Below, in pieces: positions 1 to 64,000 of a stretch of DNA of 64,000 bases. The translations under genes were made by a program, and so were the position numbers. Location of the stretch: the NCBI GenBank assembly GCA_024236215.1, contig JACKKX010000001.1:857501-921500 (forward strand). Reading direction: 5' to 3'. Under the pieces are notes generated by a model. That model was not told where the DNA came from, did not search any database, and was given only the letters and a program-made list of their open reading frames with translations. The stretch's first letter is position 1, and each line of letters begins with the position of its first letter. Origin of the DNA: Novosphingobium sp. Lineage in GTDB: Bacteria > Pseudomonadota > Alphaproteobacteria > Sphingomonadales > Sphingomonadaceae.

Positions 1-1101
1 GGCTCGCCGCGGCTTGCCCAGGCCCGCGCGCAGGCCGAGGCCGCCGAAGCGCGCGCACGGCAGGCGGGTGCATCGCCCAATCCCGAGATCTCGCTTCAGG
101 TCGAGAACTTCGCGGGTACCGGCCCCTATCGCAACGTGCGCAGCGCCGAGACGACGCTGGCGCTCAGCCAGCGGCTCGAATTGGGCGGCAAGCGCGGCGC
201 GCGGGTGGCGGTGGCGAGCGCCGAGCGCGATGTTGCCTTGCTCAACTACAAGCGTGCTGAGGCCGATCTCGAGCGCGACATTCGCATTGCCTACGCCGAC
301 CTTCGCGCTGCCGAAGATCGCGCGGTGCTCGCGCGCGACAATGTTGCGCAGGCCGAGGAACTCGCGCGCTCGGCGGGACTGTTCGTCGAGGTCGGGCGCG
401 ACCCGCCGCTGCGCAAGCTGCGCGCAGATGCCTTGCTCGCCGAAGCAAAGGCCGAACAGGCAAGGACCTTCGGCGAACTGCTGACGGCGCGCCGCGCGCT
501 GGCCGACCTGATCGGCAGCGAGGATCCCGAACTGTCGGCGGTGGGCTTCGATGACGGAGCTGTGCCGCGGTTGCTGCCGCCTGCAACTCCGACACTCGAC
601 GAGCAAGTGGCGGCAGCCGAACGCGATGCCGCCCGTGCCCGCATCCGGGTGGCCCAGGCCGATGCGGTGCCTGATCTTACCGCCAGTGCAGGGGTTCGCC
701 GGATCAGCGACGGGCGTGAAACCGCCTTCGTCGCCGGGATCGCGCTGCCGCTGCCGATCCGCGACCGCAACCGGGGCGGCATCGCTGCTGCTGGTTCCGA
801 CAGCCTGGCCGCCGAGGCAGCACTGACCCAGGCCAGGCTCGATGCGAATCGCGCGCAGCACGACGCGCGCATGTTGCTTGGCGCCGCAGACGAGCGTGTC
901 GCGGCCCTGTCCGGACCCGGCCTCGCCCAGGCCGAAGAGGCGCTCCGGCTTGCGCGCATCGGCTATTCGGCGGGCAAGTTCGGCCTGATCGATGTGCTCG
1001 ATGCACATGCGGCGCTCAATACCGCTCGCGAAGCTCTCATCACGGCACGGCTCGACCGCGCCCGCGCGCTTGCCGCGCTCATCCGCGCGACCGCGCAGTG
1101 A
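1..1101 (+). CDS. czcC: CzcC/TolC-family outer-membrane efflux protein (5' truncated by window edge)
   Basis: Outer-membrane component of a tripartite heavy-metal efflux system: a trimeric channel that would dock onto the CzcB-like adaptor encoded next. The frame is open from base 1, so the N-terminus and signal peptide lie outside the window. The visible part is rich in Ala, Arg and Glu with long helical heptad-like stretches, and has the typical CzcC 'NPEISLQVENFAGTG' region followed by 'SQRLELGGKRGAR', which mark the first OEP repeat. The second repeat ends with 'GYSAGKFGLIDVLDAHAALNTARE', the usual TolC-family C-terminal motif. The stop overlaps the region just before czcB. Family assignment is secure; metal specificity is inferred from the pump gene downstream. 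Confidence 0.88.
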   Translation, partial: GSPRLAQARAQAEAAEARARQAGASPNPEISLQVENFAGTGPYRNVRSAETTLALSQRLELGGKRGARVAVASAERDVALLNYKRAEADLERDIRIAYADLRAAEDRAVLARDNVAQAEELARSAGLFVEVGRDPPLRKLRADALLAEAKAEQARTFGELLTARRALADLIGSEDPELSAVGFDDGAVPRLLPPATPTLDEQVAAAERDAARARIRVAQADAVPDLTASAGVRRISDGRETAFVAGIALPLPIRDRNRGGIAAAGSDSLAAEAALTQARLDANRAQHDARMLLGAADERVAALSGPGLAQAEEALRLARIGYSAGKFGLIDVLDAHAALNTAREALITARLDRARALAALIRATAQ

Positions 1102-1112
1102 AGGACACCACC

Positions 1113-2297
1113 ATGGACATCGACAACATCCCCGAAGGCAAGCGGCTGATCGCCGGATTCGCTGTAATTCTGCTTCTGGTTGCCGGCGGCGGCATCATGA
1201 TCGGGCGCACCTTGCTGGCGCCTGCAGATACCGTCGCCACCGAAAGCGGAGGCGGGGAGGCCGGGAAGGAGGAAGGCCACGTTGAGGGTTTCGTCGCGAT
1301 GGATGCGGCGCGGGCCGGGTCGGCCGGGATCGTCACCGAGGAGGTCCAGTCGGGCACGTTAGGGGCAGAGATCATTGCCCAGGGCGTGGTCGCGTCCGCG
1401 CACGACGGTGAGGCCGTCCTGACCGCGCGCGCCGATGGTGCGGTGGTGCGGCTGACCAAACGGCTCGGAGATCCGGTGCGTGCGGGCGAACCGATCGCCT
1501 GGCTCGAAAGCCGCGACGCCGCGCAATTTGCCGCCGAGCGCAGCAGTGCCCAGGCCCGGGTGACGCTCGCCCGCTCGACCTTCGAGCGCGAGCAGCGCCT
1601 GTTTAATGCCAAGGTGACAGCGCGCCAGGATCTCGACGCAGCGCGCGCCGCGCTGGCCGAAGCCGAAGTCGAGCTGCGGCGCAGCCAATCGGCCGCGAGC
1701 GCCTCGATGGTGTCGGGCGACGGCCGCACGCTGGCGGTCACCAGCCTGATCTCGGGCCGTGTCACCAAGGCCGATGCCCGGCTCGGTGCCTATGTCTCTG
1801 CCGGAACCGAACTGTTCCGCGTTGCCGACCCGAGCAAGATCCAGATCAACGCTTCGGTGCTTCCCGCCGATGCCCGGCGTGTATCTTCGGGCGACCGTGC
1901 GGTGATCGAACTGCTCGGCGGCGAGACCGTGGGTGCGACTGTGCGCTCGGCCACACCCAGCCTCGATCCCGAGAGCAAGGCGGCGACCATCGTGCTGGTT
2001 CCAGACAGCGGCGCGCAGCTTACGCCGGGCCAGGGTCTCAGGGTGCGGATCATTCCGCGCGGCGCCTCGCCAACCGCCAGCATCGGTCTCCCCGAAGAGG
2101 CCGTGCAGACGGTCGAAGGGCGCGACGTGGTGTTCGTGCGCACGGCCAAGGGCTTCCAGGCGACCAGTGTCACCGTCGGCCAGCGCAGCGCTGGCCGGGT
2201 CGAGATCGTCGCCGGACTGAAAGCCGGCAGCACGGTCGCGACGCGCGGTGCGTTCCTGCTCAAGGCCGAACTCGGCAAGGGCGAGGCGGAGCACTGA
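1113..2297 (+). CDS. czcB: CzcB-like RND periplasmic adaptor (membrane fusion protein)
   Basis: Membrane-fusion subunit linking the inner-membrane RND pump to the outer-membrane channel. A single N-terminal membrane segment (about residues 14-32) anchors it. The lipoyl-like half-motifs, the hairpin 'ERSSAQARVTLARSTFEREQ' and beta-barrel segments follow in the family order. A Gly/Glu-rich linker with one His after the anchor resembles the metal-binding N-terminal extension of some CzcB proteins but is short. Two starts are possible: GTG at 1098, overlapping the czcC stop as GTGA, and ATG at 1113, which has AAGGA seven bases upstream. I chose the ATG. Part of a czcCBA operon with czcA starting one base after the stop. 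Confidence 0.88.
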   Translation: MDIDNIPEGKRLIAGFAVILLLVAGGGIMIGRTLLAPADTVATESGGGEAGKEEGHVEGFVAMDAARAGSAGIVTEEVQSGTLGAEIIAQGVVASAHDGEAVLTARADGAVVRLTKRLGDPVRAGEPIAWLESRDAAQFAAERSSAQARVTLARSTFEREQRLFNAKVTARQDLDAARAALAEAEVELRRSQSAASASMVSGDGRTLAVTSLISGRVTKADARLGAYVSAGTELFRVADPSKIQINASVLPADARRVSSGDRAVIELLGGETVGATVRSATPSLDPESKAATIVLVPDSGAQLTPGQGLRVRIIPRGASPTASIGLPEEAVQTVEGRDVVFVRTAKGFQATSVTVGQRSAGRVEIVAGLKAGSTVATRGAFLLKAELGKGEAEH

Positions 2298-2298
2298 G

Positions 2299-5200
2299 AT
2301 GATCGAGAAACTCCTCGACGCGGCGATCCGCTTCCGCTGGGGTGTGGTTGTCGCCACGCTCATCGTTGCCGCCTTCGGTGCGTTCCAGCTGCTCAAGCTG
2401 CCGATCGACGCGGTGCCCGATATCACCAACAAGCAGGTGCAGATCAACACGGTCGCGCCCGCGCTCGGGCCGCTCGACATGGAGCGGCTCGTCACCTTTC
2501 CGGTCGAAACCGCGATGGCGGGGATACCGGGGCTGGAAAGCTCGCGCTCGATCTCGCGCAACGGCTTCAGCCAGGTCACGGTAGTATTCGACGAAGGGGT
2601 CGATCTCTATTTCGCTCGCCAGCAGGTCGCCGAACGGCTGAACCAGGCCAAGGACAGTCTGCCGGCAGGCGTCGAGCCTTCGATGGGGCCGGTCACCACC
2701 GGCCTCGGTGAAGTGCTGATGTATGTCGTCGATTTCGCACCCGTGGGGACCAGGGCCGCGCCCAGGATCGCCGGGCGACCCGGTTTCCAGCCCGATGGCA
2801 GCTATCTGACCGTCGATGGCGAAACATTGACCGACGATGTCGCCAAGCTCGGCTACCTGCGCACTGTGCAGGACTGGATGATCCGTCCGCAATTGAAGAC
2901 CGTGAAAGGCGTCGCCGGGATCGACAGCATCGGCGGCTACGAAAAGCAGCTGGTGGTCGAGCCCGATGTCGCCAAGCTCGCAAGCTACGGGATTTCCTTC
3001 TCCGAACTCGCCGAAGCGCTCGAAAAGGCCAACATCTCGGTCGGTGCGAACTTCATCCAGCGTGGCGGCGAGGCGTTCCTCGTCCGTGCGGACGGCCGCA
3101 TTCACACCATCGACGAGATCGGCCGGGCGGCGGTCGCAACGCGCGGCGGTGTGCCCGTCTCGGTGCGCGATGTCGCGGCAGTGCGGGTCGGCGGCGATCT
3201 TCGCACCGGGGCGGCGTCGAAGAATGGCAAGGAAGTGGTGATCGGCACCGCGCTGATGATTGCAGGCGGCAACAGCCGGATCGTCGCCGATGCGGTTTCT
3301 GAGCAACTGTCCACTGTCGCCAAATCGTTACCGCCCGGGATCGTCGTCACGCCGGTGCTCAATCGCTCCACCCTGGTCAACTCGACCATCGCGACCGTCG
3401 AGAAGAACCTCGTCGAGGGTGCGCTGCTCGTCATCGTCGTGCTGTTCTGGTTGCTCGGCAACATCCGCGCGGCGGTGATCGCCACGCTGGTCATCCCTCT
3501 GTCATTCCTGATGATGGCGACGGGCATGAACGCCACGGGCACGTCGGGCAATCTGATGAGCCTTGGCGCTCTCGACTTCGGGCTGATCGTCGATGGCTCG
3601 ATCATCATTATCGAGAACTGCCTGAGGCGACTCGCCGAGCGCCAGCATCACGAGGGCCGGTTGCTTGATCTGGGTGAACGACTGCACGAAGTGTTCGAGG
3701 CCGCCCGCGAGATGGTCCGCCCGACCATCTTCGGCCAGGCGATCATCTTCCTCGTCTTCGCGCCGCTGCTTACCTTCACCGGAGTCGAGGGCAAGATGTT
3801 CTCGCCGATGGCGATCACTGTCATGCTCGCGCTTGGCGGGGCCTTCATCGCCTCGCTGACCTTCGTTCCGGCAATGATCGCGCTGCTGATCCGCGGCAAG
3901 GTCGCCGAGAAGGAAGTCCGGGCGATCGCTTGGGCCAAGGAGCGTTACATCCCGCTGCTGGGCAAGGCCGTAGCGCGGCCGTGGCCGTGGATCGGTGCGG
4001 GCGTCGGGGCCTTCGCGCTCGCGGGATTGGTGTTCCTGATGCTCGGGCGCGAATTCATCCCGCAGCTCAATGAGGGCAATCTGGCGATGCAGGCGCTGCG
4101 CATCCCTTCGACCTCACTGGCGCAGTCGAAGACCCTGCAGATGGATATCGAGCGCAAGCTCTCGGCGATGCCCGAGGTCCAGCTCGTGTTCTCCAAGACC
4201 GGCACCGCCGAGGTCGCGACCGACCCGATGCCGCCGAACGCTTCCGATTCGTTCATCATCCTGAAGCCCAAGGATCAATGGCCCGATCCGGGCGCGACCA
4301 AGGAAGAGGTCATCGAGGCCATCGAAAAGCGTCTTGCCGCCACGGTGGGTAGCGCGTTCGAGATTAGCCAGCCGATCCAGCTGCGCTTCAACGAGCTGAT
4401 CGCAGGGGTACGCGGCGACATCGCAATCAAGCTCTACGGTGACGATCTCACCCGCATGGGCGGGGTGGCACAGCAGGTCGCGAGTGTGCTGCGAACCGTG
4501 CCGGGCGCAGCCGACGTCAAGGTTGAGCAGACCGAAGGCTTCCCGACACTCGACGTGCAGTTCGACCGCGACGCCATCGCCCGCTACGGCCTGTCGCTGA
4601 AGGACGTGACCGATACCGTCGCCGCGGCACTCGGTGGGCGCGAGGCCGGAATCGTGTTCGAGGGCGACCGGCGCTTCGACATTGTAGTGCGCCTGCCCGG
4701 AGCTATTCGCGACGATCTTGGTGCCGTGGCGGCGCTCCCGGTAATGCTGCCCAACGACGGCGACCGAGCCTCGATACCACTCGGAGCGCTGGCAAGGTTC
4801 ACCTTCTCCGAAGGTTTGAATCAGGTCAGCCGCGACAACGGCAAGCGCCGTGTGGTGGTGCAGGCCAATGTCCGCGGCAACGATCTCGGCAGCTTCATCA
4901 CCGAAGCTCAGGCCAAGGTCGGGGAGCAGGTGAAGATGCCGCCTGGCACCTTCATAGAATGGGGCGGGCAGTTCGAAAACCTCCAAGCCGCCTCGCGGCG
5001 GCTGACCATCGTCATCCCGCTGGTTTTCGCCGCCATCTTCGGCATCCTGTTCATGGCGTTGAAGGGCGTGCGTCCGGCCATCGCGGTCTATTCGGCGATC
5101 CCGCTCGGTCTTGCGGGCGGTGTGTTCGGTCTATTGCTCGCCGGACTGCCGTTTTCGGTTTCGGCGGCGGTCGGGTTTATCGTGCTCGCGGGCGTCGGCG

Positions 5201-5550
5201 TCCTAAATGGCCTCGTCGTCATGACCGCGATCAACCAGCGGATAGACGACAGGCTGCCGGTCGATCGGGCGGTGACCGAAGGTGTGCTGGAACGCTTCCG
5301 CGCGGTGCTGATGACCGGTGCGGTTCCGGCAATCGGCTTCGTGCCGATGGCGCTCGCTACCGGCCAGGGCGCCGAAGTGCAGAAGCCATTGGCGATCGTG
5401 GTGATTGGAGGGCTGATCACCTCGACGATACTTACGCTGTTCGTCTTGCCCGCAATCAGTCACCTGCTGCTCAAGGGGCGGCACAAGCATCACATGACGG
5501 GCGATTACACCGACGTCGACCGGTTTGGCGGCGAGTTGATCGACAAGTAG
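2299..5550 (+). CDS. czcA: CzcA-like heavy-metal RND efflux pump
   Basis: Inner-membrane proton-driven pump of the HME-RND family, 1083 residues, full length. The N-terminus 'IEKLLDAAIRFRWGVVV' is the first membrane segment; a second block of membrane segments begins near residue 370 and a third near residue 900. In TM4 (near residue 426) it has DFG-x4-D followed by GSIIIIEN. This is the CzcA/CnrA-type signature with the intramembrane acidic pair, unlike CusA, so divalent cations (Zn, Co, Cd, possibly Ni) are more likely substrates than Cu/Ag. The insertion 'GTRAAPRIAGRPGFQPDGSY' in the porter domain is typical of CzcA homologues. ATG 2299 follows the czcB stop by one base. Exact metal range cannot be read from sequence. 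Confidence 0.93.
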   Translation: MIEKLLDAAIRFRWGVVVATLIVAAFGAFQLLKLPIDAVPDITNKQVQINTVAPALGPLDMERLVTFPVETAMAGIPGLESSRSISRNGFSQVTVVFDEGVDLYFARQQVAERLNQAKDSLPAGVEPSMGPVTTGLGEVLMYVVDFAPVGTRAAPRIAGRPGFQPDGSYLTVDGETLTDDVAKLGYLRTVQDWMIRPQLKTVKGVAGIDSIGGYEKQLVVEPDVAKLASYGISFSELAEALEKANISVGANFIQRGGEAFLVRADGRIHTIDEIGRAAVATRGGVPVSVRDVAAVRVGGDLRTGAASKNGKEVVIGTALMIAGGNSRIVADAVSEQLSTVAKSLPPGIVVTPVLNRSTLVNSTIATVEKNLVEGALLVIVVLFWLLGNIRAAVIATLVIPLSFLMMATGMNATGTSGNLMSLGALDFGLIVDGSIIIIENCLRRLAERQHHEGRLLDLGERLHEVFEAAREMVRPTIFGQAIIFLVFAPLLTFTGVEGKMFSPMAITVMLALGGAFIASLTFVPAMIALLIRGKVAEKEVRAIAWAKERYIPLLGKAVARPWPWIGAGVGAFALAGLVFLMLGREFIPQLNEGNLAMQALRIPSTSLAQSKTLQMDIERKLSAMPEVQLVFSKTGTAEVATDPMPPNASDSFIILKPKDQWPDPGATKEEVIEAIEKRLAATVGSAFEISQPIQLRFNELIAGVRGDIAIKLYGDDLTRMGGVAQQVASVLRTVPGAADVKVEQTEGFPTLDVQFDRDAIARYGLSLKDVTDTVAAALGGREAGIVFEGDRRFDIVVRLPGAIRDDLGAVAALPVMLPNDGDRASIPLGALARFTFSEGLNQVSRDNGKRRVVVQANVRGNDLGSFITEAQAKVGEQVKMPPGTFIEWGGQFENLQAASRRLTIVIPLVFAAIFGILFMALKGVRPAIAVYSAIPLGLAGGVFGLLLAGLPFSVSAAVGFIVLAGVGVLNGLVVMTAINQRIDDRLPVDRAVTEGVLERFRAVLMTGAVPAIGFVPMALATGQGAEVQKPLAIVVIGGLITSTILTLFVLPAISHLLLKGRHKHHMTGDYTDVDRFGGELIDK

Positions 5551-5564
5551 GAGGGACACTCACC

Positions 5565-5624
5565 ATGTCCATCACGACCTGTACAATTGTCGATTGCGGG
5601 TTCGAATCCGGCCATGTGATGTGA
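5565..5624 (+). CDS. 19-residue Cys/His peptide between czcA and the ZIP gene (candidate small ORF)
   Basis: A 20-codon frame, MSITTCTIVDCGFESGHVM, starts at ATG 5565. A strong Shine-Dalgarno sequence AGGAGGG (5549-5555) sits nine bases upstream, so good that a start here is hard to dismiss. The peptide has two cysteines and one histidine and ends 13 bases before the next gene. It may be a real metal-responsive or leader peptide, or a decayed gene whose ribosome site now feeds the ZIP gene. The end of the frame contains a GGTTCGAATCC string like a tRNA T-loop. No known family recognised. Confidence 0.4.
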   Translation: MSITTCTIVDCGFESGHVM

Positions 5625-5637
5625 AGGGAACGCCAGC

Positions 5638-6330
5638 ATGATGATGCCGAACCTGACCTATGCGCTGATCCCAGTCGTGGCCGTCTTCATCGGCGCGGTG
5701 CTTGCGGCTTGGCGGCAACCCGGGCCGAAAGTCGTCAGCGCCGTTCAGCACTTGGCGGCAGGCGTCGTCTTTGCCGCTGCCGCTGTGGAAATCCTTCCGC
5801 AGGTCAAGCATGGTCAGTCGCTCTGGGCGACGTTCATCGGCGGGACGCTGGGCGTTGCCGTCATGCTGTCGGTCAAATCGCTGGAGGGCCGTTGGAAGGG
5901 GCCTGTGGGGATGGTCAGTGCCATCGGCATCGACATCTTCATTGACGGCTTAGTGCTGGGTTTGGCCTTTCTTGCTGGTGAGAAGGCGGGCATCCTTCTC
6001 ACCATCGCACTGACGCTCGAAGTGCTGTTCCTTGGCCTCTCCGTGACCGCCGAACTTGGTGAAACGATCCGCTCGCGAGGAAGGATTGTCGCGGCGTCGG
6101 TCGCGCTGGCGCTGCTGCTCCCGCTAGGGACGATGGTCGCAACGCCCGTCGCTCTGCTTCCACCGCATGTCATCACCGCGTTCCTCGCGTTTGGGCTGAT
6201 TGCCTTGCTCTACCTCGTCACCGAGGAATTGTTGGTCGAGGCGCACGAGCAGCCTGACAGTCCGTTGATTACAGCGATGTTCTTCGTCGGCTTCCTGGCG
6301 TTGTTGCTGATCGAGGAGACGCTCGGTTGA
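5638..6330 (+). CDS. Divergent ZIP-family metal transporter
   Basis: Integral membrane protein of 230 residues with about eight hydrophobic segments, matching the ZIP fold (metal import, or in some bacteria bidirectional transport). The order of segments and the Gly-rich TM4 'IGIDIFIDGLVLGLAF' and TM5 'TIALTLEVLFLGLSV' correspond to the ZIP metal site. The usual HN-x-PEG and HE motifs are replaced: Asp stands where the TM4 His is expected, and Glu/Leu where TM5 normally has His-Asn. The central His-rich loop is absent. GAAGGGA precedes the three-ATG start. It follows the czc genes in the same direction, so it probably belongs to the metal cassette. Confidence 0.72.
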   Translation: MMMPNLTYALIPVVAVFIGAVLAAWRQPGPKVVSAVQHLAAGVVFAAAAVEILPQVKHGQSLWATFIGGTLGVAVMLSVKSLEGRWKGPVGMVSAIGIDIFIDGLVLGLAFLAGEKAGILLTIALTLEVLFLGLSVTAELGETIRSRGRIVAASVALALLLPLGTMVATPVALLPPHVITAFLAFGLIALLYLVTEELLVEAHEQPDSPLITAMFFVGFLALLLIEETLG

Positions 6331-6369
6331 AACGCCTCCTGATCCCATCCGTTCGGGCAAGTGCAGTCT

Positions 6370-7302
6370 TCACCCGCCCTTCTCGATCGACCACACCTTG
6401 ATCCCCAGCTTCCGGGCCTTGTCGACCAGATTGGCATTGATGCCATTGCCGGGACAGGCAATCACCGCCTTGGGCAGAGCTTCGAGCATTTGATCATTGC
6501 GCTTGAACGGCGCGGCCTTCTTGAACCGCTCCCAGTTCGGCCGGAACGGATAGTGGGTGATCTTGCGGGCATTGGCCCAGAGCACTGCGATATGTTCGCC
6601 GCCGGTGGGATTGCCGCCGTGAAACAGAACCATGTCGGGATATTTGGCCAGCACCTTGTCGAGCGTTGCCCAGATTTTGCGGTGATCGTCGTAGGTCGGA
6701 CCTGCGGTAAAGGCGACCCGGGTGCCAGTGGGTAGAAGTGGTTCGATCTCGGCGCGGCGCTTGGCAGCCAGGAAATCCCGGCTGTCGACCATCGATGCGG
6801 TCATGGTGCGGTGATTGACCAGTGAGCCCGTGTGCGGTGTCCAGCTCTTGCGGAAATGGCGTTCGAACTGGTCGCCGGCGGCTTCGCGCATGAACTCCAT
6901 GCTGTTGCGACGCTCGATGAGACCCGTGCCTTCCTGCAGCAACCGCTCCAGTTCGACCGAACGAACTTCAGAGCCGTCCTGTTCCTGCTGACTGCGCTTC
7001 TGCGCATCTTCATTGTCATCAAGTTCGCGCTGGATACGACTGCTGGCACGGTGGAAGACATTGGTGACCGACCAGCACAGATCTTCCAGATCGGGTTCGA
7101 GCCGCGTGTCGAGCATGGTCGCGATCAGTGCGTCGAAGATGTCAGCAATGGCGCCGGAGACCACCCGTTCCTCGGGTAGCGGTCTTGGATCGGCTTCGTC
7201 GGAAAAGGGCCGGTAGCCATAGAGGCTGAGTTCATCGAGCAGATGGCTTGTAGGGGATGCTTCATGTTCGGGTTCAAAGTCTTCGTGAATATCGCTCGCC
7301 AT
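6370..7302 (-). CDS. DUF2493 (SLOG/YspA-like) domain protein of a mobile element
   Basis: A 310-residue protein. The first 190 residues are charged and mostly helical, including a Glu/Gln/Arg-rich stretch around 105-130. The last 115 residues form the DUF2493 Rossmann-like SLOG domain: 'RVAFTAGPTYDDH' opens it, 'MVLFHGGNPTGGEHIAVLWA' is the glycine-rich nucleotide-binding turn, and 'AVIACPGNGINANLVDKARKLGI' is the second strand-turn-helix. SLOG domains bind nucleotides or their derivatives; the role of this type on plasmids and ICEs is not established. AAAGGA lies about eight bases before the ATG. It is the last gene of the minus-strand block downstream of the Toprim protein. Confidence 0.75.
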   Translation of the reverse strand: MASDIHEDFEPEHEASPTSHLLDELSLYGYRPFSDEADPRPLPEERVVSGAIADIFDALIATMLDTRLEPDLEDLCWSVTNVFHRASSRIQRELDDNEDAQKRSQQEQDGSEVRSVELERLLQEGTGLIERRNSMEFMREAAGDQFERHFRKSWTPHTGSLVNHRTMTASMVDSRDFLAAKRRAEIEPLLPTGTRVAFTAGPTYDDHRKIWATLDKVLAKYPDMVLFHGGNPTGGEHIAVLWANARKITHYPFRPNWERFKKAAPFKRNDQMLEALPKAVIACPGNGINANLVDKARKLGIKVWSIEKGG

Positions 7303-7619
7303 CGGTTGGTCCTTTGCTGGATTGACCGCGCGTCACGCTCGGCCTTCGTGGCGATCCTCTTGGCCGGATGGGACGGGCCTGCACCCTCGTGGCCGCAGCG
7401 TCAGCGAAGGACGGCGGGTGACGGCTATTTTGCTTCGCGGTGTAAAGGCGCGGCCACGCGCCGACGGAAAATAGTGGCCGCCCGCCGTTGCAGGCTCGGC
7501 CGATCCGGCCTCTCAGATCGCCCCCTCACAAGGCCGTGCGCGCGGCTCCCCCGGCGCAGACATAGATGCGGGCCATGTTGACCGCAGACCGAACCCGGGA
7601 CTTCACTCCCCTCCCGGTC
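7303..7619. other. 317-base gene-free interval
   Basis: No convincing gene on either strand between the DUF2493 start and the end of the Toprim gene. The interval holds the large imperfect inverted repeat at 7412-7487 and a GC-rich stretch. The promoter of the DUF2493 gene is expected in its left part (just above 7302, minus strand), but I see no clear consensus hexamers. Confidence 0.5.
7412..7487. repeat. Large imperfect inverted repeat enclosing a perfect inner hairpin
   Basis: Arms of 20 bases at 7412-7431 and 7468-7487 pair with about five mismatches (CGGCGGG...CTATTTT against AAAATAG...CCCGCCG). Inside, 7447-7462 forms a perfect six-pair stem GGCGCG/CGCGCC with a four-base loop. The structure lies between the Toprim gene and the DUF2493 gene, both on the minus strand. 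It could be an attenuating terminator, a dispersed palindromic repeat or a structured RNA. Confidence 0.55.
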
Positions 7620-8669
7620 TCAGCTCGTACATTCGAGGAAACGCCCAACATCCGTGCGGTGAAGCTGCGCCACAAGATCGAGGCCCAACCGGATCGGGCC
7701 ACGCCTTTGCAGGTCATCATTGAAGTCGCCCAGATGCGGCACCAGCGGAATGACCTCGATCCCGATTGGTTGTGCCCTCTGCGTCAATGTCGTCAGTGCC
7801 GCAGATCCAGCGGAATCATCGTCGCGAGCGACGTAGAGCCGCTTGAGCGCCTTCGGGAACTGGATGGCGGCAAGGTGGGCGGACGACGTGGCAGCGGCCA
7901 ATGGCATGCTGGGCAAAACCTCGCGCAATGAGAGCATGGTTTCGATGCCTTCGCCCGCGATCATGACATCAGCAGCAATGCCGAACCGTATGGCGTGTCC
8001 CAGTATATTTCCCATGGCCCGGCGCGGCGAGGCAACTGGGGCTTTCGTCAAGGTGCCCGAATCAATCCATGTCCGGTGAACACCGGTCGCATTGCCGTCC
8101 AGATCGGTGACCGTCGCAATCATGGCTGGCCATGCAGAGCGCGTGCCGGGCGCATCGTCTTTCGAGGGCCGGTAATAGCAGTGCGGATGGAACCGCAGCG
8201 GGTCGGTGCTCCACAAGGTCGTGATCCCACGGCGGCGAAGGTAGGTTTCCGCGACCGTGCCGTGCATGGGCTTGGATGCTGCGAACAATCGCTTTGCCGC
8301 CGCTGGCGATCCAGCGGGCACTTTGGCTTTGGGCCGAGTACCATCCCGATCCGAGTCCAGTGCCGGAATGGGCAGGCTCAAAAAGCGGCGGGCTTCATCG
8401 AGCGTATCGCGCAGCTGATGATGCCCCCGGCTGAGTGCGATGATGTCGAGCAGGTCACCGTGTTCGCCGGTGGCGGCGTCGGTCCATTTCCCGGCCGGTC
8501 CCTTCTCCATGTCGACGAGCCTGACATAAAGGCTGCGCCCCGGCGTATTGCGAACATCGCCGACCAGCCAGTAACGGCCTTCGCGATAGCCTTTGGCAAG
8601 GTAGTGACGGCACACCGCCTCGGCCTGCTGGCCAAGGCGGTGTGCGAGTTTGCTGGCGGAGTTTTCCAT
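7620..8669 (-). CDS. Toprim-domain protein (primase-like, plasmid/ICE type)
   Basis: A 349-residue protein of the kind encoded next to Strawberry-notch helicases on alphaproteobacterial plasmids and ICEs. The N-terminal third has a basic helical region. The centre ('AETYLRRRGI...LRFHPHCYY') matches the region preceding the Toprim domain in primase/TraC-like proteins. The Toprim domain has its acidic Glu in 'IAGEGIETMLSL' (near residue 241) and a DxD-type cluster 'ARDDDSAG' (near 281), the metal-binding positions of DnaG-type catalysis. No zinc-binding domain is evident, so primase activity is uncertain. It starts 50 bases after the interrupted helicase gene, in the same direction. Confidence 0.75.
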   Translation of the reverse strand: MENSASKLAHRLGQQAEAVCRHYLAKGYREGRYWLVGDVRNTPGRSLYVRLVDMEKGPAGKWTDAATGEHGDLLDIIALSRGHHQLRDTLDEARRFLSLPIPALDSDRDGTRPKAKVPAGSPAAAKRLFAASKPMHGTVAETYLRRRGITTLWSTDPLRFHPHCYYRPSKDDAPGTRSAWPAMIATVTDLDGNATGVHRTWIDSGTLTKAPVASPRRAMGNILGHAIRFGIAADVMIAGEGIETMLSLREVLPSMPLAAATSSAHLAAIQFPKALKRLYVARDDDSAGSAALTTLTQRAQPIGIEVIPLVPHLGDFNDDLQRRGPIRLGLDLVAQLHRTDVGRFLECTS

Positions 8670-8719
8670 GATGGCCTCTGATTATCTGTCGCCAAAATGC
8701 GAGTGGCAAATCGGCGGCG

Positions 8720-10600
8720 TCAGGCGGCTCTGGCGTTGGATTGGCGGTCGGAGACCTTCTGGATGGGGAAGCGTTCGATCAGTTTGGTGAGGATCTGCGG
8801 TCCGTCTGTCCCTGTCGGCACGAACAGGCGGAGCTTCCACGAGATGATTTCCGAGATCAGCCCCATGGCCTTCAGCCGCTCGACACCGAGATCGTTGAAC
8901 CCGACCAGTTCGACACGCGGCGTGCCCATCGAGCGGACGCGGGCCAGCACCTGTCCCTCGGCCAGATGCAGTGAGGCTTCCCCTGCCATCAGCATAGTCC
9001 ATGCCTGATCAGCAGAGAGTTTGGGCGCCTTGGCCCCAAGCGTTGCAGCCACCCATGCGGACGATACCCGCCGCCCGACGATGCGTTCGGCGTTATCGGC
9101 CTGCAGTCGGTAAACCCGCGAGGATTCGTTGGGCAGGCTTTTCCAGATCGGGAGAAGCAAGCCGGTCACGATGTGCAGCGAGCTCGTCACGAATTCAGGA
9201 ACATCGGCGAGCTCCGCATTCCAGGCCGTGGCAAACGCGGCTCGATCGGCTTGCTCCCAATGACTCTGGGCCATGGCGTCACGGGAGATGTTGGTTCGTT
9301 CCATTGGGCGGGTCAGCCGGACCCGCTTTTCGATGGTGCCATCGTCGAGCATGACACTGCGCGCGCCGGTCTGCACTGCGGCGCGGCCCGAGCGGCTGTT
9401 GACCAGCAGCATCGCGCCTGACTCGCCGGCAAAATCGAGCGCCCCCTCCAGCAATAGCGGCGCATTGCGATGCTTCTGCTCGACCGTCAGCAGGCGCGTT
9501 TCGGCCTGGGTGCCGGGATGGGTATAGATGGTCTGGCGGTCGGTGACGGTAAAGCTCTCCGCCACCAGCGTTTCCAGCCCCATTTCATAGGTGCCGCTCG
9601 CCATGGCACCCTCGATCCGGGTGGCCAGCAGGCCTTCGAACGCGGTGAACAGGATGTCCTGCATGTCAATGGTAAGGGCCAGCATCCGGTTGAGGAACGT
9701 GGTGATGGGCGGCAGTTCGTCGCGCAGCCCGCCATCCTGACCGTCGATCAGCGACAAACCCGTCGCGGCCTCGAACTGCCGCAGCGAGCAGCCTTCAACC
9801 TTGCCGCGCACGATCAACTGGTAGAGCTGGCGCAGGGCATCGCGGGCATAGTGCGATTCCAGATTGTCTTCGGGGCGGAACATGTTCTGGCCACCGGTCT
9901 GGCGCTGGCCGCGAGTGATTGCGCCGAGCGTGTCTAGTCGCCGGGCGATCGTCGAGATGAAGCGCTTCTGCGCCTTCACATTGGTCGTCACGGGACGAAA
10001 CAGCGGCGGCTGCGCCTGGTTGGTGCGGTTGGTCCGCCCGAAGCCCTGGATGGCGCTATCGGCCTTCCAGCCCGATTCCAGCAGATAGTGGACCCGCAAC
10101 CGCTGGTTCCGAGCATTGAGATCGGCATGATAAGACCTGCCCGTGCCGCCGGCGTCGGAGAAGACGAGTATCGGCTTGGCATCGTCCATAAAGGCCTGGG
10201 TCTCGCCAAGGTTAGCGGATGCAGGCCGGTTCTCGACGGCAAAGCGCGTGGTGCCATCGCCGCGCAGACGGGCCACGATGCGGCGTGAGCGGCCCGTCAC
10301 TTCCGCCACCATATCGGTTCCGAACCGCTGGACGATCTGGTCGAGTGCGCCAGGCACCGGAGGCAAGCTAGCGAGCTTTTCGATCATGCGGTCACGCCGC
10401 TCGACAGCGTCGCGCGATTCCACCGGCTGCCCGTCGTCGGAAAAAACGGGCCGCGAGCTGAGATTGCCCTCTCCGTCAGAGAAGGGTTCGTAGAGCTGGA
10501 CGGGAAAGCTGTGCGCCAGATAGTCGAGCACATATTCTTTGCAGTCGCAGTTTATGTCGAGCGTGGCGGCGCGAGGCGCAGGTTTCCTTCGGTTTTCCAT
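8720..10600 (-). CDS. Strawberry-notch helicase, C-terminal half, severed by the RIT element and given a new start
   Basis: This is the downstream half of the gene that begins at 16792. Residues from about 25 onward continue the helicase. 'AIQGFGRTNRTNQAQPP' near residue 190 is helicase motif VI with its arginine finger, and the Strawberry-notch C-terminal domain follows. The first 24 residues (MENRRKPAPRAATLDINCDC-KEYV) are not native: they are encoded by the left terminal repeat of the RIT element and fuse in frame to 'LDYLAHSF'. GGAG in the repeat sits seven bases before the ATG, so translation is plausible. This half lacks the Walker motifs and could act only together with the other half. 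It could equally be a dead gene fragment. Confidence 0.85.
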   Translation of the reverse strand: MENRRKPAPRAATLDINCDCKEYVLDYLAHSFPVQLYEPFSDGEGNLSSRPVFSDDGQPVESRDAVERRDRMIEKLASLPPVPGALDQIVQRFGTDMVAEVTGRSRRIVARLRGDGTTRFAVENRPASANLGETQAFMDDAKPILVFSDAGGTGRSYHADLNARNQRLRVHYLLESGWKADSAIQGFGRTNRTNQAQPPLFRPVTTNVKAQKRFISTIARRLDTLGAITRGQRQTGGQNMFRPEDNLESHYARDALRQLYQLIVRGKVEGCSLRQFEAATGLSLIDGQDGGLRDELPPITTFLNRMLALTIDMQDILFTAFEGLLATRIEGAMASGTYEMGLETLVAESFTVTDRQTIYTHPGTQAETRLLTVEQKHRNAPLLLEGALDFAGESGAMLLVNSRSGRAAVQTGARSVMLDDGTIEKRVRLTRPMERTNISRDAMAQSHWEQADRAAFATAWNAELADVPEFVTSSLHIVTGLLLPIWKSLPNESSRVYRLQADNAERIVGRRVSSAWVAATLGAKAPKLSADQAWTMLMAGEASLHLAEGQVLARVRSMGTPRVELVGFNDLGVERLKAMGLISEIISWKLRLFVPTGTDGPQILTKLIERFPIQKVSDRQSNARAA

Positions 10601-10615
10601 GATTTCACTCCAGAT
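10529..10615 (-). repeat. Left terminal inverted repeat of the RIT element
   Basis: Reading outward on the minus strand from 10615, ATCTGGAGTGAAATCATGG begins an 87-base repeat that matches 14148-14234 in opposite orientation, with only four differences that I count. It includes a Shine-Dalgarno GGAG, an ATG and 24 open codons leading into the interrupted helicase gene. The last nine bases, GAATATGTG, may be native target sequence that happens to resemble the element's own end (GAATACGTG on the right). Confidence 0.9.
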
Positions 10616-10649
10616 ATTATGAGGGTTAGAGAGAGTGTTCGGAGACGGG

Positions 10650-11654
10650 TCAGGCCCGCCTTCGAACGTCAGTGAGCATTGTGATCAAGGCGTCGGAAGG
10701 CGGCTTGAAGCGCCCCGGCTTGATCGCAGGGGCACCGTGGGCTGCGAGAATCTGCAGCTTCTCTTCGGGATCGGCGCGCAAGTAGGTCTCGGTGCTCTGG
10801 ATACTGGCGTGGCCGAGCCATAATGCGACCTTGCGAATGTCCCCCGTCGCCGCGAGCGTGTGCATCGCGCAAGAATGACGAAGCACGTGGGGTGTGACGC
10901 GCTTCCCAAGGATCGACGGCTGCTTCGTCGCTGCCGTCTTGACGTGCTCGGCCAATCGGAACGCAAATCCGTCGCGGGTCATCGGCTGCCCGTTGGCATT
11001 GAGGAATATCTCGGTGACCTCAACTTGAGGCCGGATCGCAAGCCATGCGCGCAATGCGATCTGGGTCTCCTTCCACAGCGGCAGGACCCGTTCACGTCGC
11101 CCTTTGCCCATGATGTGCATGGTGGACAGGGAGCGGTCCGGGAAATCGCCCAGTTGCAGCGTTACGAGTTCCGACACCCTCAGTCCGCCAGCATAGGTAA
11201 GATGCAGCATCGCGCGATCACGGGTGCCGAGGCGTGTCCGGGGATCGGGTGTATCGAGCAAAGCCTTGATCTCGGCCCGGTCGAGATAATCGATCAGCGC
11301 CTTGTCTGTCTTCTTGGTCGGGATTGCTCTGACACGGAGTGCCTGATCGAGGCAGGCTGGAATCCGGTACTCGATGTATCGGAAGAAGGATCGGATCGCG
11401 GCGAGCCTGCCATTGCGGGTCCGCACGCAGCTGCCGCGGCCGATCTCGACATGATCGAGGAAGGCCATGATCATGTCTGTGTCGAGATCCTCAACCTCTA
11501 GATCGGTCGGTCGGCGCTTCAGCCGATCGGCAGCGAACTGGACGAGGAGGACGAAGCAGTTGGCATAGGTCTTCACCGTGTGCGGGCTGACGGCGCGTTC
11601 GCGCGGCAGATGTTCCCGCAGATATGCCGAGAGATGGGGAGCAAGCGCCGTCAT
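10650..11654 (-). CDS. Third tyrosine recombinase of the RIT element
   Basis: 334-residue phage-integrase-family recombinase. The N-terminal SAM-like core-binding domain spans about residues 1-105 ('LSAYLREHLP...VSPHTVKTY'). The catalytic domain has Arg in 'YAGGLRVSELV', Lys in 'MGKGRRERVLP', the HxxR box 'HVLRHSCAM', His in 'LWLGHASIQ' and the nucleophile Tyr in 'STETYLRAD'. All catalytic positions are present. Its ATG overlaps the stop of the second recombinase as ATGA. As the last of the trio it would be made only after translation of the upstream genes. XerC/D-like size and organisation. Confidence 0.88.
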   Translation of the reverse strand: MTALAPHLSAYLREHLPRERAVSPHTVKTYANCFVLLVQFAADRLKRRPTDLEVEDLDTDMIMAFLDHVEIGRGSCVRTRNGRLAAIRSFFRYIEYRIPACLDQALRVRAIPTKKTDKALIDYLDRAEIKALLDTPDPRTRLGTRDRAMLHLTYAGGLRVSELVTLQLGDFPDRSLSTMHIMGKGRRERVLPLWKETQIALRAWLAIRPQVEVTEIFLNANGQPMTRDGFAFRLAEHVKTAATKQPSILGKRVTPHVLRHSCAMHTLAATGDIRKVALWLGHASIQSTETYLRADPEEKLQILAAHGAPAIKPGRFKPPSDALITMLTDVRRRA

Positions 11655-12565
11655 GCCGCTTCTCCTTGAAAAAGTTGCTCGCTTGCAGCCGCAATGTCGC
11701 GCAGCAGCACTGGCGTGGCTTCGAGATACCAGTACGTGTTGGCGATCGACGCGTGCCCCAGGTAGACACTGAGACCGGCCATGTGGTGGGCAATGGCCTC
11801 CCTGTCACGCGGGCAGGACTCAAGCGAGCGAACAGCGAACGTATGTCGCAGATCGTGGAGTCGCATGCCTGCCGTACCGGTTGCTCCACGATATCCGAGA
11901 AGCCGGGCCAACCTGACGAACACGACGTGGGCGCGCACCTTGTGCGGCGCCCGCCCCCGGATAGTGACGAACAGGTCATTACACTTGGCCGGGTGCTTCG
12001 CGCGGATCGCAATGTAGGCTTCGAGTGCTTGGCGCGTCGATGGCTGCAAGGCGATCAGCCGCTGCTTGCCGAACTTGCCGTTGCGGACGACCAGCCCATC
12101 CTCGACCAGATCGTCGCACTGTAGGGCGAGAGCCTCGGAAATCCGGAGACCTGTCGCCGCGAGCAGGCCGAACAGGTAATGGTACGTGTATGGGCTAATC
12201 GTGCCATGGGGCGGAACGTTCAATGCCGCCGCCATGATCGCCCGCACCTGGTCCGGTTCGATGATGGTCGGAGTGGGACGTGGCCGCTTCCCCCGGCCGA
12301 AAACGCCGACAGGCGGGACTTCGTGGTCTGGGTCCTCGGCGTGAGCGAAAAGGCTGAAATTACGAGCAGCGTCGTACCTATGGCGAGCCACGTTCTGCGA
12401 GCTTGCCGTGTGGCACCAGTCGTAGATGCGCTGCACTCGGGTGTGCCGGTCACCGAAGCGTTCGGCGAAAGCGGCGTATTGGCGCAGCAGTCGTTCCTGT
12501 TCCGAGAACTTCCGCCCCAAGCCGCGATACAGCGAGACGTATCTGGCAATGTGCGTGTTCAGCAT
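11651..12565 (-). CDS. Second tyrosine recombinase of the RIT element
   Basis: About 304 residues. The catalytic domain has Arg in 'AATGLRISEAL', a likely Lys in 'RNGKFGKQR', the box 'HDLRHTFAV' and 'YLGHASIANTYWYLE' with the nucleophile Tyr. ATG 12565 is preferred over the ATG at 12583 because GGGAGAA lies just upstream of the former. Even so it overlaps the end of the first recombinase gene by seven bases. The C-terminal end overlaps the third gene as ATGA. Works with its two partners as a recombinase set; the individual roles in RIT transposition are not known to me. Confidence 0.86.
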   Translation of the reverse strand: MLNTHIARYVSLYRGLGRKFSEQERLLRQYAAFAERFGDRHTRVQRIYDWCHTASSQNVARHRYDAARNFSLFAHAEDPDHEVPPVGVFGRGKRPRPTPTIIEPDQVRAIMAAALNVPPHGTISPYTYHYLFGLLAATGLRISEALALQCDDLVEDGLVVRNGKFGKQRLIALQPSTRQALEAYIAIRAKHPAKCNDLFVTIRGRAPHKVRAHVVFVRLARLLGYRGATGTAGMRLHDLRHTFAVRSLESCPRDREAIAHHMAGLSVYLGHASIANTYWYLEATPVLLRDIAAASEQLFQGEAA

Positions 12566-14106
12566 GACGGTTCTCCCGGCCATGGCTGCGCGATCTTCAT
12601 GAGCATCGGCAGGTCGACCTTGGCGTAGATGGCGGTGGTCTCGGGCGAGCTGTGGCGCAGGATCGTTCCAACGGACTCCAGCCCTGCGCCCGCGCGCAGC
12701 AAGTTGGTGGCAAGCGAATGCCGGAAAATGTGCGATCCGGTCGGCACGCCTTCGATCCCGCCGCGCTCATGCGTGCGTGCAACGATGCCGGCGATCTCCG
12801 CCGATGAGCGGAACGAACGGAACGGGGCTTGCGCGCGCACGAACAGATGCGGATCGGCGGTCTTGGGACGCGCCGTGGCAATGTAGTCCAGGATCGCGTC
12901 ACCGACGTCCTGAGGCAATGGCAGGCGATCAGGCCGACGCGCCTTGCCCTTGACCGTCAGGTGGCCCGAGCGCCAGTCGATATCGTCGAGGTGCATATCC
13001 CGAATATCACCGGCACGCAGGCCAAGCCGGGCGAGCAGGAGAATGATGGCCTTGTCCCGAACTTCCACCGGGCGATCAGTCGGACATGCGCCGATGATCT
13101 GCTCGATCGTTGCCGGGTTGACGTGCCGGGGCAGCGTCGAAAGACGGTAGCGTTGCACTGATGGGATCGCGTGCAACAAAGCTGGACGGCAAACACCCTG
13201 CACGACCAGGAACCGAATATAGCTCCTCATTATCGTGACGAGCAGTGATGCAGAACCCGGCGTCTCCTTGCTTCGTTGTTGAAACGCACGCCTGAGGACG
13301 GCTGCATCCCATTGTGAAGGGTCGCCGAGCATAGGCATGAGCCGCCTGATATCGGCCCGGTAGCGCCGGATCGTCTCATCGGTCGCGCCGCGGTGTTGCT
13401 TGAGCCATGCCAGATATGCCGCCATGTGCGGGTCGTCATCCGACACCGGTTCGACTGAAGGGATGACACCCCGGCCGCGCAAGAACTCGACGAAGTGCCG
13501 AGCGCCACGCCGCCGCCGCTTCGCGCCCGAGGCGACGAGCTTGCCCCGCTTGCGCCAGACCGGACAGCGGCAACCATGCGCCGCGTACTGGTCGAGGATC
13601 GCGTCATCGACATCGGCCCACGACTGCCGCTTGATGCGAAGCCAAGCCACAATATGCTCGGCTTCCGACCGGTAGCCCTGTGCCACTCCAGGGGCGAGTT
13701 GCAGGCTGTCGATTGCATCGGAGTAGTCGGTGAGGTGACGGGGGAGATCGTCGATCCCATCGTCGACTTCGATATACCCTTGATCTTCGAGGAACCGGAC
13801 AAAGCGCCGGACCCGCGCAGCCTGATCAGTCTTATAGGCGGCTTGCTGAGCCGAGTATCCGTGGCACCGACAACGGTGCTTCTCGAACCGTCGGACGACT
13901 TGATCGCCGAGCGTACTGACCGGGATGGCATGCACATCCAGCCAATGCAGGAAATGACGGATCGCTGCACTGTACAGGATCGAACAGGCCGCTTCCTCCT
14001 TGACCCACAGAGAGGAGAGGAAGGCGTTGAATAGGGCATCTGAGCTCGGCGGATCTTCGATCCGGAGCTGTGCCGGACAAAACAGCTCTGATGATCTTGT
14101 TCTCAT
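12559..14106 (-). CDS. First (large) tyrosine recombinase of the RIT element
   Basis: 515 residues, longer than a typical integrase. The N-terminal extension of about 200 residues contains a Cys/His-containing segment ('EKHRCRCHGYS', then 'AAHGCRCPVWRKRGK') that may bind metal. The core-binding domain follows ('MAAYLAWLKQHRGATDETIRRY'). The catalytic domain shows Arg in 'LGLRAGDIRD', Lys in 'VKGKARRPD', 'HIFRHSLAT', 'LRHSSPETTAIY' with the nucleophile Tyr. It starts 41 bases inside the right terminal repeat, just after a hairpin at 14110-14141. The paired CxC motifs are a feature worth noting. Confidence 0.87.
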   Translation of the reverse strand: MRTRSSELFCPAQLRIEDPPSSDALFNAFLSSLWVKEEAACSILYSAAIRHFLHWLDVHAIPVSTLGDQVVRRFEKHRCRCHGYSAQQAAYKTDQAARVRRFVRFLEDQGYIEVDDGIDDLPRHLTDYSDAIDSLQLAPGVAQGYRSEAEHIVAWLRIKRQSWADVDDAILDQYAAHGCRCPVWRKRGKLVASGAKRRRRGARHFVEFLRGRGVIPSVEPVSDDDPHMAAYLAWLKQHRGATDETIRRYRADIRRLMPMLGDPSQWDAAVLRRAFQQRSKETPGSASLLVTIMRSYIRFLVVQGVCRPALLHAIPSVQRYRLSTLPRHVNPATIEQIIGACPTDRPVEVRDKAIILLLARLGLRAGDIRDMHLDDIDWRSGHLTVKGKARRPDRLPLPQDVGDAILDYIATARPKTADPHLFVRAQAPFRSFRSSAEIAGIVARTHERGGIEGVPTGSHIFRHSLATNLLRAGAGLESVGTILRHSSPETTAIYAKVDLPMLMKIAQPWPGEPSC

Positions 14107-14109
14107 GGT

Positions 14110-14141
14110 GGTTCCTTCGACTTGTTCAGGTCGAGGGAACC
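14110..14141. repeat. Hairpin between the ritA start and the right terminal repeat
   Basis: GGTTCCTTCGAC (14110-14121) pairs with GTCGAGGGAACC (14130-14141) with one mismatch across an eight-base spacer. It lies in the 5' leader of the first recombinase gene (minus strand) and immediately inside the terminal repeat. It could be a recombinase or repressor binding site, or an RNA hairpin masking the start region. Confidence 0.6.
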
Positions 14142-14147
14142 GTAATT

Positions 14148-14234
14148 ATCTGGAGTGAAATCATGGAAAACCGAAGGAAACCTGCGCCTCCTGCCGCCGC
14201 GCTCGACATAAACTGCGACTGCAAAGAATACGTG
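14148..14234 (+). repeat. Right terminal inverted repeat of the RIT element
   Basis: Inverted copy of 10529-10615, starting ATCTGGAGTGAAATCATGG and ending GAATACGTG. It differs from the left copy at four positions that I count, three in the central GC-rich part and one near the outer end. Like the left copy it holds an outward GGAG-ATG start. Confidence 0.9.
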
Positions 14235-14237
14235 TAA
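14163..14237 (+). CDS. 24-codon outward-reading frame carried by the RIT right end (candidate)
   Basis: ATG 14163 follows GGAG at a seven-base spacing and opens a 24-residue frame, MENRRKPAPPAAALDINCDC plus KEYV, that ends at TAA inside the adjacent palindrome. The same frame on the left end is fused to the helicase C-terminal half. Only one codon change alters class (Arg to Pro), and the rest is nearly identical, so the frame is kept in both repeats. It may be a genuine translated leader or simply a conserved recombination sequence that happens to be open. Confidence 0.4.
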   Translation: MENRRKPAPPAAALDINCDCKEYV

Positions 14238-14254
14238 TGTTGAGCTCAACATTA
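14235..14254. repeat. Perfect 20-bp palindrome at the right RIT junction
   Basis: TAATGTTGAG followed directly by its reverse complement CTCAACATTA, between the right terminal repeat and native helicase sequence. No copy exists at the left junction. It supplies the stop codons on both strands: TAA for the outward frame and TAA for the truncated helicase. It could be part of the element's excised-circle junction, the target site, or a remnant of an earlier insertion. Confidence 0.8.
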
Positions 14255-16792
14255 GATATATTCCCGCGGGGTGATGTCGACCTGGATATCGTCCCACTCA
14301 TCGGTCGGAATGTCAGCTAGGCGCCTCTCCATCAGTGCTTCGCCAGTCGAGACGATCTGGATGACGGCGGCATGGCCCGCCGCCAGATCCGCATCGACCC
14401 TGGCGATCAGTGTCGGCGTCTGCATCGCGGTGATCAGGTGGTTGAAGAAACGCTGCTTGGCGCTCTCGAAGGCCGAACGCGCGGCAGACTTGGCCTGGGA
14501 GTTGAGGTTGCCGTTGGTGAGCCCGAGCGCCTCGTCGAGATTGCAATGGATAACCTGGAATGCGGCGGCATAGGCATTGTAGATGCGGGTCTGCTCGTCG
14601 GTCAGGGCATGTTCGACCATTTCATACTCGACGCCGTCGAATGACAGCGAGCGTGCCGCATAGAGGCCGAGCGCCTTCAGGTCGCGGGCGAGCACTTCCA
14701 TCGCCGCCACGCCGCCGTCCTCGATCGCCGCGATGAATTCGGTCCGGGTGGCAAACGGGAAATCCTCGCCGCCCCACAGGCCGAGCCGCTGGGCATAGGC
14801 GAGATTCTGCACCGTGGTCGCGCCAGTCGCCGAGACATAGACCACGCGGGCACCGGGAAGCGCGTGCTGCAATCGGAGGCCTGCACGGCCCTGCTGAGAC
14901 GGCGCCTGCTCGCCCCGGCCGCCTTTGCCACCCGCCGCGTTTGCCATGGCATGGGCTTCGTCGAACACGATCAGCCCATCGAAATCAGCCCCCAACCAGT
15001 CGACAATCTGCTGAACACGGCTGACCTTATCCCCCCGATCCTGCGAGCGCAGCGTCGCATAGGTGGTGAACAGGATGCCCTCCCCCAGCTTGATCGAGCT
15101 GCCCTGCTTGAAGCGCGACAGCGGTGTGACCAGCAAGCGTTCCTGGCCCAGGGCTGCCCAATCGCGCTGTGCATCTTCGAGCAGTCGGTCCGACACCGAG
15201 ATCCACACGGCGCGTCGGCGGCCTTTGAGCCAGTTGTCGAGGATGATGCCAGCGACCTGTCGGCCTTTGCCTGCTCCGGTGCCATCGCCCAGGAACCAGC
15301 CTCGCCGGAACTGGACGGCGGCTTCGGCATCGTCGGGCGCAGCCTCGATCCCGTCCCATGTCGCATCGACGGCCCATGCGCCCGACAGAAAGCCGGAATG
15401 CGCTTCACCGGCATAGATCACTGATTCCAGTTGGGCATCGGACAGCATCGCCTCGCTGACAACCGATGTCGGCAGGTGCGGACGATAGCTCGGCTTGGGC
15501 GGCGCGACCGAGGCCATCGCGGCCGATTGCACCAGCGCGGTCGGATGGGAATGCGCACCTATGATGCTGAGAGACTGGAGCGAATATGGCTCATAGATCG
15601 CATCGGTTAGCTTGTCGGCCTGCTCCGGCGCCCAATCCTTGACCGTATAGCCGAGTTCGTGAGCCTCGGTCGGCGTGTTGATCCGTGCCGACATCGAAGG
15701 ACGCGGGCTTTCTGCGGGTGCCTCTTTTTTAGGCAACTGCCGGATGCTCGATATTGACGCGCCGCCACAGGTTGCGCCGGACACTTCGAGGTGTGGTGAG
15801 ACATGCTCCGTGACCCAAGCGAGCAGCTTGGCCGTATCCGGCGCTGTGCCGGGTGATGCCGGAAACAGGGTTGGATCGTTTGCGGGAATGCGGTCGATCA
15901 CGGTCAGTCGGGTCGCAACCGAGGTGCCGTGCTTAGTATAGGCCCGGCCGTCGATGGCGGCGCTGAACACCACGCGGCCGCGCTCCTGCAGCTTGATGAA
16001 CGCATCGCGCCAGGCGGGCATCTCCGGGCCGAAACCTGCACCGGTGATGGCGACGAGGCGGCCACCCTCGACGAGCCGGGCCAACGCCGATGACAGATGG
16101 CGAAGTGCCGCATCCTTCATCGTATGATCGACATGGGCCATCGCGGAGAACGGCGGGTTCATCAGTACGACGCTGGGACGAATGGCAGCGGCGAGATAAT
16201 CATCGATCTGCGCCGCGTCGTGCCGCGTGACTGCCACCCCTGCGAACAGGCGTTCGAGCAGCTCGGCGCGCGTGTCGGCGAATTCGTTGAGCACCAGCGA
16301 TGCACCGGCCCGTTCCGCGTGGATCGCCAAGAGCCCTGTTCCCGCTGAGGGTTCGAGCACCACATCGGCAGGCGTGATGGCGGCGGCAACGGCAGCGACC
16401 GTGCCGAGGCCGACCGGCGTGCTGAACTGCTGGAGAGCCTGACCGCTCTGCGAGCGGCGGGTATGCGTGGGGAACAATCGAGTGATCTTCTCGATCATTG
16501 CCAACAACGTCGCCGGATTCGCCGAATGGCGGGCGAGCGCTGGTCCGAACTTGCGCAGGAACAGGATCTGCGCGACCTCGCAGGCCTCATAGGCGGTCTT
16601 CCAGTCCCAGCGCCCCTCGGCGTCCGAACCGCCGAAGGCGGATTCCATCGCGGACCGCAACGAGGCAGCATCGATGGCAACACCGCGCTCAAGCTGGGGA
16701 AGGATCAGGCCGGCAGCAGCGATGATTGCGTCGGCGGCGGCAGGAACGGTCGCTACGGCGAGCGCAGGCGACGGGGATGCAGAAGTGGTCAT
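14252..16792 (-). CDS. Methyltransferase/Strawberry-notch helicase fusion, N-terminal part, truncated by the RIT element
   Basis: 846 residues remain of a protein normally well over 1300. An N-terminal helical part leads into a class I SAM methyltransferase: motif I 'EPSAGTGLLA' near residue 145, and motif IV NPPF near 211, typical of adenine-N6 methylation. The helicase part then has Walker A 'GDGTGAGKGR' near 500, DEAH near 607 and motif III 'SATGA' near 655. The frame ends abruptly at 'DITPREYI' in the palindrome beside the RIT element, so RecA lobe 2 is missing and lies at 8720-10600. The methyltransferase could still fold. Start ATG 16792 was chosen over upstream in-frame codons because the upstream sequence is leader-like. 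Architecture recalls phage P1 DarB, an antirestriction protein. Confidence 0.87.
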   Translation of the reverse strand: MTTSASPSPALAVATVPAAADAIIAAAGLILPQLERGVAIDAASLRSAMESAFGGSDAEGRWDWKTAYEACEVAQILFLRKFGPALARHSANPATLLAMIEKITRLFPTHTRRSQSGQALQQFSTPVGLGTVAAVAAAITPADVVLEPSAGTGLLAIHAERAGASLVLNEFADTRAELLERLFAGVAVTRHDAAQIDDYLAAAIRPSVVLMNPPFSAMAHVDHTMKDAALRHLSSALARLVEGGRLVAITGAGFGPEMPAWRDAFIKLQERGRVVFSAAIDGRAYTKHGTSVATRLTVIDRIPANDPTLFPASPGTAPDTAKLLAWVTEHVSPHLEVSGATCGGASISSIRQLPKKEAPAESPRPSMSARINTPTEAHELGYTVKDWAPEQADKLTDAIYEPYSLQSLSIIGAHSHPTALVQSAAMASVAPPKPSYRPHLPTSVVSEAMLSDAQLESVIYAGEAHSGFLSGAWAVDATWDGIEAAPDDAEAAVQFRRGWFLGDGTGAGKGRQVAGIILDNWLKGRRRAVWISVSDRLLEDAQRDWAALGQERLLVTPLSRFKQGSSIKLGEGILFTTYATLRSQDRGDKVSRVQQIVDWLGADFDGLIVFDEAHAMANAAGGKGGRGEQAPSQQGRAGLRLQHALPGARVVYVSATGATTVQNLAYAQRLGLWGGEDFPFATRTEFIAAIEDGGVAAMEVLARDLKALGLYAARSLSFDGVEYEMVEHALTDEQTRIYNAYAAAFQVIHCNLDEALGLTNGNLNSQAKSAARSAFESAKQRFFNHLITAMQTPTLIARVDADLAAGHAAVIQIVSTGEALMERRLADIPTDEWDDIQVDITPREYI

Positions 16793-16917
16793 GGAAAGAC
16801 TCCGGGAGAGCAGGAAGCGGAAACCCGCGCGGCTCTCTCTCACCGCCGCAGGCTCGCCCTTCCCGGGCACACCTCTTGCTCTCGCCGCGTTCGCAGCGCG
16901 GACGCGGATCGGCGCAA

Positions 16918-16954
16918 TGAAAATGCCCGCCACTGACCAGCAGTGGCGGGCATT
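16918..16954 (-). terminator. Rho-independent terminator upstream of the helicase gene
   Basis: A perfect 14-pair stem (AATGCCCGCCACTG / CAGTGGCGGGCATT, 16922-16954) with a five-base loop, followed on the minus strand by TTTTC. It ends transcription of the DUF7007-like gene and separates it from the helicase transcript. The stem is also symmetric enough to act on the plus strand, but the T-run is on the minus side. Confidence 0.8.
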
Positions 16955-16976
16955 CAGGAGATGGCGGGATGGTTGT

Positions 16977-17798
16977 TCAGGCCGCCCGACGATCGAGCCG
17001 TAGGTGACTGCCTTCGTCGATCACGAAGCCGAAGCGCCCGACGTGATATTCGCCGCCGGGCACCAGATAAAGGCGTTCCTCCGCGAGCGCCCGGTTGCCA
17101 CCGATCTTGGCTACGCATTCGACGAAGCCGGGGTGACGGTCCGAGCGGATCGCAGCAACGACGACCCAATCGGCGGCATGATCCGCGCGAAACTGCCGTT
17201 CGTCCTTCACCCGGGATTCGCCCGGCGCCAGGGTCACACCGTGCATCTGCTCCCAGACATCGGGATAGTCATGGCGCAGCGTTTCAGCGGCACATCGCCG
17301 CTCGCGGGTGGTGAAGCGATCGGGAAAGGTAAAGGCGACCTTGGCCCATTCGGCGTCCTCCTCGTACCAGCCATCCGCGTTCCGCCACTGGGCATCGACC
17401 AGTGCGTTACGCTCCGTGCTGAGAAAGAAGCCGCCGTGGCCCGCCGTCGAATGGCAGAGAATCCCGTCAGCATAGCGGTAACTTTGCTGCGACGTTCCCC
17501 ATGGTGTTCCGACCCGCATTCCCGTTTCAGGGCGAGGCAGCGCAGCCAATTCGCGCTTGTGCTGCGCCACATCCTCGACATGGGCACGGAATGCTGTCTC
17601 GTCGGCGACGAACCCGTCGGCACCATGGAAATCAGTCATCACCCATGTGTCGATCGGCTTGCTGAGGCGCCATGCGCTCGCCATGCGCAGGCCATTGGCC
17701 ACCGGGATGGCAAGCCAGCCCAGATCATCGACCTGTGCGGCGAGATGGCCTTCGGCGGTTCGCGCGAATTGGGCGGGGATCGTGAGTGCGCTGCTCAT
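16977..17798 (-). CDS. DUF7007-like conserved hypothetical protein of plasmid/ICE backbones
   Basis: 273 residues, no membrane segment and no catalytic motif that I recognise. Conserved-looking blocks include 'MRVGTPWGTSQQSYRYADGI', 'CHSTAGHGGFFLS' and 'GWYEEDAEWAKVAFTFPDRF'. I associate proteins with this 'STAGHGG' block with mobile-element gene sets alongside Strawberry-notch helicases; the DUF number is from memory. The ATG at 17798 overlaps the preceding gene's stop as ATGA, so the two are translationally coupled. A strong terminator follows. Function unknown. Confidence 0.65.
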   Translation of the reverse strand: MSSALTIPAQFARTAEGHLAAQVDDLGWLAIPVANGLRMASAWRLSKPIDTWVMTDFHGADGFVADETAFRAHVEDVAQHKRELAALPRPETGMRVGTPWGTSQQSYRYADGILCHSTAGHGGFFLSTERNALVDAQWRNADGWYEEDAEWAKVAFTFPDRFTTRERRCAAETLRHDYPDVWEQMHGVTLAPGESRVKDERQFRADHAADWVVVAAIRSDRHPGFVECVAKIGGNRALAEERLYLVPGGEYHVGRFGFVIDEGSHLRLDRRAA

Positions 17799-18268
17799 GC
17801 TGCCCTCCGCAGTTCGAGGAAGCGATCGGCCTCGCCGGCTTCGACGACCTCGAAGCGCATACCGGAATAGCGATGCTCCGCTGCCCAGGCCTCGGCAGCC
17901 ACCATATTGGCGGCGAGGTGCCTCGATTCGACGGTGTCGTTCCACTCAGTCAGCACCCGCACCATGCCGGCTTGCGGCACTTCAATGATTTCGAAGGTGA
18001 GCGGACTCGTAAGCTGGTAGTGGCGGGTGACGGTAAGGATCGTCACGCCTCCGCTGCCGTAGTTACCCAGATGCAGCTGAAATCCCGCCGGCATCCAATG
18101 ATTGCCGATGAGCCGCCGCGGTTGCTTCGCGGTCAACCTGCCCGATCCGTTATAGTTCTCCCAGGCGGAGACCTTGCGATTGAACCGCGCAGGCGGTCGA
18201 GGCGTGCCGTCCGAGAAGTGGATCAACGCACCCAGTGGCGCGTGCTCGAAAATATGTAGTGCAGACAT
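17795..18268 (-). CDS. Conserved hypothetical protein of the island backbone
   Basis: 157 residues, soluble, mixed alpha/beta by eye. It opens with 'MSALHIFEHAPLGALIHFSDG' and carries a basic central part ('RLTAKQPRRLIGNHWMPAGF'). No known catalytic motif. GGGAG lies before the ATG. A terminator hairpin upstream isolates it from the 170-residue gene, and its stop overlaps the next gene as ATGA, so it forms a two-gene unit with the DUF7007-like protein. Not recognised beyond its occurrence in such blocks. Confidence 0.6.
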   Translation of the reverse strand: MSALHIFEHAPLGALIHFSDGTPRPPARFNRKVSAWENYNGSGRLTAKQPRRLIGNHWMPAGFQLHLGNYGSGGVTILTVTRHYQLTSPLTFEIIEVPQAGMVRVLTEWNDTVESRHLAANMVAAEAWAAEHRYSGMRFEVVEAGEADRFLELRRAA

Positions 18269-18289
18269 GATTTACTCCCGTGAAAACGC

Positions 18290-18313
18290 AAAAGCCCGGC
18301 GCGATGGCCGGGC
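18290..18313 (-). terminator. Rho-independent terminator after the 170-residue gene
   Basis: Seven-pair GC stem GCCCGGC/GCCGGGC (18294-18313) with a six-base loop, followed on the minus strand by TTTT. It separates the 170-residue gene from the next two-gene unit. Confidence 0.75.
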
Positions 18314-18346
18314 GAGTGACATTAGAATCCTGTAATGGCAGGGCGG

Positions 18347-18859
18347 TCAGATGGGCTGCATCTCGCCCGCTGCGACAGCCTCTGCGATGAACTGCGCCAT
18401 CAGATCATGGGTCGATTGGCCCCGAATCTGGTCGGCAGTGATCAGGATCGCCATGCCGCCCAGGCTGTCGGGGCGCAGTTTGTCGCAAGTGAACGAGGAG
18501 ATCACCGACAGGTGGTCGAGCGTATCGGAACGGCGCACGACATCCTGAAGGACGGCTTCCCACCAGCCTCCAGAGGCATCGATCTCGATTTCATCGTCGC
18601 CGAGAATGGCCCCGCCATATTGGTCGACAATCTGTTTCCAGGCGGTCGTGCCCTCAACCGCAGGATCGTCAAGGCAGGGACGCAACTGCTCAGCATCGAG
18701 ATAGAGCATGTCGGACGCTCCTTCGTCGCTGCTGAAGTAGAGGGCGTCATCATCGATTTGCATGTCGAAGATATTAGCGAGCAAGAGGCGTTCAAGGCTC
18801 GTAAGATCGGTGGCAGGAATCGGCTGCTGGACGGCGGTGGGTGTGTAATAATTGGCCAT
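18347..18859 (-). CDS. Conserved hypothetical acidic protein
   Basis: 170 residues, strongly acidic in the first two thirds ('NIFDMQIDDDALYFSSDEGAS', 'GDDEIEIDASGGWW'), no membrane segment. I do not recognise the family. The acidic surface is the kind seen in DNA-mimic or protein-binding accessory factors, but that is only a guess. AGGAG lies upstream of the ATG. It lies downstream of the ParB gene on the same strand, with a possible hairpin between them at 18883-18906 and a clear terminator after it. Confidence 0.6.
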   Translation of the reverse strand: MANYYTPTAVQQPIPATDLTSLERLLLANIFDMQIDDDALYFSSDEGASDMLYLDAEQLRPCLDDPAVEGTTAWKQIVDQYGGAILGDDEIEIDASGGWWEAVLQDVVRRSDTLDHLSVISSFTCDKLRPDSLGGMAILITADQIRGQSTHDLMAQFIAEAVAAGEMQPI

Positions 18860-18882
18860 GACTGGCTCCTAGAAATGAAATC

Positions 18883-18906
18883 GCCCCCGGCTGGTGGGCC
18901 GAGGGC
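18883..18906 (-). terminator. Possible terminator or hairpin after the ParB gene
   Basis: Nine-pair stem with one mismatch (GCCCCCGGC / GCCGAGGGC) and a six-base loop. On the minus strand it is followed by a broken T-rich stretch, so it may be a weak terminator or a leader hairpin of the 170-residue gene. Confidence 0.4.
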
Positions 18907-18970
18907 GGGAATTGGATTGAAGGATTGTGACCTGCCGAGGCGGCCGAAGCCTGCCCCGGCTCCGTGCAGG

Positions 18971-21082
18971 TCATTCGGCTGCGATGGCGAAATGCTCAGG
19001 GTCAAGTTCTTCATCGACCAGTTCGTCGTCGGCATCGCCAGTGAGGAACGCAGGAAGATACTCTGTAGGGCGATCCTCGGACGTCTGTTCGGCACCTCCA
19101 TCGGTGGGGACGAGCCTCAACGGTTCGGGCAGCCAGCCACTGCCATCGAGCAAACGCTCGGCCTCCTTCGCCATGTCACCCTTTTTCAGATGGTCGATCA
19201 GACCAACCATCTCTTCGCCACGTCCTTCGCGCACCGCATCGAGAATGCGTGGCTTGGTGACGCGGCCAAGGTAGTTGGCGACGGTCGGCTGCCACCCTGC
19301 TCGCGCCATATCGAGGCCGATGGTCCGGGCGATATGATCGGCAGAAGCGATCCGTTTACTCACGCCATGCGCCGAGACATGGCCCTGGTTGTAGCGGTTC
19401 GCCGGTTCGTAGAGCGCATTGATGCTGAGTGCGGTGCAATGCGCCAGCAGCCGCATCTGTTCGCCAGCATCCATCTCCGTCAGCACATCCCAGAGCTGAC
19501 CCGGATCATCGGGCAGGACATCGCCCCAGGCCTGATGCCGCTGCTGGATCGCCTGCGCCCAGACAGTATCGCCCAGATTGGGCGCCACGTTACCGAGAAA
19601 GGCGTGCCGCACAGAAATCTCGACGCAACCCGATGTGGCATGGGGCGTGAAGACCGAACGGCACAGCGCATGGAGTAGCGCGATGAAGGCAGCATCCGGG
19701 GCTTCGGCGAGCGCATTGCGCAGCGCCACCGTGCGTTCCGCGGTCAGTTCGGTCACCAACCGTTCGGGAAGCGGGCGGATGACATCGTCCTCTTCTTCGA
19801 CCGGCTCGGCAGTTGCTGCCTGCCCGCCAATCGTCACGCTCGGCTGCTGCGGTCCGATTGCACCGGCATCATCAGCCACTTCGCCGGTTTCGGCATCGAC
19901 GATCGGCTCGTCTTCGGCCCGGACGTAGCCCCGATCGATCCGCAGCACCCCATTACCCGCCAGCGAAATGAACACACCGGCGCGCGCCATTTCCTGCGGG
20001 TCATAGACTGCAGGGCGGTGAACGTAACCGTCGATGGCCGTTTCCAGTTCACCCAGCCTGGCATCGACTTCCTCGGGCAGATCGTCGTCGCCGTCATATT
20101 CGTCGGTCAGCTGGTCGAACTCGGCCATGAGCACGTCACAAGCCGCCTGTTCGGCTTCGCTCAGCGGTTGGGTGGTGCCGGTTATCCGGCGATGACCGTA
20201 TTCATGGCCATAGGGCAGATCGGCAGCGGCCTCGATCCACTTCCAGCCTTCCTTGGCGATCTCGTGCGCTGCCTCGGACAGGTTTTCGCTGACGAGTCGG
20301 TCCAGCAGGGCAACATCCTGCATCCAGCCACCCTGGTCGACCGTGAACAGGTCGCGCATGATCGTACCGCCCGCTTCCTCATAGGCCGCGATCCCGACGA
20401 ACTGTGCACGGCGATCGCTCACCGGAACGGCCTGGTCGGTCAGCAGGCGGCGGATATTGTAAGGCTGGTTGGAATAGGACTGTGCAACGTCGGCCCAGAC
20501 CTGTTCCTGACGGGCATGGTCGGACGAGACGCTGAACGCCATCAACTGGTCGAGCGTCATGCCGTCCTCGGCATAGATCTCGAGCAGGGTTTCGGAGACG
20601 GATGCGAGCCGCAGGCGCTGCTTGACGATGCTGGGCGTGACAAAGAAGCGCGCGGCGATTTCCTCTTCCGAGGTTCCCTGCTCGCGCAGCGCCTTGAACG
20701 CCCGGAACTGATCGAGCGGATGCAGCGCCTCGCGCATGACATTCTCCGCCAGCGAGTCCTCCTCGGCGCTGCCGCCCTCGCGCACCACGCAGGGCACCGG
20801 CTGGGTCTTCGCCATCCGTTTGGTCTTCACCAGCAATTCGAGCGCACGGAAGCGCCGACCGCCAGCAGGCACCTCGAACTTGCCGGTGTCCTGGCCATCG
20901 GCATCGAGCATGGGCCGGACATTGAGGCTTTGCAGAAGCGTGCGGCGGACGATGTCGTCGGCCAATTCGCCGATCGAGACGCCGCACTTCACACGCCGGA
21001 CATTGGACTGGCTCAGCACCAGCTTGTCGAACGGGATGTCGCGCGAACTGCTCAGGCGGAGCTTGGGAATGGAACTTGCCAT
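18971..21082 (-). CDS. Large ParB/RepB/Spo0J-family protein
   Basis: 703 residues, about twice the usual ParB length. The N-terminal ParB/sulfiredoxin-like domain runs from about residue 10 ('DIPFDKLVLSQSNVRRVKCG') through 'VPAGGRRFRALELL' to 'DSLAENVMREALHPLDQFRAF'. This last is the ENxxRExLxPxD box involved in CTP binding in ParB. A helix-turn-helix follows ('SEEEIAARFFVTPSIVKQRLRLASV'). The remaining 430 residues are an acidic, mostly helical extension without a recognised domain. No ParA gene is in the window, so a role as transcription factor or nuclease-like accessory protein is as likely as partition. ATG 21082 is chosen for its GGAG and N-terminus. Confidence 0.82.
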   Translation of the reverse strand: MASSIPKLRLSSSRDIPFDKLVLSQSNVRRVKCGVSIGELADDIVRRTLLQSLNVRPMLDADGQDTGKFEVPAGGRRFRALELLVKTKRMAKTQPVPCVVREGGSAEEDSLAENVMREALHPLDQFRAFKALREQGTSEEEIAARFFVTPSIVKQRLRLASVSETLLEIYAEDGMTLDQLMAFSVSSDHARQEQVWADVAQSYSNQPYNIRRLLTDQAVPVSDRRAQFVGIAAYEEAGGTIMRDLFTVDQGGWMQDVALLDRLVSENLSEAAHEIAKEGWKWIEAAADLPYGHEYGHRRITGTTQPLSEAEQAACDVLMAEFDQLTDEYDGDDDLPEEVDARLGELETAIDGYVHRPAVYDPQEMARAGVFISLAGNGVLRIDRGYVRAEDEPIVDAETGEVADDAGAIGPQQPSVTIGGQAATAEPVEEEDDVIRPLPERLVTELTAERTVALRNALAEAPDAAFIALLHALCRSVFTPHATSGCVEISVRHAFLGNVAPNLGDTVWAQAIQQRHQAWGDVLPDDPGQLWDVLTEMDAGEQMRLLAHCTALSINALYEPANRYNQGHVSAHGVSKRIASADHIARTIGLDMARAGWQPTVANYLGRVTKPRILDAVREGRGEEMVGLIDHLKKGDMAKEAERLLDGSGWLPEPLRLVPTDGGAEQTSEDRPTEYLPAFLTGDADDELVDEELDPEHFAIAAE

Positions 21083-21165
21083 GGTATTTCTCCATGACGG
21101 GCAGCCGGGAGCCTCTCTCTCGGCCCTCACCCGTCACAAAGGCGAAGCCCTCCTTTCCCTCTAAA

Positions 21166-21180
21166 CCGGGCTCAGCCCGG
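21166..21180 (-). terminator. Possible terminator after ynfA
   Basis: CCGGGC/GCCCGG stem with a three-base loop, followed by TTTAG on the minus strand. Suitable in position to end the merR-ynfA transcript ahead of the ParB gene, but the stem is short. Confidence 0.4.
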
Positions 21181-21219
21181 ATCACCTGACAAACTCGTGC
21201 TACAGAATGGAGAGCGCCA

Positions 21220-21297
21220 TTGCCCGTCATATGGTTCCGCCGGCTCGTGACTGCGCTTCTCCTCATCGTCGCCATGCAGATGATCGTCACGGGCTGA
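21220..21297 (+). CDS. 25-residue hydrophobic peptide (candidate small ORF)
   Basis: A TTG-started frame with GGAGAG five to six bases upstream encodes a peptide containing 'RRLVTALLLIVAMQMIVTG', a single membrane segment after two arginines. The shape is typical of small membrane peptides, but the start is non-ATG and the region has no other coding sign. It lies between ynfA and the ParB gene on the opposite strand. It may be a remnant of a lost gene. Confidence 0.25.
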   Translation: MPVIWFRRLVTALLLIVAMQMIVTG

Positions 21298-21352
21298 TCC
21301 CATGTCGGCGGGCGTGGTACAGAGACCGGATCTGAACGTCGCTCGGCGGCGG

Positions 21353-21691
21353 CTATGCCTTGGGTGAAAAGGCACCTGATCCGGCAAGAATGACCGCCAC
21401 ACCCGCGAGGCAGATCAGAGCACCGACGATATCCGTCCCCGTCGGTCGTTGTCCCTCGACCAAGCTGAGCCAGATCAGCGACGCGACAATGTAAATCCCG
21501 CCATAGGCTGCATAAGCCCTACCGGCATAAGCGACGTCCACGCGCGTTAGCAGCCAGGCAAAGGTGATAAGCGCGATCACGCCGGGGATGGCGACCGATG
21601 CAGGCTTGCCGTTCCGGAGCCACGCCCAGAATGCAAAGCATCCGGCGATCTCGCAGAAGGCTGCGGCCGCGTAGAGTGCCCAGAGCTTCAT
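21353..21691 (-). CDS. ynfA: YnfA/UPF0060-family small membrane protein
   Basis: 112 residues with four hydrophobic segments, the YnfA family, distantly related to small multidrug resistance (SMR) transporters. The N-terminus '[20 protein letters not shown]' with the conserved Glu in TM1, '[13 protein letters not shown]' and '[13 protein letters not shown]' are family hallmarks. ATG 21691 overlaps the merR stop as ATGA, so it is translationally coupled to the regulator and probably part of the same metal-responsive unit. Substrate unknown; efflux of small cations or drugs is the usual suggestion. Confidence 0.85.
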
Positions 21692-22101
21692 AGTGCTAAG
21701 TCCGTTATGTCTTCGAATATCGTGCAGGGCATCGCGGCGGACTGGCCGCAACTCGCATCGCAGCGCTGCGCCATCGCGTCGAGCGAAGCCTCGAGCCGCG
21801 CCAGCTCCAGTCGCCGTTCGCGCACCTCATCGATCCGGCGCCGGACGATCTCGCGCGCCTTTGCGCAGCTGCCCGCATCGTCGAGCGGCGACGTGAGCAA
21901 TTCGCGGATCTGGTCGATCGACATCCCGAAGTCTCGCGCCCGGCGGATGAATTGCAGGCGCTTCACGTCGGGCCAGCCATAGGTGCGCCTGCCACCGCCC
22001 GTCCGGACGGCTGGCGGGATCAGCGCAATCGTTTCGTAGAAACGGATCGTGGGCGCGGAGCAGCCTGCAGCGCGGGCGGCTTCACTGATGGACATGGGCA
22101 T
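21688..22101 (-). CDS. MerR-family metal-responsive regulator
   Basis: 137 residues. N-terminal winged helix '[20 protein letters not shown]', the '[25 protein letters not shown]' recognition region, a long dimerisation helix, then a C-terminal metal loop. Cysteines at 79, 114, 118 and 126 fall near the positions of the MerR/ZntR/PbrR metal ligands, so it should sense a soft divalent metal (Hg, Zn, Cd or Pb), not copper. It is divergent from the MerF/MerT-like gene across a promoter with 19-bp spacing and a dyad, the MerR arrangement. Confidence 0.85.
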
Positions 22102-22126
22102 GTGTCAATCCATCACACAATGCCGC

Positions 22127-22157
22127 TTGCTCTTCAAGCTACTTGAACTTGTAGAAA
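22127..22157 (+). promoter_or_regulatory. MerR-type promoter with operator dyad
   Basis: -35 TTGCTC (22127-22132) and -10 TAGAAA (22152-22157) are separated by 19 bases, the lengthened spacer that MerR-family activators correct by twisting DNA. A perfect dyad TTCAAG-CTA-CTTGAA (22133-22147) sits inside the spacer. It would drive the small membrane protein on the plus strand and autoregulate merR. Confidence 0.75.
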
Positions 22158-22190
22158 GTGGCGAATCGCTGCTGGACGAAGGACCGCCAG

Positions 22191-22475
22191 ATGAAATCGA
22201 AGCTTCCCATCGCAGGCCTGGCCATCGCCTGTGCCGCGTGCTGCACACCCTTATTGATCCCGCTCCTTGCGGGAACGGGCCTGGCTGCTTGTTTCGCGGA
22301 ACTGTCGCTCGACAGCGTCGTCTGCGGGGTAATTGCGATCGCCGCGCTGGGAATGGCTGCGTACTGGCTCGTGGCGCGATGGCGAACCAAAGCGCAGTCC
22401 GAATGCGGCTGCGCGACAAGCTGTGACCCCGCATCCGGTTGTGACCAGGCCGATGACCGAGCGGTCCGGGGTTAG
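22191..22475 (+). CDS. MerF/MerT-like small metal-transport membrane protein
   Basis: 94 residues, two membrane segments. The first contains a vicinal Cys pair before a proline ('ACAACCTPLLIPLLAG'), as in mercuric transporters MerT/MerF, where a Cys pair in TM1 receives the metal. The tail is Cys-rich ('ECGCATSCDPASGC'). It resembles MerF in size but I would not assign it by name. AAGGA lies before the ATG. Governed by the MerR-type promoter upstream. Confidence 0.6.
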   Translation: MKSKLPIAGLAIACAACCTPLLIPLLAGTGLAACFAELSLDSVVCGVIAIAALGMAAYWLVARWRTKAQSECGCATSCDPASGCDQADDRAVRG

Positions 22476-22792
22476 AAGCCAAATCGGATTTTGGGTCGCA
22501 TTGCTTGGGTCGGTCAAACCTACATCGACGCTATCATGCATGTCGGTTGGCGCGCGAGCGGCAAACGAGATCGCAACAAACTGGAATCGCACCCTGAAGG
22601 AAGGCGAGATTCATCGACATGCCTGTGCAGACGGAAAGGCGGGGGCTGTCGGCTTTCAGCGTCTGCACATGAATCCATGATCGCCGATTCAGAGTGCGCG
22701 CGGGGCCTTCTTGTGAAACACCGCGCCCTCAGGAGCAGGTCGGTGGCCTGCGGGACAGAGCGCGACAACAGCCCCGCTCAGATCTGGGGCGT

Positions 22793-22861
22793 TGCGGGGT
22801 ATCCCCGCAGAAGGGGTCCGCCGAGACAGGCAGGACTCGGCGGTAGGGGAAGACATTCCCC
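22793..22861. repeat. Three consecutive short hairpins
   Basis: TGCGGGG-TAT-CCCCGCA (22793-22809), CCGCCGAG/CTCGGCGG with a ten-base loop (22818-22843) and GGGGAA-gaca-TTCCCC (22846-22861). All three are perfect stems within 70 bases. Such a run is usual at an origin, att region or structured RNA, and unlikely by chance. Confidence 0.65.
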
Positions 22862-22919
22862 CTCAAGCCTGCTGCCGGTCAAAACAGCTCAATTTGATTG
22901 AATGGGCGGTGATCCACGC

Positions 22920-22959
22920 GGTCAACACGCATGATGCCCGTGTTGACCAGGTGTTGACC
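22920..22959. repeat. Inverted and direct GTGTTGACC repeats beside the tRNA
   Basis: GGTCAACACG (22920-22929) is inverted as CGTGTTGACC (22939-22948), and a third copy GTGTTGACC (22951-22959) follows three bases later. The spacing suggests protein-binding sites, such as integrase arm or excisionase sites, about 70 bases inside the island from the tRNA 3' end. Confidence 0.6.
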
Positions 22960-23025
22960 AAAGCTGCAACGAGTTCCTCACGCCAGCGGCGCAGCTTTCA
23001 AAGATATTGATTTATCAAGGAAAAC

Positions 23026-23100
23026 TGGAGCGGGCGAAGGGATTCGAACCCTCGACCCCAACCTTGGCAAGGTTGTGCTCTACCCCTGAGCTACGCCCGC
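23026..23100 (-). tRNA. tRNA-Gly (anticodon GCC)
   Basis: Reading the minus strand, a seven-pair acceptor stem GCGGGCG/CGCCCGC, D arm, anticodon arm CAACC-TTGCCAA-GGTTG with anticodon GCC, T arm GAGGG-TTCGAAT-CCCTT, discriminator base T and an encoded CCA. The 3' end faces lower coordinates, towards the accessory region. It is the likely insertion site of that region. Confidence 0.95.
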
Positions 23101-23286
23101 TCGAACGTTCGCGGCCCTTGTGCAAATGGCACCGGGCCGGGGTGGAGGCGCGCCGTTAGCATCGCCCCCCATGCTTGCCAAGGGGAAATTTGGCTTTGCG
23201 CGGCGCGAGCGCTTTATCCCTTCACAAACCGGCACAAAGGCCCACATTGGCGCTTCAGACCAGACAGACACGCACGGAGTTTTCCC

Positions 23287-24195
23287 TTGGCAAGCATGGG
23301 CCTCAATCTCGACGAGCAAAAGGCGGTCGACCGGTTCCGCAAGAACGTGGTCGAACCTTCGATGGCCAGCCTGGTGATCCTCGATTTCTGGGCCGAATGG
23401 TGCGGGCCGTGCAAGGCGCTGGCCCCGCTGCTCGAGAAGGTTGCGGCCGACTATGCCGACAAGGGCGTGGTTCTGGCCAAGGTCAATGTCGATGAGGAAC
23501 AGTTCATCGCCGCGCAGTTTCAGGTGCGCTCGATCCCCACGGTCTATGCGATCTTCCAGGGCCAGCCGATCGCCGATCTGACCAATGCGCGCAGCGAATC
23601 CCAGCTCACCGCCATGCTTGATCAGTTGCTGGCCAAGCTGCCGGTCAAGCCCGGTGGCGCGCCGCAGGAAGACATCGCCCCGCTGCTGGCGATGGGCGAA
23701 GAGGTGCTGGCCCAGGGCGATGGTCCGCGCGCCGTGGGCATCTTTGCCCAAATCGCCGAGATCGCGCCCGATCACCCCGCCGCGCAGGCCGGGCTGATCC
23801 GCGCCCTGTTGGCCGCCGGCGAAATGGAACAGGCCGAGGCCGTGCTGGCCGCGCTCTCCCCCGAGCTTGCCGCCGATGCGGAGCTGGCCCGCGCCCGCGC
23901 CGCGCTCGAGCTGGCGAAGAACCGGCCTGAGGAGGGCGAGCTGGCCGCACTCAAGACCGCCGCCGAGGCCGATCCCGCCGACATGGCGGCGCGCCTGGCC
24001 TATGCCGAGGCGGCCTTTGCTGCGGGTGAGCGCGATGCGGCGGCCGATGCGCTGCTGGCCATGATCGGCGCCGACCGCGAATGGAACGAGGGCGCGGCCA
24101 AGGCGCGGCTGCTCCAGATCTTCGAGGCGGTGGGGCTGGAGGATCCGTGGGTCGCGGCGCAGCGCCGGCGGCTTTCGCTGCTGCTGTTCGGCTAA
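23287..24195 (+). CDS. cnoX: CnoX/YbbN: thioredoxin-domain chaperone-like protein with TPR repeats
   Basis: 302 residues. A thioredoxin domain occupies residues 1-115 with an intact active site WCGPC, followed by an Ala-rich TPR-like helical C-terminus. This is the CnoX architecture, a holdase-foldase protecting client proteins from oxidation and passing them to GroEL and DnaK. In enterobacterial CnoX the CxxC is degenerate; here it is intact, so redox activity is expected. TTG 23287 has GGAG seven bases upstream and is preferred over ATG 23296, which has none. Confidence 0.88.
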   Translation: MASMGLNLDEQKAVDRFRKNVVEPSMASLVILDFWAEWCGPCKALAPLLEKVAADYADKGVVLAKVNVDEEQFIAAQFQVRSIPTVYAIFQGQPIADLTNARSESQLTAMLDQLLAKLPVKPGGAPQEDIAPLLAMGEEVLAQGDGPRAVGIFAQIAEIAPDHPAAQAGLIRALLAAGEMEQAEAVLAALSPELAADAELARARAALELAKNRPEEGELAALKTAAEADPADMAARLAYAEAAFAAGERDAAADALLAMIGADREWNEGAAKARLLQIFEAVGLEDPWVAAQRRRLSLLLFG

Positions 24196-24210
24196 GTCCG
24201 AACCGGCACG

Positions 24211-24816
24211 ATGCGAATCTCGATCTTCCCCCTGCCCGGCGCGATCCTGTTTCCCGGAATGCAGCTGCCGCTGCACGTTTTCGAGCCGCGCTACCGCTCG
24301 CTGGTCAAGGATGCGCTGGCCCGCGACCGGCGGATCGGGATGATCCAGCCGCAGCGCGCCGAGGAGGGCGCGCCGCTGTTCAGCGTTGGTTGCCTGGGCA
24401 AGATCGGCGAGGTCGAGGCGCTCGATGACGGGCGTTTCAATCTGATCCTCGAGGGCGAAGCGCGCTTCCGTCTGACGCGTGAGCTCGACGCAGTCACGCC
24501 GTTTCGCCAGATCGAGGCCGAACTGCTGGGGGAAGAGGATTATCCCGCGCTCTCCCCGGTCGAACGCGCCGGGTTTGAGCGCGAGGCCAAGCGCTTTGCG
24601 GATTCGCAAGGCTACAATGTCGATTGGGAGGCGGTGACCCGGCTTGACGATCAATCGCTGATCGATGGCACCAGCCAGATCGTGCCGTTCGACATCGCCG
24701 CCAAGCAGGCCCTGCTCGAGGCGGGTTCGATCAACGAACGCTGCGAATTGCTGGTCCAGCTGATGCAGTTCTTCGGCCGCCGCGACAGCGACGAGGACCG
24801 GGTTACACTGCAGTAA
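24211..24816 (+). CDS. Lon-protease substrate-binding-domain protein
   Basis: 201 residues consisting of a single Lon N-terminal (LON-SB) domain without the AAA+ or protease parts: 'IFPLPGAILFPGMQLPLHVFEPRYR', then 'RRIGMIQPQ' and 'GCLGKIGEVEALDDGRFNLILEGEARFRL'. Stand-alone LON-SB proteins are widespread in alphaproteobacteria; a role as adaptor or substrate binder is assumed. It follows cnoX closely in the same direction. Its end overlaps the end of the convergent marC gene by 14 bases. Confidence 0.85.
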   Translation: MRISIFPLPGAILFPGMQLPLHVFEPRYRSLVKDALARDRRIGMIQPQRAEEGAPLFSVGCLGKIGEVEALDDGRFNLILEGEARFRLTRELDAVTPFRQIEAELLGEEDYPALSPVERAGFEREAKRFADSQGYNVDWEAVTRLDDQSLIDGTSQIVPFDIAAKQALLEAGSINERCELLVQLMQFFGRRDSDEDRVTLQ

Positions 24817-25426
24817 GCACGGCCTTCACCCCGTCTATCACATACTGCGCGGCCAGCGCCGCGAGCAGCACCCCCAGAAGGCGGGTAATCACCGCCTCGA
24901 CTCGGGTGCCCATCAGCCGCATCAGCGGCCCGGCGGCAGCGAGCGCGGCGAAGGTCAGCACCATCACGGCGCCAAGCGCGGCGAGGATCATCAGCGTCTG
25001 CTCGGTGCCGTGGGCGCGCGCGGTGAGCAGCATCATCGTGGCGATCGATCCCGGTCCGGCGATCATCGGCATGGCCATGGGAAAGACCGACACGTCCTCA
25101 ACATGCTCGTCGCGGACCTTTTCAGCGCGTTCCTCGCGGCGCTGGGTGCGCTTTTCGAACACCATGTCGAGCGCGATCACGAACAGCATGATCCCGCCGG
25201 CCAGACGGAACGAATTGAGCTCGATATGCAGCGCGCCCAGCAGGTTCTCGCCAAACAGCGCAAAGGTGACGAGGATCAGGGTGGCGATCACGCAGGCGCG
25301 CAGCGCCATCGCGGTAGCATGGCGCGCGCTGGCGCCCTTGACCAGCCCGGCATAGATCGGGGCGCAGCCGGGCGGGTCGATCACCACGAACAGGGTGACG
25401 AAAGCGGAAAGAAACAGGTCGAGCAC
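24803..25426 (-). CDS. MarC-family integral membrane protein
   Basis: 207 residues, six membrane segments. 'LFVVIDPPGCAPIYAGL' is the conserved N-terminal signature, and 'FPMAMPMIAGPGSIATMML' starts the second half-repeat, so the protein has the typical duplicated MarC fold. Despite the name, MarC proteins are not shown to cause multidrug resistance; function unknown. Convergent with the Lon-domain gene. Confidence 0.9.
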   Translation of the reverse strand: MLDLFLSAFVTLFVVIDPPGCAPIYAGLVKGASARHATAMALRACVIATLILVTFALFGENLLGALHIELNSFRLAGGIMLFVIALDMVFEKRTQRREERAEKVRDEHVEDVSVFPMAMPMIAGPGSIATMMLLTARAHGTEQTLMILAALGAVMVLTFAALAAAGPLMRLMGTRVEAVITRLLGVLLAALAAQYVIDGVKAVLTAV

Positions 25427-25439
25427 TGCGGGCGAAAAC

Positions 25440-26129
25440 CTATCTGGCCGGTGGCGCGGCGAATTCGACCACCTGGACCGGGGTCATCGCCCCGCCGATA
25501 ACCATCGAGACCGAGAGATTGCGCGCACCGTCGGGCTGGACGGTGACTTCCCAGTTCAGCGTCCCGTCCAGCGACTGGCCGACCGCATGCCCGCTATCGA
25601 GCGGGGGGAGCTTCTTGGGCAGTTTGGGCAGCTTGCCCGGTTTTCCGCGCGGCCCCTTGGGGCAATCGGCAACCTTTGCCACGATCATTTCCGGCGGATC
25701 GAGCGCCATCGGCAGCTCATCGCCCTGATCCATGATCCACTTGTAGGCGCCGTCCTTCTGGCGTTGCCAGATGGTGGTGAAGAACCCGGTCAATTCGCCG
25801 CGCTGCCAGGCACCGCGGGTAACCCCGATCGAGCCATCGCAGCTCGACCAGACCTGATGCGGCTGCCAGGTGACCGATTTGGCCGGATCGGCCTTGCCGC
25901 CCAGAAATTCCTGCGCATAGACCATCTGCGGCGCGAACATCACCGCATCGCGCGTGGCGGTGGCGCGAAAGGCGGTCCATTGCCCCTTGTCCTGGGCCAG
26001 CTGGGCAAAGGCGATCTCGGCCGCGATCACCGCGCTGGGGTTGGCATAATTGCTCTGCGGAGCGCGTTCCCGCGCGAAGGCGGGTCCGGCAAGGGCAACA
26101 AGGGCGAGCGTGGCAGCAAGGCGCTTCAT
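25440..26129 (-). CDS. Secreted hypothetical protein
   Basis: 229 residues with a signal peptide (KRLAATLALVALAGPAFA, cleavage after AFA). The body may be a SnoaL/DUF4440-like fold ('IAFAQLAQDKGQWTAFRATATRDAVMF' matches the start of that fold), followed by a Pro/Lys-rich insert 'GPRGKPGKLPKLPKKLPP'. ATG 26129 is preferred over the upstream in-frame start because the signal peptide begins there. Likely periplasmic. Function not established. It lies 10 bases after folD, so it may be in its transcript. Confidence 0.65.
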   Translation of the reverse strand: MKRLAATLALVALAGPAFARERAPQSNYANPSAVIAAEIAFAQLAQDKGQWTAFRATATRDAVMFAPQMVYAQEFLGGKADPAKSVTWQPHQVWSSCDGSIGVTRGAWQRGELTGFFTTIWQRQKDGAYKWIMDQGDELPMALDPPEMIVAKVADCPKGPRGKPGKLPKLPKKLPPLDSGHAVGQSLDGTLNWEVTVQPDGARNLSVSMVIGGAMTPVQVVEFAAPPAR

Positions 26130-26139
26130 GTGCGCGGGT

Positions 26140-27036
26140 TTACAGCGCCCCTGCGGCGAGCGCCACCCCTGCGTTGCAATGCGCCGCGACAACCGTGTTG
26201 CGCAGCAAAACCGCGATGGTCATCGGCCCCACTCCGCCCGGCACCGGGGTAACCGCCGCCGCAACCTGGACCGCTTCGGCAAAATCGACATCGCCCACCA
26301 GCCGCCCCTTGGTCTGGCCGTCTTCGGGGGGCAGACGGTTGATCCCGACATCGATTACCGTGCAGCCGGGCTTGAGCCAGCTGCCCTTGATCATCTCGGG
26401 TCGGCCCACCGCCGCCACCACGATATCGGCGCGGCGCACCACAGCAGGCAGGTCGCGAGTACGGCTGTGTGCAATGGTGACAGTGCAGTTCTCGGCCAGC
26501 AGCAACTGCGCCATCGGTTTGCCGACCAGGATCGAACGACCGATCACCACGGCATCGAGCCCCGAAAGGCTGCCGAGCCGGTCCTTGAGCAGCATCAGGC
26601 TGCCCAGCGGCGTGCAAGGCACCAGCCCCGGCTGGCCGAGCGCGAGCCGCCCGGTGCTGATCGGGGTCAGCCCGTCAACGTCCTTGTCGGGATCGATCCG
26701 CGCGACCACGGCCTGTTCGTCCAGATGGCCGGGCAGCGGCAGCTGGACCAGGATCCCGTCCACCAGCGGATCGGCGTTGAGCTGGTCGATCAGCGCGATC
26801 AGCGCCTCCTGCGCGGTATCGGCGGGCAGCTTGTGCTCGAAACTGGCCATGCCGCATTCGATCGTTGCCCGCCCCTTGGAAGCAACATAGACCTTGCTCG
26901 CCGGGTCCTCGCCCACCAGCACCACGGCGAGGCCCGCCTTGCGTCCCGCCGCTTGCGCAAAGGTGGCTGCATAGTCAGCCACGCGGGCCCGCAGATCCGC
27001 TGCAAATGCCTTTCCGTCGATGATCTCAGCGCTCAT
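26140..27036 (-). CDS. folD: FolD: bifunctional methylenetetrahydrofolate dehydrogenase/cyclohydrolase
   Basis: 298 residues. Interconverts 5,10-methylene-THF and 10-formyl-THF for purine, formyl-Met and one-carbon metabolism. Catalytic Tyr and Lys of the family are in '[11 protein letters not shown]' (Tyr-x3-Lys). '[15 protein letters not shown]', '[11 protein letters not shown]', the NADP loop '[16 protein letters not shown]' and '[15 protein letters not shown]' are all present. ATG 27036 overlaps the yggT stop as ATGA, so translation is coupled. Confidence 0.95.
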
Positions 27037-27329
27037 TGCATGCTCGCCATGGCCATTCCGTAGAGAATCTTCTGCACGATGGTCAGCCCGATGATCAACA
27101 CCATCGGCGAGAAGTCGATCGCGCCGGTATCGGGCATGATCCGGCGCACCGGAGAGAGCAGCGGATCGAGCAGCGCGTTGATCGCCTGCCAGCAGGCAGC
27201 GACGAAGTTGTTGCGCGGATTGATAACGTTGAACTGCAACAGCAGCGCCAGCACGAACTGGACGATCACCAGCATGACGATGATCGAGATCAGGTATCCG
27301 ACGATGTCCACCAGGGTGTAGAGCGCCAC
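27033..27329 (-). CDS. YggT-family membrane protein
   Basis: 98 residues with two membrane segments ('[20 protein letters not shown]' and '[16 protein letters not shown]'), the YggT fold: '[16 protein letters not shown]'-like core ('[18 protein letters not shown]') then FSPMV. Often encoded next to YggS or cell-division genes; implicated in osmotic or K+ homeostasis in enterobacteria. Precedes folD by overlap. Confidence 0.88.
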
Positions 27330-27424
27330 AGGTCAATTCCTTGTTGCGATTGGCGTGAAGCGCCGCTGATAGCCACGCCCTTGCCGCCTCGCAACCGCCG
27401 TTCGGCTAACCGCGTGAGCAATCC

Positions 27425-27910
27425 CTAGAAATCGAAGCTGGTGCTTTCGATATGCCAACGCAGCTGTTCGGCGCTGGCACCGGGCACATCGTTGACCCGC
27501 TTGAGCACCACCTCGCCTTCGATCCGGCGCGGACCGGCGATGATCGTCACCGGTGCGGTGTAATAAAGTGAACCGGCCGCGCCCTCGGCCTGGCCTTCGC
27601 GCAGCTCAAGCTCGGGCGTGCCAAGCTTGCCCCAGCGTGCGCGGAACTGGGCGAGGTTCATCCCGCTCGCTTCGCCGCGTTCGCCCCAATAGAGATAGGC
27701 CGCGTCCCACTGCCCCAGCGACACGGCTTGGGCCCAGGCCGCCAACACCTTGCGCGGATCGCGCGAATCGAGCGGTTCCGGCACTGCCGCAGCAGAGGGC
27801 GCTGCGGTAGCCGACAAGGAAGGTGCGGCGGTGGGCTGGGCCGCTTCCTCGCCGCTCTGCCCGCATGCCGCCAGCAGCAAGGGCACGGCGAGAGGAGCGT
27901 GCCGCATCAT
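27425..27910 (-). CDS. Putative lipoprotein
   Basis: 161 residues with a lipobox LLLAAC (Cys 16), a low-complexity Ala/Pro/Ser linker (about residues 20-50), then a compact domain '[25 protein letters not shown]'. Outer-membrane or inner-membrane lipoprotein of unknown function. Its ATG overlaps the argB stop (ATGA), so expression is coupled to arginine biosynthesis, but this need not indicate a shared role. Confidence 0.7.
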
Positions 27911-28815
27911 GCCCGGATCAGTGTGCCCGCGCCGCGCGAAGTGAAGATTTCAAGCAGCATCGCGTGGGGCACCCGCCCATCGAGCACCACCGCCGCCTCG
28001 CACCCGGCCTCGACCGCGTGGATGCAGGTTTCGAGCTTGGGGATCATGCCCCCGCTGATCGTGCCGTCGGCCTGGAGGGCAGCGATATCGCGGGGCTTGA
28101 GATCGGTCAGCAGCTTGCCGCCCTTGTCGAGCACCCCGGCGACATCGGTCAGCAGGAACAGCCGCGCCGCGCCCAGCGCGGCGGCGATTGCGCCTGCCAT
28201 GGTATCGGCGTTGATGTTGTAGGTCTCGCCATCCTCGCCCACCGCAATCGGGGCGATCACCGGGATCATCCCGGCATCGGAAATGGTCTTGATCACCTTG
28301 GTATCGACCGCGCGCGGCTCGCCCACGAAGCCCAGATCGACCGCCTGTTCGATGTTGCTGCCCGGATCGCGGGTGGTGCGCTGCAACTTGCGCGCCGTCA
28401 CCAGCCCGCCGTCCTTGCCCGAAATGCCGATCGCCTTGCCCCCGGCCCCGGCGATCCAGCGGACGATTTCCTTGTTGATCGCGCCGGAAAGAACCATTTC
28501 GGCGACTTCGGCGGTGGCCTTGTCGGTCACCCGCAGGCCATCGACGAAGCGGCTTTCCACCCCCAGCTTCCCCAGCATCGCACCGATCTGCGGCCCGCCG
28601 CCGTGGACAACCACCGGGTTGATCCCGACCGCCTTGAGCAGCACCACGTCCTCGGCGAAATCGTGCGCCAGATCGGGATCGCCCATCGCATGGCCGCCGT
28701 ATTTGACCACGAAGGTCTGCCCGGCGTAGCGCTGGAGATAGGGCAGCGCCTCGACCAGCGTTTCGGCCTTGGCCAGCATGGCCTTGTTCTGCGCGGGATC
28801 GTGAGCATCGGTCAT
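27907..28815 (-). CDS. argB: ArgB: N-acetylglutamate kinase
   Basis: 302 residues. Phosphorylates N-acetyl-L-glutamate in arginine biosynthesis, an amino acid kinase-fold enzyme. '[11 protein letters not shown]' (phosphate-binding Lys), '[11 protein letters not shown]' and '[14 protein letters not shown]' are hallmark motifs. '[15 protein letters not shown]' carries the catalytic Asp region. Full length and intact, with hexameric-type N-terminal extension. Confidence 0.95.
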
Positions 28816-28857
28816 GGCCCGCGCCTTTACTCCCCTTGGCCGCGAAATGAAGCCTTT

Positions 28858-29517
28858 TTAGGCGTCCCTGGCATCGAGCCAACGGCCCAGTCTGACAAAG
28901 ACCACGATCAGCGGCGGGACCATGATGGTGGAGAGCACCAGCTTGGAAATGATCTGGCCTTCCATGATCTGGCCCAGCGGCATGTCCTGACCATAGAAGC
29001 TGATGGTGATGAACAGCACAGTATCGACGATCTGCGAAAGCAGACTGGCGATCCAGGCCCGCAGCACCAGCGCCTTGCCCTGGCCGCCCGCGATCCGGCT
29101 GAACAGATAGACGTTGAGCGTTTGCGAGGTGCCGTAGGAAATCAGCCCGGCGAACTGCATCCGCACACCCTGACCGAGAAGCCGTGCGAAGGCATCCTGA
29201 TCAGTCCAGAACGAGGCAGGGGGCACTGCGTGGATCACGATCGAAAGCATCACCATCGAAACGATCAGCGGCACGAAACCGAAGCGCACCAGCCGGTTGG
29301 CCATGCCCTGCCCGAACAGTTCGGCCACCGCGCTGGAAATGATAACCAGAAACAGGAAGGCGAAGATCCCGCTTTCCACCGCCAGATCGCCCAGCACCGG
29401 CCAGTGCCCGAGCGAGGCTAGCTTGGTCCCCATCACCCCGGCAAGCACGCAAAGCCCGCCATAGAGCAGCGAATAGACGAACAGCGAGCGCGGGATCGTG
29501 GGGGTCTGGTCTTGCAT
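28858..29517 (-). CDS. Queuosine-precursor (VUT/YhhQ) transporter
   Basis: 219 residues, about six membrane segments, the VUT_1/YhhQ family. Imports the queuosine precursors preQ0/preQ1 in bacteria. 'GTKLASLGHWPVLGDLAVESGIF' in the N-terminal half and 'SYGTSQTLNVYLFSRIAG' are family motifs. The second half has 'SQIVDTVLFITISFYGQ'. Same direction as argB, but separated by 42 bases. Confidence 0.85.
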   Translation of the reverse strand: MQDQTPTIPRSLFVYSLLYGGLCVLAGVMGTKLASLGHWPVLGDLAVESGIFAFLFLVIISSAVAELFGQGMANRLVRFGFVPLIVSMVMLSIVIHAVPPASFWTDQDAFARLLGQGVRMQFAGLISYGTSQTLNVYLFSRIAGGQGKALVLRAWIASLLSQIVDTVLFITISFYGQDMPLGQIMEGQIISKLVLSTIMVPPLIVVFVRLGRWLDARDA

Positions 29518-29627
29518 GGCGCAGGCTTAGCGGCGCTGGCGGCGGTGGGGAAGTGGCGATGCGAATTTGACTGTGCAGACGAAGGCGTTACCTCTCGCCC
29601 GCGAAACAGTTTTGGGGGACCGGCACC

Positions 29628-30860
29628 ATGCATGTCATCAACAGCCTGATCGGCATGGCGCTGATCCTGCTCATCGCCTTCGCGCTTTCCTCCGATCGCA
29701 AGGCGATCCGCCTGCGGGTAGTGGGCGCCGCCTTCGCCTTGCAGGCCGGGTTTGCCGCGCTGGTGCTCTATACCCCCTGGGGCAACCAGGCGCTCAAGGG
29801 GATTTCCGACGGGGTCTCGGCGCTGCTGGGCTATGCCGGCAAGGGCACGACCTTCCTGTTCGGCGATCTCGCCTCGGACAAGCTGGGGCAGAACTTCGCG
29901 ATCCAGGCATTGCCGGTGATCGTGTTCTTCGCTGCGCTGATCTCGATCCTCTATTACCTTGGCATCATGCAGCAGGTGATCAAATGGATCGGCGGCGGAC
30001 TGGAAAAGATCACCGGCATCACCAAGGTGGAGAGCCTTTCCGCCGCCTCGAACATCTTCGTCGGCCAGTCGGAAAGCCCGCTGGTGGTGCGCCCCTACCT
30101 TGAGGCGCTGACCCCTTCGCAGCTGTTCTGCCTGATGAGCGTGGGCATGGCCGGGGTCGCGGGCACGATCCTTGCGGCCTATGCCAGCATGGGCATCCGG
30201 ATCGACTATCTGGTGGCAGCGGCCTTCATGTCGGCGCCGGGCGGGATCCTGATGGCCAAGATCATCATGCCCGATCCCAAGGGCGAAGTGCCGCCCGAAC
30301 ACGACGAGGTGCAGGTTCACGGGCTGGAGGACGAACGCCCCGCCAATGTCATCATGGCCGCTGCGCAGGGCGCGCAGACCGGGGTGCGCCTTGCCGTGGC
30401 GGTGGGGGCGATGGTGCTGGCCTTTGTTGCGCTGGTGGCGCTCGCCAACGGCATCCTGGGCGGGATCGGCGGCTGGTTCGGCCTGCCCGATCTCTCGTTC
30501 CAGGCGATCCTGGGCTATGTCTTCGCACCCGTGTTCTGGCTGCTGGGCACGCCCGACTGGGCCGAGGCGATGCGCGCGGGCGGCCTGTTCGGGACCAAGG
30601 TGGTGCTCAACGAATTCGTCGCCTTCATCGATCTGGGCGCGGCCACCGATCTGTCGCCGCGCACGGTTGCGGTGGTCACCTTCGCGCTGTGCGGCTTTGC
30701 CAACTTCTCCTCGATCGCGATCCAGATGGCGGTGACCGGCAGTCTCGCGCCCAACCAGCGCCCGGTGATCGCCCGGCTTGGCCTCAAGGCTCTGGCCGCG
30801 GGCAGCCTTTCCAACCTGATGAGTGCGGCGCTGGCCGGACTGTTCCTCGGTCTGGCCTGA
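29628..30860 (+). CDS. CNT-family nucleoside transporter (NupC-like)
   Basis: 410 residues, Na+ or H+ coupled nucleoside uptake. Family hallmarks: 'GQNFAIQALPVIVFFAALISILYYLG', 'SLSAASNIFVGQSESPLVVRPYL', 'MSAPGGILMAKIIMPD' and 'GTKVVLNEFVAFIDL'. The residues in the 'GQSESP' stretch contact the nucleoside in known structures. Likely solitary transcription unit with its own upstream promoter region (29518-29627). Confidence 0.92.
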   Translation: MHVINSLIGMALILLIAFALSSDRKAIRLRVVGAAFALQAGFAALVLYTPWGNQALKGISDGVSALLGYAGKGTTFLFGDLASDKLGQNFAIQALPVIVFFAALISILYYLGIMQQVIKWIGGGLEKITGITKVESLSAASNIFVGQSESPLVVRPYLEALTPSQLFCLMSVGMAGVAGTILAAYASMGIRIDYLVAAAFMSAPGGILMAKIIMPDPKGEVPPEHDEVQVHGLEDERPANVIMAAAQGAQTGVRLAVAVGAMVLAFVALVALANGILGGIGGWFGLPDLSFQAILGYVFAPVFWLLGTPDWAEAMRAGGLFGTKVVLNEFVAFIDLGAATDLSPRTVAVVTFALCGFANFSSIAIQMAVTGSLAPNQRPVIARLGLKALAAGSLSNLMSAALAGLFLGLA

Positions 30861-30923
30861 TAGCGCTAAGGCTCCGGATCGGAGCTTAACCAGGCACTTT
30901 CCCGGATAGCCCCGCCGCCGCGC

Positions 30924-31325
30924 ATGGTCTGTCTGGCGGGGATGCAAGTCCTGCCCCTCGCCGCCGCTTTCGCGCTTTGCCCGCCAGGGCCGCGCACCAC
31001 CTGCGTGGTCGATGGCGATACCTTCTGGCTTGAGGGGCAGAAGGTGCGGATCGCCGATATCAACGCACCTGAAACGCATGGCGCGGCTTGCCCGGCTGAG
31101 CGCGCACTGGGTGAACGCGCCTCCCGGCGGCTGGTGGCGCTGCTCAACGCCGGGGCCTTTTCGCTGGAAATCGAGGGCCGCGCAATCGACCGCTATGGCC
31201 GCGCGCTACGCGTTGTCCGGCGCGAGGGGCGCAGCCTTGGCGCCCAGCTGGTCAGCGAAGGATTGGCCGAACCCTGGCGCGGGCGCCGTTCGGACTGGTG
31301 CGCCATGTTCGCTGCAAGCGGCTAG
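30924..31325 (+). CDS. Staphylococcal-nuclease-like (thermonuclease family) protein
   Basis: 133 residues. 'VVDGDTFWLEGQKVRIADINAPE' matches the SNase core: catalytic Arg in VRI and Glu in APE. The usual calcium-binding Asp at the I-D-x-P-E position is Asn, so activity may be reduced or metal use altered. 'RAIDRYGRALRVV' supplies the second catalytic Arg. The first residues are hydrophobic and may be an inefficient signal or anchor. An ATG at 30942 is an alternative start. Its end overlaps the convergent molybdopterin gene. Confidence 0.75.
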   Translation: MVCLAGMQVLPLAAAFALCPPGPRTTCVVDGDTFWLEGQKVRIADINAPETHGAACPAERALGERASRRLVALLNAGAFSLEIEGRAIDRYGRALRVVRREGRSLGAQLVSEGLAEPWRGRRSDWCAMFAASG

Positions 31326-32077
31326 ATTCCAGCATACCACTGATAGCCGCGCGCATCCTCCCAGTGCCCGCCGTTACCGCCATAGAGGCCGTCCAGACTG
31401 GCGGTCAGCTCGATCCGCATCACATATTTGGCCTGCTTGTAGCCCAGCTGGCGCTCGACCCTGAGGCGCAGGGGGGCACCGTGAGGTTCGCTTAGCGGGG
31501 CATCGTTCATCCGCCAGGCGAGGATGGTCTGTGGGTGGAACGCCTCGACCAGATCGATCGATTCGTAATAGGGCGCGCCCTCGAGCATATCGGCACAATG
31601 GAACACGGCATAGCGCGCCTCTGGCAGAAGCCCGGCCAGCGCCAGCACCGCGCCCAGCTGCGGCCCCTGCCACTTGCCGATAGCGCTCCATCCCTCGACG
31701 CAGTCATGGCGGGTGATCTGGCTGCGCTGGGGCATGGCCTTCAGCGCACCGAGCGGCAGCATCAGTGGCTGGCGCACCAGTCCGTCGATCCGCAAGGCCC
31801 AGCTGGCAAAGCCTTGGGCCAGATGCGCGCGATAGGCCGGATCGGCAACCGCGATGCTGCCATTGGGCTTGAACACAGGCGAGATATCCGCCTCGGAAAA
31901 CTCGCGCGCCAGCGAATCGCCCACCAGCAGACGGTGGACCCGTTGGTTGAGCCCGGTCGCGCCCTTGAGTCCGTCTCGGAAGCCCTCGGTCTGATTGAGC
32001 CGGTCGCAGCCGCCCAGCAGCAGCCCGCCGGCTCCCGCAGCGCCGATCCCGATCAGCTTGCGGCGCGACAGGATCAT
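31322..32077 (-). CDS. Tat-exported molybdopterin-dependent oxidoreductase
   Basis: 251 residues. Tat signal 'SRRKLIG' followed by a lipobox-like LLGGC. The Moco-binding fold of the sulfite oxidase/MsrP family has the Mo-ligating Cys in 'RHDCVEGWSAIGKW'. It lacks the dimerisation domain of sulfite oxidases. Coupled by ATGA overlap to a cytochrome b subunit, like MsrP-MsrQ, so it is probably an electron-accepting or donating periplasmic oxidoreductase, perhaps lipid-anchored. Substrate unknown. Confidence 0.8.
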   Translation of the reverse strand: MILSRRKLIGIGAAGAGGLLLGGCDRLNQTEGFRDGLKGATGLNQRVHRLLVGDSLAREFSEADISPVFKPNGSIAVADPAYRAHLAQGFASWALRIDGLVRQPLMLPLGALKAMPQRSQITRHDCVEGWSAIGKWQGPQLGAVLALAGLLPEARYAVFHCADMLEGAPYYESIDLVEAFHPQTILAWRMNDAPLSEPHGAPLRLRVERQLGYKQAKYVMRIELTASLDGLYGGNGGHWEDARGYQWYAGI

Positions 32078-32850
32078 GATTGCTCCTCCGGTTCGGACGG
32101 CAGGCGATACCAGCCGGTCAGCATCGAGCGCACTTCGTTGATTGGCCCGGCCAGTACCACCATCGCGATGTGAACCACAAAGAACGCCACCAGCCCCGCC
32201 GCGCAGAGGAAGTGGACCGAGCGAGCCGATTGCCGCCCGCCGAACAGGTCGACCAGCCAGGGTATGCCGGCATCGAGTGCGGGCGACATGGTCAGCCCGG
32301 TCAGGATCACCCCCGGCAGAAGCATCAATAGGACCCCGCCATAGGCCAGCTTCTGCAACACATTGTAATGCAGCGCCGCCGCACCGGTCGGGAAACGCAG
32401 CCGCGCGTGCTGCCTGATGTCATGCCACAGGTGCGCGGGCGCAAGCTCCGCGGCGCGGGGGGCGAGATCGCGGCGCAGATGCCCGCCGATCAGGCTCCAG
32501 CCCAGATAGAGCGCGAGGCCCGCGACCAGCACCCAGGCAAAGGCAAAATGCCACAGCCGGGCATCGGCGAGGCTGTAGGTGGACGGGATCGTCACCGCGC
32601 CGGGGAAGGGCACGCCATTGTTGATGTGCGACAGATCGAGCCAGGCGGGATCGGGATGGCCCTTGGCATTGGCGCCATAGTGCCCCCAGTAGAGCCGGGG
32701 ATGGGCGTTGAAGATCATCAGCCCGCTCATCAGCATGACCGTGACTACAAAAACATTGGTCCAGTGCCACAGCCGCGTGACGGGGTGATGGCGCCGCACC
32801 CAGTCCCCGCCGCGCGGGGCCGATGGTGTGGCAGGATCGGGATCCGACAT
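32074..32850 (-). CDS. Cytochrome b subunit partner of the molybdopterin protein
   Basis: 258 residues with four main membrane segments, cytochrome b561/NiFe-hydrogenase b-subunit type. 'VTRLWHWTNVFVVTVMLMSGLMI' carries the first heme His. 'WHFAFAWVLVAGLALYL' and 'SARSVHFLCAAGLVAFFVVHIAMV' contain others. It would anchor and exchange electrons with the quinone pool. The stop overlaps the molybdopterin gene's ATG. Confidence 0.82.
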   Translation of the reverse strand: MSDPDPATPSAPRGGDWVRRHHPVTRLWHWTNVFVVTVMLMSGLMIFNAHPRLYWGHYGANAKGHPDPAWLDLSHINNGVPFPGAVTIPSTYSLADARLWHFAFAWVLVAGLALYLGWSLIGGHLRRDLAPRAAELAPAHLWHDIRQHARLRFPTGAAALHYNVLQKLAYGGVLLMLLPGVILTGLTMSPALDAGIPWLVDLFGGRQSARSVHFLCAAGLVAFFVVHIAMVVLAGPINEVRSMLTGWYRLPSEPEEQS

Positions 32851-32914
32851 GACAGCGCTTTCCCCTCACGCCGATACTAGCGCACGGGTATGTTCGCGGC
32901 AATCGGCACGCCGG

Positions 32915-33814
32915 TTACTGGTGCGCCAAGAGAATCTCGCGCTCGCGCTGGACCGCCGCGGCCAGCCAGTCCTTGCCGGCCCGCACCCGGGCAAGCTGGT
33001 GGGTGTCCTTGTGGGTCACAAGCCAGAAGGTGCGCAGGATCCGCCGCTCGGGCAGGACCGGCACCAGCGCCTGATCGGCATCGCCGATGAAGCACGGCAG
33101 CACGCCGATCCCCGCCCCGGCGGCCAGCAGCCGCTGCTGGGCATTGATCGAGGAGGACCGCATCCGCACCTCCAGCCCGGGATGGATTTCGCCCAGATAG
33201 TCAAGGCCCGGATCATAGAGCAGATCGGGGATATAGCCGACCAGATCGTGCCCGCGCGTCAGGTCCGCCGCGCGTTCGACCGCGCCCGCGCGCGCGAAAT
33301 AGACCGGGCTGGCATAGAGCCGCAGCGCATAGTCCGACAACTTGCGCGCGATCACCGGCCCGGCGCGCGGGCGCGATAGTGAAACCGCGATGTCGGCCTC
33401 GCGCTTCGACAGGCTGAGCAATCCCGAATTGGCCACCAGATCGAGCGTCAGGCGCGGGTGGGCGGCGGCAAAGGCGGCAACATGGCGCGAAAGGAACCAG
33501 CTGCCAAACCCTTCGGGAACGCTGATCCGCAGCGATCCGGCCAGATCCCCGGCGCTGCCCGCGCTCTCGGCAATCCCGGCGGCCGAGGCGGCCATCCCCT
33601 CGACCTGGGCCAGCAGACGCTCCCCCGCCTCTGTCAGCACCTGGCCCTCGCGGGTCTGCTCGAACAGGCTCGCCCCGAGCCGCGCCTCGAGCCGCCGCAG
33701 CCGCCGCCCCATGGTGGTGGCATCAAGCCCCAGAACGTGCGCCGCGCGCGCCAGCTGCCCGGCGCGGGCAATGGCCAGAAAGGCTTGAAGATCGCTCCAG
33801 GCGGTAACCTGCAT
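32915..33814 (-). CDS. LysR-family transcriptional regulator
   Basis: 299 residues. Winged-helix N-terminus 'DLQAFLAIARAGQLARAAHVLGLDATTMGRRLRRLEARLGASLFEQTREGQVLTEAG', then a substrate-binding domain. Divergent from mmsA across about 90 bases, so probably controls the valine/isobutyrate operon. LysR-type coinducer unknown. Confidence 0.88.
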   Translation of the reverse strand: MQVTAWSDLQAFLAIARAGQLARAAHVLGLDATTMGRRLRRLEARLGASLFEQTREGQVLTEAGERLLAQVEGMAASAAGIAESAGSAGDLAGSLRISVPEGFGSWFLSRHVAAFAAAHPRLTLDLVANSGLLSLSKREADIAVSLSRPRAGPVIARKLSDYALRLYASPVYFARAGAVERAADLTRGHDLVGYIPDLLYDPGLDYLGEIHPGLEVRMRSSSINAQQRLLAAGAGIGVLPCFIGDADQALVPVLPERRILRTFWLVTHKDTHQLARVRAGKDWLAAAVQREREILLAHQ

Positions 33815-33906
33815 AAATGCAGGTCATAGCCGCGAAATTGCGGCTTGTCTGCATTGCCTTGCGGGTGCAGGGCTGTCGGCGAAGAGGACTCGGCGAGGAA
33901 CACCCC

Positions 33907-35406
33907 ATGCGCATGATCGATCATTTCATCTCCGGCGGCACCGCCGGGCTCGCTGCGGCCCGCAAGGGCAAGGTGATGGACCCCAATAACGGCGGGCAGC
34001 AGGCCGAAGTGGTGCTGGGCGGGGCCGATGCGCTGGAGCGCGCGGTGGCCGCAGCGCAAGCCGCCCAGCCCGCCTGGGCGGCGATGAACCCGCAGCGCCG
34101 CGCGCGGGTGATGTTCGAGTTCAAGGCGCTGGTCGAAAAGCACATGGACGAGCTTGCCCACATGCTTTCCGCCGAGCACGGCAAGGTCATCGCCGACAGC
34201 AAGGGCGACGTGCAGCGCGGGCTTGAGGTGGTCGAATTCTGCTGCGGTCTGCCCCATGTGCTCAAGGGCGAGCACACCCAGGGCGCCGGCCCCGGGATCG
34301 ACGTGACCTCGCTGCGCCAGCCGCTGGGGATCGGCGCGGGGATCACCCCGTTCAACTTCCCGGCGATGATCCCGCTGTGGATGGGCGCGGTGGCCACCAG
34401 CGTGGGCAACGCCTTCATCCTCAAGCCGAGCGAGCGCGATCCCTCGGTTCCCAACCGTCTGGCCGAACTGTTCCTCGAAGCGGGAATGCCCGAGGGCATT
34501 TTCCAGGTGATCCACGGCGACAAGGAAATGGTCGACCTGATCCTCGATCACCCGGCGATTTCGGCGGTGAGCTTCGTCGGCTCCTCCGACATTGCCCAAT
34601 ACGTCTATTCGCGCGGGGTTGCCGCGGGCAAGCGGGTCCAGGCGATGGGCGGGGCCAAGAACCACGGCATCGTCATGCCCGACGCCGACCTTGACCAGGT
34701 GGTAGGCGACTTGTGCGGCGCGGCCTTCGGCTCGGCGGGCGAGCGCTGCATGGCGCTGCCGGTGGTAGTGCCGGTCGGCGCGGAAACGGCCGAAAAGCTA
34801 AAGGCCAAGCTGATCCCCGCGATCGAGGCCCTCAAGGTCGGCATCTCGACCGACCCCGATGCACAGTATGGTCCGGTGGTCACCGCCGAGCACAAGGCGC
34901 GGATCGAAGGCTGGATCGCCAAGGCGATCGAGGAAGGCAGCGAACTGGTGATCGACGGACGCGGCTTTGCCATGCAAGGGCACGAAGAAGGGTACTTCAT
35001 GGGCCCCACGCTGCTCGATCACGTCACCCCCGACATGGACAGCTACCACAACGAGATTTTTGGCCCCGTGCTCCAGATCGTTCGCGCCGCCGATTTCGAG
35101 GAGGCACTCGCTCTTCCCAGCAAGCATCAATACGGCAACGGCGTGGCGATCTTCACCCGCAACGGGCATGCCGCCAGGGAATTTGCCGCGCGGGTGAATG
35201 TCGGCATGGTCGGCATCAACGTGCCGATCCCGGTGCCGGTGGCCTATCACTCGTTCGGCGGGTGGAAGCGCTCGGGCTTTGGCGACACAGACCAGTACGG
35301 GATGGACGGCATCGCCTTCTGGACCAAGAAAAAGAAGATCACCGCCCGCTGGCCCGACGGCGGCGGCGATGGATCGAACGCGTTTGTCATTCCGACGATG
35401 GGTTAG
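33907..35406 (+). CDS. mmsA: MmsA: CoA-acylating methylmalonate-semialdehyde dehydrogenase
   Basis: 499 residues. Oxidises (methyl)malonate semialdehyde to acetyl- or propionyl-CoA, the last step of valine and inositol breakdown. 'GITPFNFPAMIPLWM' is the family hallmark, and the catalytic Cys is in 'GSAGERCMAL' (near residue 281). 'EIFGPVLQIV' follows. GAGGAA precedes ATG 33907. First gene of the valine operon. Confidence 0.94.
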   Translation: MRMIDHFISGGTAGLAAARKGKVMDPNNGGQQAEVVLGGADALERAVAAAQAAQPAWAAMNPQRRARVMFEFKALVEKHMDELAHMLSAEHGKVIADSKGDVQRGLEVVEFCCGLPHVLKGEHTQGAGPGIDVTSLRQPLGIGAGITPFNFPAMIPLWMGAVATSVGNAFILKPSERDPSVPNRLAELFLEAGMPEGIFQVIHGDKEMVDLILDHPAISAVSFVGSSDIAQYVYSRGVAAGKRVQAMGGAKNHGIVMPDADLDQVVGDLCGAAFGSAGERCMALPVVVPVGAETAEKLKAKLIPAIEALKVGISTDPDAQYGPVVTAEHKARIEGWIAKAIEEGSELVIDGRGFAMQGHEEGYFMGPTLLDHVTPDMDSYHNEIFGPVLQIVRAADFEEALALPSKHQYGNGVAIFTRNGHAAREFAARVNVGMVGINVPIPVPVAYHSFGGWKRSGFGDTDQYGMDGIAFWTKKKKITARWPDGGGDGSNAFVIPTMG

Positions 35407-35413
35407 GCCGGTC

Positions 35414-36349
35414 TTGCTGCACCGCCTGATTCTGGCTCTGGCCCTGTTGCTGGTGCCTTCGCCGGTTCTGGCCGACAAGCGCATTGCGCTGAGCTTCGAC
35501 GATGTGCCGCGCGATCGAGGCGGGTTCTTCACGCCGGATCAGCGCACGGCGCGGATCATTGCCGCGCTCAAGGCCACGCGGGCGCCGCAGGCGGTGTTCT
35601 TCGTGGTGCCGGGCCAGATCGGTCACGATGACGGTGTGGGCGGCGAGAGGCGGATCGCGGCCTATGTCCGCGCGGGCAACGTCATCGCCAACCATTCGTG
35701 GAGCCACAGGCACCTGAGCGAGATCGGCGCGCTGGCCTTTCTCGACGATCTCGACAAGGCCCATGCCTGGCTGCGCCAGCGCGCGGGCTTTCGCCCCTGG
35801 TTCCGCTTTCCCTATCTCGACGAAGGCGGAGCGGACAAGGCCAGGCGCGATCTGGTCCGCGCGGGGCTGGCGCGGCGCGGCCTTGCCAACGGTTATGTCA
35901 CCGCCGAAAGTTCGGACTGGAATATCGAGGCGATGGCCGCCGAAGCAAAAGCGGAAGGCAAGGCGATCGACCGGCAGGCGCTGGGGCGGCTCTATGTTCG
36001 CTGGCACGTCGAAGCCGCGGATTTCGCCGACGGACTGCTGCAACAAGCCACCGGACGCCAGCCCGCGCAGGTGATGCTACTCCACGAAACCGATATGGCC
36101 GCGCTTTACCTCGCCGATCTGATCCGCGCGCTGCGCAAGGATGGCTGGACGATCGTTTCCGCCGACGAGGCCTATGCCGATCCGCTGCGGCTGGAAATGC
36201 CCGATGTGCCCAGCGCCAACGGCACCCTGACCGAGGCGCTCGCCTGGCAAAAGGGCCTCCCCGCCCCGCGCTGGTATCGCTACAACGACATGAAGCTCGC
36301 GCGGGCCGTTTTCGCGCGCGAGGTGCTCCACGAAGGAACCGGGCAGTGA
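35414..36349 (+). CDS. Polysaccharide deacetylase-family protein
   Basis: About 311 residues with a signal peptide ('RLILALALLLVPSPVLA'). NodB-like domain: 'IALSFDDVP' carries the metal-site Asp pair, 'VIANHSWSHRHLS' the two His. 'PWFRFPYLDEGG' is the third motif. Substrate unknown. The start TTG 35414 is the only plausible one after the mmsA stop and has a weak ribosome site. Its stop overlaps the next gene's GTG as GTGA, so it is embedded in the valine operon, an odd place for a cell-wall enzyme. Confidence 0.8.
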   Translation: MLHRLILALALLLVPSPVLADKRIALSFDDVPRDRGGFFTPDQRTARIIAALKATRAPQAVFFVVPGQIGHDDGVGGERRIAAYVRAGNVIANHSWSHRHLSEIGALAFLDDLDKAHAWLRQRAGFRPWFRFPYLDEGGADKARRDLVRAGLARRGLANGYVTAESSDWNIEAMAAEAKAEGKAIDRQALGRLYVRWHVEAADFADGLLQQATGRQPAQVMLLHETDMAALYLADLIRALRKDGWTIVSADEAYADPLRLEMPDVPSANGTLTEALAWQKGLPAPRWYRYNDMKLARAVFAREVLHEGTGQ

Positions 36350-37491
36350 CCGACCAGTTTTCCCTTACCGAAGACCAGCTTGCGATACAGGACATGGCGC
36401 GCAGGTTCACCGCCGACCGGATCACCCCCTTTGCCGCTGAATGGGACGAGAACAGCCACTATCCGGTCGATGTATGGAAAGCCGCTGGCGAGCTGGGCTT
36501 TGGCGCGATCTATGTTTCCGAGGAGATGGGCGGGATCGGGCTTGGCCGGCTTGAGGCCGCGCTGATCATGGAGGCGATGGCCTATGGCTGCCCGGCGACC
36601 GCGGCCTATGTCTCGATCCACAACATGGCCGCCTGGATGATCGACAGCTTCGGCTCGGCCGAACTCAAGCACAGCTTCCTGCCCGATCTGGTCAGCATGG
36701 AAAAGATCGCCTCCTACTGCCTGACCGAACCGGGATCGGGATCGGATGCGGCGGCTCTCAAAACAACCGCGAGGCGCGACGGCGATCATTACGTGCTGAA
36801 CGGCACCAAGCAGTTCATTTCCGGCGCGGGCTACAACGACATCTACGTCGCAATGGTCCGCACCGGGGACAACGGCGCCAAGGGCATTTCGTGCCTGGTA
36901 GTCGAAAAAGACACGCCCGGCCTCTCGTTCGGCGCGCCCGAAAGAAAGCTGGGGTGGAATGCCAGCCCCACCGCGCAGGTGATCTTCGAGGAGTGCCGGG
37001 TGCCGGTTGCCAACCGGGTCGGGGCCGAAGGCGAAGGGTTTCGTTTTGCCATGGCCGGGCTTGACGGCGGACGGCTCAACATCGGCGCCTGCTCGCTGGG
37101 CGGGGCGCAGCGCTGCCTCGATGAGGCGGTGGTCTATACCAGGGATCGCCAGCAATTCGGCCAGCCCATCGCCGATTTCCAGAACACCCAGTTCATGCTG
37201 GCCGACATGGCGACCGATCTGGAGGCAGCGCGGGCGCTGCTCTATCTCGCGGCCTGCAAGGTTTCCGCCGGCGCGCCCGACAAGAGCCGCTTTTCGGCCA
37301 TGGCCAAGCGGCTGGCGACCGATAGCGGCAGTAGAATCGTCAACGATGCGCTGCAACTTTTCGGCGGATATGGCTATCTGAAGGACTATCCGATCGAACG
37401 CTTCTGGCGCGATCTGCGCGTGCATTCGATCCTTGAGGGCACCAACCAGGTGATGCGGATGATCGTGGGAAGGGACCTGCTGCGCCAATGA
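36346..37491 (+). CDS. Isobutyryl/short-chain acyl-CoA dehydrogenase
   Basis: 381 residues, FAD flavoprotein. 'SYCLTEPGSGSDAAALKTTA' and 'FISGAGYNDIYVAM' bind substrate and FAD, and 'LEGTNQVMRMIVGRDLL' is the C-terminus with the catalytic Glu in 'LEGT'. In the valine pathway it converts isobutyryl-CoA to methacrylyl-CoA. Begins at GTG 36346, coupled to the deacetylase. Confidence 0.9.
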   Translation: MTDQFSLTEDQLAIQDMARRFTADRITPFAAEWDENSHYPVDVWKAAGELGFGAIYVSEEMGGIGLGRLEAALIMEAMAYGCPATAAYVSIHNMAAWMIDSFGSAELKHSFLPDLVSMEKIASYCLTEPGSGSDAAALKTTARRDGDHYVLNGTKQFISGAGYNDIYVAMVRTGDNGAKGISCLVVEKDTPGLSFGAPERKLGWNASPTAQVIFEECRVPVANRVGAEGEGFRFAMAGLDGGRLNIGACSLGGAQRCLDEAVVYTRDRQQFGQPIADFQNTQFMLADMATDLEAARALLYLAACKVSAGAPDKSRFSAMAKRLATDSGSRIVNDALQLFGGYGYLKDYPIERFWRDLRVHSILEGTNQVMRMIVGRDLLRQ

Positions 37492-37492
37492 C

Positions 37493-37615
37493 CCTTCGAG
37501 ACACCTTCAGCCTACGGCTTCAGGCTCCTCAGGGCGAACGGAGCTTGGCGTTCGGCACTTATCCGTTCGTCCTGAGGAAGGGCCGAAGCCGCAGGCTGAG
37601 GGCCTGTCTCGAAGG
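37493..37615. repeat. Large intergenic palindromic repeat
   Basis: Two arms of about 50 bases (CCTTCGAGACA...CGAACGG and CCGTTCG...TGTCTCGAAGG) around a 21-base spacer. They pair almost fully, with small gaps. Sequences beginning CCTTCGAGAC are a common dispersed palindrome in sphingomonad genomes. It lies inside the valine operon and could form an mRNA stem that stabilises upstream or uncouples downstream expression. Confidence 0.8.
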
Positions 37616-37624
37616 ACCACGCGC

Positions 37625-38668
37625 ATGACCGACGAAATGCTGATCCGCCGCGAGGGTGCGGTGGGGTTCCTGACCCTCAACCGCCCCAAGGCGATCCACG
37701 CGCTGACCCAGCCGATGGACCACGCCATGACCGAAGCGCTGCTCGCCTGGAAGGACGACGCCGAGGTCAAGGTGGTCATCATCGACCACTCCGAGGGGCG
37801 CGGCTTTTGTGCCGGGGGCGATATCGCCTTCCTCCGGCATTCGGCGCTGACCGATGGCGGGGTTTCGGGGCTACGGTTCTTCTATGAGGAATACCAGCTC
37901 AACCACCTGTTGATGACCTACCCCAAGCCGGTGGTGGCCTTCATGGACGGGATCACCATGGGCGGCGGTGTGGGGATAAGCCAACCCGCGCGGTTCCGCG
38001 TCGCGACCGAGAACACCCGTTTCGCCATGCCCGAAACCGGGATCGGTCTGTTCCCCGATGTTGGCGGCGGCTGGCACCTTTCGCGCCTGGCGGGGCGGAT
38101 GGGGCAGTTCCTGGCATTGACCGGCGCGCGGCTCGACGGGGCGGAATGCCTGTGGACGGGGCTTGCCACGCATTACCTTCCTCACGACGCGCTGGCCGAG
38201 GCCAAGGAACGGCTGGTCCACGGTCACGACCCGGCGCAGGTGCTGGCGGCGCTGTCGGTCACCCCTCCCCCGGCGCGGATCGAGGGCAATGCGGCGCAGA
38301 TCGCCAGACACTTTGCCTCGGACCGGTATGAGGACATTCTCGCCAGCCTTGCCGCCGATGACAGCGAGTGGGCGGCCAAGGAACTTGCCACGCTGCACAC
38401 CAAATCGCCCCAGACTTGCAAGGTCGCGCTGCGCCAGCTCCACGACAGCCTGCTGTGCGAAGACTTTGCGGCAAACATGGTGATGGAATACCGCATCGCC
38501 AGCCGCGTGCTTACCCGGCCCGACTTTGCCGAAGGCGTACGCGCGGTGATCGTCGACAAGACCATGGACCCCAAATGGGATCCCCCCACCCCCGAAGCGG
38601 TCAGCGATGCGCTGATCGACAGCATCTTTGCCCCGCTTCCCGCGGAACAGGAATGGAAACCGCTATGA
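37625..38668 (+). CDS. 3-hydroxyisobutyryl-CoA hydrolase
   Basis: 347 residues, crotonase fold. Hydrolyses 3-hydroxyisobutyryl-CoA in valine degradation. '[14 protein letters not shown]' and '[49 protein letters not shown]' are the HIBCH signatures, including the catalytic Glu in '[10 protein letters not shown]' and Asp. Distinguishes it from simple enoyl-CoA hydratases. Coupled to the next gene by ATGA. Confidence 0.9.
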
Positions 38669-39438
38669 GCTTTGAGACAATCCTTGTCGAAACCCGGGGC
38701 GCCGTGACCCTGATCACGCTCAACCGCCCGCAGGCGCTCAACGCGCTCAATTCGCAGGTGCTTGAGGACCTGATCGCGGCCTTCGCAGCCTTCGATGCCG
38801 ATGACAGCCAGCGCTGCGCGGTGCTGACCGGCTCGGACAAGGCCTTTGCCGCTGGGGCCGACATCAAGGAGATGTCGGGCAAGTCGTTCGGCGATGTCTA
38901 TGGCGGCGGCCTGTTCGCGGGGTACGACCGTGTTACCGCCACCCGCAAGCCGTGGATCGCCGCCGTATCGGGCTATGCGCTGGGCGGCGGCTGCGAGCTT
39001 GCCATGATGGCCGATTTCATCATCGCGGCCGACAATGCGAAGTTCGGTCAGCCAGAAATCAAGCTGGGCGTGACCCCTGGCATGGGCGGCAGCCAGCGCC
39101 TGACCCGCGCGATTGGCAAGGCCAAGGCGATGGAGATGTGCCTGACCGGACGGATGATGGGTGCCGCGGAAGCCGAGGGTTCCGGACTGGTCGCAAAGGT
39201 CGTTCCGCTCGCCGAACTGCAGGATGCCGCGATGAAGTCCGCCGCCGAGATTGCCGCCATGCCCCCGCTCGCCGCCATGGCCTGCAAGGAAATGGTGGAC
39301 GCCGCCTTCGAGACAACCCTGACCCAGGGCGTGCTGTTCGAGCGCCGCCTGTTCAACGGTCTGTTCGGCACCGAGGACCAGAAGGAAGGCATGGCCGCGT
39401 TCATCGAAAAGCGCCCTGGCAACTGGAAGGGTCGCTGA
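38665..39438 (+). CDS. Enoyl-CoA hydratase
   Basis: 257 residues, crotonase fold. '[14 protein letters not shown]' forms the oxyanion hole. Catalytic Glu residues are in '[11 protein letters not shown]' and '[20 protein letters not shown]', both present. Hydrates methacrylyl-CoA to 3-hydroxyisobutyryl-CoA in this operon, the step before the hydrolase. Confidence 0.9.
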
Positions 39439-39439
39439 C

Positions 39440-40309
39440 ATGAAAATCGCCTTTATCGGCCTTGGCAACATGGGCGGCGGGATGGCCGCAAATCTGGTCA
39501 AGGCCGGGCATGCGGTGCGTGCCTTTGACCTCAGCGAAGATGCCCTCGCCCGTGCGCGGGACAATGGCTGCCAGACCTACACCTCGGTGCGTGAGGCGGT
39601 TGAGGGCGCCGAAGCGGTGGTCTCGATGCTGCCCAACGGCAAGATCGTCGACAGCGTCTATAGCGCCGACGTGATCGGCCATGCGCCCGCCAGTGCCCTG
39701 CTGCTCGATTGCTCGACCATCGACGTCGATACCGCCCGCAAGGTGGCCGATGCCGCCTCCGCCGCAGGATACGAGATGGTCGATGCCCCGGTTTCGGGCG
39801 GGATCGCTGCGGCCAACGGCGGCACGCTGACCTTCATGGTCGGCGGCAGCGACCAAGCCTTCGCCCGCGCCGAACCGATCCTTGCCGCAATGGGCAAGGC
39901 GGTGATCCATGCCGGCGCCTCGGGCGCGGGACAGGCGGCCAAGATCTGCAACAACATGATCCTGGGCGCGACGATGATCGCGACCTGCGAGGCTTTTGCC
40001 CTCGCCGAAAAGCTCGGACTCGATCTCCAGACCTTCTACGACATCTCAAGCAAGGCCTCGGGCCAATCGTGGTCGATGACCTCCTATTGCCCGGTTCCGG
40101 GGGTCGGCCCGGCCAGCCCGGCGGACAATGGCTATCAGGGTGGGTTCGCGGCGGCGCTGATGCTCAAGGACCTCAAACTGGCGATCGAGGCCGCGGCAAG
40201 CGTCGGCGCCAGGGTTCCGATGGGGACACGCGCCGGGCAGCTCTATGAAGAATTCGCCGCCGCGGGTAACGGGGCAACGGACTTCTCGGGGATCATCAAG
40301 GCCCTCTGA
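39440..40309 (+). CDS. mmsB: MmsB: 3-hydroxyisobutyrate dehydrogenase
   Basis: 289 residues, beta-hydroxyacid dehydrogenase family. NAD loop 'FIGLGNMGGGMAANLVKAGH', substrate loop 'DAPVSGGIAAANGGTLTFMVGG', catalytic Lys in 'GAGQAAKICNNMILG'. Oxidises 3-hydroxyisobutyrate to methylmalonate semialdehyde for MmsA. Completes the pathway in the operon. Confidence 0.94.
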   Translation: MKIAFIGLGNMGGGMAANLVKAGHAVRAFDLSEDALARARDNGCQTYTSVREAVEGAEAVVSMLPNGKIVDSVYSADVIGHAPASALLLDCSTIDVDTARKVADAASAAGYEMVDAPVSGGIAAANGGTLTFMVGGSDQAFARAEPILAAMGKAVIHAGASGAGQAAKICNNMILGATMIATCEAFALAEKLGLDLQTFYDISSKASGQSWSMTSYCPVPGVGPASPADNGYQGGFAAALMLKDLKLAIEAAASVGARVPMGTRAGQLYEEFAAAGNGATDFSGIIKAL

Positions 40310-40334
40310 CGGGCGAGTCCTGCGGGGGAGAACG

Positions 40335-41219
40335 ATGCAGCGCCACCACCATGCCATGCCGTTCCTTGCCGTCGCGGCGGGGATCGCCAGCTTTTCGGTG
40401 ATGGACGCGCTGATGAAGAGCGCGAGCCTGTCGCTCGGCGCCTACAATGCCATGCTGTGGCGCTCGCTGGTCGGCATCGTGCTGATTGCTCCGCTATGGA
40501 AGCTGAAGGGCGGACACTGGCCCAAAGGCGCGATCATGCGGCTTCACGCCCAGCGCGGGCTTAACTCGGCGGTGATGGCGACCAGCTTCTTCTGGGGGCT
40601 GAAATATCTGCCGCTGGCCGAGGGCATGGCGATATCCTTCATCGCTCCGCTGATCGCACTCTACCTGGCCGCCGCGCTGCTGGGCGAAACGATCGGGCGC
40701 ACCGCGCTGCTTGCCTCGGCGCTGGGGCTGGCCGGTGTGCTGGTGATCGCCGCCGCCCGGCTGGGCCGGGGCGAATACGATCCGAAGGTCGCCTGGGGGA
40801 TTGCCGCAATCCTGTTTTCGGCGCTGACCTATGCCTGGAACCTGATCCTCCAGCGCCGTCAGGCTCAGCTTGCCAGCCCGCTGGAAGTGGCGATGTTCCA
40901 GGCCTTCTTCACCAGCCTGTTCCTGCTTTTGGCGGCACCCTGGCTGGCGACGGTCCCCCAGGGCAGCGCCTGGGCGGAGATCGGCGGTTCTTCGGTTCTG
41001 GCGGCGATCTCGCTGATGCTGATTTCGTGGGGCTATGGCCGCGAGGAAACCCAGGTGCTATTGCCGCTCGAATACAGCGCTTTCATCTGGGCGGCGCTTC
41101 TGGGCTGGCTGGTGTTCGGCGAGGGCCTGACCGCACCGACCGTTGCCGGGGCAGTGCTGATCGTGGCGGGATGCCTGCTCGCCGCGCCGCGCAAACATAT
41201 CGAGCAGACTGCACTTTGA
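40335..41219 (+). CDS. EamA/DMT-family transporter
   Basis: 294 residues, ten membrane segments as two EamA repeats ('[32 protein letters not shown]' and '[24 protein letters not shown]'). Probable export of a small metabolite; substrate unknown. GGGGGAGA precedes the ATG. Follows the valine operon by 25 bases, so may be co-transcribed. Confidence 0.85.
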
Positions 41220-41346
41220 TCGCTTTTGGGGGCTGTGGCCCTTGACGCAAGGGGGATTCGCGCGCATCGGCGGCGCCGACAACTGGCCCTGCTGCACCAG
41301 CGAAGCGCAGTCCCCCGGGGCCTCCACATCAGGAGATCACGCAGGC

Positions 41347-44022
<2,676 letters not shown>

Positions 44023-44049
44023 TCGCCGCGCCAGCGCCGGAAATTGCCA

Positions 44050-44083
44050 GGGCGCCATCCCCGCGAGGAGGTGGCGCCCTTTT
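44050..44083 (+). terminator. Rho-independent terminator of acnA
   Basis: Perfect eight-pair stem GGGCGCCA/TGGCGCCC with a 14-base loop followed by TTTT, 28 bases after the acnA stop. Confidence 0.85.
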
Positions 44084-44103
44084 CCGTGGCCCCGCAAACG
44101 AGG

Positions 44104-44127
44104 AGGGCGGCCCTTGCGGACCGCCCT
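44104..44127 (-). terminator. Possible terminator of the Ser/Thr-repeat gene
   Basis: Seven-pair stem AGGGCGG/CCGCCCT with a ten-base loop, 31 bases after the minus-strand gene's stop. T-run is weak. Confidence 0.35.
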
Positions 44128-44158
44128 GCCACCTTGTTGATGCTGTGATCCTTGCCCC

Positions 44159-45118
44159 TCAGCCCTGCGGCTTGGCGATCCGGCGACGGCTGAACACCGT
44201 GGCTGCGGCGGCACCGAACAGCAGCAGCATCGGCGGCGCGGGAACTTCGGTTCCGCTGGTTGTGCCGCTGGTGGTTCCGCTGGTCGTTCCGCTGCTGGTC
44301 GAGGTCGACGAGCTGGTCGAGGACGAGGTGGAAGTCGACGACGAGGTCGAGGTCGACGAAGAGACGTTGCCCGAAGTCGACGACGAGGTCGAGGTTGACG
44401 AGGAGACGTTGCCCGAGGTCGATGACGAAGTCGACGAAGAAACGTTGCCCGACGAGCTGGTCGAGGTCGAGCTGTAGTTGCCCGAAGACGTGCTGACATT
44501 GCCCGACGAGGTCGAGACATTGCCCGAGCTGGTCGAGGTTGAGGTCGAGGTTGAAACACCCCCGGTCGAGGTCGAAACGCCGCCCGTGGTGGTCGAGCTG
44601 GTGATGCCGCCGCTCGAGGTTGAGGTCGAACCGCCCGAAGTGGAGGTCGAGCCGCCCGAGGTCGAGCTGGAGGTCGAGCCCGTGGTGGTCGAGGTGACCA
44701 CGACCGAACCGCTCGAACCGCCGCTGCCGCCAAAGAAACCGCCGAAGAAGCCGCCGCCGAAACCCATTCCGCCCGAGCCGCCGACCACCACGGTGCTGCC
44801 ACCGCCGCTGCCGCCTTCGGGCATCGGCTGGGGGGGAAGCTGCGGCACATATGCCGGCATCATCGCCAGCTGCGGCTGTTCGGGCTGGGTGCAGGTGGTG
44901 GTGCGGGTAACCACGCGGCGGATCCGCTTGACCTTGCGCGGCGCCGCGGCCACCCGCTTGGCCTTGCGATAGCGGACCGGGGCCTGGGCCGTCTTGGCAT
45001 GCTTGACATAGGTTACGCTGCTGGCCGGGGCTTCGGCGACATGCACCGCGCCGCCGCCAATCACCGCGCCGCCCGCGGCAAACGCCGCCAGTTTCGTCAG
45101 GGCCATCCGAACCGACAT
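44159..45118 (-). CDS. Ser/Thr-repeat protein with PEP-CTERM-like sorting signal
   Basis: 319 residues with an N-terminal signal peptide, a basic stretch ('RKVKRIRRVVTRTTT'), a Gly-rich section, then about 150 residues of Ser/Thr/Gly repeats with units like GNVSSSTS and GGSTSTS. The C-terminus 'VPAPPMLLLFGAAAATVFSRRR' is a PEP-CTERM-like tripartite signal (Pro motif, membrane segment, Arg cluster), with PAPP in place of the usual PEP. Likely a surface or extracellular-matrix protein processed by an exosortase, probably heavily glycosylated. No exosortase in the window. Confidence 0.65.
   Translation of the reverse strand: MSVRMALTKLAAFAAGGAVIGGGAVHVAEAPASSVTYVKHAKTAQAPVRYRKAKRVAAAPRKVKRIRRVVTRTTTCTQPEQPQLAMMPAYVPQLPPQPMPEGGSGGGSTVVVGGSGGMGFGGGFFGGFFGGSGGSSGSVVVTSTTTGSTSSSTSGGSTSTSGGSTSTSSGGITSSTTTGGVSTSTGGVSTSTSTSTSSGNVSTSSGNVSTSSGNYSSTSTSSSGNVSSSTSSSTSGNVSSSTSTSSSTSGNVSSSTSTSSSTSTSSSTSSSTSTSSGTTSGTTSGTTSGTEVPAPPMLLLFGAAAATVFSRRRIAKPQG
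44270..44690. repeat. Short tandem coding repeat (Ser/Thr region)
   Basis: Repeated GTCGAGGTCGACGA-like and CGTTGCCCGA-like units encoding Ser, Thr, Gly-Asn-Val on the minus strand. Such arrays expand and contract by slippage, so length is expected to vary between strains. Borders approximate. Confidence 0.7.
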
Positions 45119-45345
45119 ATGCAATAACTTTCCGTTGCTCCCGGGGTACCCATGCCGCCCGCCACTGGCTTTCGGCACACCCCTGTAGGACCAAAAACGC
45201 AGAGGAAAGTTAAAGCGACAACTGCGTTAACCCTGTTTTGGCGGTCCCGATGCGGGAATCGGTGCATTTGCCCCGGCAATCGTCGGCACCTGTCCCAAAT
45301 TGAAACCGTTGGCGGGACAATTCCCAACCGCGCAGGGCAAAAATG

Positions 45346-46386
45346 CTACTTGCCAGCGCCTTCGCCGCTATCGAACAAGGCGCCCTGCGGCCCTCTCGGC
45401 GGGGCGATTCCCAGGTGTTGCCACCCCCGATCGTTGAGCGCCCGCCCGCGCGCAGTGCGCGCTACCAGGCCCAGCTGGATCAGGAAGGGTTCGACCACGT
45501 CTTCGATGGTATCGCGCGGTTCGGCGAGGCCCGCAGCAAGCGTTTCCACGCCGACCGGGCCGCCCTTGTAGATCTCGGCAATCATGGTGAGATAGCGCCG
45601 GTCCATCGCATCGAGCCCGAGCGCATCGACCTCAAGCCGGTTGAGCGCATCATCGGCAATCGCGCGGGTGATTGTGGCGTCGCCCGCAACATGGGCGAAA
45701 TCGCGCACCCGGCGCAGCAGCCGCCCGGCAACCCGGGGCGTGCCGCGCGCGCGCAGGGCGATCTCGCGCGCGCCCTCGCCGTCGATCCCGATGCCCAGCA
45801 GCGCGGCGCCGCGCGTCACCACCCGCTCTAGTTCCGCAACGGTGTAGAAGTTGAGCCGGACCGGAATCCCGAACCGGTCGCGCAGCGGCGTGGTGAGCAG
45901 GCCCTGCCGGGTGGTCGCGCCAACCAAGGTGAAGGGCGGCAGATCGATCCGCACCGAGCGCGCTGATGGCCCCTCGCCGATGATCAGATCGAGCGCGCGG
46001 TCTTCCATCGCCGGATAGAGCACTTCCTCGACCTGGGGGTTGAGGCGGTGGATCTCGTCGATGAACAGCACGTCGCCGTGCTCAAGATTGGTGAGCAGCG
46101 CGGCCAGATCGCCGGCCTTGGCAATCACCGGCCCGCTGGTCGCCCGAAACCCCACCCCCAGCTCGCGCGCGACGATCTGCGCCAGCGTGGTCTTGCCCAG
46201 TCCCGGCGGGCCGAAGAACAGCACGTGATCCATCGCCTCGCGCCGCGAGCGCGCGCTCTCGATGAACACGCGCAAATTGTCCTTCGCGGCCGCCTGCCCG
46301 ACGAATTCGGCCAGGCTCTTGGGCCGGAGCGCCGCATCGGCGTCCTCGCTCTGGCGGGCTGAGGAGAGGAGCGGGTTATCGGTCAT
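45346..46386 (-). CDS. ruvB: RuvB: Holliday-junction branch-migration motor
   Basis: 346 residues, AAA+ ATPase. Walker A '[14 protein letters not shown]', Walker B '[10 protein letters not shown]', sensor '[20 protein letters not shown]', and a winged helix at the C-terminus. Acts with RuvA. Start ATG 46386. ruvA lies upstream, separated by a DsrE-family gene. Confidence 0.96.
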
Positions 46387-46393
46387 CGGTGGA

Positions 46394-46939
46394 TTACGGC
46401 AGCAGCACGTAGCCCTGTTGGCCAAACAGCGCGAAGGCACTCATTGCCGAAAGCGACATCTTCACGCCCGGCAGCAGATCGCCCTTGCTTACCCCATAGG
46501 CCGTGGCGCTCTGCCCGCAGATGTAGATCTGCACCCCGTGGGCGAGCAGCTGCGCGATCAGCGGGGCGTTGGCGTTGGCCTTGCCTTCGTTGCGCGCGCC
46601 ATAGAACGTGTCGTTAGTCAGATCGTCGCCGCCCTTGCCGTGGACTACCACGACCACGCGGATGTTCTTTTCCGGCACTCCGGCGGCAACGTGCATGTTG
46701 ATGAAGCGCGCCGCGCTGTCGAGCGTGCGGTTGACTTCGCCCGGCTTGGCGGCCGCGCTGATATCGAACATGACCTTGTAGACCGTCTTTTTCGGGATCG
46801 GCAGATCGCTTTCGATCGGGGCAGTCTTGCCGAAACCGGTTATCACCGGGCCATCCTTGAACTTGGACATGTCCTGCGCGCCCGCGCCGGCGGCCAGTGC
46901 CATAGCGGCAATTCCTGCCACCAATATCCGCAGCTTCAT
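46394..46939 (-). CDS. Periplasmic DsrE-family protein
   Basis: About 181 residues: signal peptide '[20 protein letters not shown]', then a DsrE fold. The conserved Cys is in '[14 protein letters not shown]'. DsrE proteins carry sulfur or bind small molecules; exported ones are of unknown role. Start ATG 46939 is preferred for its GGGAG at seven bases. Inserted between ruvA and ruvB on the same strand, so probably in one operon. Confidence 0.78.
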
Positions 46940-46953
46940 TCGCATTCTCCCGT

Positions 46954-47553
46954 TCAACCCGAAGCGCGTTTCAGCGCGACGCGGATAAGGTCGTTGAGTG
47001 CGGCGCCCTCGCCCTGCTCTTCGAGCGCCCGGGCAACCGCTTCGGTGGCGACGTTGGGCTTGAAACCCAGGTTCTGCAAGGCCGAGACCGCATCGCTGCC
47101 CGCCGAGCCAGCCGGCGCTGCCATGCTGACCGCGCCAGCGTTACCCGCCAGCAAGCCGGCCTTGTCCCTAAGCTCGTTGACGATCCGCCCCGCAAGCTTG
47201 GGGCCAACCCCCTGCGCGCGGGCGACCATCGCCGCATCCCCGCCCGCGCAGGCGCGCTGCAGCTCCTCGACCTGAAGCGCGGACAGGACCGCCAGGGCCA
47301 TTTTCGAGCCGACCCCCTGCACGGCGGTGAGCAGGCGAAACCACTCACGCTCGGCCGCGCTGGCAAAGCCGATCAGGCGCATGTCGTTTTCGCTCACCTG
47401 CATTTCGGTGTGGACCGTCACACGCTCGCCGCGCGGACCCAGGGCATCGAGCGTACGCGCGCTGCAATGGACCAGATAGCCCACCCCGCCCACGTCGATC
47501 ACGGCCCAATCCGGGCCGAAATCGTCGAGCATGCCGGTAAGCCTGGCGATCAT
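46954..47553 (-). CDS. ruvA: RuvA: Holliday-junction-binding protein
   Basis: 199 residues. OB fold at the N-terminus 'MIARLTGMLDDFGPDWAVIDVGGVGYLVHCS', helix-hairpin-helix motifs 'LLTAVQGVGSKMALAVLSAL' and 'AQGVGPKLAGRIVNEL', and the C-terminal domain that contacts RuvB ('ALQNLGFKPNVATEAVARAL'). Confidence 0.95.
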   Translation of the reverse strand: MIARLTGMLDDFGPDWAVIDVGGVGYLVHCSARTLDALGPRGERVTVHTEMQVSENDMRLIGFASAAEREWFRLLTAVQGVGSKMALAVLSALQVEELQRACAGGDAAMVARAQGVGPKLAGRIVNELRDKAGLLAGNAGAVSMAAPAGSAGSDAVSALQNLGFKPNVATEAVARALEEQGEGAALNDLIRVALKRASG

Positions 47554-47647
47554 GGTTTGTTCCTATGGCACAGGCACGATTCCGGGGGAAGCGGAAAAGG
47601 GCGAGCGCACCGATGACAGTAGGCACCGGCCCGGCTAGACCGGCCCC

Positions 47648-49114
47648 ATGCAGGGACACACGGCGCGATCGGGCTATTGGGCGGCGGCCATCGCCGCGAT
47701 CGTGCTGGCCGGGCTGATGCTGCGCGCCCTGGCCTATTCCCCTTTCGAGATCAGCCACGCCGACGAGATCATGCAATATCTCGAACAGGGCAAACGGCTC
47801 GCCACCGGGCACGGGATCGTGCCGTGGGAATACCGCTATGGCGCACGCAACGGACTGATCGCGCAGTTGCTCGCCCTGCCCTGGTGGCTGGGCGAGCGCC
47901 TTGCGCCGAGCACGCTGCTGGCGATGCACCTGTCCCGCGCGCTGTTTCTGGCGCTGACTTTGCTGGCGCTGCCCGCGGCCTGGCGGCTGGGGGCGCTGAC
48001 TTCGCGCGCGCATGCCTTCGCCGCGCTTGCCGTTGCGGCGCTGTGGTATGAAAGCGTGCTGTTTTCCACCCTGCTGCTGTCCGAGGTTCTGGCTACCGGG
48101 CTGATCGCGCTGGCAGCTGCGCTGCTACTCGATCCGGTGCGCAGCGCGGCGCGGCTGCGCTGGGCGGGGCTGCTGCTGGGGCTGGGAGTGGTGGTGCGGC
48201 TGCAATATGCTCCCTTCGCCGCCGTGCTGGCCTTAACGGTGCTGCGACTGGACTGGAGAAGCTGGGGGCAACTGGCGCTGGGCGGCCTCGTGGCGGCACT
48301 GATCGGCGGGATCTCCGATCTCGGCATGGGCCGCTGGCCGTTTGAGTGGATCTGGGTCAACCTGGCCTACAACCTGGGCGACAGCCGCGCCGCGCGGTTC
48401 GGGGAGAGCGGCCCGCTCGAATACGCCCGCCTGCTGCTGCTCCACCTTGGTCCGGCAGCGCCGTTCATTCTGGCCGGTGCGGTGCTGAGCCCGCCGCGCT
48501 ATCGTCCGCTGGTGCTGGCAATTGTGGCCAATCTCGTGTTCCATAGCCTGATCGCGCACAAGGAATACCGCTTCGTCTGGCTCTCGACCTTCCTGATCGT
48601 GGTGCTGGCGGCGATCGCTTCGGTCAGTCTGGCGCGGCGGCTGGCCGAGGCGCGCGGGCGCAGCCTTGCGCCGTGGATGCTGGCCGCGCTGGGGCTGGTC
48701 TGGCTGGGGGCGAGCCTTGCCGCCGAGCGGCAATCGGGCGGTGCGCGCGTCCTGCGCGGCGGCAGCCCGATCCCGCTTGCTGCGCTCGATGCCCTGAAGC
48801 GCCCGGAAACCTGCGGTATCGCCATACCCGACCAGTGGCGCGCGCACCTCGTCCCGGCGCTGCTACCGCGCGCGGTGCCGCTCTATGTCGCACCCGAGGC
48901 GGTGATGGAGGGCAAGCAAGCCTTGCCGGCCGGGGTGGCTTCGGCTGCCGACGCCCTGGTATTTCCGGCTCTGCCCGCCGGGGCAACGGGCTACGCGGCG
49001 GCGGGCTGCAAGGCCAATGCCGTACTCAAGGCCTGCCTCTATGTCCGTCCCGGCCCCTGCAAGCCCGATCCGCACTGGACCTATCAGGCCGCGCTGGAGC
49101 GCGAGGATCTCTAG
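47648..49114 (+). CDS. GT-C mannosyltransferase (GT22-like)
   Basis: 488 residues with about ten membrane segments. An acidic motif '[16 protein letters not shown]' in the first loop and '[14 protein letters not shown]' near residue 303 match the GT22 (ALG9/PIG-B) family, which transfer mannose from a polyprenyl-phosphate donor. Its acceptor here is unknown. It is on the opposite strand within the ruvC-ruvA region, with its end overlapping the ruvC end by four bases. Confidence 0.75.
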
Positions 49115-49578
49115 CGCGCGATCTGCGCGTGGGCGATTGCAACCGCCAGCGCGTCTGCCGCATCGGCTCCGGCCAGTTTCACGCCCGGCAGTAGCACCTT
49201 GACCATGGCCTGGACCTGAGCCTTCTCGGCCCCGCCTGTGCCGGTAACCGCCTTCTTGACCAGCCGGGTGGCATATTCGCTGACCGGAAGTCCGCAGCGC
49301 GCCGCAGCCAGCAGACAGACCCCGCGCGCCTGGCCAAGCTTGAGGGTCGATTGCGGGTTCTTGTTGACGAACACTTCCTCCACCGCCGCCTGATCGGGCC
49401 GGTGGGTCTGGATTACGTCGGCCAGTTCGCGGTCGATCGTGACCAGCCGCTCGGCAAGCGAGGCACCGGGATCGGTTCGGATCTGACCATTGGCAATATG
49501 GCTGATGCGGTTGCCGCTTTTGGCGACAATCCCCCAGCCGGTCGAAGACAGCGACGGATCGAGGCCCAGCACCAGCAT
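49111..49578 (-). CDS. ruvC: RuvC: Holliday-junction resolvase
   Basis: 155 residues, RNase H fold endonuclease. Catalytic Asp in '[14 protein letters not shown]', Glu in '[12 protein letters not shown]', and acidic residues near '[16 protein letters not shown]'. Separated from ruvA by the glycosyltransferase gene on the other strand, so ruvC is not in the ruvA-ruvB unit. Confidence 0.94.
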
Positions 49579-49581
49579 CGC

Positions 49582-50127
49582 TCAGAACCAGGCGTTGAAG
49601 GGGCTGGAAGGCAGCTCCTCCAACCCGTCGCGATAGCGTTTGGGAGCGGTTTCGCGGACCCTTTCCAGCCATACCAGCGGGTCGTACCCGGCATTGGTGC
49701 ATTGGTAGCGCGCGATCGACGTTTCGCCCCTGACACCCTGGCTGACCGCGAACCCGGCATAGCTTCGGCCAGGATTGTCGGCGAGGCTGCCATCGGTTCC
49801 GGCAAACAGCGTGTAGTGGATCCGCCCGGTGCTGATCCTCACATGATCCTGATGCCCGCCGCCCTGGCCGATCACGGTGCCGATGCGGACATTGCTCCAA
49901 TCGGGCAGATTGCCGACATCGACCGCGCGGCTGCCCGCAAGGCCATAGCGATAATGCAGGCTCTCGCGCGCCGCGCACAGGCTGGCCAGCGATCGCCCGA
50001 TCTTGCAGGTGAAAACAACCTGCTCGGATATGCCGCACAGGCTGGGCGGAGATTTTGCCGGGGCCGCCATGCCCGCAGGCCCGGCCAGCGCCGCGATCAG
50101 CATGGCGCTGGCGGCAAGGGCTCTCAC
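49582..50127 (-). CDS. Secreted hypothetical protein
   Basis: 181 residues with a signal peptide ([20 protein letters not shown]). Four to five Cys including '[25 protein letters not shown]' suggest disulfides in the periplasm. No recognised domain. Its start overlaps the yebC stop as ATGA, and ruvC follows three bases after its end, so it is probably co-transcribed with both. Confidence 0.65.
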
Positions 50128-50867
50128 CCCAGCTTCTCCATCACCGCATCGGGGATGTCATAGTTGCCCCAGACAGTCTGCACATCGTCGTCATCGTCGA
50201 GCACGTCGATCAGCTTGAGCAGGGTGGCGGCGTCGCTTTCGCCTACTTCGGTCTTGAGGCTGGGCTTCCACGCCAGCTTGACCCCTTCGGCCTCGCCCAG
50301 CGCCTTTTCCAGTTCGCGGGCAACCGGGTGGAGATTCTCGACCGCAACCCAGATCGCGTGGCCGTCCTCATCGCTTTCGACATCGTCGGCACCCGCCTCG
50401 ATCGCGGCTTCGAGCACCTTGTCCTCATCGCCCGCGCCCGCGCCGTATTCGATCAGCCCCAGCCGCTCGAACCCGTGGCTGACCGCGCCCGAAGCGCCCA
50501 GGTTTCCGCCGTTCTTGGCGAAGGCGGTGCGCACGTTGGTGGCGGTGCGGTTGCGGTTGTCGGTCAGCGCCTCGACGATCAGAGCCACGCCGCCCGGGCC
50601 ATAGCCCTCGTAGCGCACTTCCTCGTAGTTCTCGCCGTCGCCCTTGCTGGCCTTGTCGATCGCGCGCTGGATATTGTCCTTGGGCATCGACTGCGCCTTG
50701 GCCGCGTTGACCGCGGCGCGCAGGCGCGGGTTCATGTCGGGATCGGGCATGCCCATCTTGGCCGCGACGGTGATTTCGCGGGAGAGCTTGGAAAACATCG
50801 CCGAGCGCTTTTTATCCTGCGCGCCCTTGCGGTGCATGATGTTCTTGAATTTGGAATGGCCGGCCAT
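50124..50867 (-). CDS. YebC/PmpR-family translation or transcription factor
   Basis: 247 residues. The N-terminus '[20 protein letters not shown]' is the family signature, and '[42 protein letters not shown]' follows. YebC proteins help ribosomes through proline-rich stretches in recent work; older work describes DNA binding. ATG 50867. Confidence 0.93.
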
Positions 50868-50933
50868 TGCTTCCGTCTTGCAGCTAGGGTTTGGGTTGGC
50901 CCGCCCCCTAGCCGAGACTGCGGCCAAGGGCAA

Positions 50934-51170
50934 TCAGCCGAGACCGAGAGCCGCCTTGTAGGTATCGAGCACCGCTTCCATTTCGGCCCGGTCATCGGGC
51001 TTCATCTTCCTCAGGCGAACGATCTGGCGCATGATCTTGGCGTCATAGCCGACCGCCTTGGCCTCGGCATAAACGTCGCGGATATCGTCGGCTATGCCCT
51101 TCTTTTCTTCCTCGAGACGCTCGACGCGTTCGATCAGCAGGCGCAGGCGATCATCGGTGGCATTGGCCAT
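50934..51170 (-). CDS. DUF2312 (GapR-like) nucleoid-associated protein
   Basis: 78 residues, mostly coiled-coil: '[49 protein letters not shown]'. This is the DUF2312 family, to which Caulobacter GapR belongs, an overtwisted-DNA-binding protein that tracks replication. Small separate transcription unit near yebC. Confidence 0.88.
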
Positions 51171-51211
51171 CGGGGCAAACTCCGTTGAATGAGAATCGGT
51201 TGCCCCCGGCC

Positions 51212-51547
51212 TTAGTGCGCCGGTGCATTCTTCTTCAAGCTCTCGGCCATGGCTTCGAGCTGCTCTGGTGACGCTTCCCTGTGGAAACGTGCCTTCCATT
51301 CGGCGCTCGGCATGCCGTGGATCACCTCGCGCGCACCTTCCTTGTCATAGGGGGCCCCGGCATCGCGGATCCAGTCGGCCAGGCAGTTGCGGCAAAATCC
51401 CGCAAGCACCATCAGCTCGATGTTCTGGGCATCGTGGCGATGGCGCAGATGGTGCACAAGGCGGCGAAAGGCGGCGGCGGCCACCGCGTCGTCGAGTGCT
51501 TCAAGCGGATCGCCAGCACTCGCATTCGTATTTTCAGAGCAGCTCAT
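51212..51547 (-). CDS. DUF1244-family protein
   Basis: 111 residues. '[34 protein letters not shown]' is the DUF1244 signature, with a conserved Cys pair and His-rich stretch that may bind metal. Function unknown; common in proteobacteria. Divergent from pyk. Confidence 0.82.
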
Positions 51548-51614
51548 CGGGGTTGTCCTTGGGTTTTCGCACCCGCTTTGCCATAGGGAGGGCGAGAGAA
51601 GGAAGGACTATCCC

Positions 51615-53072
51615 TTGGCAAAGCTCGATCCGCGCGGACGCAAGATAAAGATCCTGGCAACGCTGGGCCCGGCCAGCCGCAGCCCGGAGATGATCGAAAA
51701 GCTGCTGCGCGCCGGGGCCGACGCCTTCCGCGTCAACATGAGCCACGGCGATCACGCCACCCACGCCCAGACTATCGCGGCGATCCGCGAGGTGGAAAAG
51801 GCTGTCGGGCGTCCGGTGGCGGTGCTGTGCGACCTGCAGGGCCCGAAACTGCGTGTCGGCCAGTTCAAGGATGGCAAGGCGGTGATCCGCCATTCGGGCC
51901 ACTTCACGCTCGATCGCGACCCCGCGCCCGGCGATGAGACCCGCGTCTGCTTGCCGCACGGCGAGCTGTTCGGGATCCTGCGCAAGGGCCAGCGGCTGCT
52001 GATCGACGACGGCAAGCTGCGGCTCAAGGTGATCGAGGCCGACGAAAGCCGCATCCTCTGTTCGGCCGAGGTTGGGGGAGTGATTTCCGATCGCAAGGGG
52101 GTCAACGTTCCCGATGCGGTGGTGCCGGTTCCCGCCCTGACCGAAAAGGACCGCCGCGATCTGGCCTTCGCGCTCGAACAGGGGGCGGACTGGATCGCGC
52201 TTTCCTTCGTCCAGCGCCCCGAGGATGTGGCCGAGGCACGCAAGCTGATGGGCGGATCGCAGACCGCGCTGATGGCCAAGATCGAAAAGCCCGCCGCGGT
52301 CGAGCGGCTGGAAGAGATCATCGAGCTGGCCGACGGGATCATGGTCGCGCGCGGCGATCTGGGGGTTGAGCTCAACCCCGAGGAAGTTCCGCCGCTGCAA
52401 AAGCGGATCGTCGCCACCACCCGGCGCAGCGGCAAGCCGGTGGTGGTCGCCACGCAGATGCTCGAATCGATGATCGAAAGCCCCGCGCCGACCCGCGCCG
52501 AAGTTTCCGACGTTGCCAACGCGGTTTATGACGGGGCCGATGCGGTGATGCTTTCCGCAGAAACCGCCAGCGGTGCCTGGCCGGTAGAGGCGGTGACGAT
52601 CATGCACCGCATCGCCGCCCAGGTGGAAAGCGATCCCGGCTATGCCGAGCGGGTCCATTTCACCGTGGTCCGTCCAGAAGCTACCACCGCATCGGCCCTG
52701 GCCCAGGCCAGCGCGGCGATTGCCGAGGCGATGACGGTGGCCGGGATCATCGTCTTTACCGGCTCGGGCAGCACCGCCCGGCGCGTCGCGCGCGAACGCC
52801 CCCGGGTGCCGGTGCTGGTGCTGACCCCGTCGCAGAAGATCGCCCGGCGTCAGGCCTTGCTGTGGGGCGTCCACGCGGTGCCGACCAAGGATATCGGCAG
52901 CTTCGAGGAGATGATCGCCAAGGGCAAGCGCATGGCGCTGCGCCAGGGTTTCGGCACCGCCGGATCGAAACTGGTGGCGCTGGCCGGTGTGCCCTTTGGC
53001 ACGCCCGGTTCCACCAACCTGCTCCACGTCGTCACTCTGAGCGGCGACGAGCTGAACAAGCACGATGGCTAA
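51615..53072 (+). CDS. pyk: Pyruvate kinase
   Basis: 485 residues. Catalyses PEP + ADP to pyruvate + ATP. 'KILATLGPASRS', 'RVNMSHGDHATH', 'KIEKPAAVERLEEI' (catalytic Lys), 'GIMVARGDLGVE' (metal site) and 'VATQMLESMIESPAPTRAEVSDVANAVYDGADAVMLSAETASG'. TTG 51615 has AAGGA upstream. Full length. Confidence 0.95.
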   Translation: MAKLDPRGRKIKILATLGPASRSPEMIEKLLRAGADAFRVNMSHGDHATHAQTIAAIREVEKAVGRPVAVLCDLQGPKLRVGQFKDGKAVIRHSGHFTLDRDPAPGDETRVCLPHGELFGILRKGQRLLIDDGKLRLKVIEADESRILCSAEVGGVISDRKGVNVPDAVVPVPALTEKDRRDLAFALEQGADWIALSFVQRPEDVAEARKLMGGSQTALMAKIEKPAAVERLEEIIELADGIMVARGDLGVELNPEEVPPLQKRIVATTRRSGKPVVVATQMLESMIESPAPTRAEVSDVANAVYDGADAVMLSAETASGAWPVEAVTIMHRIAAQVESDPGYAERVHFTVVRPEATTASALAQASAAIAEAMTVAGIIVFTGSGSTARRVARERPRVPVLVLTPSQKIARRQALLWGVHAVPTKDIGSFEEMIAKGKRMALRQGFGTAGSKLVALAGVPFGTPGSTNLLHVVTLSGDELNKHDG

Positions 53073-53256
53073 CCCGGTCGACAACGGCACTGTTGCCAAT
53101 GGCGACGATTGCCTGGTCGTGTCCGGCACCCACAAGGGCAGGTGCGGGACAGTCGAGGACTGGAAGCTGAGCAAGACCGGTCACGCGACGATCACGGTTC
53201 GCGAAGCCTCGGGCGAGCGGTTCAAGACCCTCGCGCGGAACGTGCAGAAGACCTAG
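53065..53256 (+). CDS. Small KOW-motif protein
   Basis: 63 residues, overlapping the pyk end by eight bases. 'DDCLVVSGTHKGRCGTVEDWKLSKTGHATITVRE' is a KOW-like RNA-binding beta-barrel segment, as in ribosomal proteins and NusG. No larger partner domain. Possible RNA- or ribosome-associated regulator; co-transcribed with pyk. Confidence 0.65.
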   Translation: MANPVDNGTVANGDDCLVVSGTHKGRCGTVEDWKLSKTGHATITVREASGERFKTLARNVQKT

Positions 53257-53936
53257 CCGCGCGTTCCAAACAGCGCCGAGCCGACCCGCACATGGGTCGC
53301 ACCCAGCATGATCGCGGTTTCGAAATCGTCGCTCATCCCCATCGAGCGACCTTCAAGACCGTGGTCGGCGGCCAGCTTGTCAAGCAGGGCGAAGAACGGC
53401 GCGGGTTCGATCCCCAGCGGCGGCACGCACATCAGGCCGATCACGGGCAGGTCCGCCGCGCGCGCCTGAGCCAGCAGCGCGGGCAGATCGGCAATCGCGC
53501 AGCCGCCCTTCTGCTCTTCCGCGCCGATGTTGACCTGGACGAAGCACGGCACACGCCGCCCCGCCTTGTCCATCGCCTTGGCCAGCGCGCCAACCAGCGA
53601 AGGGCGATCGAGCGAGTGGATGCAATCGAACTGCGCCACCGCCTCATCGGCCTTGTTCGACTGGAGCTGACCGACAAGGTGCAGCGCAATGCCGGGATGA
53701 GCTTCGCGCAGAGCGGGCCACTTGGCCTGGGCCTCCTGCACCCGGTTTTCCCCGAACACGCGCTGCCCCGCCGCGATCAGCGGCGCGATCCGCTCAGCCG
53801 AGTGGGTCTTGCTGACCGCGATCAACGTCACCGCGTCCGCCCGGCGCCCCGCGATCCGCGCGGCATGGGCGATACGGGCGTTGACATCGGCAAGCCGCGT
53901 GGATGGGGCAAGCAGGGTGGCTGGATCAGTCATCAC
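53253..53936 (-). CDS. YggS/PLPBP-family pyridoxal-phosphate homeostasis protein
   Basis: 227 residues, alanine-racemase-like TIM barrel. 'VTLIAVSKTHSAERIAPLIAAGQRVFGENRVQEAQAKW' contains the PLP Lys (in VSKTH), and 'HLVGQLQSNKADEAVAQFDCIHSLDR', 'FVQVNIGAEEQKGG' and 'LMCVPPLG' follow. 'RSMGMSDDFETAIMLGATHVRVGSALFG' ends it. Confidence 0.93.
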   Translation of the reverse strand: MMTDPATLLAPSTRLADVNARIAHAARIAGRRADAVTLIAVSKTHSAERIAPLIAAGQRVFGENRVQEAQAKWPALREAHPGIALHLVGQLQSNKADEAVAQFDCIHSLDRPSLVGALAKAMDKAGRRVPCFVQVNIGAEEQKGGCAIADLPALLAQARAADLPVIGLMCVPPLGIEPAPFFALLDKLAADHGLEGRSMGMSDDFETAIMLGATHVRVGSALFGTRG

Positions 53937-53955
53937 GCGGTGCTATAGCGGGGCC

Positions 53956-54492
53956 ATGGCAAGGCGCCAGCCCCTCCCCGCGATCTGGCTTGTCAGCGAT
54001 GCGCGCAACGATGCCGGGCTGGAAGCCGCGCTGGATGGTCTGCCCGGCGCAAGCGGGTTCGTGTTCCGGCACTATCACCTCGATGAGGCTGGCCGGAAAC
54101 GCCGTTATGATGAACTTCTTCGCCTGTGCCGGGATCGGGGGCACCTGATGATCCTGGCTGGCGACAAGCACTTGGCCGCCGCCTGGCGCGCCGATGGAAT
54201 CTATGCCCCGCCCGGCGGGTTGGGCGAGAGCGCCGATCTGCTGCGCCTGGCCACAGTGCACGATGCCGCCGAAGTGGCGCTGGCCGATCGGGCCGGGGCC
54301 GATGGCATGTTTCTTTCCCCCGTCTTTCCCACCCGCTCGCACCCCGGCGCAGCCTGCCTCGGCGCGGAGGGATTTCATGCCCTGGCGGCGCAGGCAAAAT
54401 GCCCGGTGATCGCGCTTGGCGGGATGGACCCGGTGCGCGCGGCGGAACTCGGCTGGCCCCGCTGGGCGGGAATTGAAGCCTTTTTGCGGTGA
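53956..54492 (+). CDS. ThiE/TenI-like thiamine phosphate synthase family protein
   Basis: 178 residues, TIM barrel. 'WLVSDARND' and 'FLSPVFPTRSHPGAACLG', then 'PVIALGGMDPVRAAELG' match the family. The usual 'DGVHLGQ' substrate loop reads DGIYAPP and the 'GxSxH' loop reads ATVHD. It may therefore be a TenI-type relative, not an active ThiE. Divergent from yggS. Confidence 0.7.
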   Translation: MARRQPLPAIWLVSDARNDAGLEAALDGLPGASGFVFRHYHLDEAGRKRRYDELLRLCRDRGHLMILAGDKHLAAAWRADGIYAPPGGLGESADLLRLATVHDAAEVALADRAGADGMFLSPVFPTRSHPGAACLGAEGFHALAAQAKCPVIALGGMDPVRAAELGWPRWAGIEAFLR

Positions 54493-54573
54493 AGCGACTC
54501 GCAGGATTCCTTGGGATTCTTGACGGCGAGTCATCCCCGGGCGCATAAGATGGGCCGCACAAAGGGGAGCACG

Positions 54574-56919
54574 ATGGCAACACGCCCGATTTCAGCCGGG
54601 GCGCGCGGCGCGCGGGTCGACTGGCGCGCAACGCTGAAGCGCAGCCTGCGCCGCGCTGCGGAGATCGCCGGCGCTCTGGCGCTGATCGCGGCAATGGCGT
54701 TCCTGGCCCTGGCGCTGATCAGCTATACCCAGACCGATCCTTCGGCCTCGACCGCTGCAGGCGGGCCGGAGGCGAACTGGATGGGGGCGAGCGGCGCCTG
54801 GGTGGCGGAACGCGCCCTGTTCCTGTTCGGCCCGGTAGCGGTACTGTTCATTCCACTGCTCTATGTCATGGCCCGCAAGCTGTGGCGGCTGGTCGAGGAA
54901 GAGGATCAGGAGCTCGATCACGTCAACCACCGCTGGTGGCGCCCGATCGGGCTGCTGCTGTTCGCCATGGCGCTGCTGGCTACAGTTCTGGCCCTGGCGA
55001 TCGACGCTCCGGCAGCCTTCCCGGCCGGGTGGGGCGGGATTTCCGGCTTGCTGGGCGGCCGGGCGATCCTGGCCGTGGCCCACCGGCTGCCCGAAGCGGC
55101 CCAGGGCTGGACGATCTTTGGCGCCGGGCTGGTCTGCCTGGGCGGCGGGGCGGTCCTGGCAGGAAGGGTCTTCGCGATCGACTGGGGCAGCCTGTTTACC
55201 CTGCCCGGCATCCTGCGCCGTCGTCCGCGCCTGCCCGCAGCGGTTGGCGCGGTCATCCCCGTCGCGCGCGAGCGCAAGCCGCGCGAGGAACGCGCCGCGC
55301 CCGAACCGCTGGCCGCGCCGCGCCGCGCGCCCGAGATCACCGATCCGACCCGTCCGGCCAAGCCCGCGCAGCTTTCGGGGCGCAGCCGCCAGGGCGATCT
55401 GTTCGACAGCTACGAGCTGCCCGCACTGGATCTGCTGACCGATCCGCCGCCCAGCTCGGCCAAGAAGATCGACAAGCTCGCTCTGGAGCGTAACGCCCGG
55501 CTACTCGAAACCGTGCTCGACGATTTCAACGTCAAGGGCGAGATCACCGCCGTGCGCACCGGCCCGGTGGTGACGATGTACGAACTGGAACCCGCACCGG
55601 GGATCAAGGCCAGCCGCGTGGTTGGCCTGGCCGACGACATCGCCCGCAACATGAGCGCGATCTCGGCCCGCGTCTCCTCGATCCCGGGGCGCACGGTAAT
55701 GGGGATCGAACTGCCCAATGCCGACCGGCAGATGGTCAGCTTCAAGGAGCTGGTCGCCTGCGAGAAATTCGCCCATGCCAAGGCCGCGCTGCCGATCATC
55801 CTGGGCAAGGACATCGCCGGCGAACCCGTGGTGGCCGATCTTGCCGCCATGCCGCACCTGCTGGTGGCGGGCACCACCGGCTCGGGCAAGTCGGTGGGGC
55901 TCAACTGCATCCTGCTATCCTTGCTCTACCGGCTCACGCCCGCGCAGTGCCGCCTGATCCTGGTCGACCCCAAGGTGCTTGAGCTCAAGAGCTACGACGA
56001 TATCCCGCACCTGCTCTCACCGGTGGTGACCGAACCAGCCAAGGCGGTGCGCGCACTCAAATGGGCGGTCGAGGAGATGGAGCGCCGCTATCGCCAGATG
56101 AGCGAGATCGGCGTGCGCAATCTGGCCGGTTTCAACGACAAGGTCACCGCCGCCCAGGCCAAGGGCAAGCCGCTGGGCCGCCGCATCCAGATCGGCTTCG
56201 ATCCCGATACCGGCGAGGAGCTGTTCGAGGAACACCAGCTCGACTACCAGGTGTTGCCGCAGATCGTGGTGATCGTCGACGAGCTGGCCGATCTGATGGT
56301 GACGGTGGGCAAGGAAGTGGAAGTGCTGATCCAGCGCCTGTCGCAAAAGAGCCGCGCCGCGGGCATCCACCTCATCATGGCCACCCAGCGCCCCTCGGTC
56401 GACGTCATCACCGGCGTGATCAAGGCCAACTTGCCGACCCGGATCAGCTTTGCCGTGACCAGCCGGATCGACAGCCGCACGATCCTCGGCGAGCAGGGCG
56501 CAGAGCAGCTGCTGGGCAAGGGCGACATGCTCTACAAGCCCAACACCGACCCGATCCGCCGCGTCCACGGCCCCTTCGTTTCCGACGAGGAGGTGGAGCG
56601 GATCGCCGAATTCTGGCGCGGCCAGGGCAGCCCGGAATACGTCGATTCGGTTACTGAGGAGCCTGAGGACGGCGGCTTCGGCTTCGACGATTTCGACAGC
56701 GCATCGGACAGCCCCGAGGAACGCAAGTACCGCCAGGCCTGCCAGATCGTTTTCGAAAGCCAGAAGGCCAGCGCCAGCTGGCTGCAGCGCCAGATGGGGG
56801 TGGGTTACAACACCGCCGCGAAATGGGTCGAGCGGATGGAGGCAGACGGCTTTGTCGGCCCGGCCAACCATGTGGGCCGCCGCGATATCTACCGCGACCG
56901 CGACGGCAATCCGCTATAG
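54574..56919 (+). CDS. ftsK: FtsK: DNA translocase
   Basis: 781 residues. Four membrane segments in the first 180 residues, a short linker, then the RecA-like motor. Walker A 'LVAGTTGSGKSVGLN' near residue 430, 'YRLILVDPKVLELKSYDDIPHLL'-like Walker region, and a C-terminal gamma winged helix 'SWLQRQMGVGYNTAAKWVERMEADGFVG' that recognises KOPS sequences. Pumps DNA at the septum and activates XerCD at dif. AAGGGGAG precedes ATG 54574. Confidence 0.95.
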   Translation: MATRPISAGARGARVDWRATLKRSLRRAAEIAGALALIAAMAFLALALISYTQTDPSASTAAGGPEANWMGASGAWVAERALFLFGPVAVLFIPLLYVMARKLWRLVEEEDQELDHVNHRWWRPIGLLLFAMALLATVLALAIDAPAAFPAGWGGISGLLGGRAILAVAHRLPEAAQGWTIFGAGLVCLGGGAVLAGRVFAIDWGSLFTLPGILRRRPRLPAAVGAVIPVARERKPREERAAPEPLAAPRRAPEITDPTRPAKPAQLSGRSRQGDLFDSYELPALDLLTDPPPSSAKKIDKLALERNARLLETVLDDFNVKGEITAVRTGPVVTMYELEPAPGIKASRVVGLADDIARNMSAISARVSSIPGRTVMGIELPNADRQMVSFKELVACEKFAHAKAALPIILGKDIAGEPVVADLAAMPHLLVAGTTGSGKSVGLNCILLSLLYRLTPAQCRLILVDPKVLELKSYDDIPHLLSPVVTEPAKAVRALKWAVEEMERRYRQMSEIGVRNLAGFNDKVTAAQAKGKPLGRRIQIGFDPDTGEELFEEHQLDYQVLPQIVVIVDELADLMVTVGKEVEVLIQRLSQKSRAAGIHLIMATQRPSVDVITGVIKANLPTRISFAVTSRIDSRTILGEQGAEQLLGKGDMLYKPNTDPIRRVHGPFVSDEEVERIAEFWRGQGSPEYVDSVTEEPEDGGFGFDDFDSASDSPEERKYRQACQIVFESQKASASWLQRQMGVGYNTAAKWVERMEADGFVGPANHVGRRDIYRDRDGNPL

Positions 56920-57720
56920 ACTGACGATTCTCCGCTGGGCATCGAGCCGCACGGTCAGGTCGGCCCGAGCAGGCATTTCGTTGAGGATGTGGCGGGTCAA
57001 GCGTTCGTAGTGCTGGATGAAGCGGGCGATCTGTGCGGGTGACATCGCGCGCTTGGCGCCGGTGGCGCGCAGTTCGGCCTCCTGCTGTTCGCGCCACCGC
57101 GCGACAATGTCCCAGCCGGGGACGGCCAGCAGCACCAGCGTGTCGATCCGGGCGAACAGGTTCTGATATTCGCCGCCCAGTGCGGTGTTGGCATGGCCGC
57201 GCCAGATGCCTTGCGGATCTTCCTGCGCCTCGAGAGCGTTAACCGGCAAGGCAAGTTCGCCTGGGCTTTGCGGAACCGCACCCATACACCAGCCTTCTAG
57301 CACCAGAACGCGGCACCGCGCGGGCGCGCGCGGCCAGTCCGCCCGGAGCATGGGCTCGTCGCTGCCCTTGTCGAAGCGTGGCAGCGCGGCCGGTTCGCCC
57401 CGCTCCAGGGCGGCGAGCGCGGCCAGTCCCAGCGCCAAATCATGCGTCCCGGGAACCCCGCGCGTGGCGAACAGCGGATGGACAGCTGCCGCCAGCTTTT
57501 GGCGCGCGGCACGGCTCAGATACAGATCGTCGAGCGACAGCCGGGCACAGGGCACCCCGACCCCGTTCAGGCGATGCTCGAGCGCTGCGGCCAGACTCGA
57601 CTTTCCCGATCCCTGCGCACCGCAGATCCCCAGCACACCCAGCCCATCCCTTGCGGTCAGCCGCTTCCCGGCCAGCCGGGCCAGACGATCGACCAGCTCC
57701 GGATCTGCATGATCGGTCAT
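56914..57720 (-). CDS. P-loop kinase (D-glycerate 3-kinase-like)
   Basis: 268 residues. Walker A 'GICGAQGSGKSSLAAAL'; 'LSLDDLYLSRAARQKLAAAVHPLFATRGVPGTHDL' matches glycerate 3-kinase/phosphoribulokinase-type kinases, with 'VLVLEGWCMGA'. Probable glycerate kinase (glycerate 3-phosphate formation). The end overlaps ftsK's by six bases. Confidence 0.78.
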   Translation of the reverse strand: MTDHADPELVDRLARLAGKRLTARDGLGVLGICGAQGSGKSSLAAALEHRLNGVGVPCARLSLDDLYLSRAARQKLAAAVHPLFATRGVPGTHDLALGLAALAALERGEPAALPRFDKGSDEPMLRADWPRAPARCRVLVLEGWCMGAVPQSPGELALPVNALEAQEDPQGIWRGHANTALGGEYQNLFARIDTLVLLAVPGWDIVARWREQQEAELRATGAKRAMSPAQIARFIQHYERLTRHILNEMPARADLTVRLDAQRRIVSL

Positions 57721-57728
57721 GCCGGCAC

Positions 57729-58187
57729 CTAACGCCGCACCGGATAGCCGCCCCAGCGCTTGATCCGGCGGATCGCGAATGCCGAGCGCATCGAGGAAAC
57801 GCCGGGTAGCCGCGCCAGGCAATCGCGGTGGATCCGATCGTATTGTTCGAGATCGGCGGCAGCCACGCGCAGCAGATAATCGGCATTGCCGCTCATCAGA
57901 TGGCAATCGAGGACATCCTCGAAATCCTGCACCGCCGCCTCGAACCGGTCCATTGCCTCGCGGCTTTGGCTGGTGAGCGTGATCTCGACGAAGGCTTGCA
58001 GCTTCAGACCCAGCTTGTGGGGATCGATCTGTGCGGCATAGCCGGTGATGAGGCCGGATTCCTCAAGCGACTTGATCCGCCGGTGACAGGCCGAGGGCGA
58101 AAGGCCGATGGAATCGGCAAGATCCGCGATTGAACGCGAGGAATCGCGTTGCAGCGCTTCAAGAAGGGCGATGTCGGCACGATCCAC
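57729..58187 (-). CDS. Lrp/AsnC-family regulator
   Basis: About 152 residues. Helix-turn-helix 'SIADLADSIGLSPSACHRRIKSLEESGLI', then the RAM ligand-binding domain. GTG 58187 (giving VDRADIALLEAL) is favoured over an upstream TTG at 58223 because it matches the family N-terminus. Divergent from ald, so it very likely senses an amino acid and controls alanine dehydrogenase. Confidence 0.85.
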   Translation of the reverse strand: MDRADIALLEALQRDSSRSIADLADSIGLSPSACHRRIKSLEESGLITGYAAQIDPHKLGLKLQAFVEITLTSQSREAMDRFEAAVQDFEDVLDCHLMSGNADYLLRVAAADLEQYDRIHRDCLARLPGVSSMRSAFAIRRIKRWGGYPVRR

Positions 58188-58323
58188 GCACGATTTTCCC
58201 GTATTGATAAGGTGTTTCGGCAATTATCACCAAAACACCGGCACAGAAAGCTGATTTCAGGTGAAACTTCCTGCCTGCGCCGGCGTATCATCGCCGCAGC
58301 ACCTATCCACCCGGAGAGTCATC

Positions 58324-59439
58324 ATGCGCGTCGGCACCGTCAAGGAAATCAAGAACCACGAATACCGCGTCGGGCTGACCCCGGAGAGCGTCAAGGAGCT
58401 GGTGGTCCACGGGCACGAGGTCTGGGTGGAAACCGGCGCAGGGCTGGGCATTGGCTCGACCGATGCCGACTATGTTTCCGCCGGGGCCACGATAAAGGCC
58501 GCGGCCGCCGAAATTTTCGCCGACTGCGAAATGGTGGTCAAGGTCAAGGAACCGCAGGCGGGCGAGCGCGCCATGCTGCGCAAGGGCCAGATCCTCTACA
58601 CCTACCTCCACCTCGCTCCCGATCCCGAACAGACCGCCGATCTGGTCAAGTCGGGCGTCACCGCGATCGCCTATGAGACCGTGACCGGGCCGGGCAACAC
58701 CCTGCCGCTGCTCAAGCCGATGAGCCAGGTTGCCGGGCGCATGTCGATCCAGGCCGGCGCGACCGCGCTGGAGAAGGCCCACGGCGGGCGCGGCGTGCTG
58801 CTGGGCGGTGTTCCGGGGGTGATGCCGGGCAAGGTGATCGTGATCGGCGGCGGCGTGGTCGGCTTCAACGCGGCGCAGATGGCCGTCGGTCTGGGCGCCG
58901 ATGTCACCATCCTCGACCGCGATCCCGAAGTGCTCGAACGCCTGGGGATCCACTTTGAAAGCCGCGCCAAGACCCGCTTTTCCAACAAGGCCAACCTCGC
59001 GGACTCGATCGCCGATGCCGATCTGGTCATCGGCGCCGTGCTGGTGCCCGGCGCCGCCGCGCCCAAGCTGGTAACGCGCGACATGCTCGCCTCGATGCGC
59101 CCGGGTTCGGTGCTGGTCGACGTCGCGATCGACCAGGGTGGCTGCTTCGAGACCAGCCATGCCACCACCCATGCCGAGCCGACCTATGTGGTTGATGGCG
59201 TGGTCCACTATTGTGTCGCCAACATGCCCGGCGCGGTTGCGCGCACCAGCACCTATGCGCTCAACAATGTCACCCTGCCCCATGCCTTGCGGATCGCCGA
59301 TCTTGGCTGGAAGGAGGCGCTGAAGGCCAACCCGCATCTGGCGGCCGGGCTCAACGTCCACGAGGGCAAGATCACCTTTGAGGCGGTGGCCCGCGATCTG
59401 GGTTATGATTACACCCCGGTGGCCGAGGTACTGGCCTGA
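58324..59439 (+). CDS. ald: Alanine dehydrogenase
   Basis: 371 residues. Interconverts alanine and pyruvate/ammonia with NAD. '[14 protein letters not shown]' (substrate Arg), 'KVKEPQ' (catalytic Lys), '[27 protein letters not shown]' (NAD loop) and '[23 protein letters not shown]' (catalytic site). CGGAGAG precedes ATG 58324. Paired with a divergent Lrp-family gene. Confidence 0.95.
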
Positions 59440-59443
59440 GTTG

Positions 59444-59459
59444 TCCGGAAATTTCCGGA
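59444..59459. repeat. Perfect 16-bp palindrome after ald
   Basis: TCCGGAAA followed by its complement TTTCCGGA, four bases after the ald stop and 66 before the next gene. Too short a loop for a terminator, so a protein-binding site is likelier. It lies upstream of the diguanylate cyclase gene. Confidence 0.6.
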
Positions 59460-59525
59460 ACCTTACGGCACCGTTAACCACAAAGGGTCACCAGATGTGA
59501 TTGCCGCGCCGTCTATCCCCGGCGG

Positions 59526-61259
59526 ATGCACGGTGGAGAGGCAATCCGGACGCGACTGATCCGCGCCGCACTGCGGTTGCTGGCGGGGTTTTTGCTGGCC
59601 TTCGCCGCCCCTGCCCTGGCTCACGAGCGCGGGGCGGGCACTCTGGCGCCAACCTGCCACGCCTATGCCGAAAATTCCGCCCAAGCCGATGCGCTGCGCA
59701 AGGGCACCGCTGGATGGATCTGCAGCAACAGCGACTGGAATTCCTATAGCCGGCTGGCGTTGCTTCGCTTCGATCTGGGCCCCGACGGCCGCGTCCCGGC
59801 GCAATATTCCAGCCGCCTGGCCCGCTTCGAGGGAATGCGGATCGATATCGAGCGCCCCGATGGATCGGTTTCGACCCATCTGATCTCGACACACGAGTTC
59901 TTTCCCCGTGGCCACATGCTTCAGGTCGCCAATTTGCCCGAGGCAGGGCAACCGGCCCGCCGTGTCACTATCGAGCTGATCGGCCCGACCTTTACCGGGA
60001 TGATCAGCGAAGCCCGCTTGCACGACCCCGGGCTGCCTGTGATCGGTCCGGAGCAGGTGTGGATCGCGCTGCTCTGCGGACTCCTGCTGGTTCCGCTGTT
60101 CTTCAATCTGGCGCTCTACCGCGTGCTGCGAGACCGCTTCCTGCTGTGGCATATCTCCGTGGTCGGCTTCATGCTGGCGCATACGTTCTTCACCTCCGGG
60201 CTGGTCCCGCTGATTGCAGATGTGCCGATCGGCGCGGTTTCGATGTCGGTCGCGATGACCTTCTGCGGCGGGGCGGCATCGGCGCTGATGATGGCGAGCT
60301 ATTTCATCGAGCGCGACCGGATGGACCTGCCCTATCGCCGGGCGCTGCGCCTCGCCGCGCTGTGGCTGGTACTCAACGCTGCCTTCTATGCCGCTACCGT
60401 CGATTGGCTGCAGGGTTGGTGCCTCAATATCTATTTCGCCAACTCGGCGGTGGCGATGGCGGTGCTTTGCGTGGCGATCGGCAATGCCGTTCTGCGCGGC
60501 GGACGCGCGGTCAAGTTCCTGCTCGCATCGTGGGTGCCGCTGTTGATCACCGGCATCTGGCAGATCGTCAGCAGCGTAACCGGTAACGAGGCCGAGCCGA
60601 TGGCCCTTTTCGTGGCCCAGCGCTTTGCCATCGCCGCCGAGGTGCTGATCACCTCGATCGGGATCGCCGACCGCTTTATCCAGCTGCGCCGGGACCGCGA
60701 CGATCACCGCGAGCTGGCCAGCGAGCTGACCCGCCTGGCCGAGCGTGATCCGCTGACCGGATTGCTCAACCGCCGTACGATCGAAGGTCGCTTTGCTGCG
60801 CTGCGCGAAGATGGATTTGCGACCATGGCGCTGCTCGATCTCGATCATTTCAAGTCAATCAATGACCGGTTCGGTCACATGGCCGGCGACCAGGTGCTGC
60901 GCGCAGTCGCGGCCACGCTGCCCGAGGATCGCGATGCACTTTCGATTCGCATGGGCGGCGAGGAATTCATGTTGCTGCTGCGCGGCAAAAGGGCGGCACA
61001 GCGCGCCGAGCAGGTGCGCCAGGCGATCACCGCACGGGTCGCCCGCGATGTCGACGGGCTCGACCGTCCGGTCACCGCCAGCATGGGGTTGGTCGAAATC
61101 CCCGCGCAAGTGATGCCCGAGGCGACTTTCGCCGCAATCTATGCCCGGGCTGACGGGCTGCTCTATCAGGCCAAACGTGCCGGGCGAAACCGCGCGGTAC
61201 GGGAACGCATGACGGTATTCACCGGCCACAACCGCGGGGAGGAATCGACCGCCGCCTAA
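59526..61259 (+). CDS. Diguanylate cyclase with 7TM-DISM-type sensor
   Basis: 577 residues. Signal/anchor, periplasmic DISM-extracellular-like domain (about 40-180), seven membrane segments (about 185-390), then GGDEF. 'DPLTGLLNRRTIEGRF', 'ALLDLDHFKSINDRFGHMAGD' and 'IRMGGEEF' (active GGEEF) are intact, so c-di-GMP synthesis is expected. The RxxD I-site is absent: the corresponding residues read DRDA. So product inhibition is not expected. Confidence 0.85.
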   Translation: MHGGEAIRTRLIRAALRLLAGFLLAFAAPALAHERGAGTLAPTCHAYAENSAQADALRKGTAGWICSNSDWNSYSRLALLRFDLGPDGRVPAQYSSRLARFEGMRIDIERPDGSVSTHLISTHEFFPRGHMLQVANLPEAGQPARRVTIELIGPTFTGMISEARLHDPGLPVIGPEQVWIALLCGLLLVPLFFNLALYRVLRDRFLLWHISVVGFMLAHTFFTSGLVPLIADVPIGAVSMSVAMTFCGGAASALMMASYFIERDRMDLPYRRALRLAALWLVLNAAFYAATVDWLQGWCLNIYFANSAVAMAVLCVAIGNAVLRGGRAVKFLLASWVPLLITGIWQIVSSVTGNEAEPMALFVAQRFAIAAEVLITSIGIADRFIQLRRDRDDHRELASELTRLAERDPLTGLLNRRTIEGRFAALREDGFATMALLDLDHFKSINDRFGHMAGDQVLRAVAATLPEDRDALSIRMGGEEFMLLLRGKRAAQRAEQVRQAITARVARDVDGLDRPVTASMGLVEIPAQVMPEATFAAIYARADGLLYQAKRAGRNRAVRERMTVFTGHNRGEESTAA

Positions 61260-61675
61260 CCCTGTTTCACTTCGTTCGCGTAAGGCCGGAACGGCGCGCA
61301 AACATCCTCGCGTACCCGGCACAGCCGCCCGCTGGCCCGTTCGATCATCGCCCAGGTGGTGTTGGCCGAAACGATCACCTTGCCTTCGGCATTGCGGAAA
61401 TCGACCCGCCGGTCGAACCGCGCTCCGGTGGGACCGGCGGGGATGAAGGTTTCGGCCTCCACGCCCTCGCCCAGCCCGACATTGCCGCGATAGTCGATCT
61501 CGTGCCGGGTAACGACCCAGACATAGGCTGCCTGATGTTCCGGCGCGGCGACGCTCGCCCAGTGCGCGGTGGCGATGTCCTGGATCCAGTTGACCCATAC
61601 CGCGTTGTTGACGTGGCCCAGCTCGTCGATGTGCTCCGGCCCGGCGATGAAGGTCATGGCGTGGCGGTTGGTCAT
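61256..61675 (-). CDS. Acyl-CoA thioesterase (hotdog fold)
   Basis: 139 residues, 4-hydroxybenzoyl-CoA thioesterase-like. 'IDELGHVNNAVWVNWIQDIATAHW' contains the active-site HVNN. 'VVTRHEIDYRGNVGLGEGVEAET' follows. ATG 61675 overlaps the upstream peptidase stop as ATGA. Its end overlaps the diguanylate cyclase end by four bases. Confidence 0.85.
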   Translation of the reverse strand: MTNRHAMTFIAGPEHIDELGHVNNAVWVNWIQDIATAHWASVAAPEHQAAYVWVVTRHEIDYRGNVGLGEGVEAETFIPAGPTGARFDRRVDFRNAEGKVIVSANTTWAMIERASGRLCRVREDVCAPFRPYANEVKQG

Positions 61676-63726
61676 CCCTCGATCCCCAATTGCCAGAGGA
61701 TGAAGGCAAATTCCTCCGCCGTCTCTTTCAGGCTCTCGAACCGGCCCGACTTGCCGCCGTGGCCCGCACCCATGTTGGTCTTGAGCAGCAATTCGTTGGT
61801 ATCGGTCTTGAGCTCGCGCAGTTTCGCCACCCATTTGGCCGGTTCCCAATAGGTCACGCGCGGATCGTTGAGCCCGGCGGTCACCAGCAGTGGCGGATAG
61901 GGCTGCGCCTTGACCTGATCGTAGGGCGAATAGGATCGGATCAGCGTGAAGGCGGCCTCATCCTCGATCGGGTTGCCCCATTCGGGCCATTCGCCGGGAG
62001 TTAGGGGAAGGGTTGGATCGAGCATGGTATTGAGCACATCAACAAACGGCACGTGCGCCACCACCGCGCCCCACAGGCCAGGGTCGGAATTGATCACCGC
62101 GCCCATCAGCTCGCCCCCGGCCGAGCCGCCGGAAATGCTGATCCGGCCAGCCTGGGTATGGCCCCGCGCGATCAGGCCTCTGGCCACGTCGACGAAATCG
62201 GTGAAGGTGTTGGTCCGCCGCTCCAGCTTGCCGGCCTTGTACCAGGCCCGCCCCAGATCATCCCCGCCGCGGATGTGGGCGATGGCATAGGCGAAGCCGC
62301 GATCGATCAGCGACAGGCGGGTGGTCGAAAAGCCCGGCTCGATGGCGATGCCATAGGCACCGTAGCCATAGAGGTGGAGTGGACCGCCCGCATGACGATC
62401 CCTGCGATAGACCAGGCTGACCGGCACCAGAGTGCCATCACGCGCCGCGATCTCCAGCCGCTCTGTGGCATAGAGCGAGGCATCGTAGCCCGAGGGGATT
62501 TCCTGCACCTTGAGCGTGGCGAGGCCGCGCGCGGCTACGTCATAGTCGAGCACCGATGCCGGGCTGACCATGCTTTCATAGGATAGCCGCAGCTTCGTCA
62601 CCGCCCATTCGGGATTGTCGCCCAGCCCCGCGCTGAAGCTGGCTTCGGGAAAGGCGATCGGCTCGACCCGGGCGGGATCGTCGTAATAGCGCACCTCGAT
62701 CCGGTCGAGCCCGCGCACCCGGCCCTCGATCACGTAGAAATCGCGAAACAGATCGAAGCCGGTCAGGTAGAACTCGTCGCTGCCTTCGATCAGCGTGGTC
62801 CATTCGCCTGGCGCGGACAGCGGCGCGGTGGCGAGACGGAAGTTCTCGTGGCTGTCGTTGGCGTGGACGAAGAGCGTCTCGCCGCGCAGGTCGACATCGT
62901 ATTCCACCCCGCTCTGGCGGGCCCTGACCAGGACCGGCGCGGCCAGCGGATCGGCGGCGGGCACCAGCCGCACCTCGCTGGTTTCGTGGTCGGATGTGCC
63001 GATGATCAGCCACTGCTCGTTGGCGGACAGCGAGGCGCCGACGCGAAAGCCGTCATCATCCTCGTGGTAGAGCTCGACGTCTTCCGCCACCGGCTGGCCC
63101 AGCCAGTGCAGCCGGGCGTTGTCGGTGCGCCACTGCTCGTTGGCGAGCGAATAGACCAGCCCCTTGTCCCCTGCGACCCAGACCAGGCTGGAGAGCGTCC
63201 CCGGTATCTCGTCGGGCAGCACCTCGCCACTGGCGATCACCTTGATCCGGGCGGTGTAGCGTTCCGAGCCGTTGTCATCGACCGACCAGGCCAGCAGGCG
63301 CCCGTCCTGCGACACCGCAATCGCCCCGAGGCGGAAGTACTCGTGCCCCTCGGCCAGCGCCACCTCGTCGAGGATCAGTTCGTCGGCACCGCCGGCAACG
63401 GGGCGACGCCACCACTTCTTGTATTCGGCGCCTTCCTCGAACTCGATCCAGTAGAGCCAGTCCCCGTCCTTCTGCGGGACCGACTTGTCGGCCTCCTTGA
63501 TCCGGCCGCGCATCTCCTTGAACAGCGCGTCGATCCGCTCCCTGTGCGGCGCCATCCGGCTTTCGAACCAGGCGTTTTCCGCCTCGAGATGGGCGAGCAC
63601 GGCCTTGTCGGTCACCTCGGGATAGGCAGGATCGCGCAGCCAGGCATAGTCATCGCGAAGCGCGATTCCGTGGTGGGTTTCGACGTGCGGCTGCTTTGCC
63701 GCGACGGGGGGAGTGGCAAGGTTCAT
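61672..63726 (-). CDS. Oligopeptidase B-like S9 peptidase
   Basis: 684 residues. N-terminal seven-bladed beta propeller; the alpha/beta-hydrolase domain starts near residue 410. Catalytic Ser in 'ISGGSAGGELMG', His in 'NMGAGHGGKSGR'. 'RDRHAGGPLHLYGYGAYG' is also conserved. Cleaves after basic residues in small peptides. Overlaps the thioesterase start. Confidence 0.92.
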   Translation of the reverse strand: MNLATPPVAAKQPHVETHHGIALRDDYAWLRDPAYPEVTDKAVLAHLEAENAWFESRMAPHRERIDALFKEMRGRIKEADKSVPQKDGDWLYWIEFEEGAEYKKWWRRPVAGGADELILDEVALAEGHEYFRLGAIAVSQDGRLLAWSVDDNGSERYTARIKVIASGEVLPDEIPGTLSSLVWVAGDKGLVYSLANEQWRTDNARLHWLGQPVAEDVELYHEDDDGFRVGASLSANEQWLIIGTSDHETSEVRLVPAADPLAAPVLVRARQSGVEYDVDLRGETLFVHANDSHENFRLATAPLSAPGEWTTLIEGSDEFYLTGFDLFRDFYVIEGRVRGLDRIEVRYYDDPARVEPIAFPEASFSAGLGDNPEWAVTKLRLSYESMVSPASVLDYDVAARGLATLKVQEIPSGYDASLYATERLEIAARDGTLVPVSLVYRRDRHAGGPLHLYGYGAYGIAIEPGFSTTRLSLIDRGFAYAIAHIRGGDDLGRAWYKAGKLERRTNTFTDFVDVARGLIARGHTQAGRISISGGSAGGELMGAVINSDPGLWGAVVAHVPFVDVLNTMLDPTLPLTPGEWPEWGNPIEDEAAFTLIRSYSPYDQVKAQPYPPLLVTAGLNDPRVTYWEPAKWVAKLRELKTDTNELLLKTNMGAGHGGKSGRFESLKETAEEFAFILWQLGIEG

Positions 63727-63765
63727 GCTCCGGCTCTATGGTGGGCACAGAAGGACTGCAACACC

Positions 63766-64000
63766 ATGCTGATGAACACCCACAAGGCGCGGCTCGATGC
63801 GCTGCGCAAGGAACTCAAATCCCGCGGGCTCGACGGCTTCGTCGTGCCGATTTCCGACGAGCACATGAGCGAGTATGTCGGCGCCTATGCCCAGCGGCTG
63901 GCCTGGCTGACCGGGTTCGGCGGATCGGCCGGAACCGCCGTTGTGCTGGCCGACAAGGCTGCGATCTTCGTCGACGGGCGCTATACCCTGCAAGTGCGCG
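63766..64000 (+). CDS. Aminopeptidase P-family (Xaa-Pro) peptidase, 5' part
   Basis: First 78 codons; the rest is beyond the window. 'ARLDALRKELKSRGLDGFVVPISDEHMSEYVGAYAQRLAWLTGFGGSAGTAVV' and 'IFVDGRYTLQ' match the N-terminal creatinase-like domain of aminopeptidase P. Divergent from the oligopeptidase B gene. The catalytic domain is not in view. Confidence 0.85.
   Translation, partial: MLMNTHKARLDALRKELKSRGLDGFVVPISDEHMSEYVGAYAQRLAWLTGFGGSAGTAVVLADKAAIFVDGRYTLQVR

Follow-up and report, generated by a model that had tools for sequence, protein, structure and literature searches.

RIT elements, as far as the accessible parts of their descriptions go, consist of three adjacent and overlapping tyrosine-recombinase genes, ritA-ritB-ritC, in about 3.5 kb, with ends made up of an inverted repeat and a palindrome (PMC3414803, PMC8138268). 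The repeat is given there as 28-9 bp (PMC3414803, PMC8138268) or as 34 bp (PMC10214605), and RitA is described with two core-binding domains and RitC with an extra C-terminal helix (PMC8138268). RITs are known inside the genes of other mobile elements, such as a Tn6049-like transposase gene and the radC of Tn6054, and as of 2012 their mobility was still to be shown by experiment (PMC3414803, PMC8138268). The GInts have three successive genes for tyrosine recombinases or related proteins, and they carry four conserved genes (PMC10214605). Integrase-borne dusA islands, in the available portion of the account, interrupt a coding gene at one fixed position, substitute their own sequence for its 5' end and leave putative promoters (PMC4482086).

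The window, a 64,000-nucleotide stretch of a Novosphingobium genome, holds an element that shares with RITs, as they appear in the accessible text, the gene trio, the size, the inverted repeat with palindrome and the insertion inside a gene. It differs from those descriptions in having 88-bp repeats with an outward-reading start and leader, in its one fixed target gene and in its donation of a stop and a start. GInts and SEs are alike in their rows of tyrosine-recombinase genes, but they have other targets, and start donation is absent from the accessible part of their description (PMC10214605). A dusA island, on a similarly partial account, yields one protein with a replaced 5' end whose function may be restored, whereas here the cut is in mid-gene, leaves two ORFs and occurs with the element in either orientation; the window has two separate ORFs in place of the one continuous protein of the dusA or SXT type. 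SXT/R391 ICEs in prfC reportedly supply a new 5' end of their target, and phage 21 and e14 in icd are said to supply a new 3' end, so that both are cases of terminal replacement, unlike the gene splitting seen here. The coupling sequences of Tn916/Tn1545 are reportedly also about 6 bp next to the ends and vary with the previous target, Tn916 itself being said not to be specific for one gene; the hexamers described below, in contrast, still encode residues of the Strawberry-notch target. Among the matches listed, no open-access title or abstract beginning described a start-donating RIT end, a RIT in a Strawberry-notch gene, or a mid-gene split with donated stop and start in both orientations.

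On the minus strand the locus reads from the N-half of a Strawberry-notch methyltransferase-helicase gene (to 14255) through the RIT element to the C-half (from 10528; Table 1). The first-pass annotation had placed three recombinase genes with inverted ends between two halves of one Strawberry-notch protein, and the ORFs, repeats and domain matches put them where it said. AAA_34 is found in the N-half and Helicase_C_4 in the C-half, two domains that lie in one protein in uninterrupted relatives, and the halves are collinear with the intact gene of another genome of the genus (L077). They also align to two parts of the single intact proteins P0001 and P0002 at 67-69%. Each half is an open reading frame that has a start and a stop; the N-half ends in ...DITPREYI. 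A toprim-domain gene follows the C-half, as it also follows the intact gene in 3/3 annotated intact plasmid loci (L063, L064, L065; L066 and L067, the remaining two of the five, are unannotated). A PADLOC model, mad2, matches the N-half in its methyltransferase region, at residues 119-286 (E=2.8e-12).

Table 1. Coordinates in the window of the split gene, the element and its ends.
Feature	Position	Strand	Basis or remark
Downstream neighbour, DUF7146 + Toprim_3	7620..8669	-	domain matches
Native C-half: second RecA lobe (QGFGRTNRTNQ) and C-terminal region	8720..10528	-	PF13871 Helicase_C_4, E=2.1e-98
Left terminal inverted repeat, reading outward into the C-half	10529..10616	-	88 bp, 95% complementary to right repeat
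Crossover hexamer, C-half side, TATGTG (last two leader codons)	10529-10534	-	sequence reading
24-codon leader MENRRKPAPRAATLDINCDCKEYV, element-derived and reading in frame into the C-half	10529..10600	-	sequence reading
Shine-Dalgarno-like box TATCTGGAGTGAAATC, GGAG 7 nt before the ATG	10601..10616	-	sequence reading
Recombinase gene 3 (RitC position, 334 aa)	10650..11654	-	PF00589, PF02899
Recombinase gene 2 (RitB position, 310 aa)	11651..12583	-	PF00589
Recombinase gene 1 (RitA position, 515 aa)	12559..14106	-	PF00589
Right terminal inverted repeat; outward: Shine-Dalgarno-like box, ATG (14163), 24-codon leader, then TAA of the spacer	14147..14234	+	repeat search, reading
20-bp perfect palindrome TAATGTTGAGCTCAACATTA, part of the element	14235..14254	.	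N-half side only
N-half ORF	14252-16933 if the upstream GTG is the start	-	stops at TAA 14254-14252
Crossover hexamer, N-half side, TATATC (codons Y-I)	14255..14260	-	6-bp BLAST overlap
N-half: methyltransferase-like region (NPPF motif, by eye) and first RecA lobe	14255..16792	-	PF13872 AAA_34, E=7.7e-125

The genes it contains, its size and its ends identify the element as a RIT. Its three tyrosine-recombinase genes are adjacent, overlap and run in the same direction, each with a Phage_integrase match; at about 3.73 kb (3706 nt from repeat to repeat) it agrees with the RIT size of roughly 3.5 kb; and it has both the terminal inverted repeats and the palindrome. The domain search gave one SAM-like match in the first gene, at residues 230-302. 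The inverted ends had earlier been reported at 87 bp, which is right as to their presence and one short as to their length. That the element lies between the two halves also stands, but it is not confined to the stretch between the repeats, as the palindrome on the N-half side belongs to it as well. It is single-copy in its own genome, where the other matches are of repeat to repeat or to a short piece of a distant RIT. A scan of 10500-14300 for promoters and terminators gave numbers about as in shuffles (1 vs 0.7 and 3 vs 2.5). A second, distant RIT trio, with about 35-41% amino-acid identity, lies some 600 kb away in the same genome (L099, G000:C1:264000-273500).

The insertion had been called clean, and comparison of the two halves with L077 bears this out. 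The alignments have no gap column in 1806 bases of the C-half (85.3% DNA identity) or in 2400 bases of the N-half (84.5%), no residues are missing at the junction, and the C-half has 92% amino-acid identity with no gap at the site. In BLAST the alignments of the two flanks to this empty allele overlap by 6 bp. Around the site 103/120 nucleotides are identical between L077 and the window, and 117/120 both for L069 vs L044 and for L086 vs L043.

In the frame of the N-half, GAA-TAT-ATC is followed by TAA, with which the palindrome TAATGTTGAGCTCAACATTA begins. From the left repeat, in the outward direction, one reads TATCTGGAGTGAAATC, an ATG and 24 codons in all, and then the host's LDYLAHSF in frame; the right repeat carries the near-identical leader MENRRKPAPPAAALDINCDCKEYV, which there runs into TAA. 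The ORF at 8720-10600 is a chimera with its start inside the element. It had been read as the gene resuming at VLDYLAHSF, which holds for the C-half but not for the start, since the first 24 codons are element repeat: the native C-half continues as LDYLAHSF, and the codon before it belongs to the crossover hexamer. Leaving the leader aside, the native C-half has no in-frame ATG before codon 48, though there is a GTG at codon 36. We infer that the leader ATG is the real start of the C-half. The front half takes its stop from the element itself and, on this reading, the back half takes its start from there too, a feature that the copies examined share. Each repeat has the leader, and the palindrome opens with TAA whichever strand is read, so that an insertion in either direction provides both start and stop; whichever way the element lies, the spacer places TAA right after the N-half crossover hexamer. 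What this adds to the first-pass annotation is that the inverted repeats carry predicted translation signals.

The ends were surveyed in the window, in 40 further loci (20 from plasmid records and 20 stretches of genomes of the genus) and in 80 from a scan of a genome collection; the plasmid loci represent 20 of the 27 records with a match and the last set 80 of at least 119 stretches. A motif in leader codons 14-22 served to find the ends, and the counts cover those that have kept it. Some strains enter the end counts twice, as the plasmid and genus sets overlap with the genome collection. There were 167 ends, 13 of them without a usable flank; among the 154 left, again with some strains counted twice, 153 lie in Strawberry-notch genes (152 by BLAST, L183 by reading its translation). 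The sole end whose flank is not recognisably Strawberry-notch, at position 123 of L173, lies elsewhere or in a degraded site. The hosts are mostly named sphingomonads, with a few metagenome bins named otherwise, e.g. Reyranella and Hylemonella. Insertion hits one fixed pair of codons, located between the RecA lobes (in most cases PRE-NNNNNN-VDYL or the like), shows the 6-bp overlap and leaves the target's residues in place, and the hexamers adjoining the repeats encode YV, YI, AI, FL, YM and so on, as in Strawberry-notch targets. Relative to the host gene the trio is co-directional at 35 loci, opposed at 25 and mixed at 1 (61 loci). Homologues with the 3.7 kb between separate genes, which had been named as a finding that would speak against an insertion, do occur, because the same site has been hit repeatedly, and uninterrupted genes are found beside split ones.

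On this evidence we consider it probable, at roughly 60%, that these elements are a RIT lineage specialised on one site of Strawberry-notch methyltransferase-helicase genes, where it would split its target into two translatable genes. All 155 complete leaders (155/155) have the ATG at the same place and no stop, and run in frame into the C-half. The 16 nt of the Shine-Dalgarno-like stretch read TATCTGGAGTGAAATC at 125 of the 156 ends in which the stretch is present, and are close variants of it at the other 31. Over their first 22 codons the leaders comprise 37 distinct DNA sequences and 25 protein sequences, in families such as those that begin MENRRKPAPPAAT-, MTNRRNPAPPAAT-, MTKQRKSEPPAAP- or MSSSRKSAPACEP- and go on with LDINCDCKE, LEIMADCKE and the like. 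By parsimony, changes at the three codon positions number 33/19/42 (P=0.012, within-codon shuffling), and 29/16/35 for codons 2-13 alone (P=0.035), a third-position lean that gives modest support to a coding role.

The same leaders could also be read as a by-product. If the element were a plain site-specific disruptor that leaves the gene off, the outward ATG and leader would come from the recombination site or from an old capture of target sequence. Leader codons 14-22 are conserved, perhaps as the recombinase site, and do resemble a binding site. Against such an origin stand the ATG and open frame kept in 155/155 leaders, including elements about 72% identical to that of the window, and the third-position bias, and we regard plain disruption as unlikely, though a serious competitor. 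A specialised, gene-splitting lineage also fits the other side of the element. The N-sides, which were recognised using the spacer itself, end in or shortly after it in 72/72 cases; the TAA is immediate in 62/72, and in the other 10, which count against this reading, the spacer begins with TTA and a tail of 32-37 residues is added. At these 72 ends the spacer is of the TAATGTTGAGCTCAACATTA type in 43 and another palindrome or near-palindrome in 29. In L027, L058 and L059 the spacers are hybrids in which halves of two palindrome types are joined (TAATCTGGATCTCAACATTA, TAATGTTGAGATCCAGATTA), which suggests mixed ends.

A second, different RIT trio (about 334/451/410 aa) provides a comparison within the same gene, which it cuts 108 codons upstream of the first site. 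Start donation was found in none of the 6 loci read for this element (L025, L028, L053, L054, L055 and L058), and in all six an in-frame stop at its end directly precedes the following piece of the gene. A 108-codon piece is also found in L029, L030, L036, L040, L043, L050, L059 and L061. Since this second RIT has a stop and no start, an outward start is not a default feature of RIT ends, which again speaks against the leader being a mere by-product of disruption. These upstream cuts also weigh on the other side: 14 of the 67 unique N-halves are broken a second time, and with no donated start at the six loci read, some of the split genes would be dead and their product not always needed.

The element has entered this gene more than once. 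That of the window is 100.0% identical over 3703 nt to the one in L030, a locus in another genome of the genus, and 99.9% identical to that of pSfKp5.2, while the host C-halves agree by 55.5% and 55.1%; likewise two plasmids of Sphingobium sp. YBL2 (L058 and L059) have identical elements (100%) in C-halves of 58.9% identity. L029 and L050, conversely, have C-halves that are 100% identical and elements of 72.4% identity over 2545 nt. With identical elements in genes about 55% identical, and different (72%) elements in identical genes, the insertion is recurrent. On a tree built from the C-halves of 31 split and 25 intact rows, 8 changes of the split state are required, and well-supported branches force at least 7 gains or losses. 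That the window insertion is recent, as had been proposed, is probable given an element identical to that of L030 in so different a host gene. A young insertion favours plain disruption to the extent that intact halves then need no selection. Within the genus, 108/195 genomes have a Strawberry-notch match, and many among the matches listed are uninterrupted full-length genes.

Near-identical genes exist with and without the element (L044 and L047 vs L068-L070; L043 vs L086), and intact genes stand among split ones at about 99% amino-acid identity (for L047 vs L070, 7 nonsynonymous differences in 597 codons). Empty and occupied sites of this kind, which differ by the element alone, are what would be expected of a reversible switch, in which the gene worked only after precise excision. 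Such a switch would have no need of a donated start and stop, and the changes on the tree may reflect insertion and not excision; we therefore think it improbable.

Are the two halves of use to the host? The unique C-halves comprise 60 that are complete and 4 truncated ones (60/64 of those that can be judged are complete), together with 8 that reach the end of their contig; another 8 were duplicates. The 67 unique N-halves comprise 45 of at least 780 codons, the 14 cut again 108 codons upstream and 8 that run off the contig, with 5 more duplicates. It may be that a single half keeps a function, either the methyltransferase with the first lobe or the C-half as a competitor, and that the leader serves that product. 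The N-half does hold the mad2-like methyltransferase region together with lobe 1, and in some loci, e.g. L025, L050, L054 and L055, a complete C-half accompanies an N-half that is cut again. As a rule, however, neither half is incomplete, which makes this very improbable. Low dN/dS was rejected as evidence of selection on the halves: values for the C-half are low in split and intact pairs alike (0.04-0.17 and 0.07-0.14), and are uninformative because the elements move faster than the genes diverge. The AlphaFold2 model of leader and C-half is poor (mean pLDDT 66.5, pTM 0.33; residues 1-20 and most of 80-245 below pLDDT 50), a point in favour of plain disruption, and Foldseek with this poor model gave no match at E<=0.001. 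Where 700 nt or more of interior was available, no fossil split lacking recombinases was seen; at 48 ends the interior was shorter. L056 and L057 were considered as such fossils and ruled out, as an annotated IS256 transposase gene lies inside.

For a RIT lineage that splits its target into two translatable genes, the following course of events can be proposed. The hosts would mostly be sphingomonad plasmids and integrated islands. A circular form would bring the two repeats face to face across hexamer-palindrome-hexamer. Crossover between one hexamer and that of the target, at the fixed two codons between the RecA lobes, would leave the palindrome with the front half, and crossover at the other hexamer of the circle would give the opposite orientation; the target residues would stay in place. 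Such a circle would explain both orientations and the precise empty sites, and either orientation would work because the repeats match and the spacer is palindromic. The hexamers would derive from genes of this family that served as targets before, as their YV, YI, AI, FL and YM codons lead one to expect. In sequence, one side of the element ends the front half in frame inside the element, and the other puts the Shine-Dalgarno-like box, ATG and 24-codon leader ahead of the back half.

Both halves may then be made as separate proteins. The cut, between methyltransferase region plus RecA lobe 1 and RecA lobe 2, would be a natural place to divide a two-piece enzyme, and as it falls between domains the halves may reassemble. 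Two made halves would lower the cost of insertion, and the element could persist in a gene common to many conjugative elements. We suggest tentatively, at somewhat less than even odds, that terminal repeats and palindromic core have evolved into an orientation-independent kit that splits an obligatory target whose enzyme still works in two pieces, a DNA-level counterpart of a split intein, without the splicing. If both pieces are made, a selfish element would here disarm its own insertion through translation signals in its ends, and bacteria would have a clear route to gene fission. For RIT elements generally, a defined target, crossover hexamer and empty site would offer a directly testable transposition assay.

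In the annotated records the C-half is already listed as a gene, its origin passing without comment. The annotators start it at the leader ATG in one locus (L025), 72-75 nt upstream of this ATG in L051, L054, L055, L057 and L059, and inside the native C-half in L023, L026 and L058. In L032 (G095:C1:15686-28404) one element has an N-half at each of its ends, the two coming from different Strawberry-notch genes, as though a pair of split genes had recombined by way of the element. The element is longer, at about 5.12 kb, in L026, L039, L040, L042, L050, L052 and L053; in the four annotated plasmids among these there is an extra 1305-bp ORF on the opposite strand, adjoining ritC (WP_080993750.1 or WP_082737013.1).

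By eye, no comparable start-donating leader was seen in distant RITs at two loci, L091 and L096. Other RITs, at L091 6155-6478 and L093 4218-4541, appear from the translation to lie inside an IS66-type TnpB gene. At L096 (G014:C1:3549000-3559000) a distant RIT lies inside a gene which we take to resemble the DUF736 family, with 737-bp, 97% inverted repeats around 3579-4616 and 7654-8893. Each of these repeats carries a complete, uninterrupted gene of the same kind as the interrupted one, possibly another way of making good the damage of insertion.
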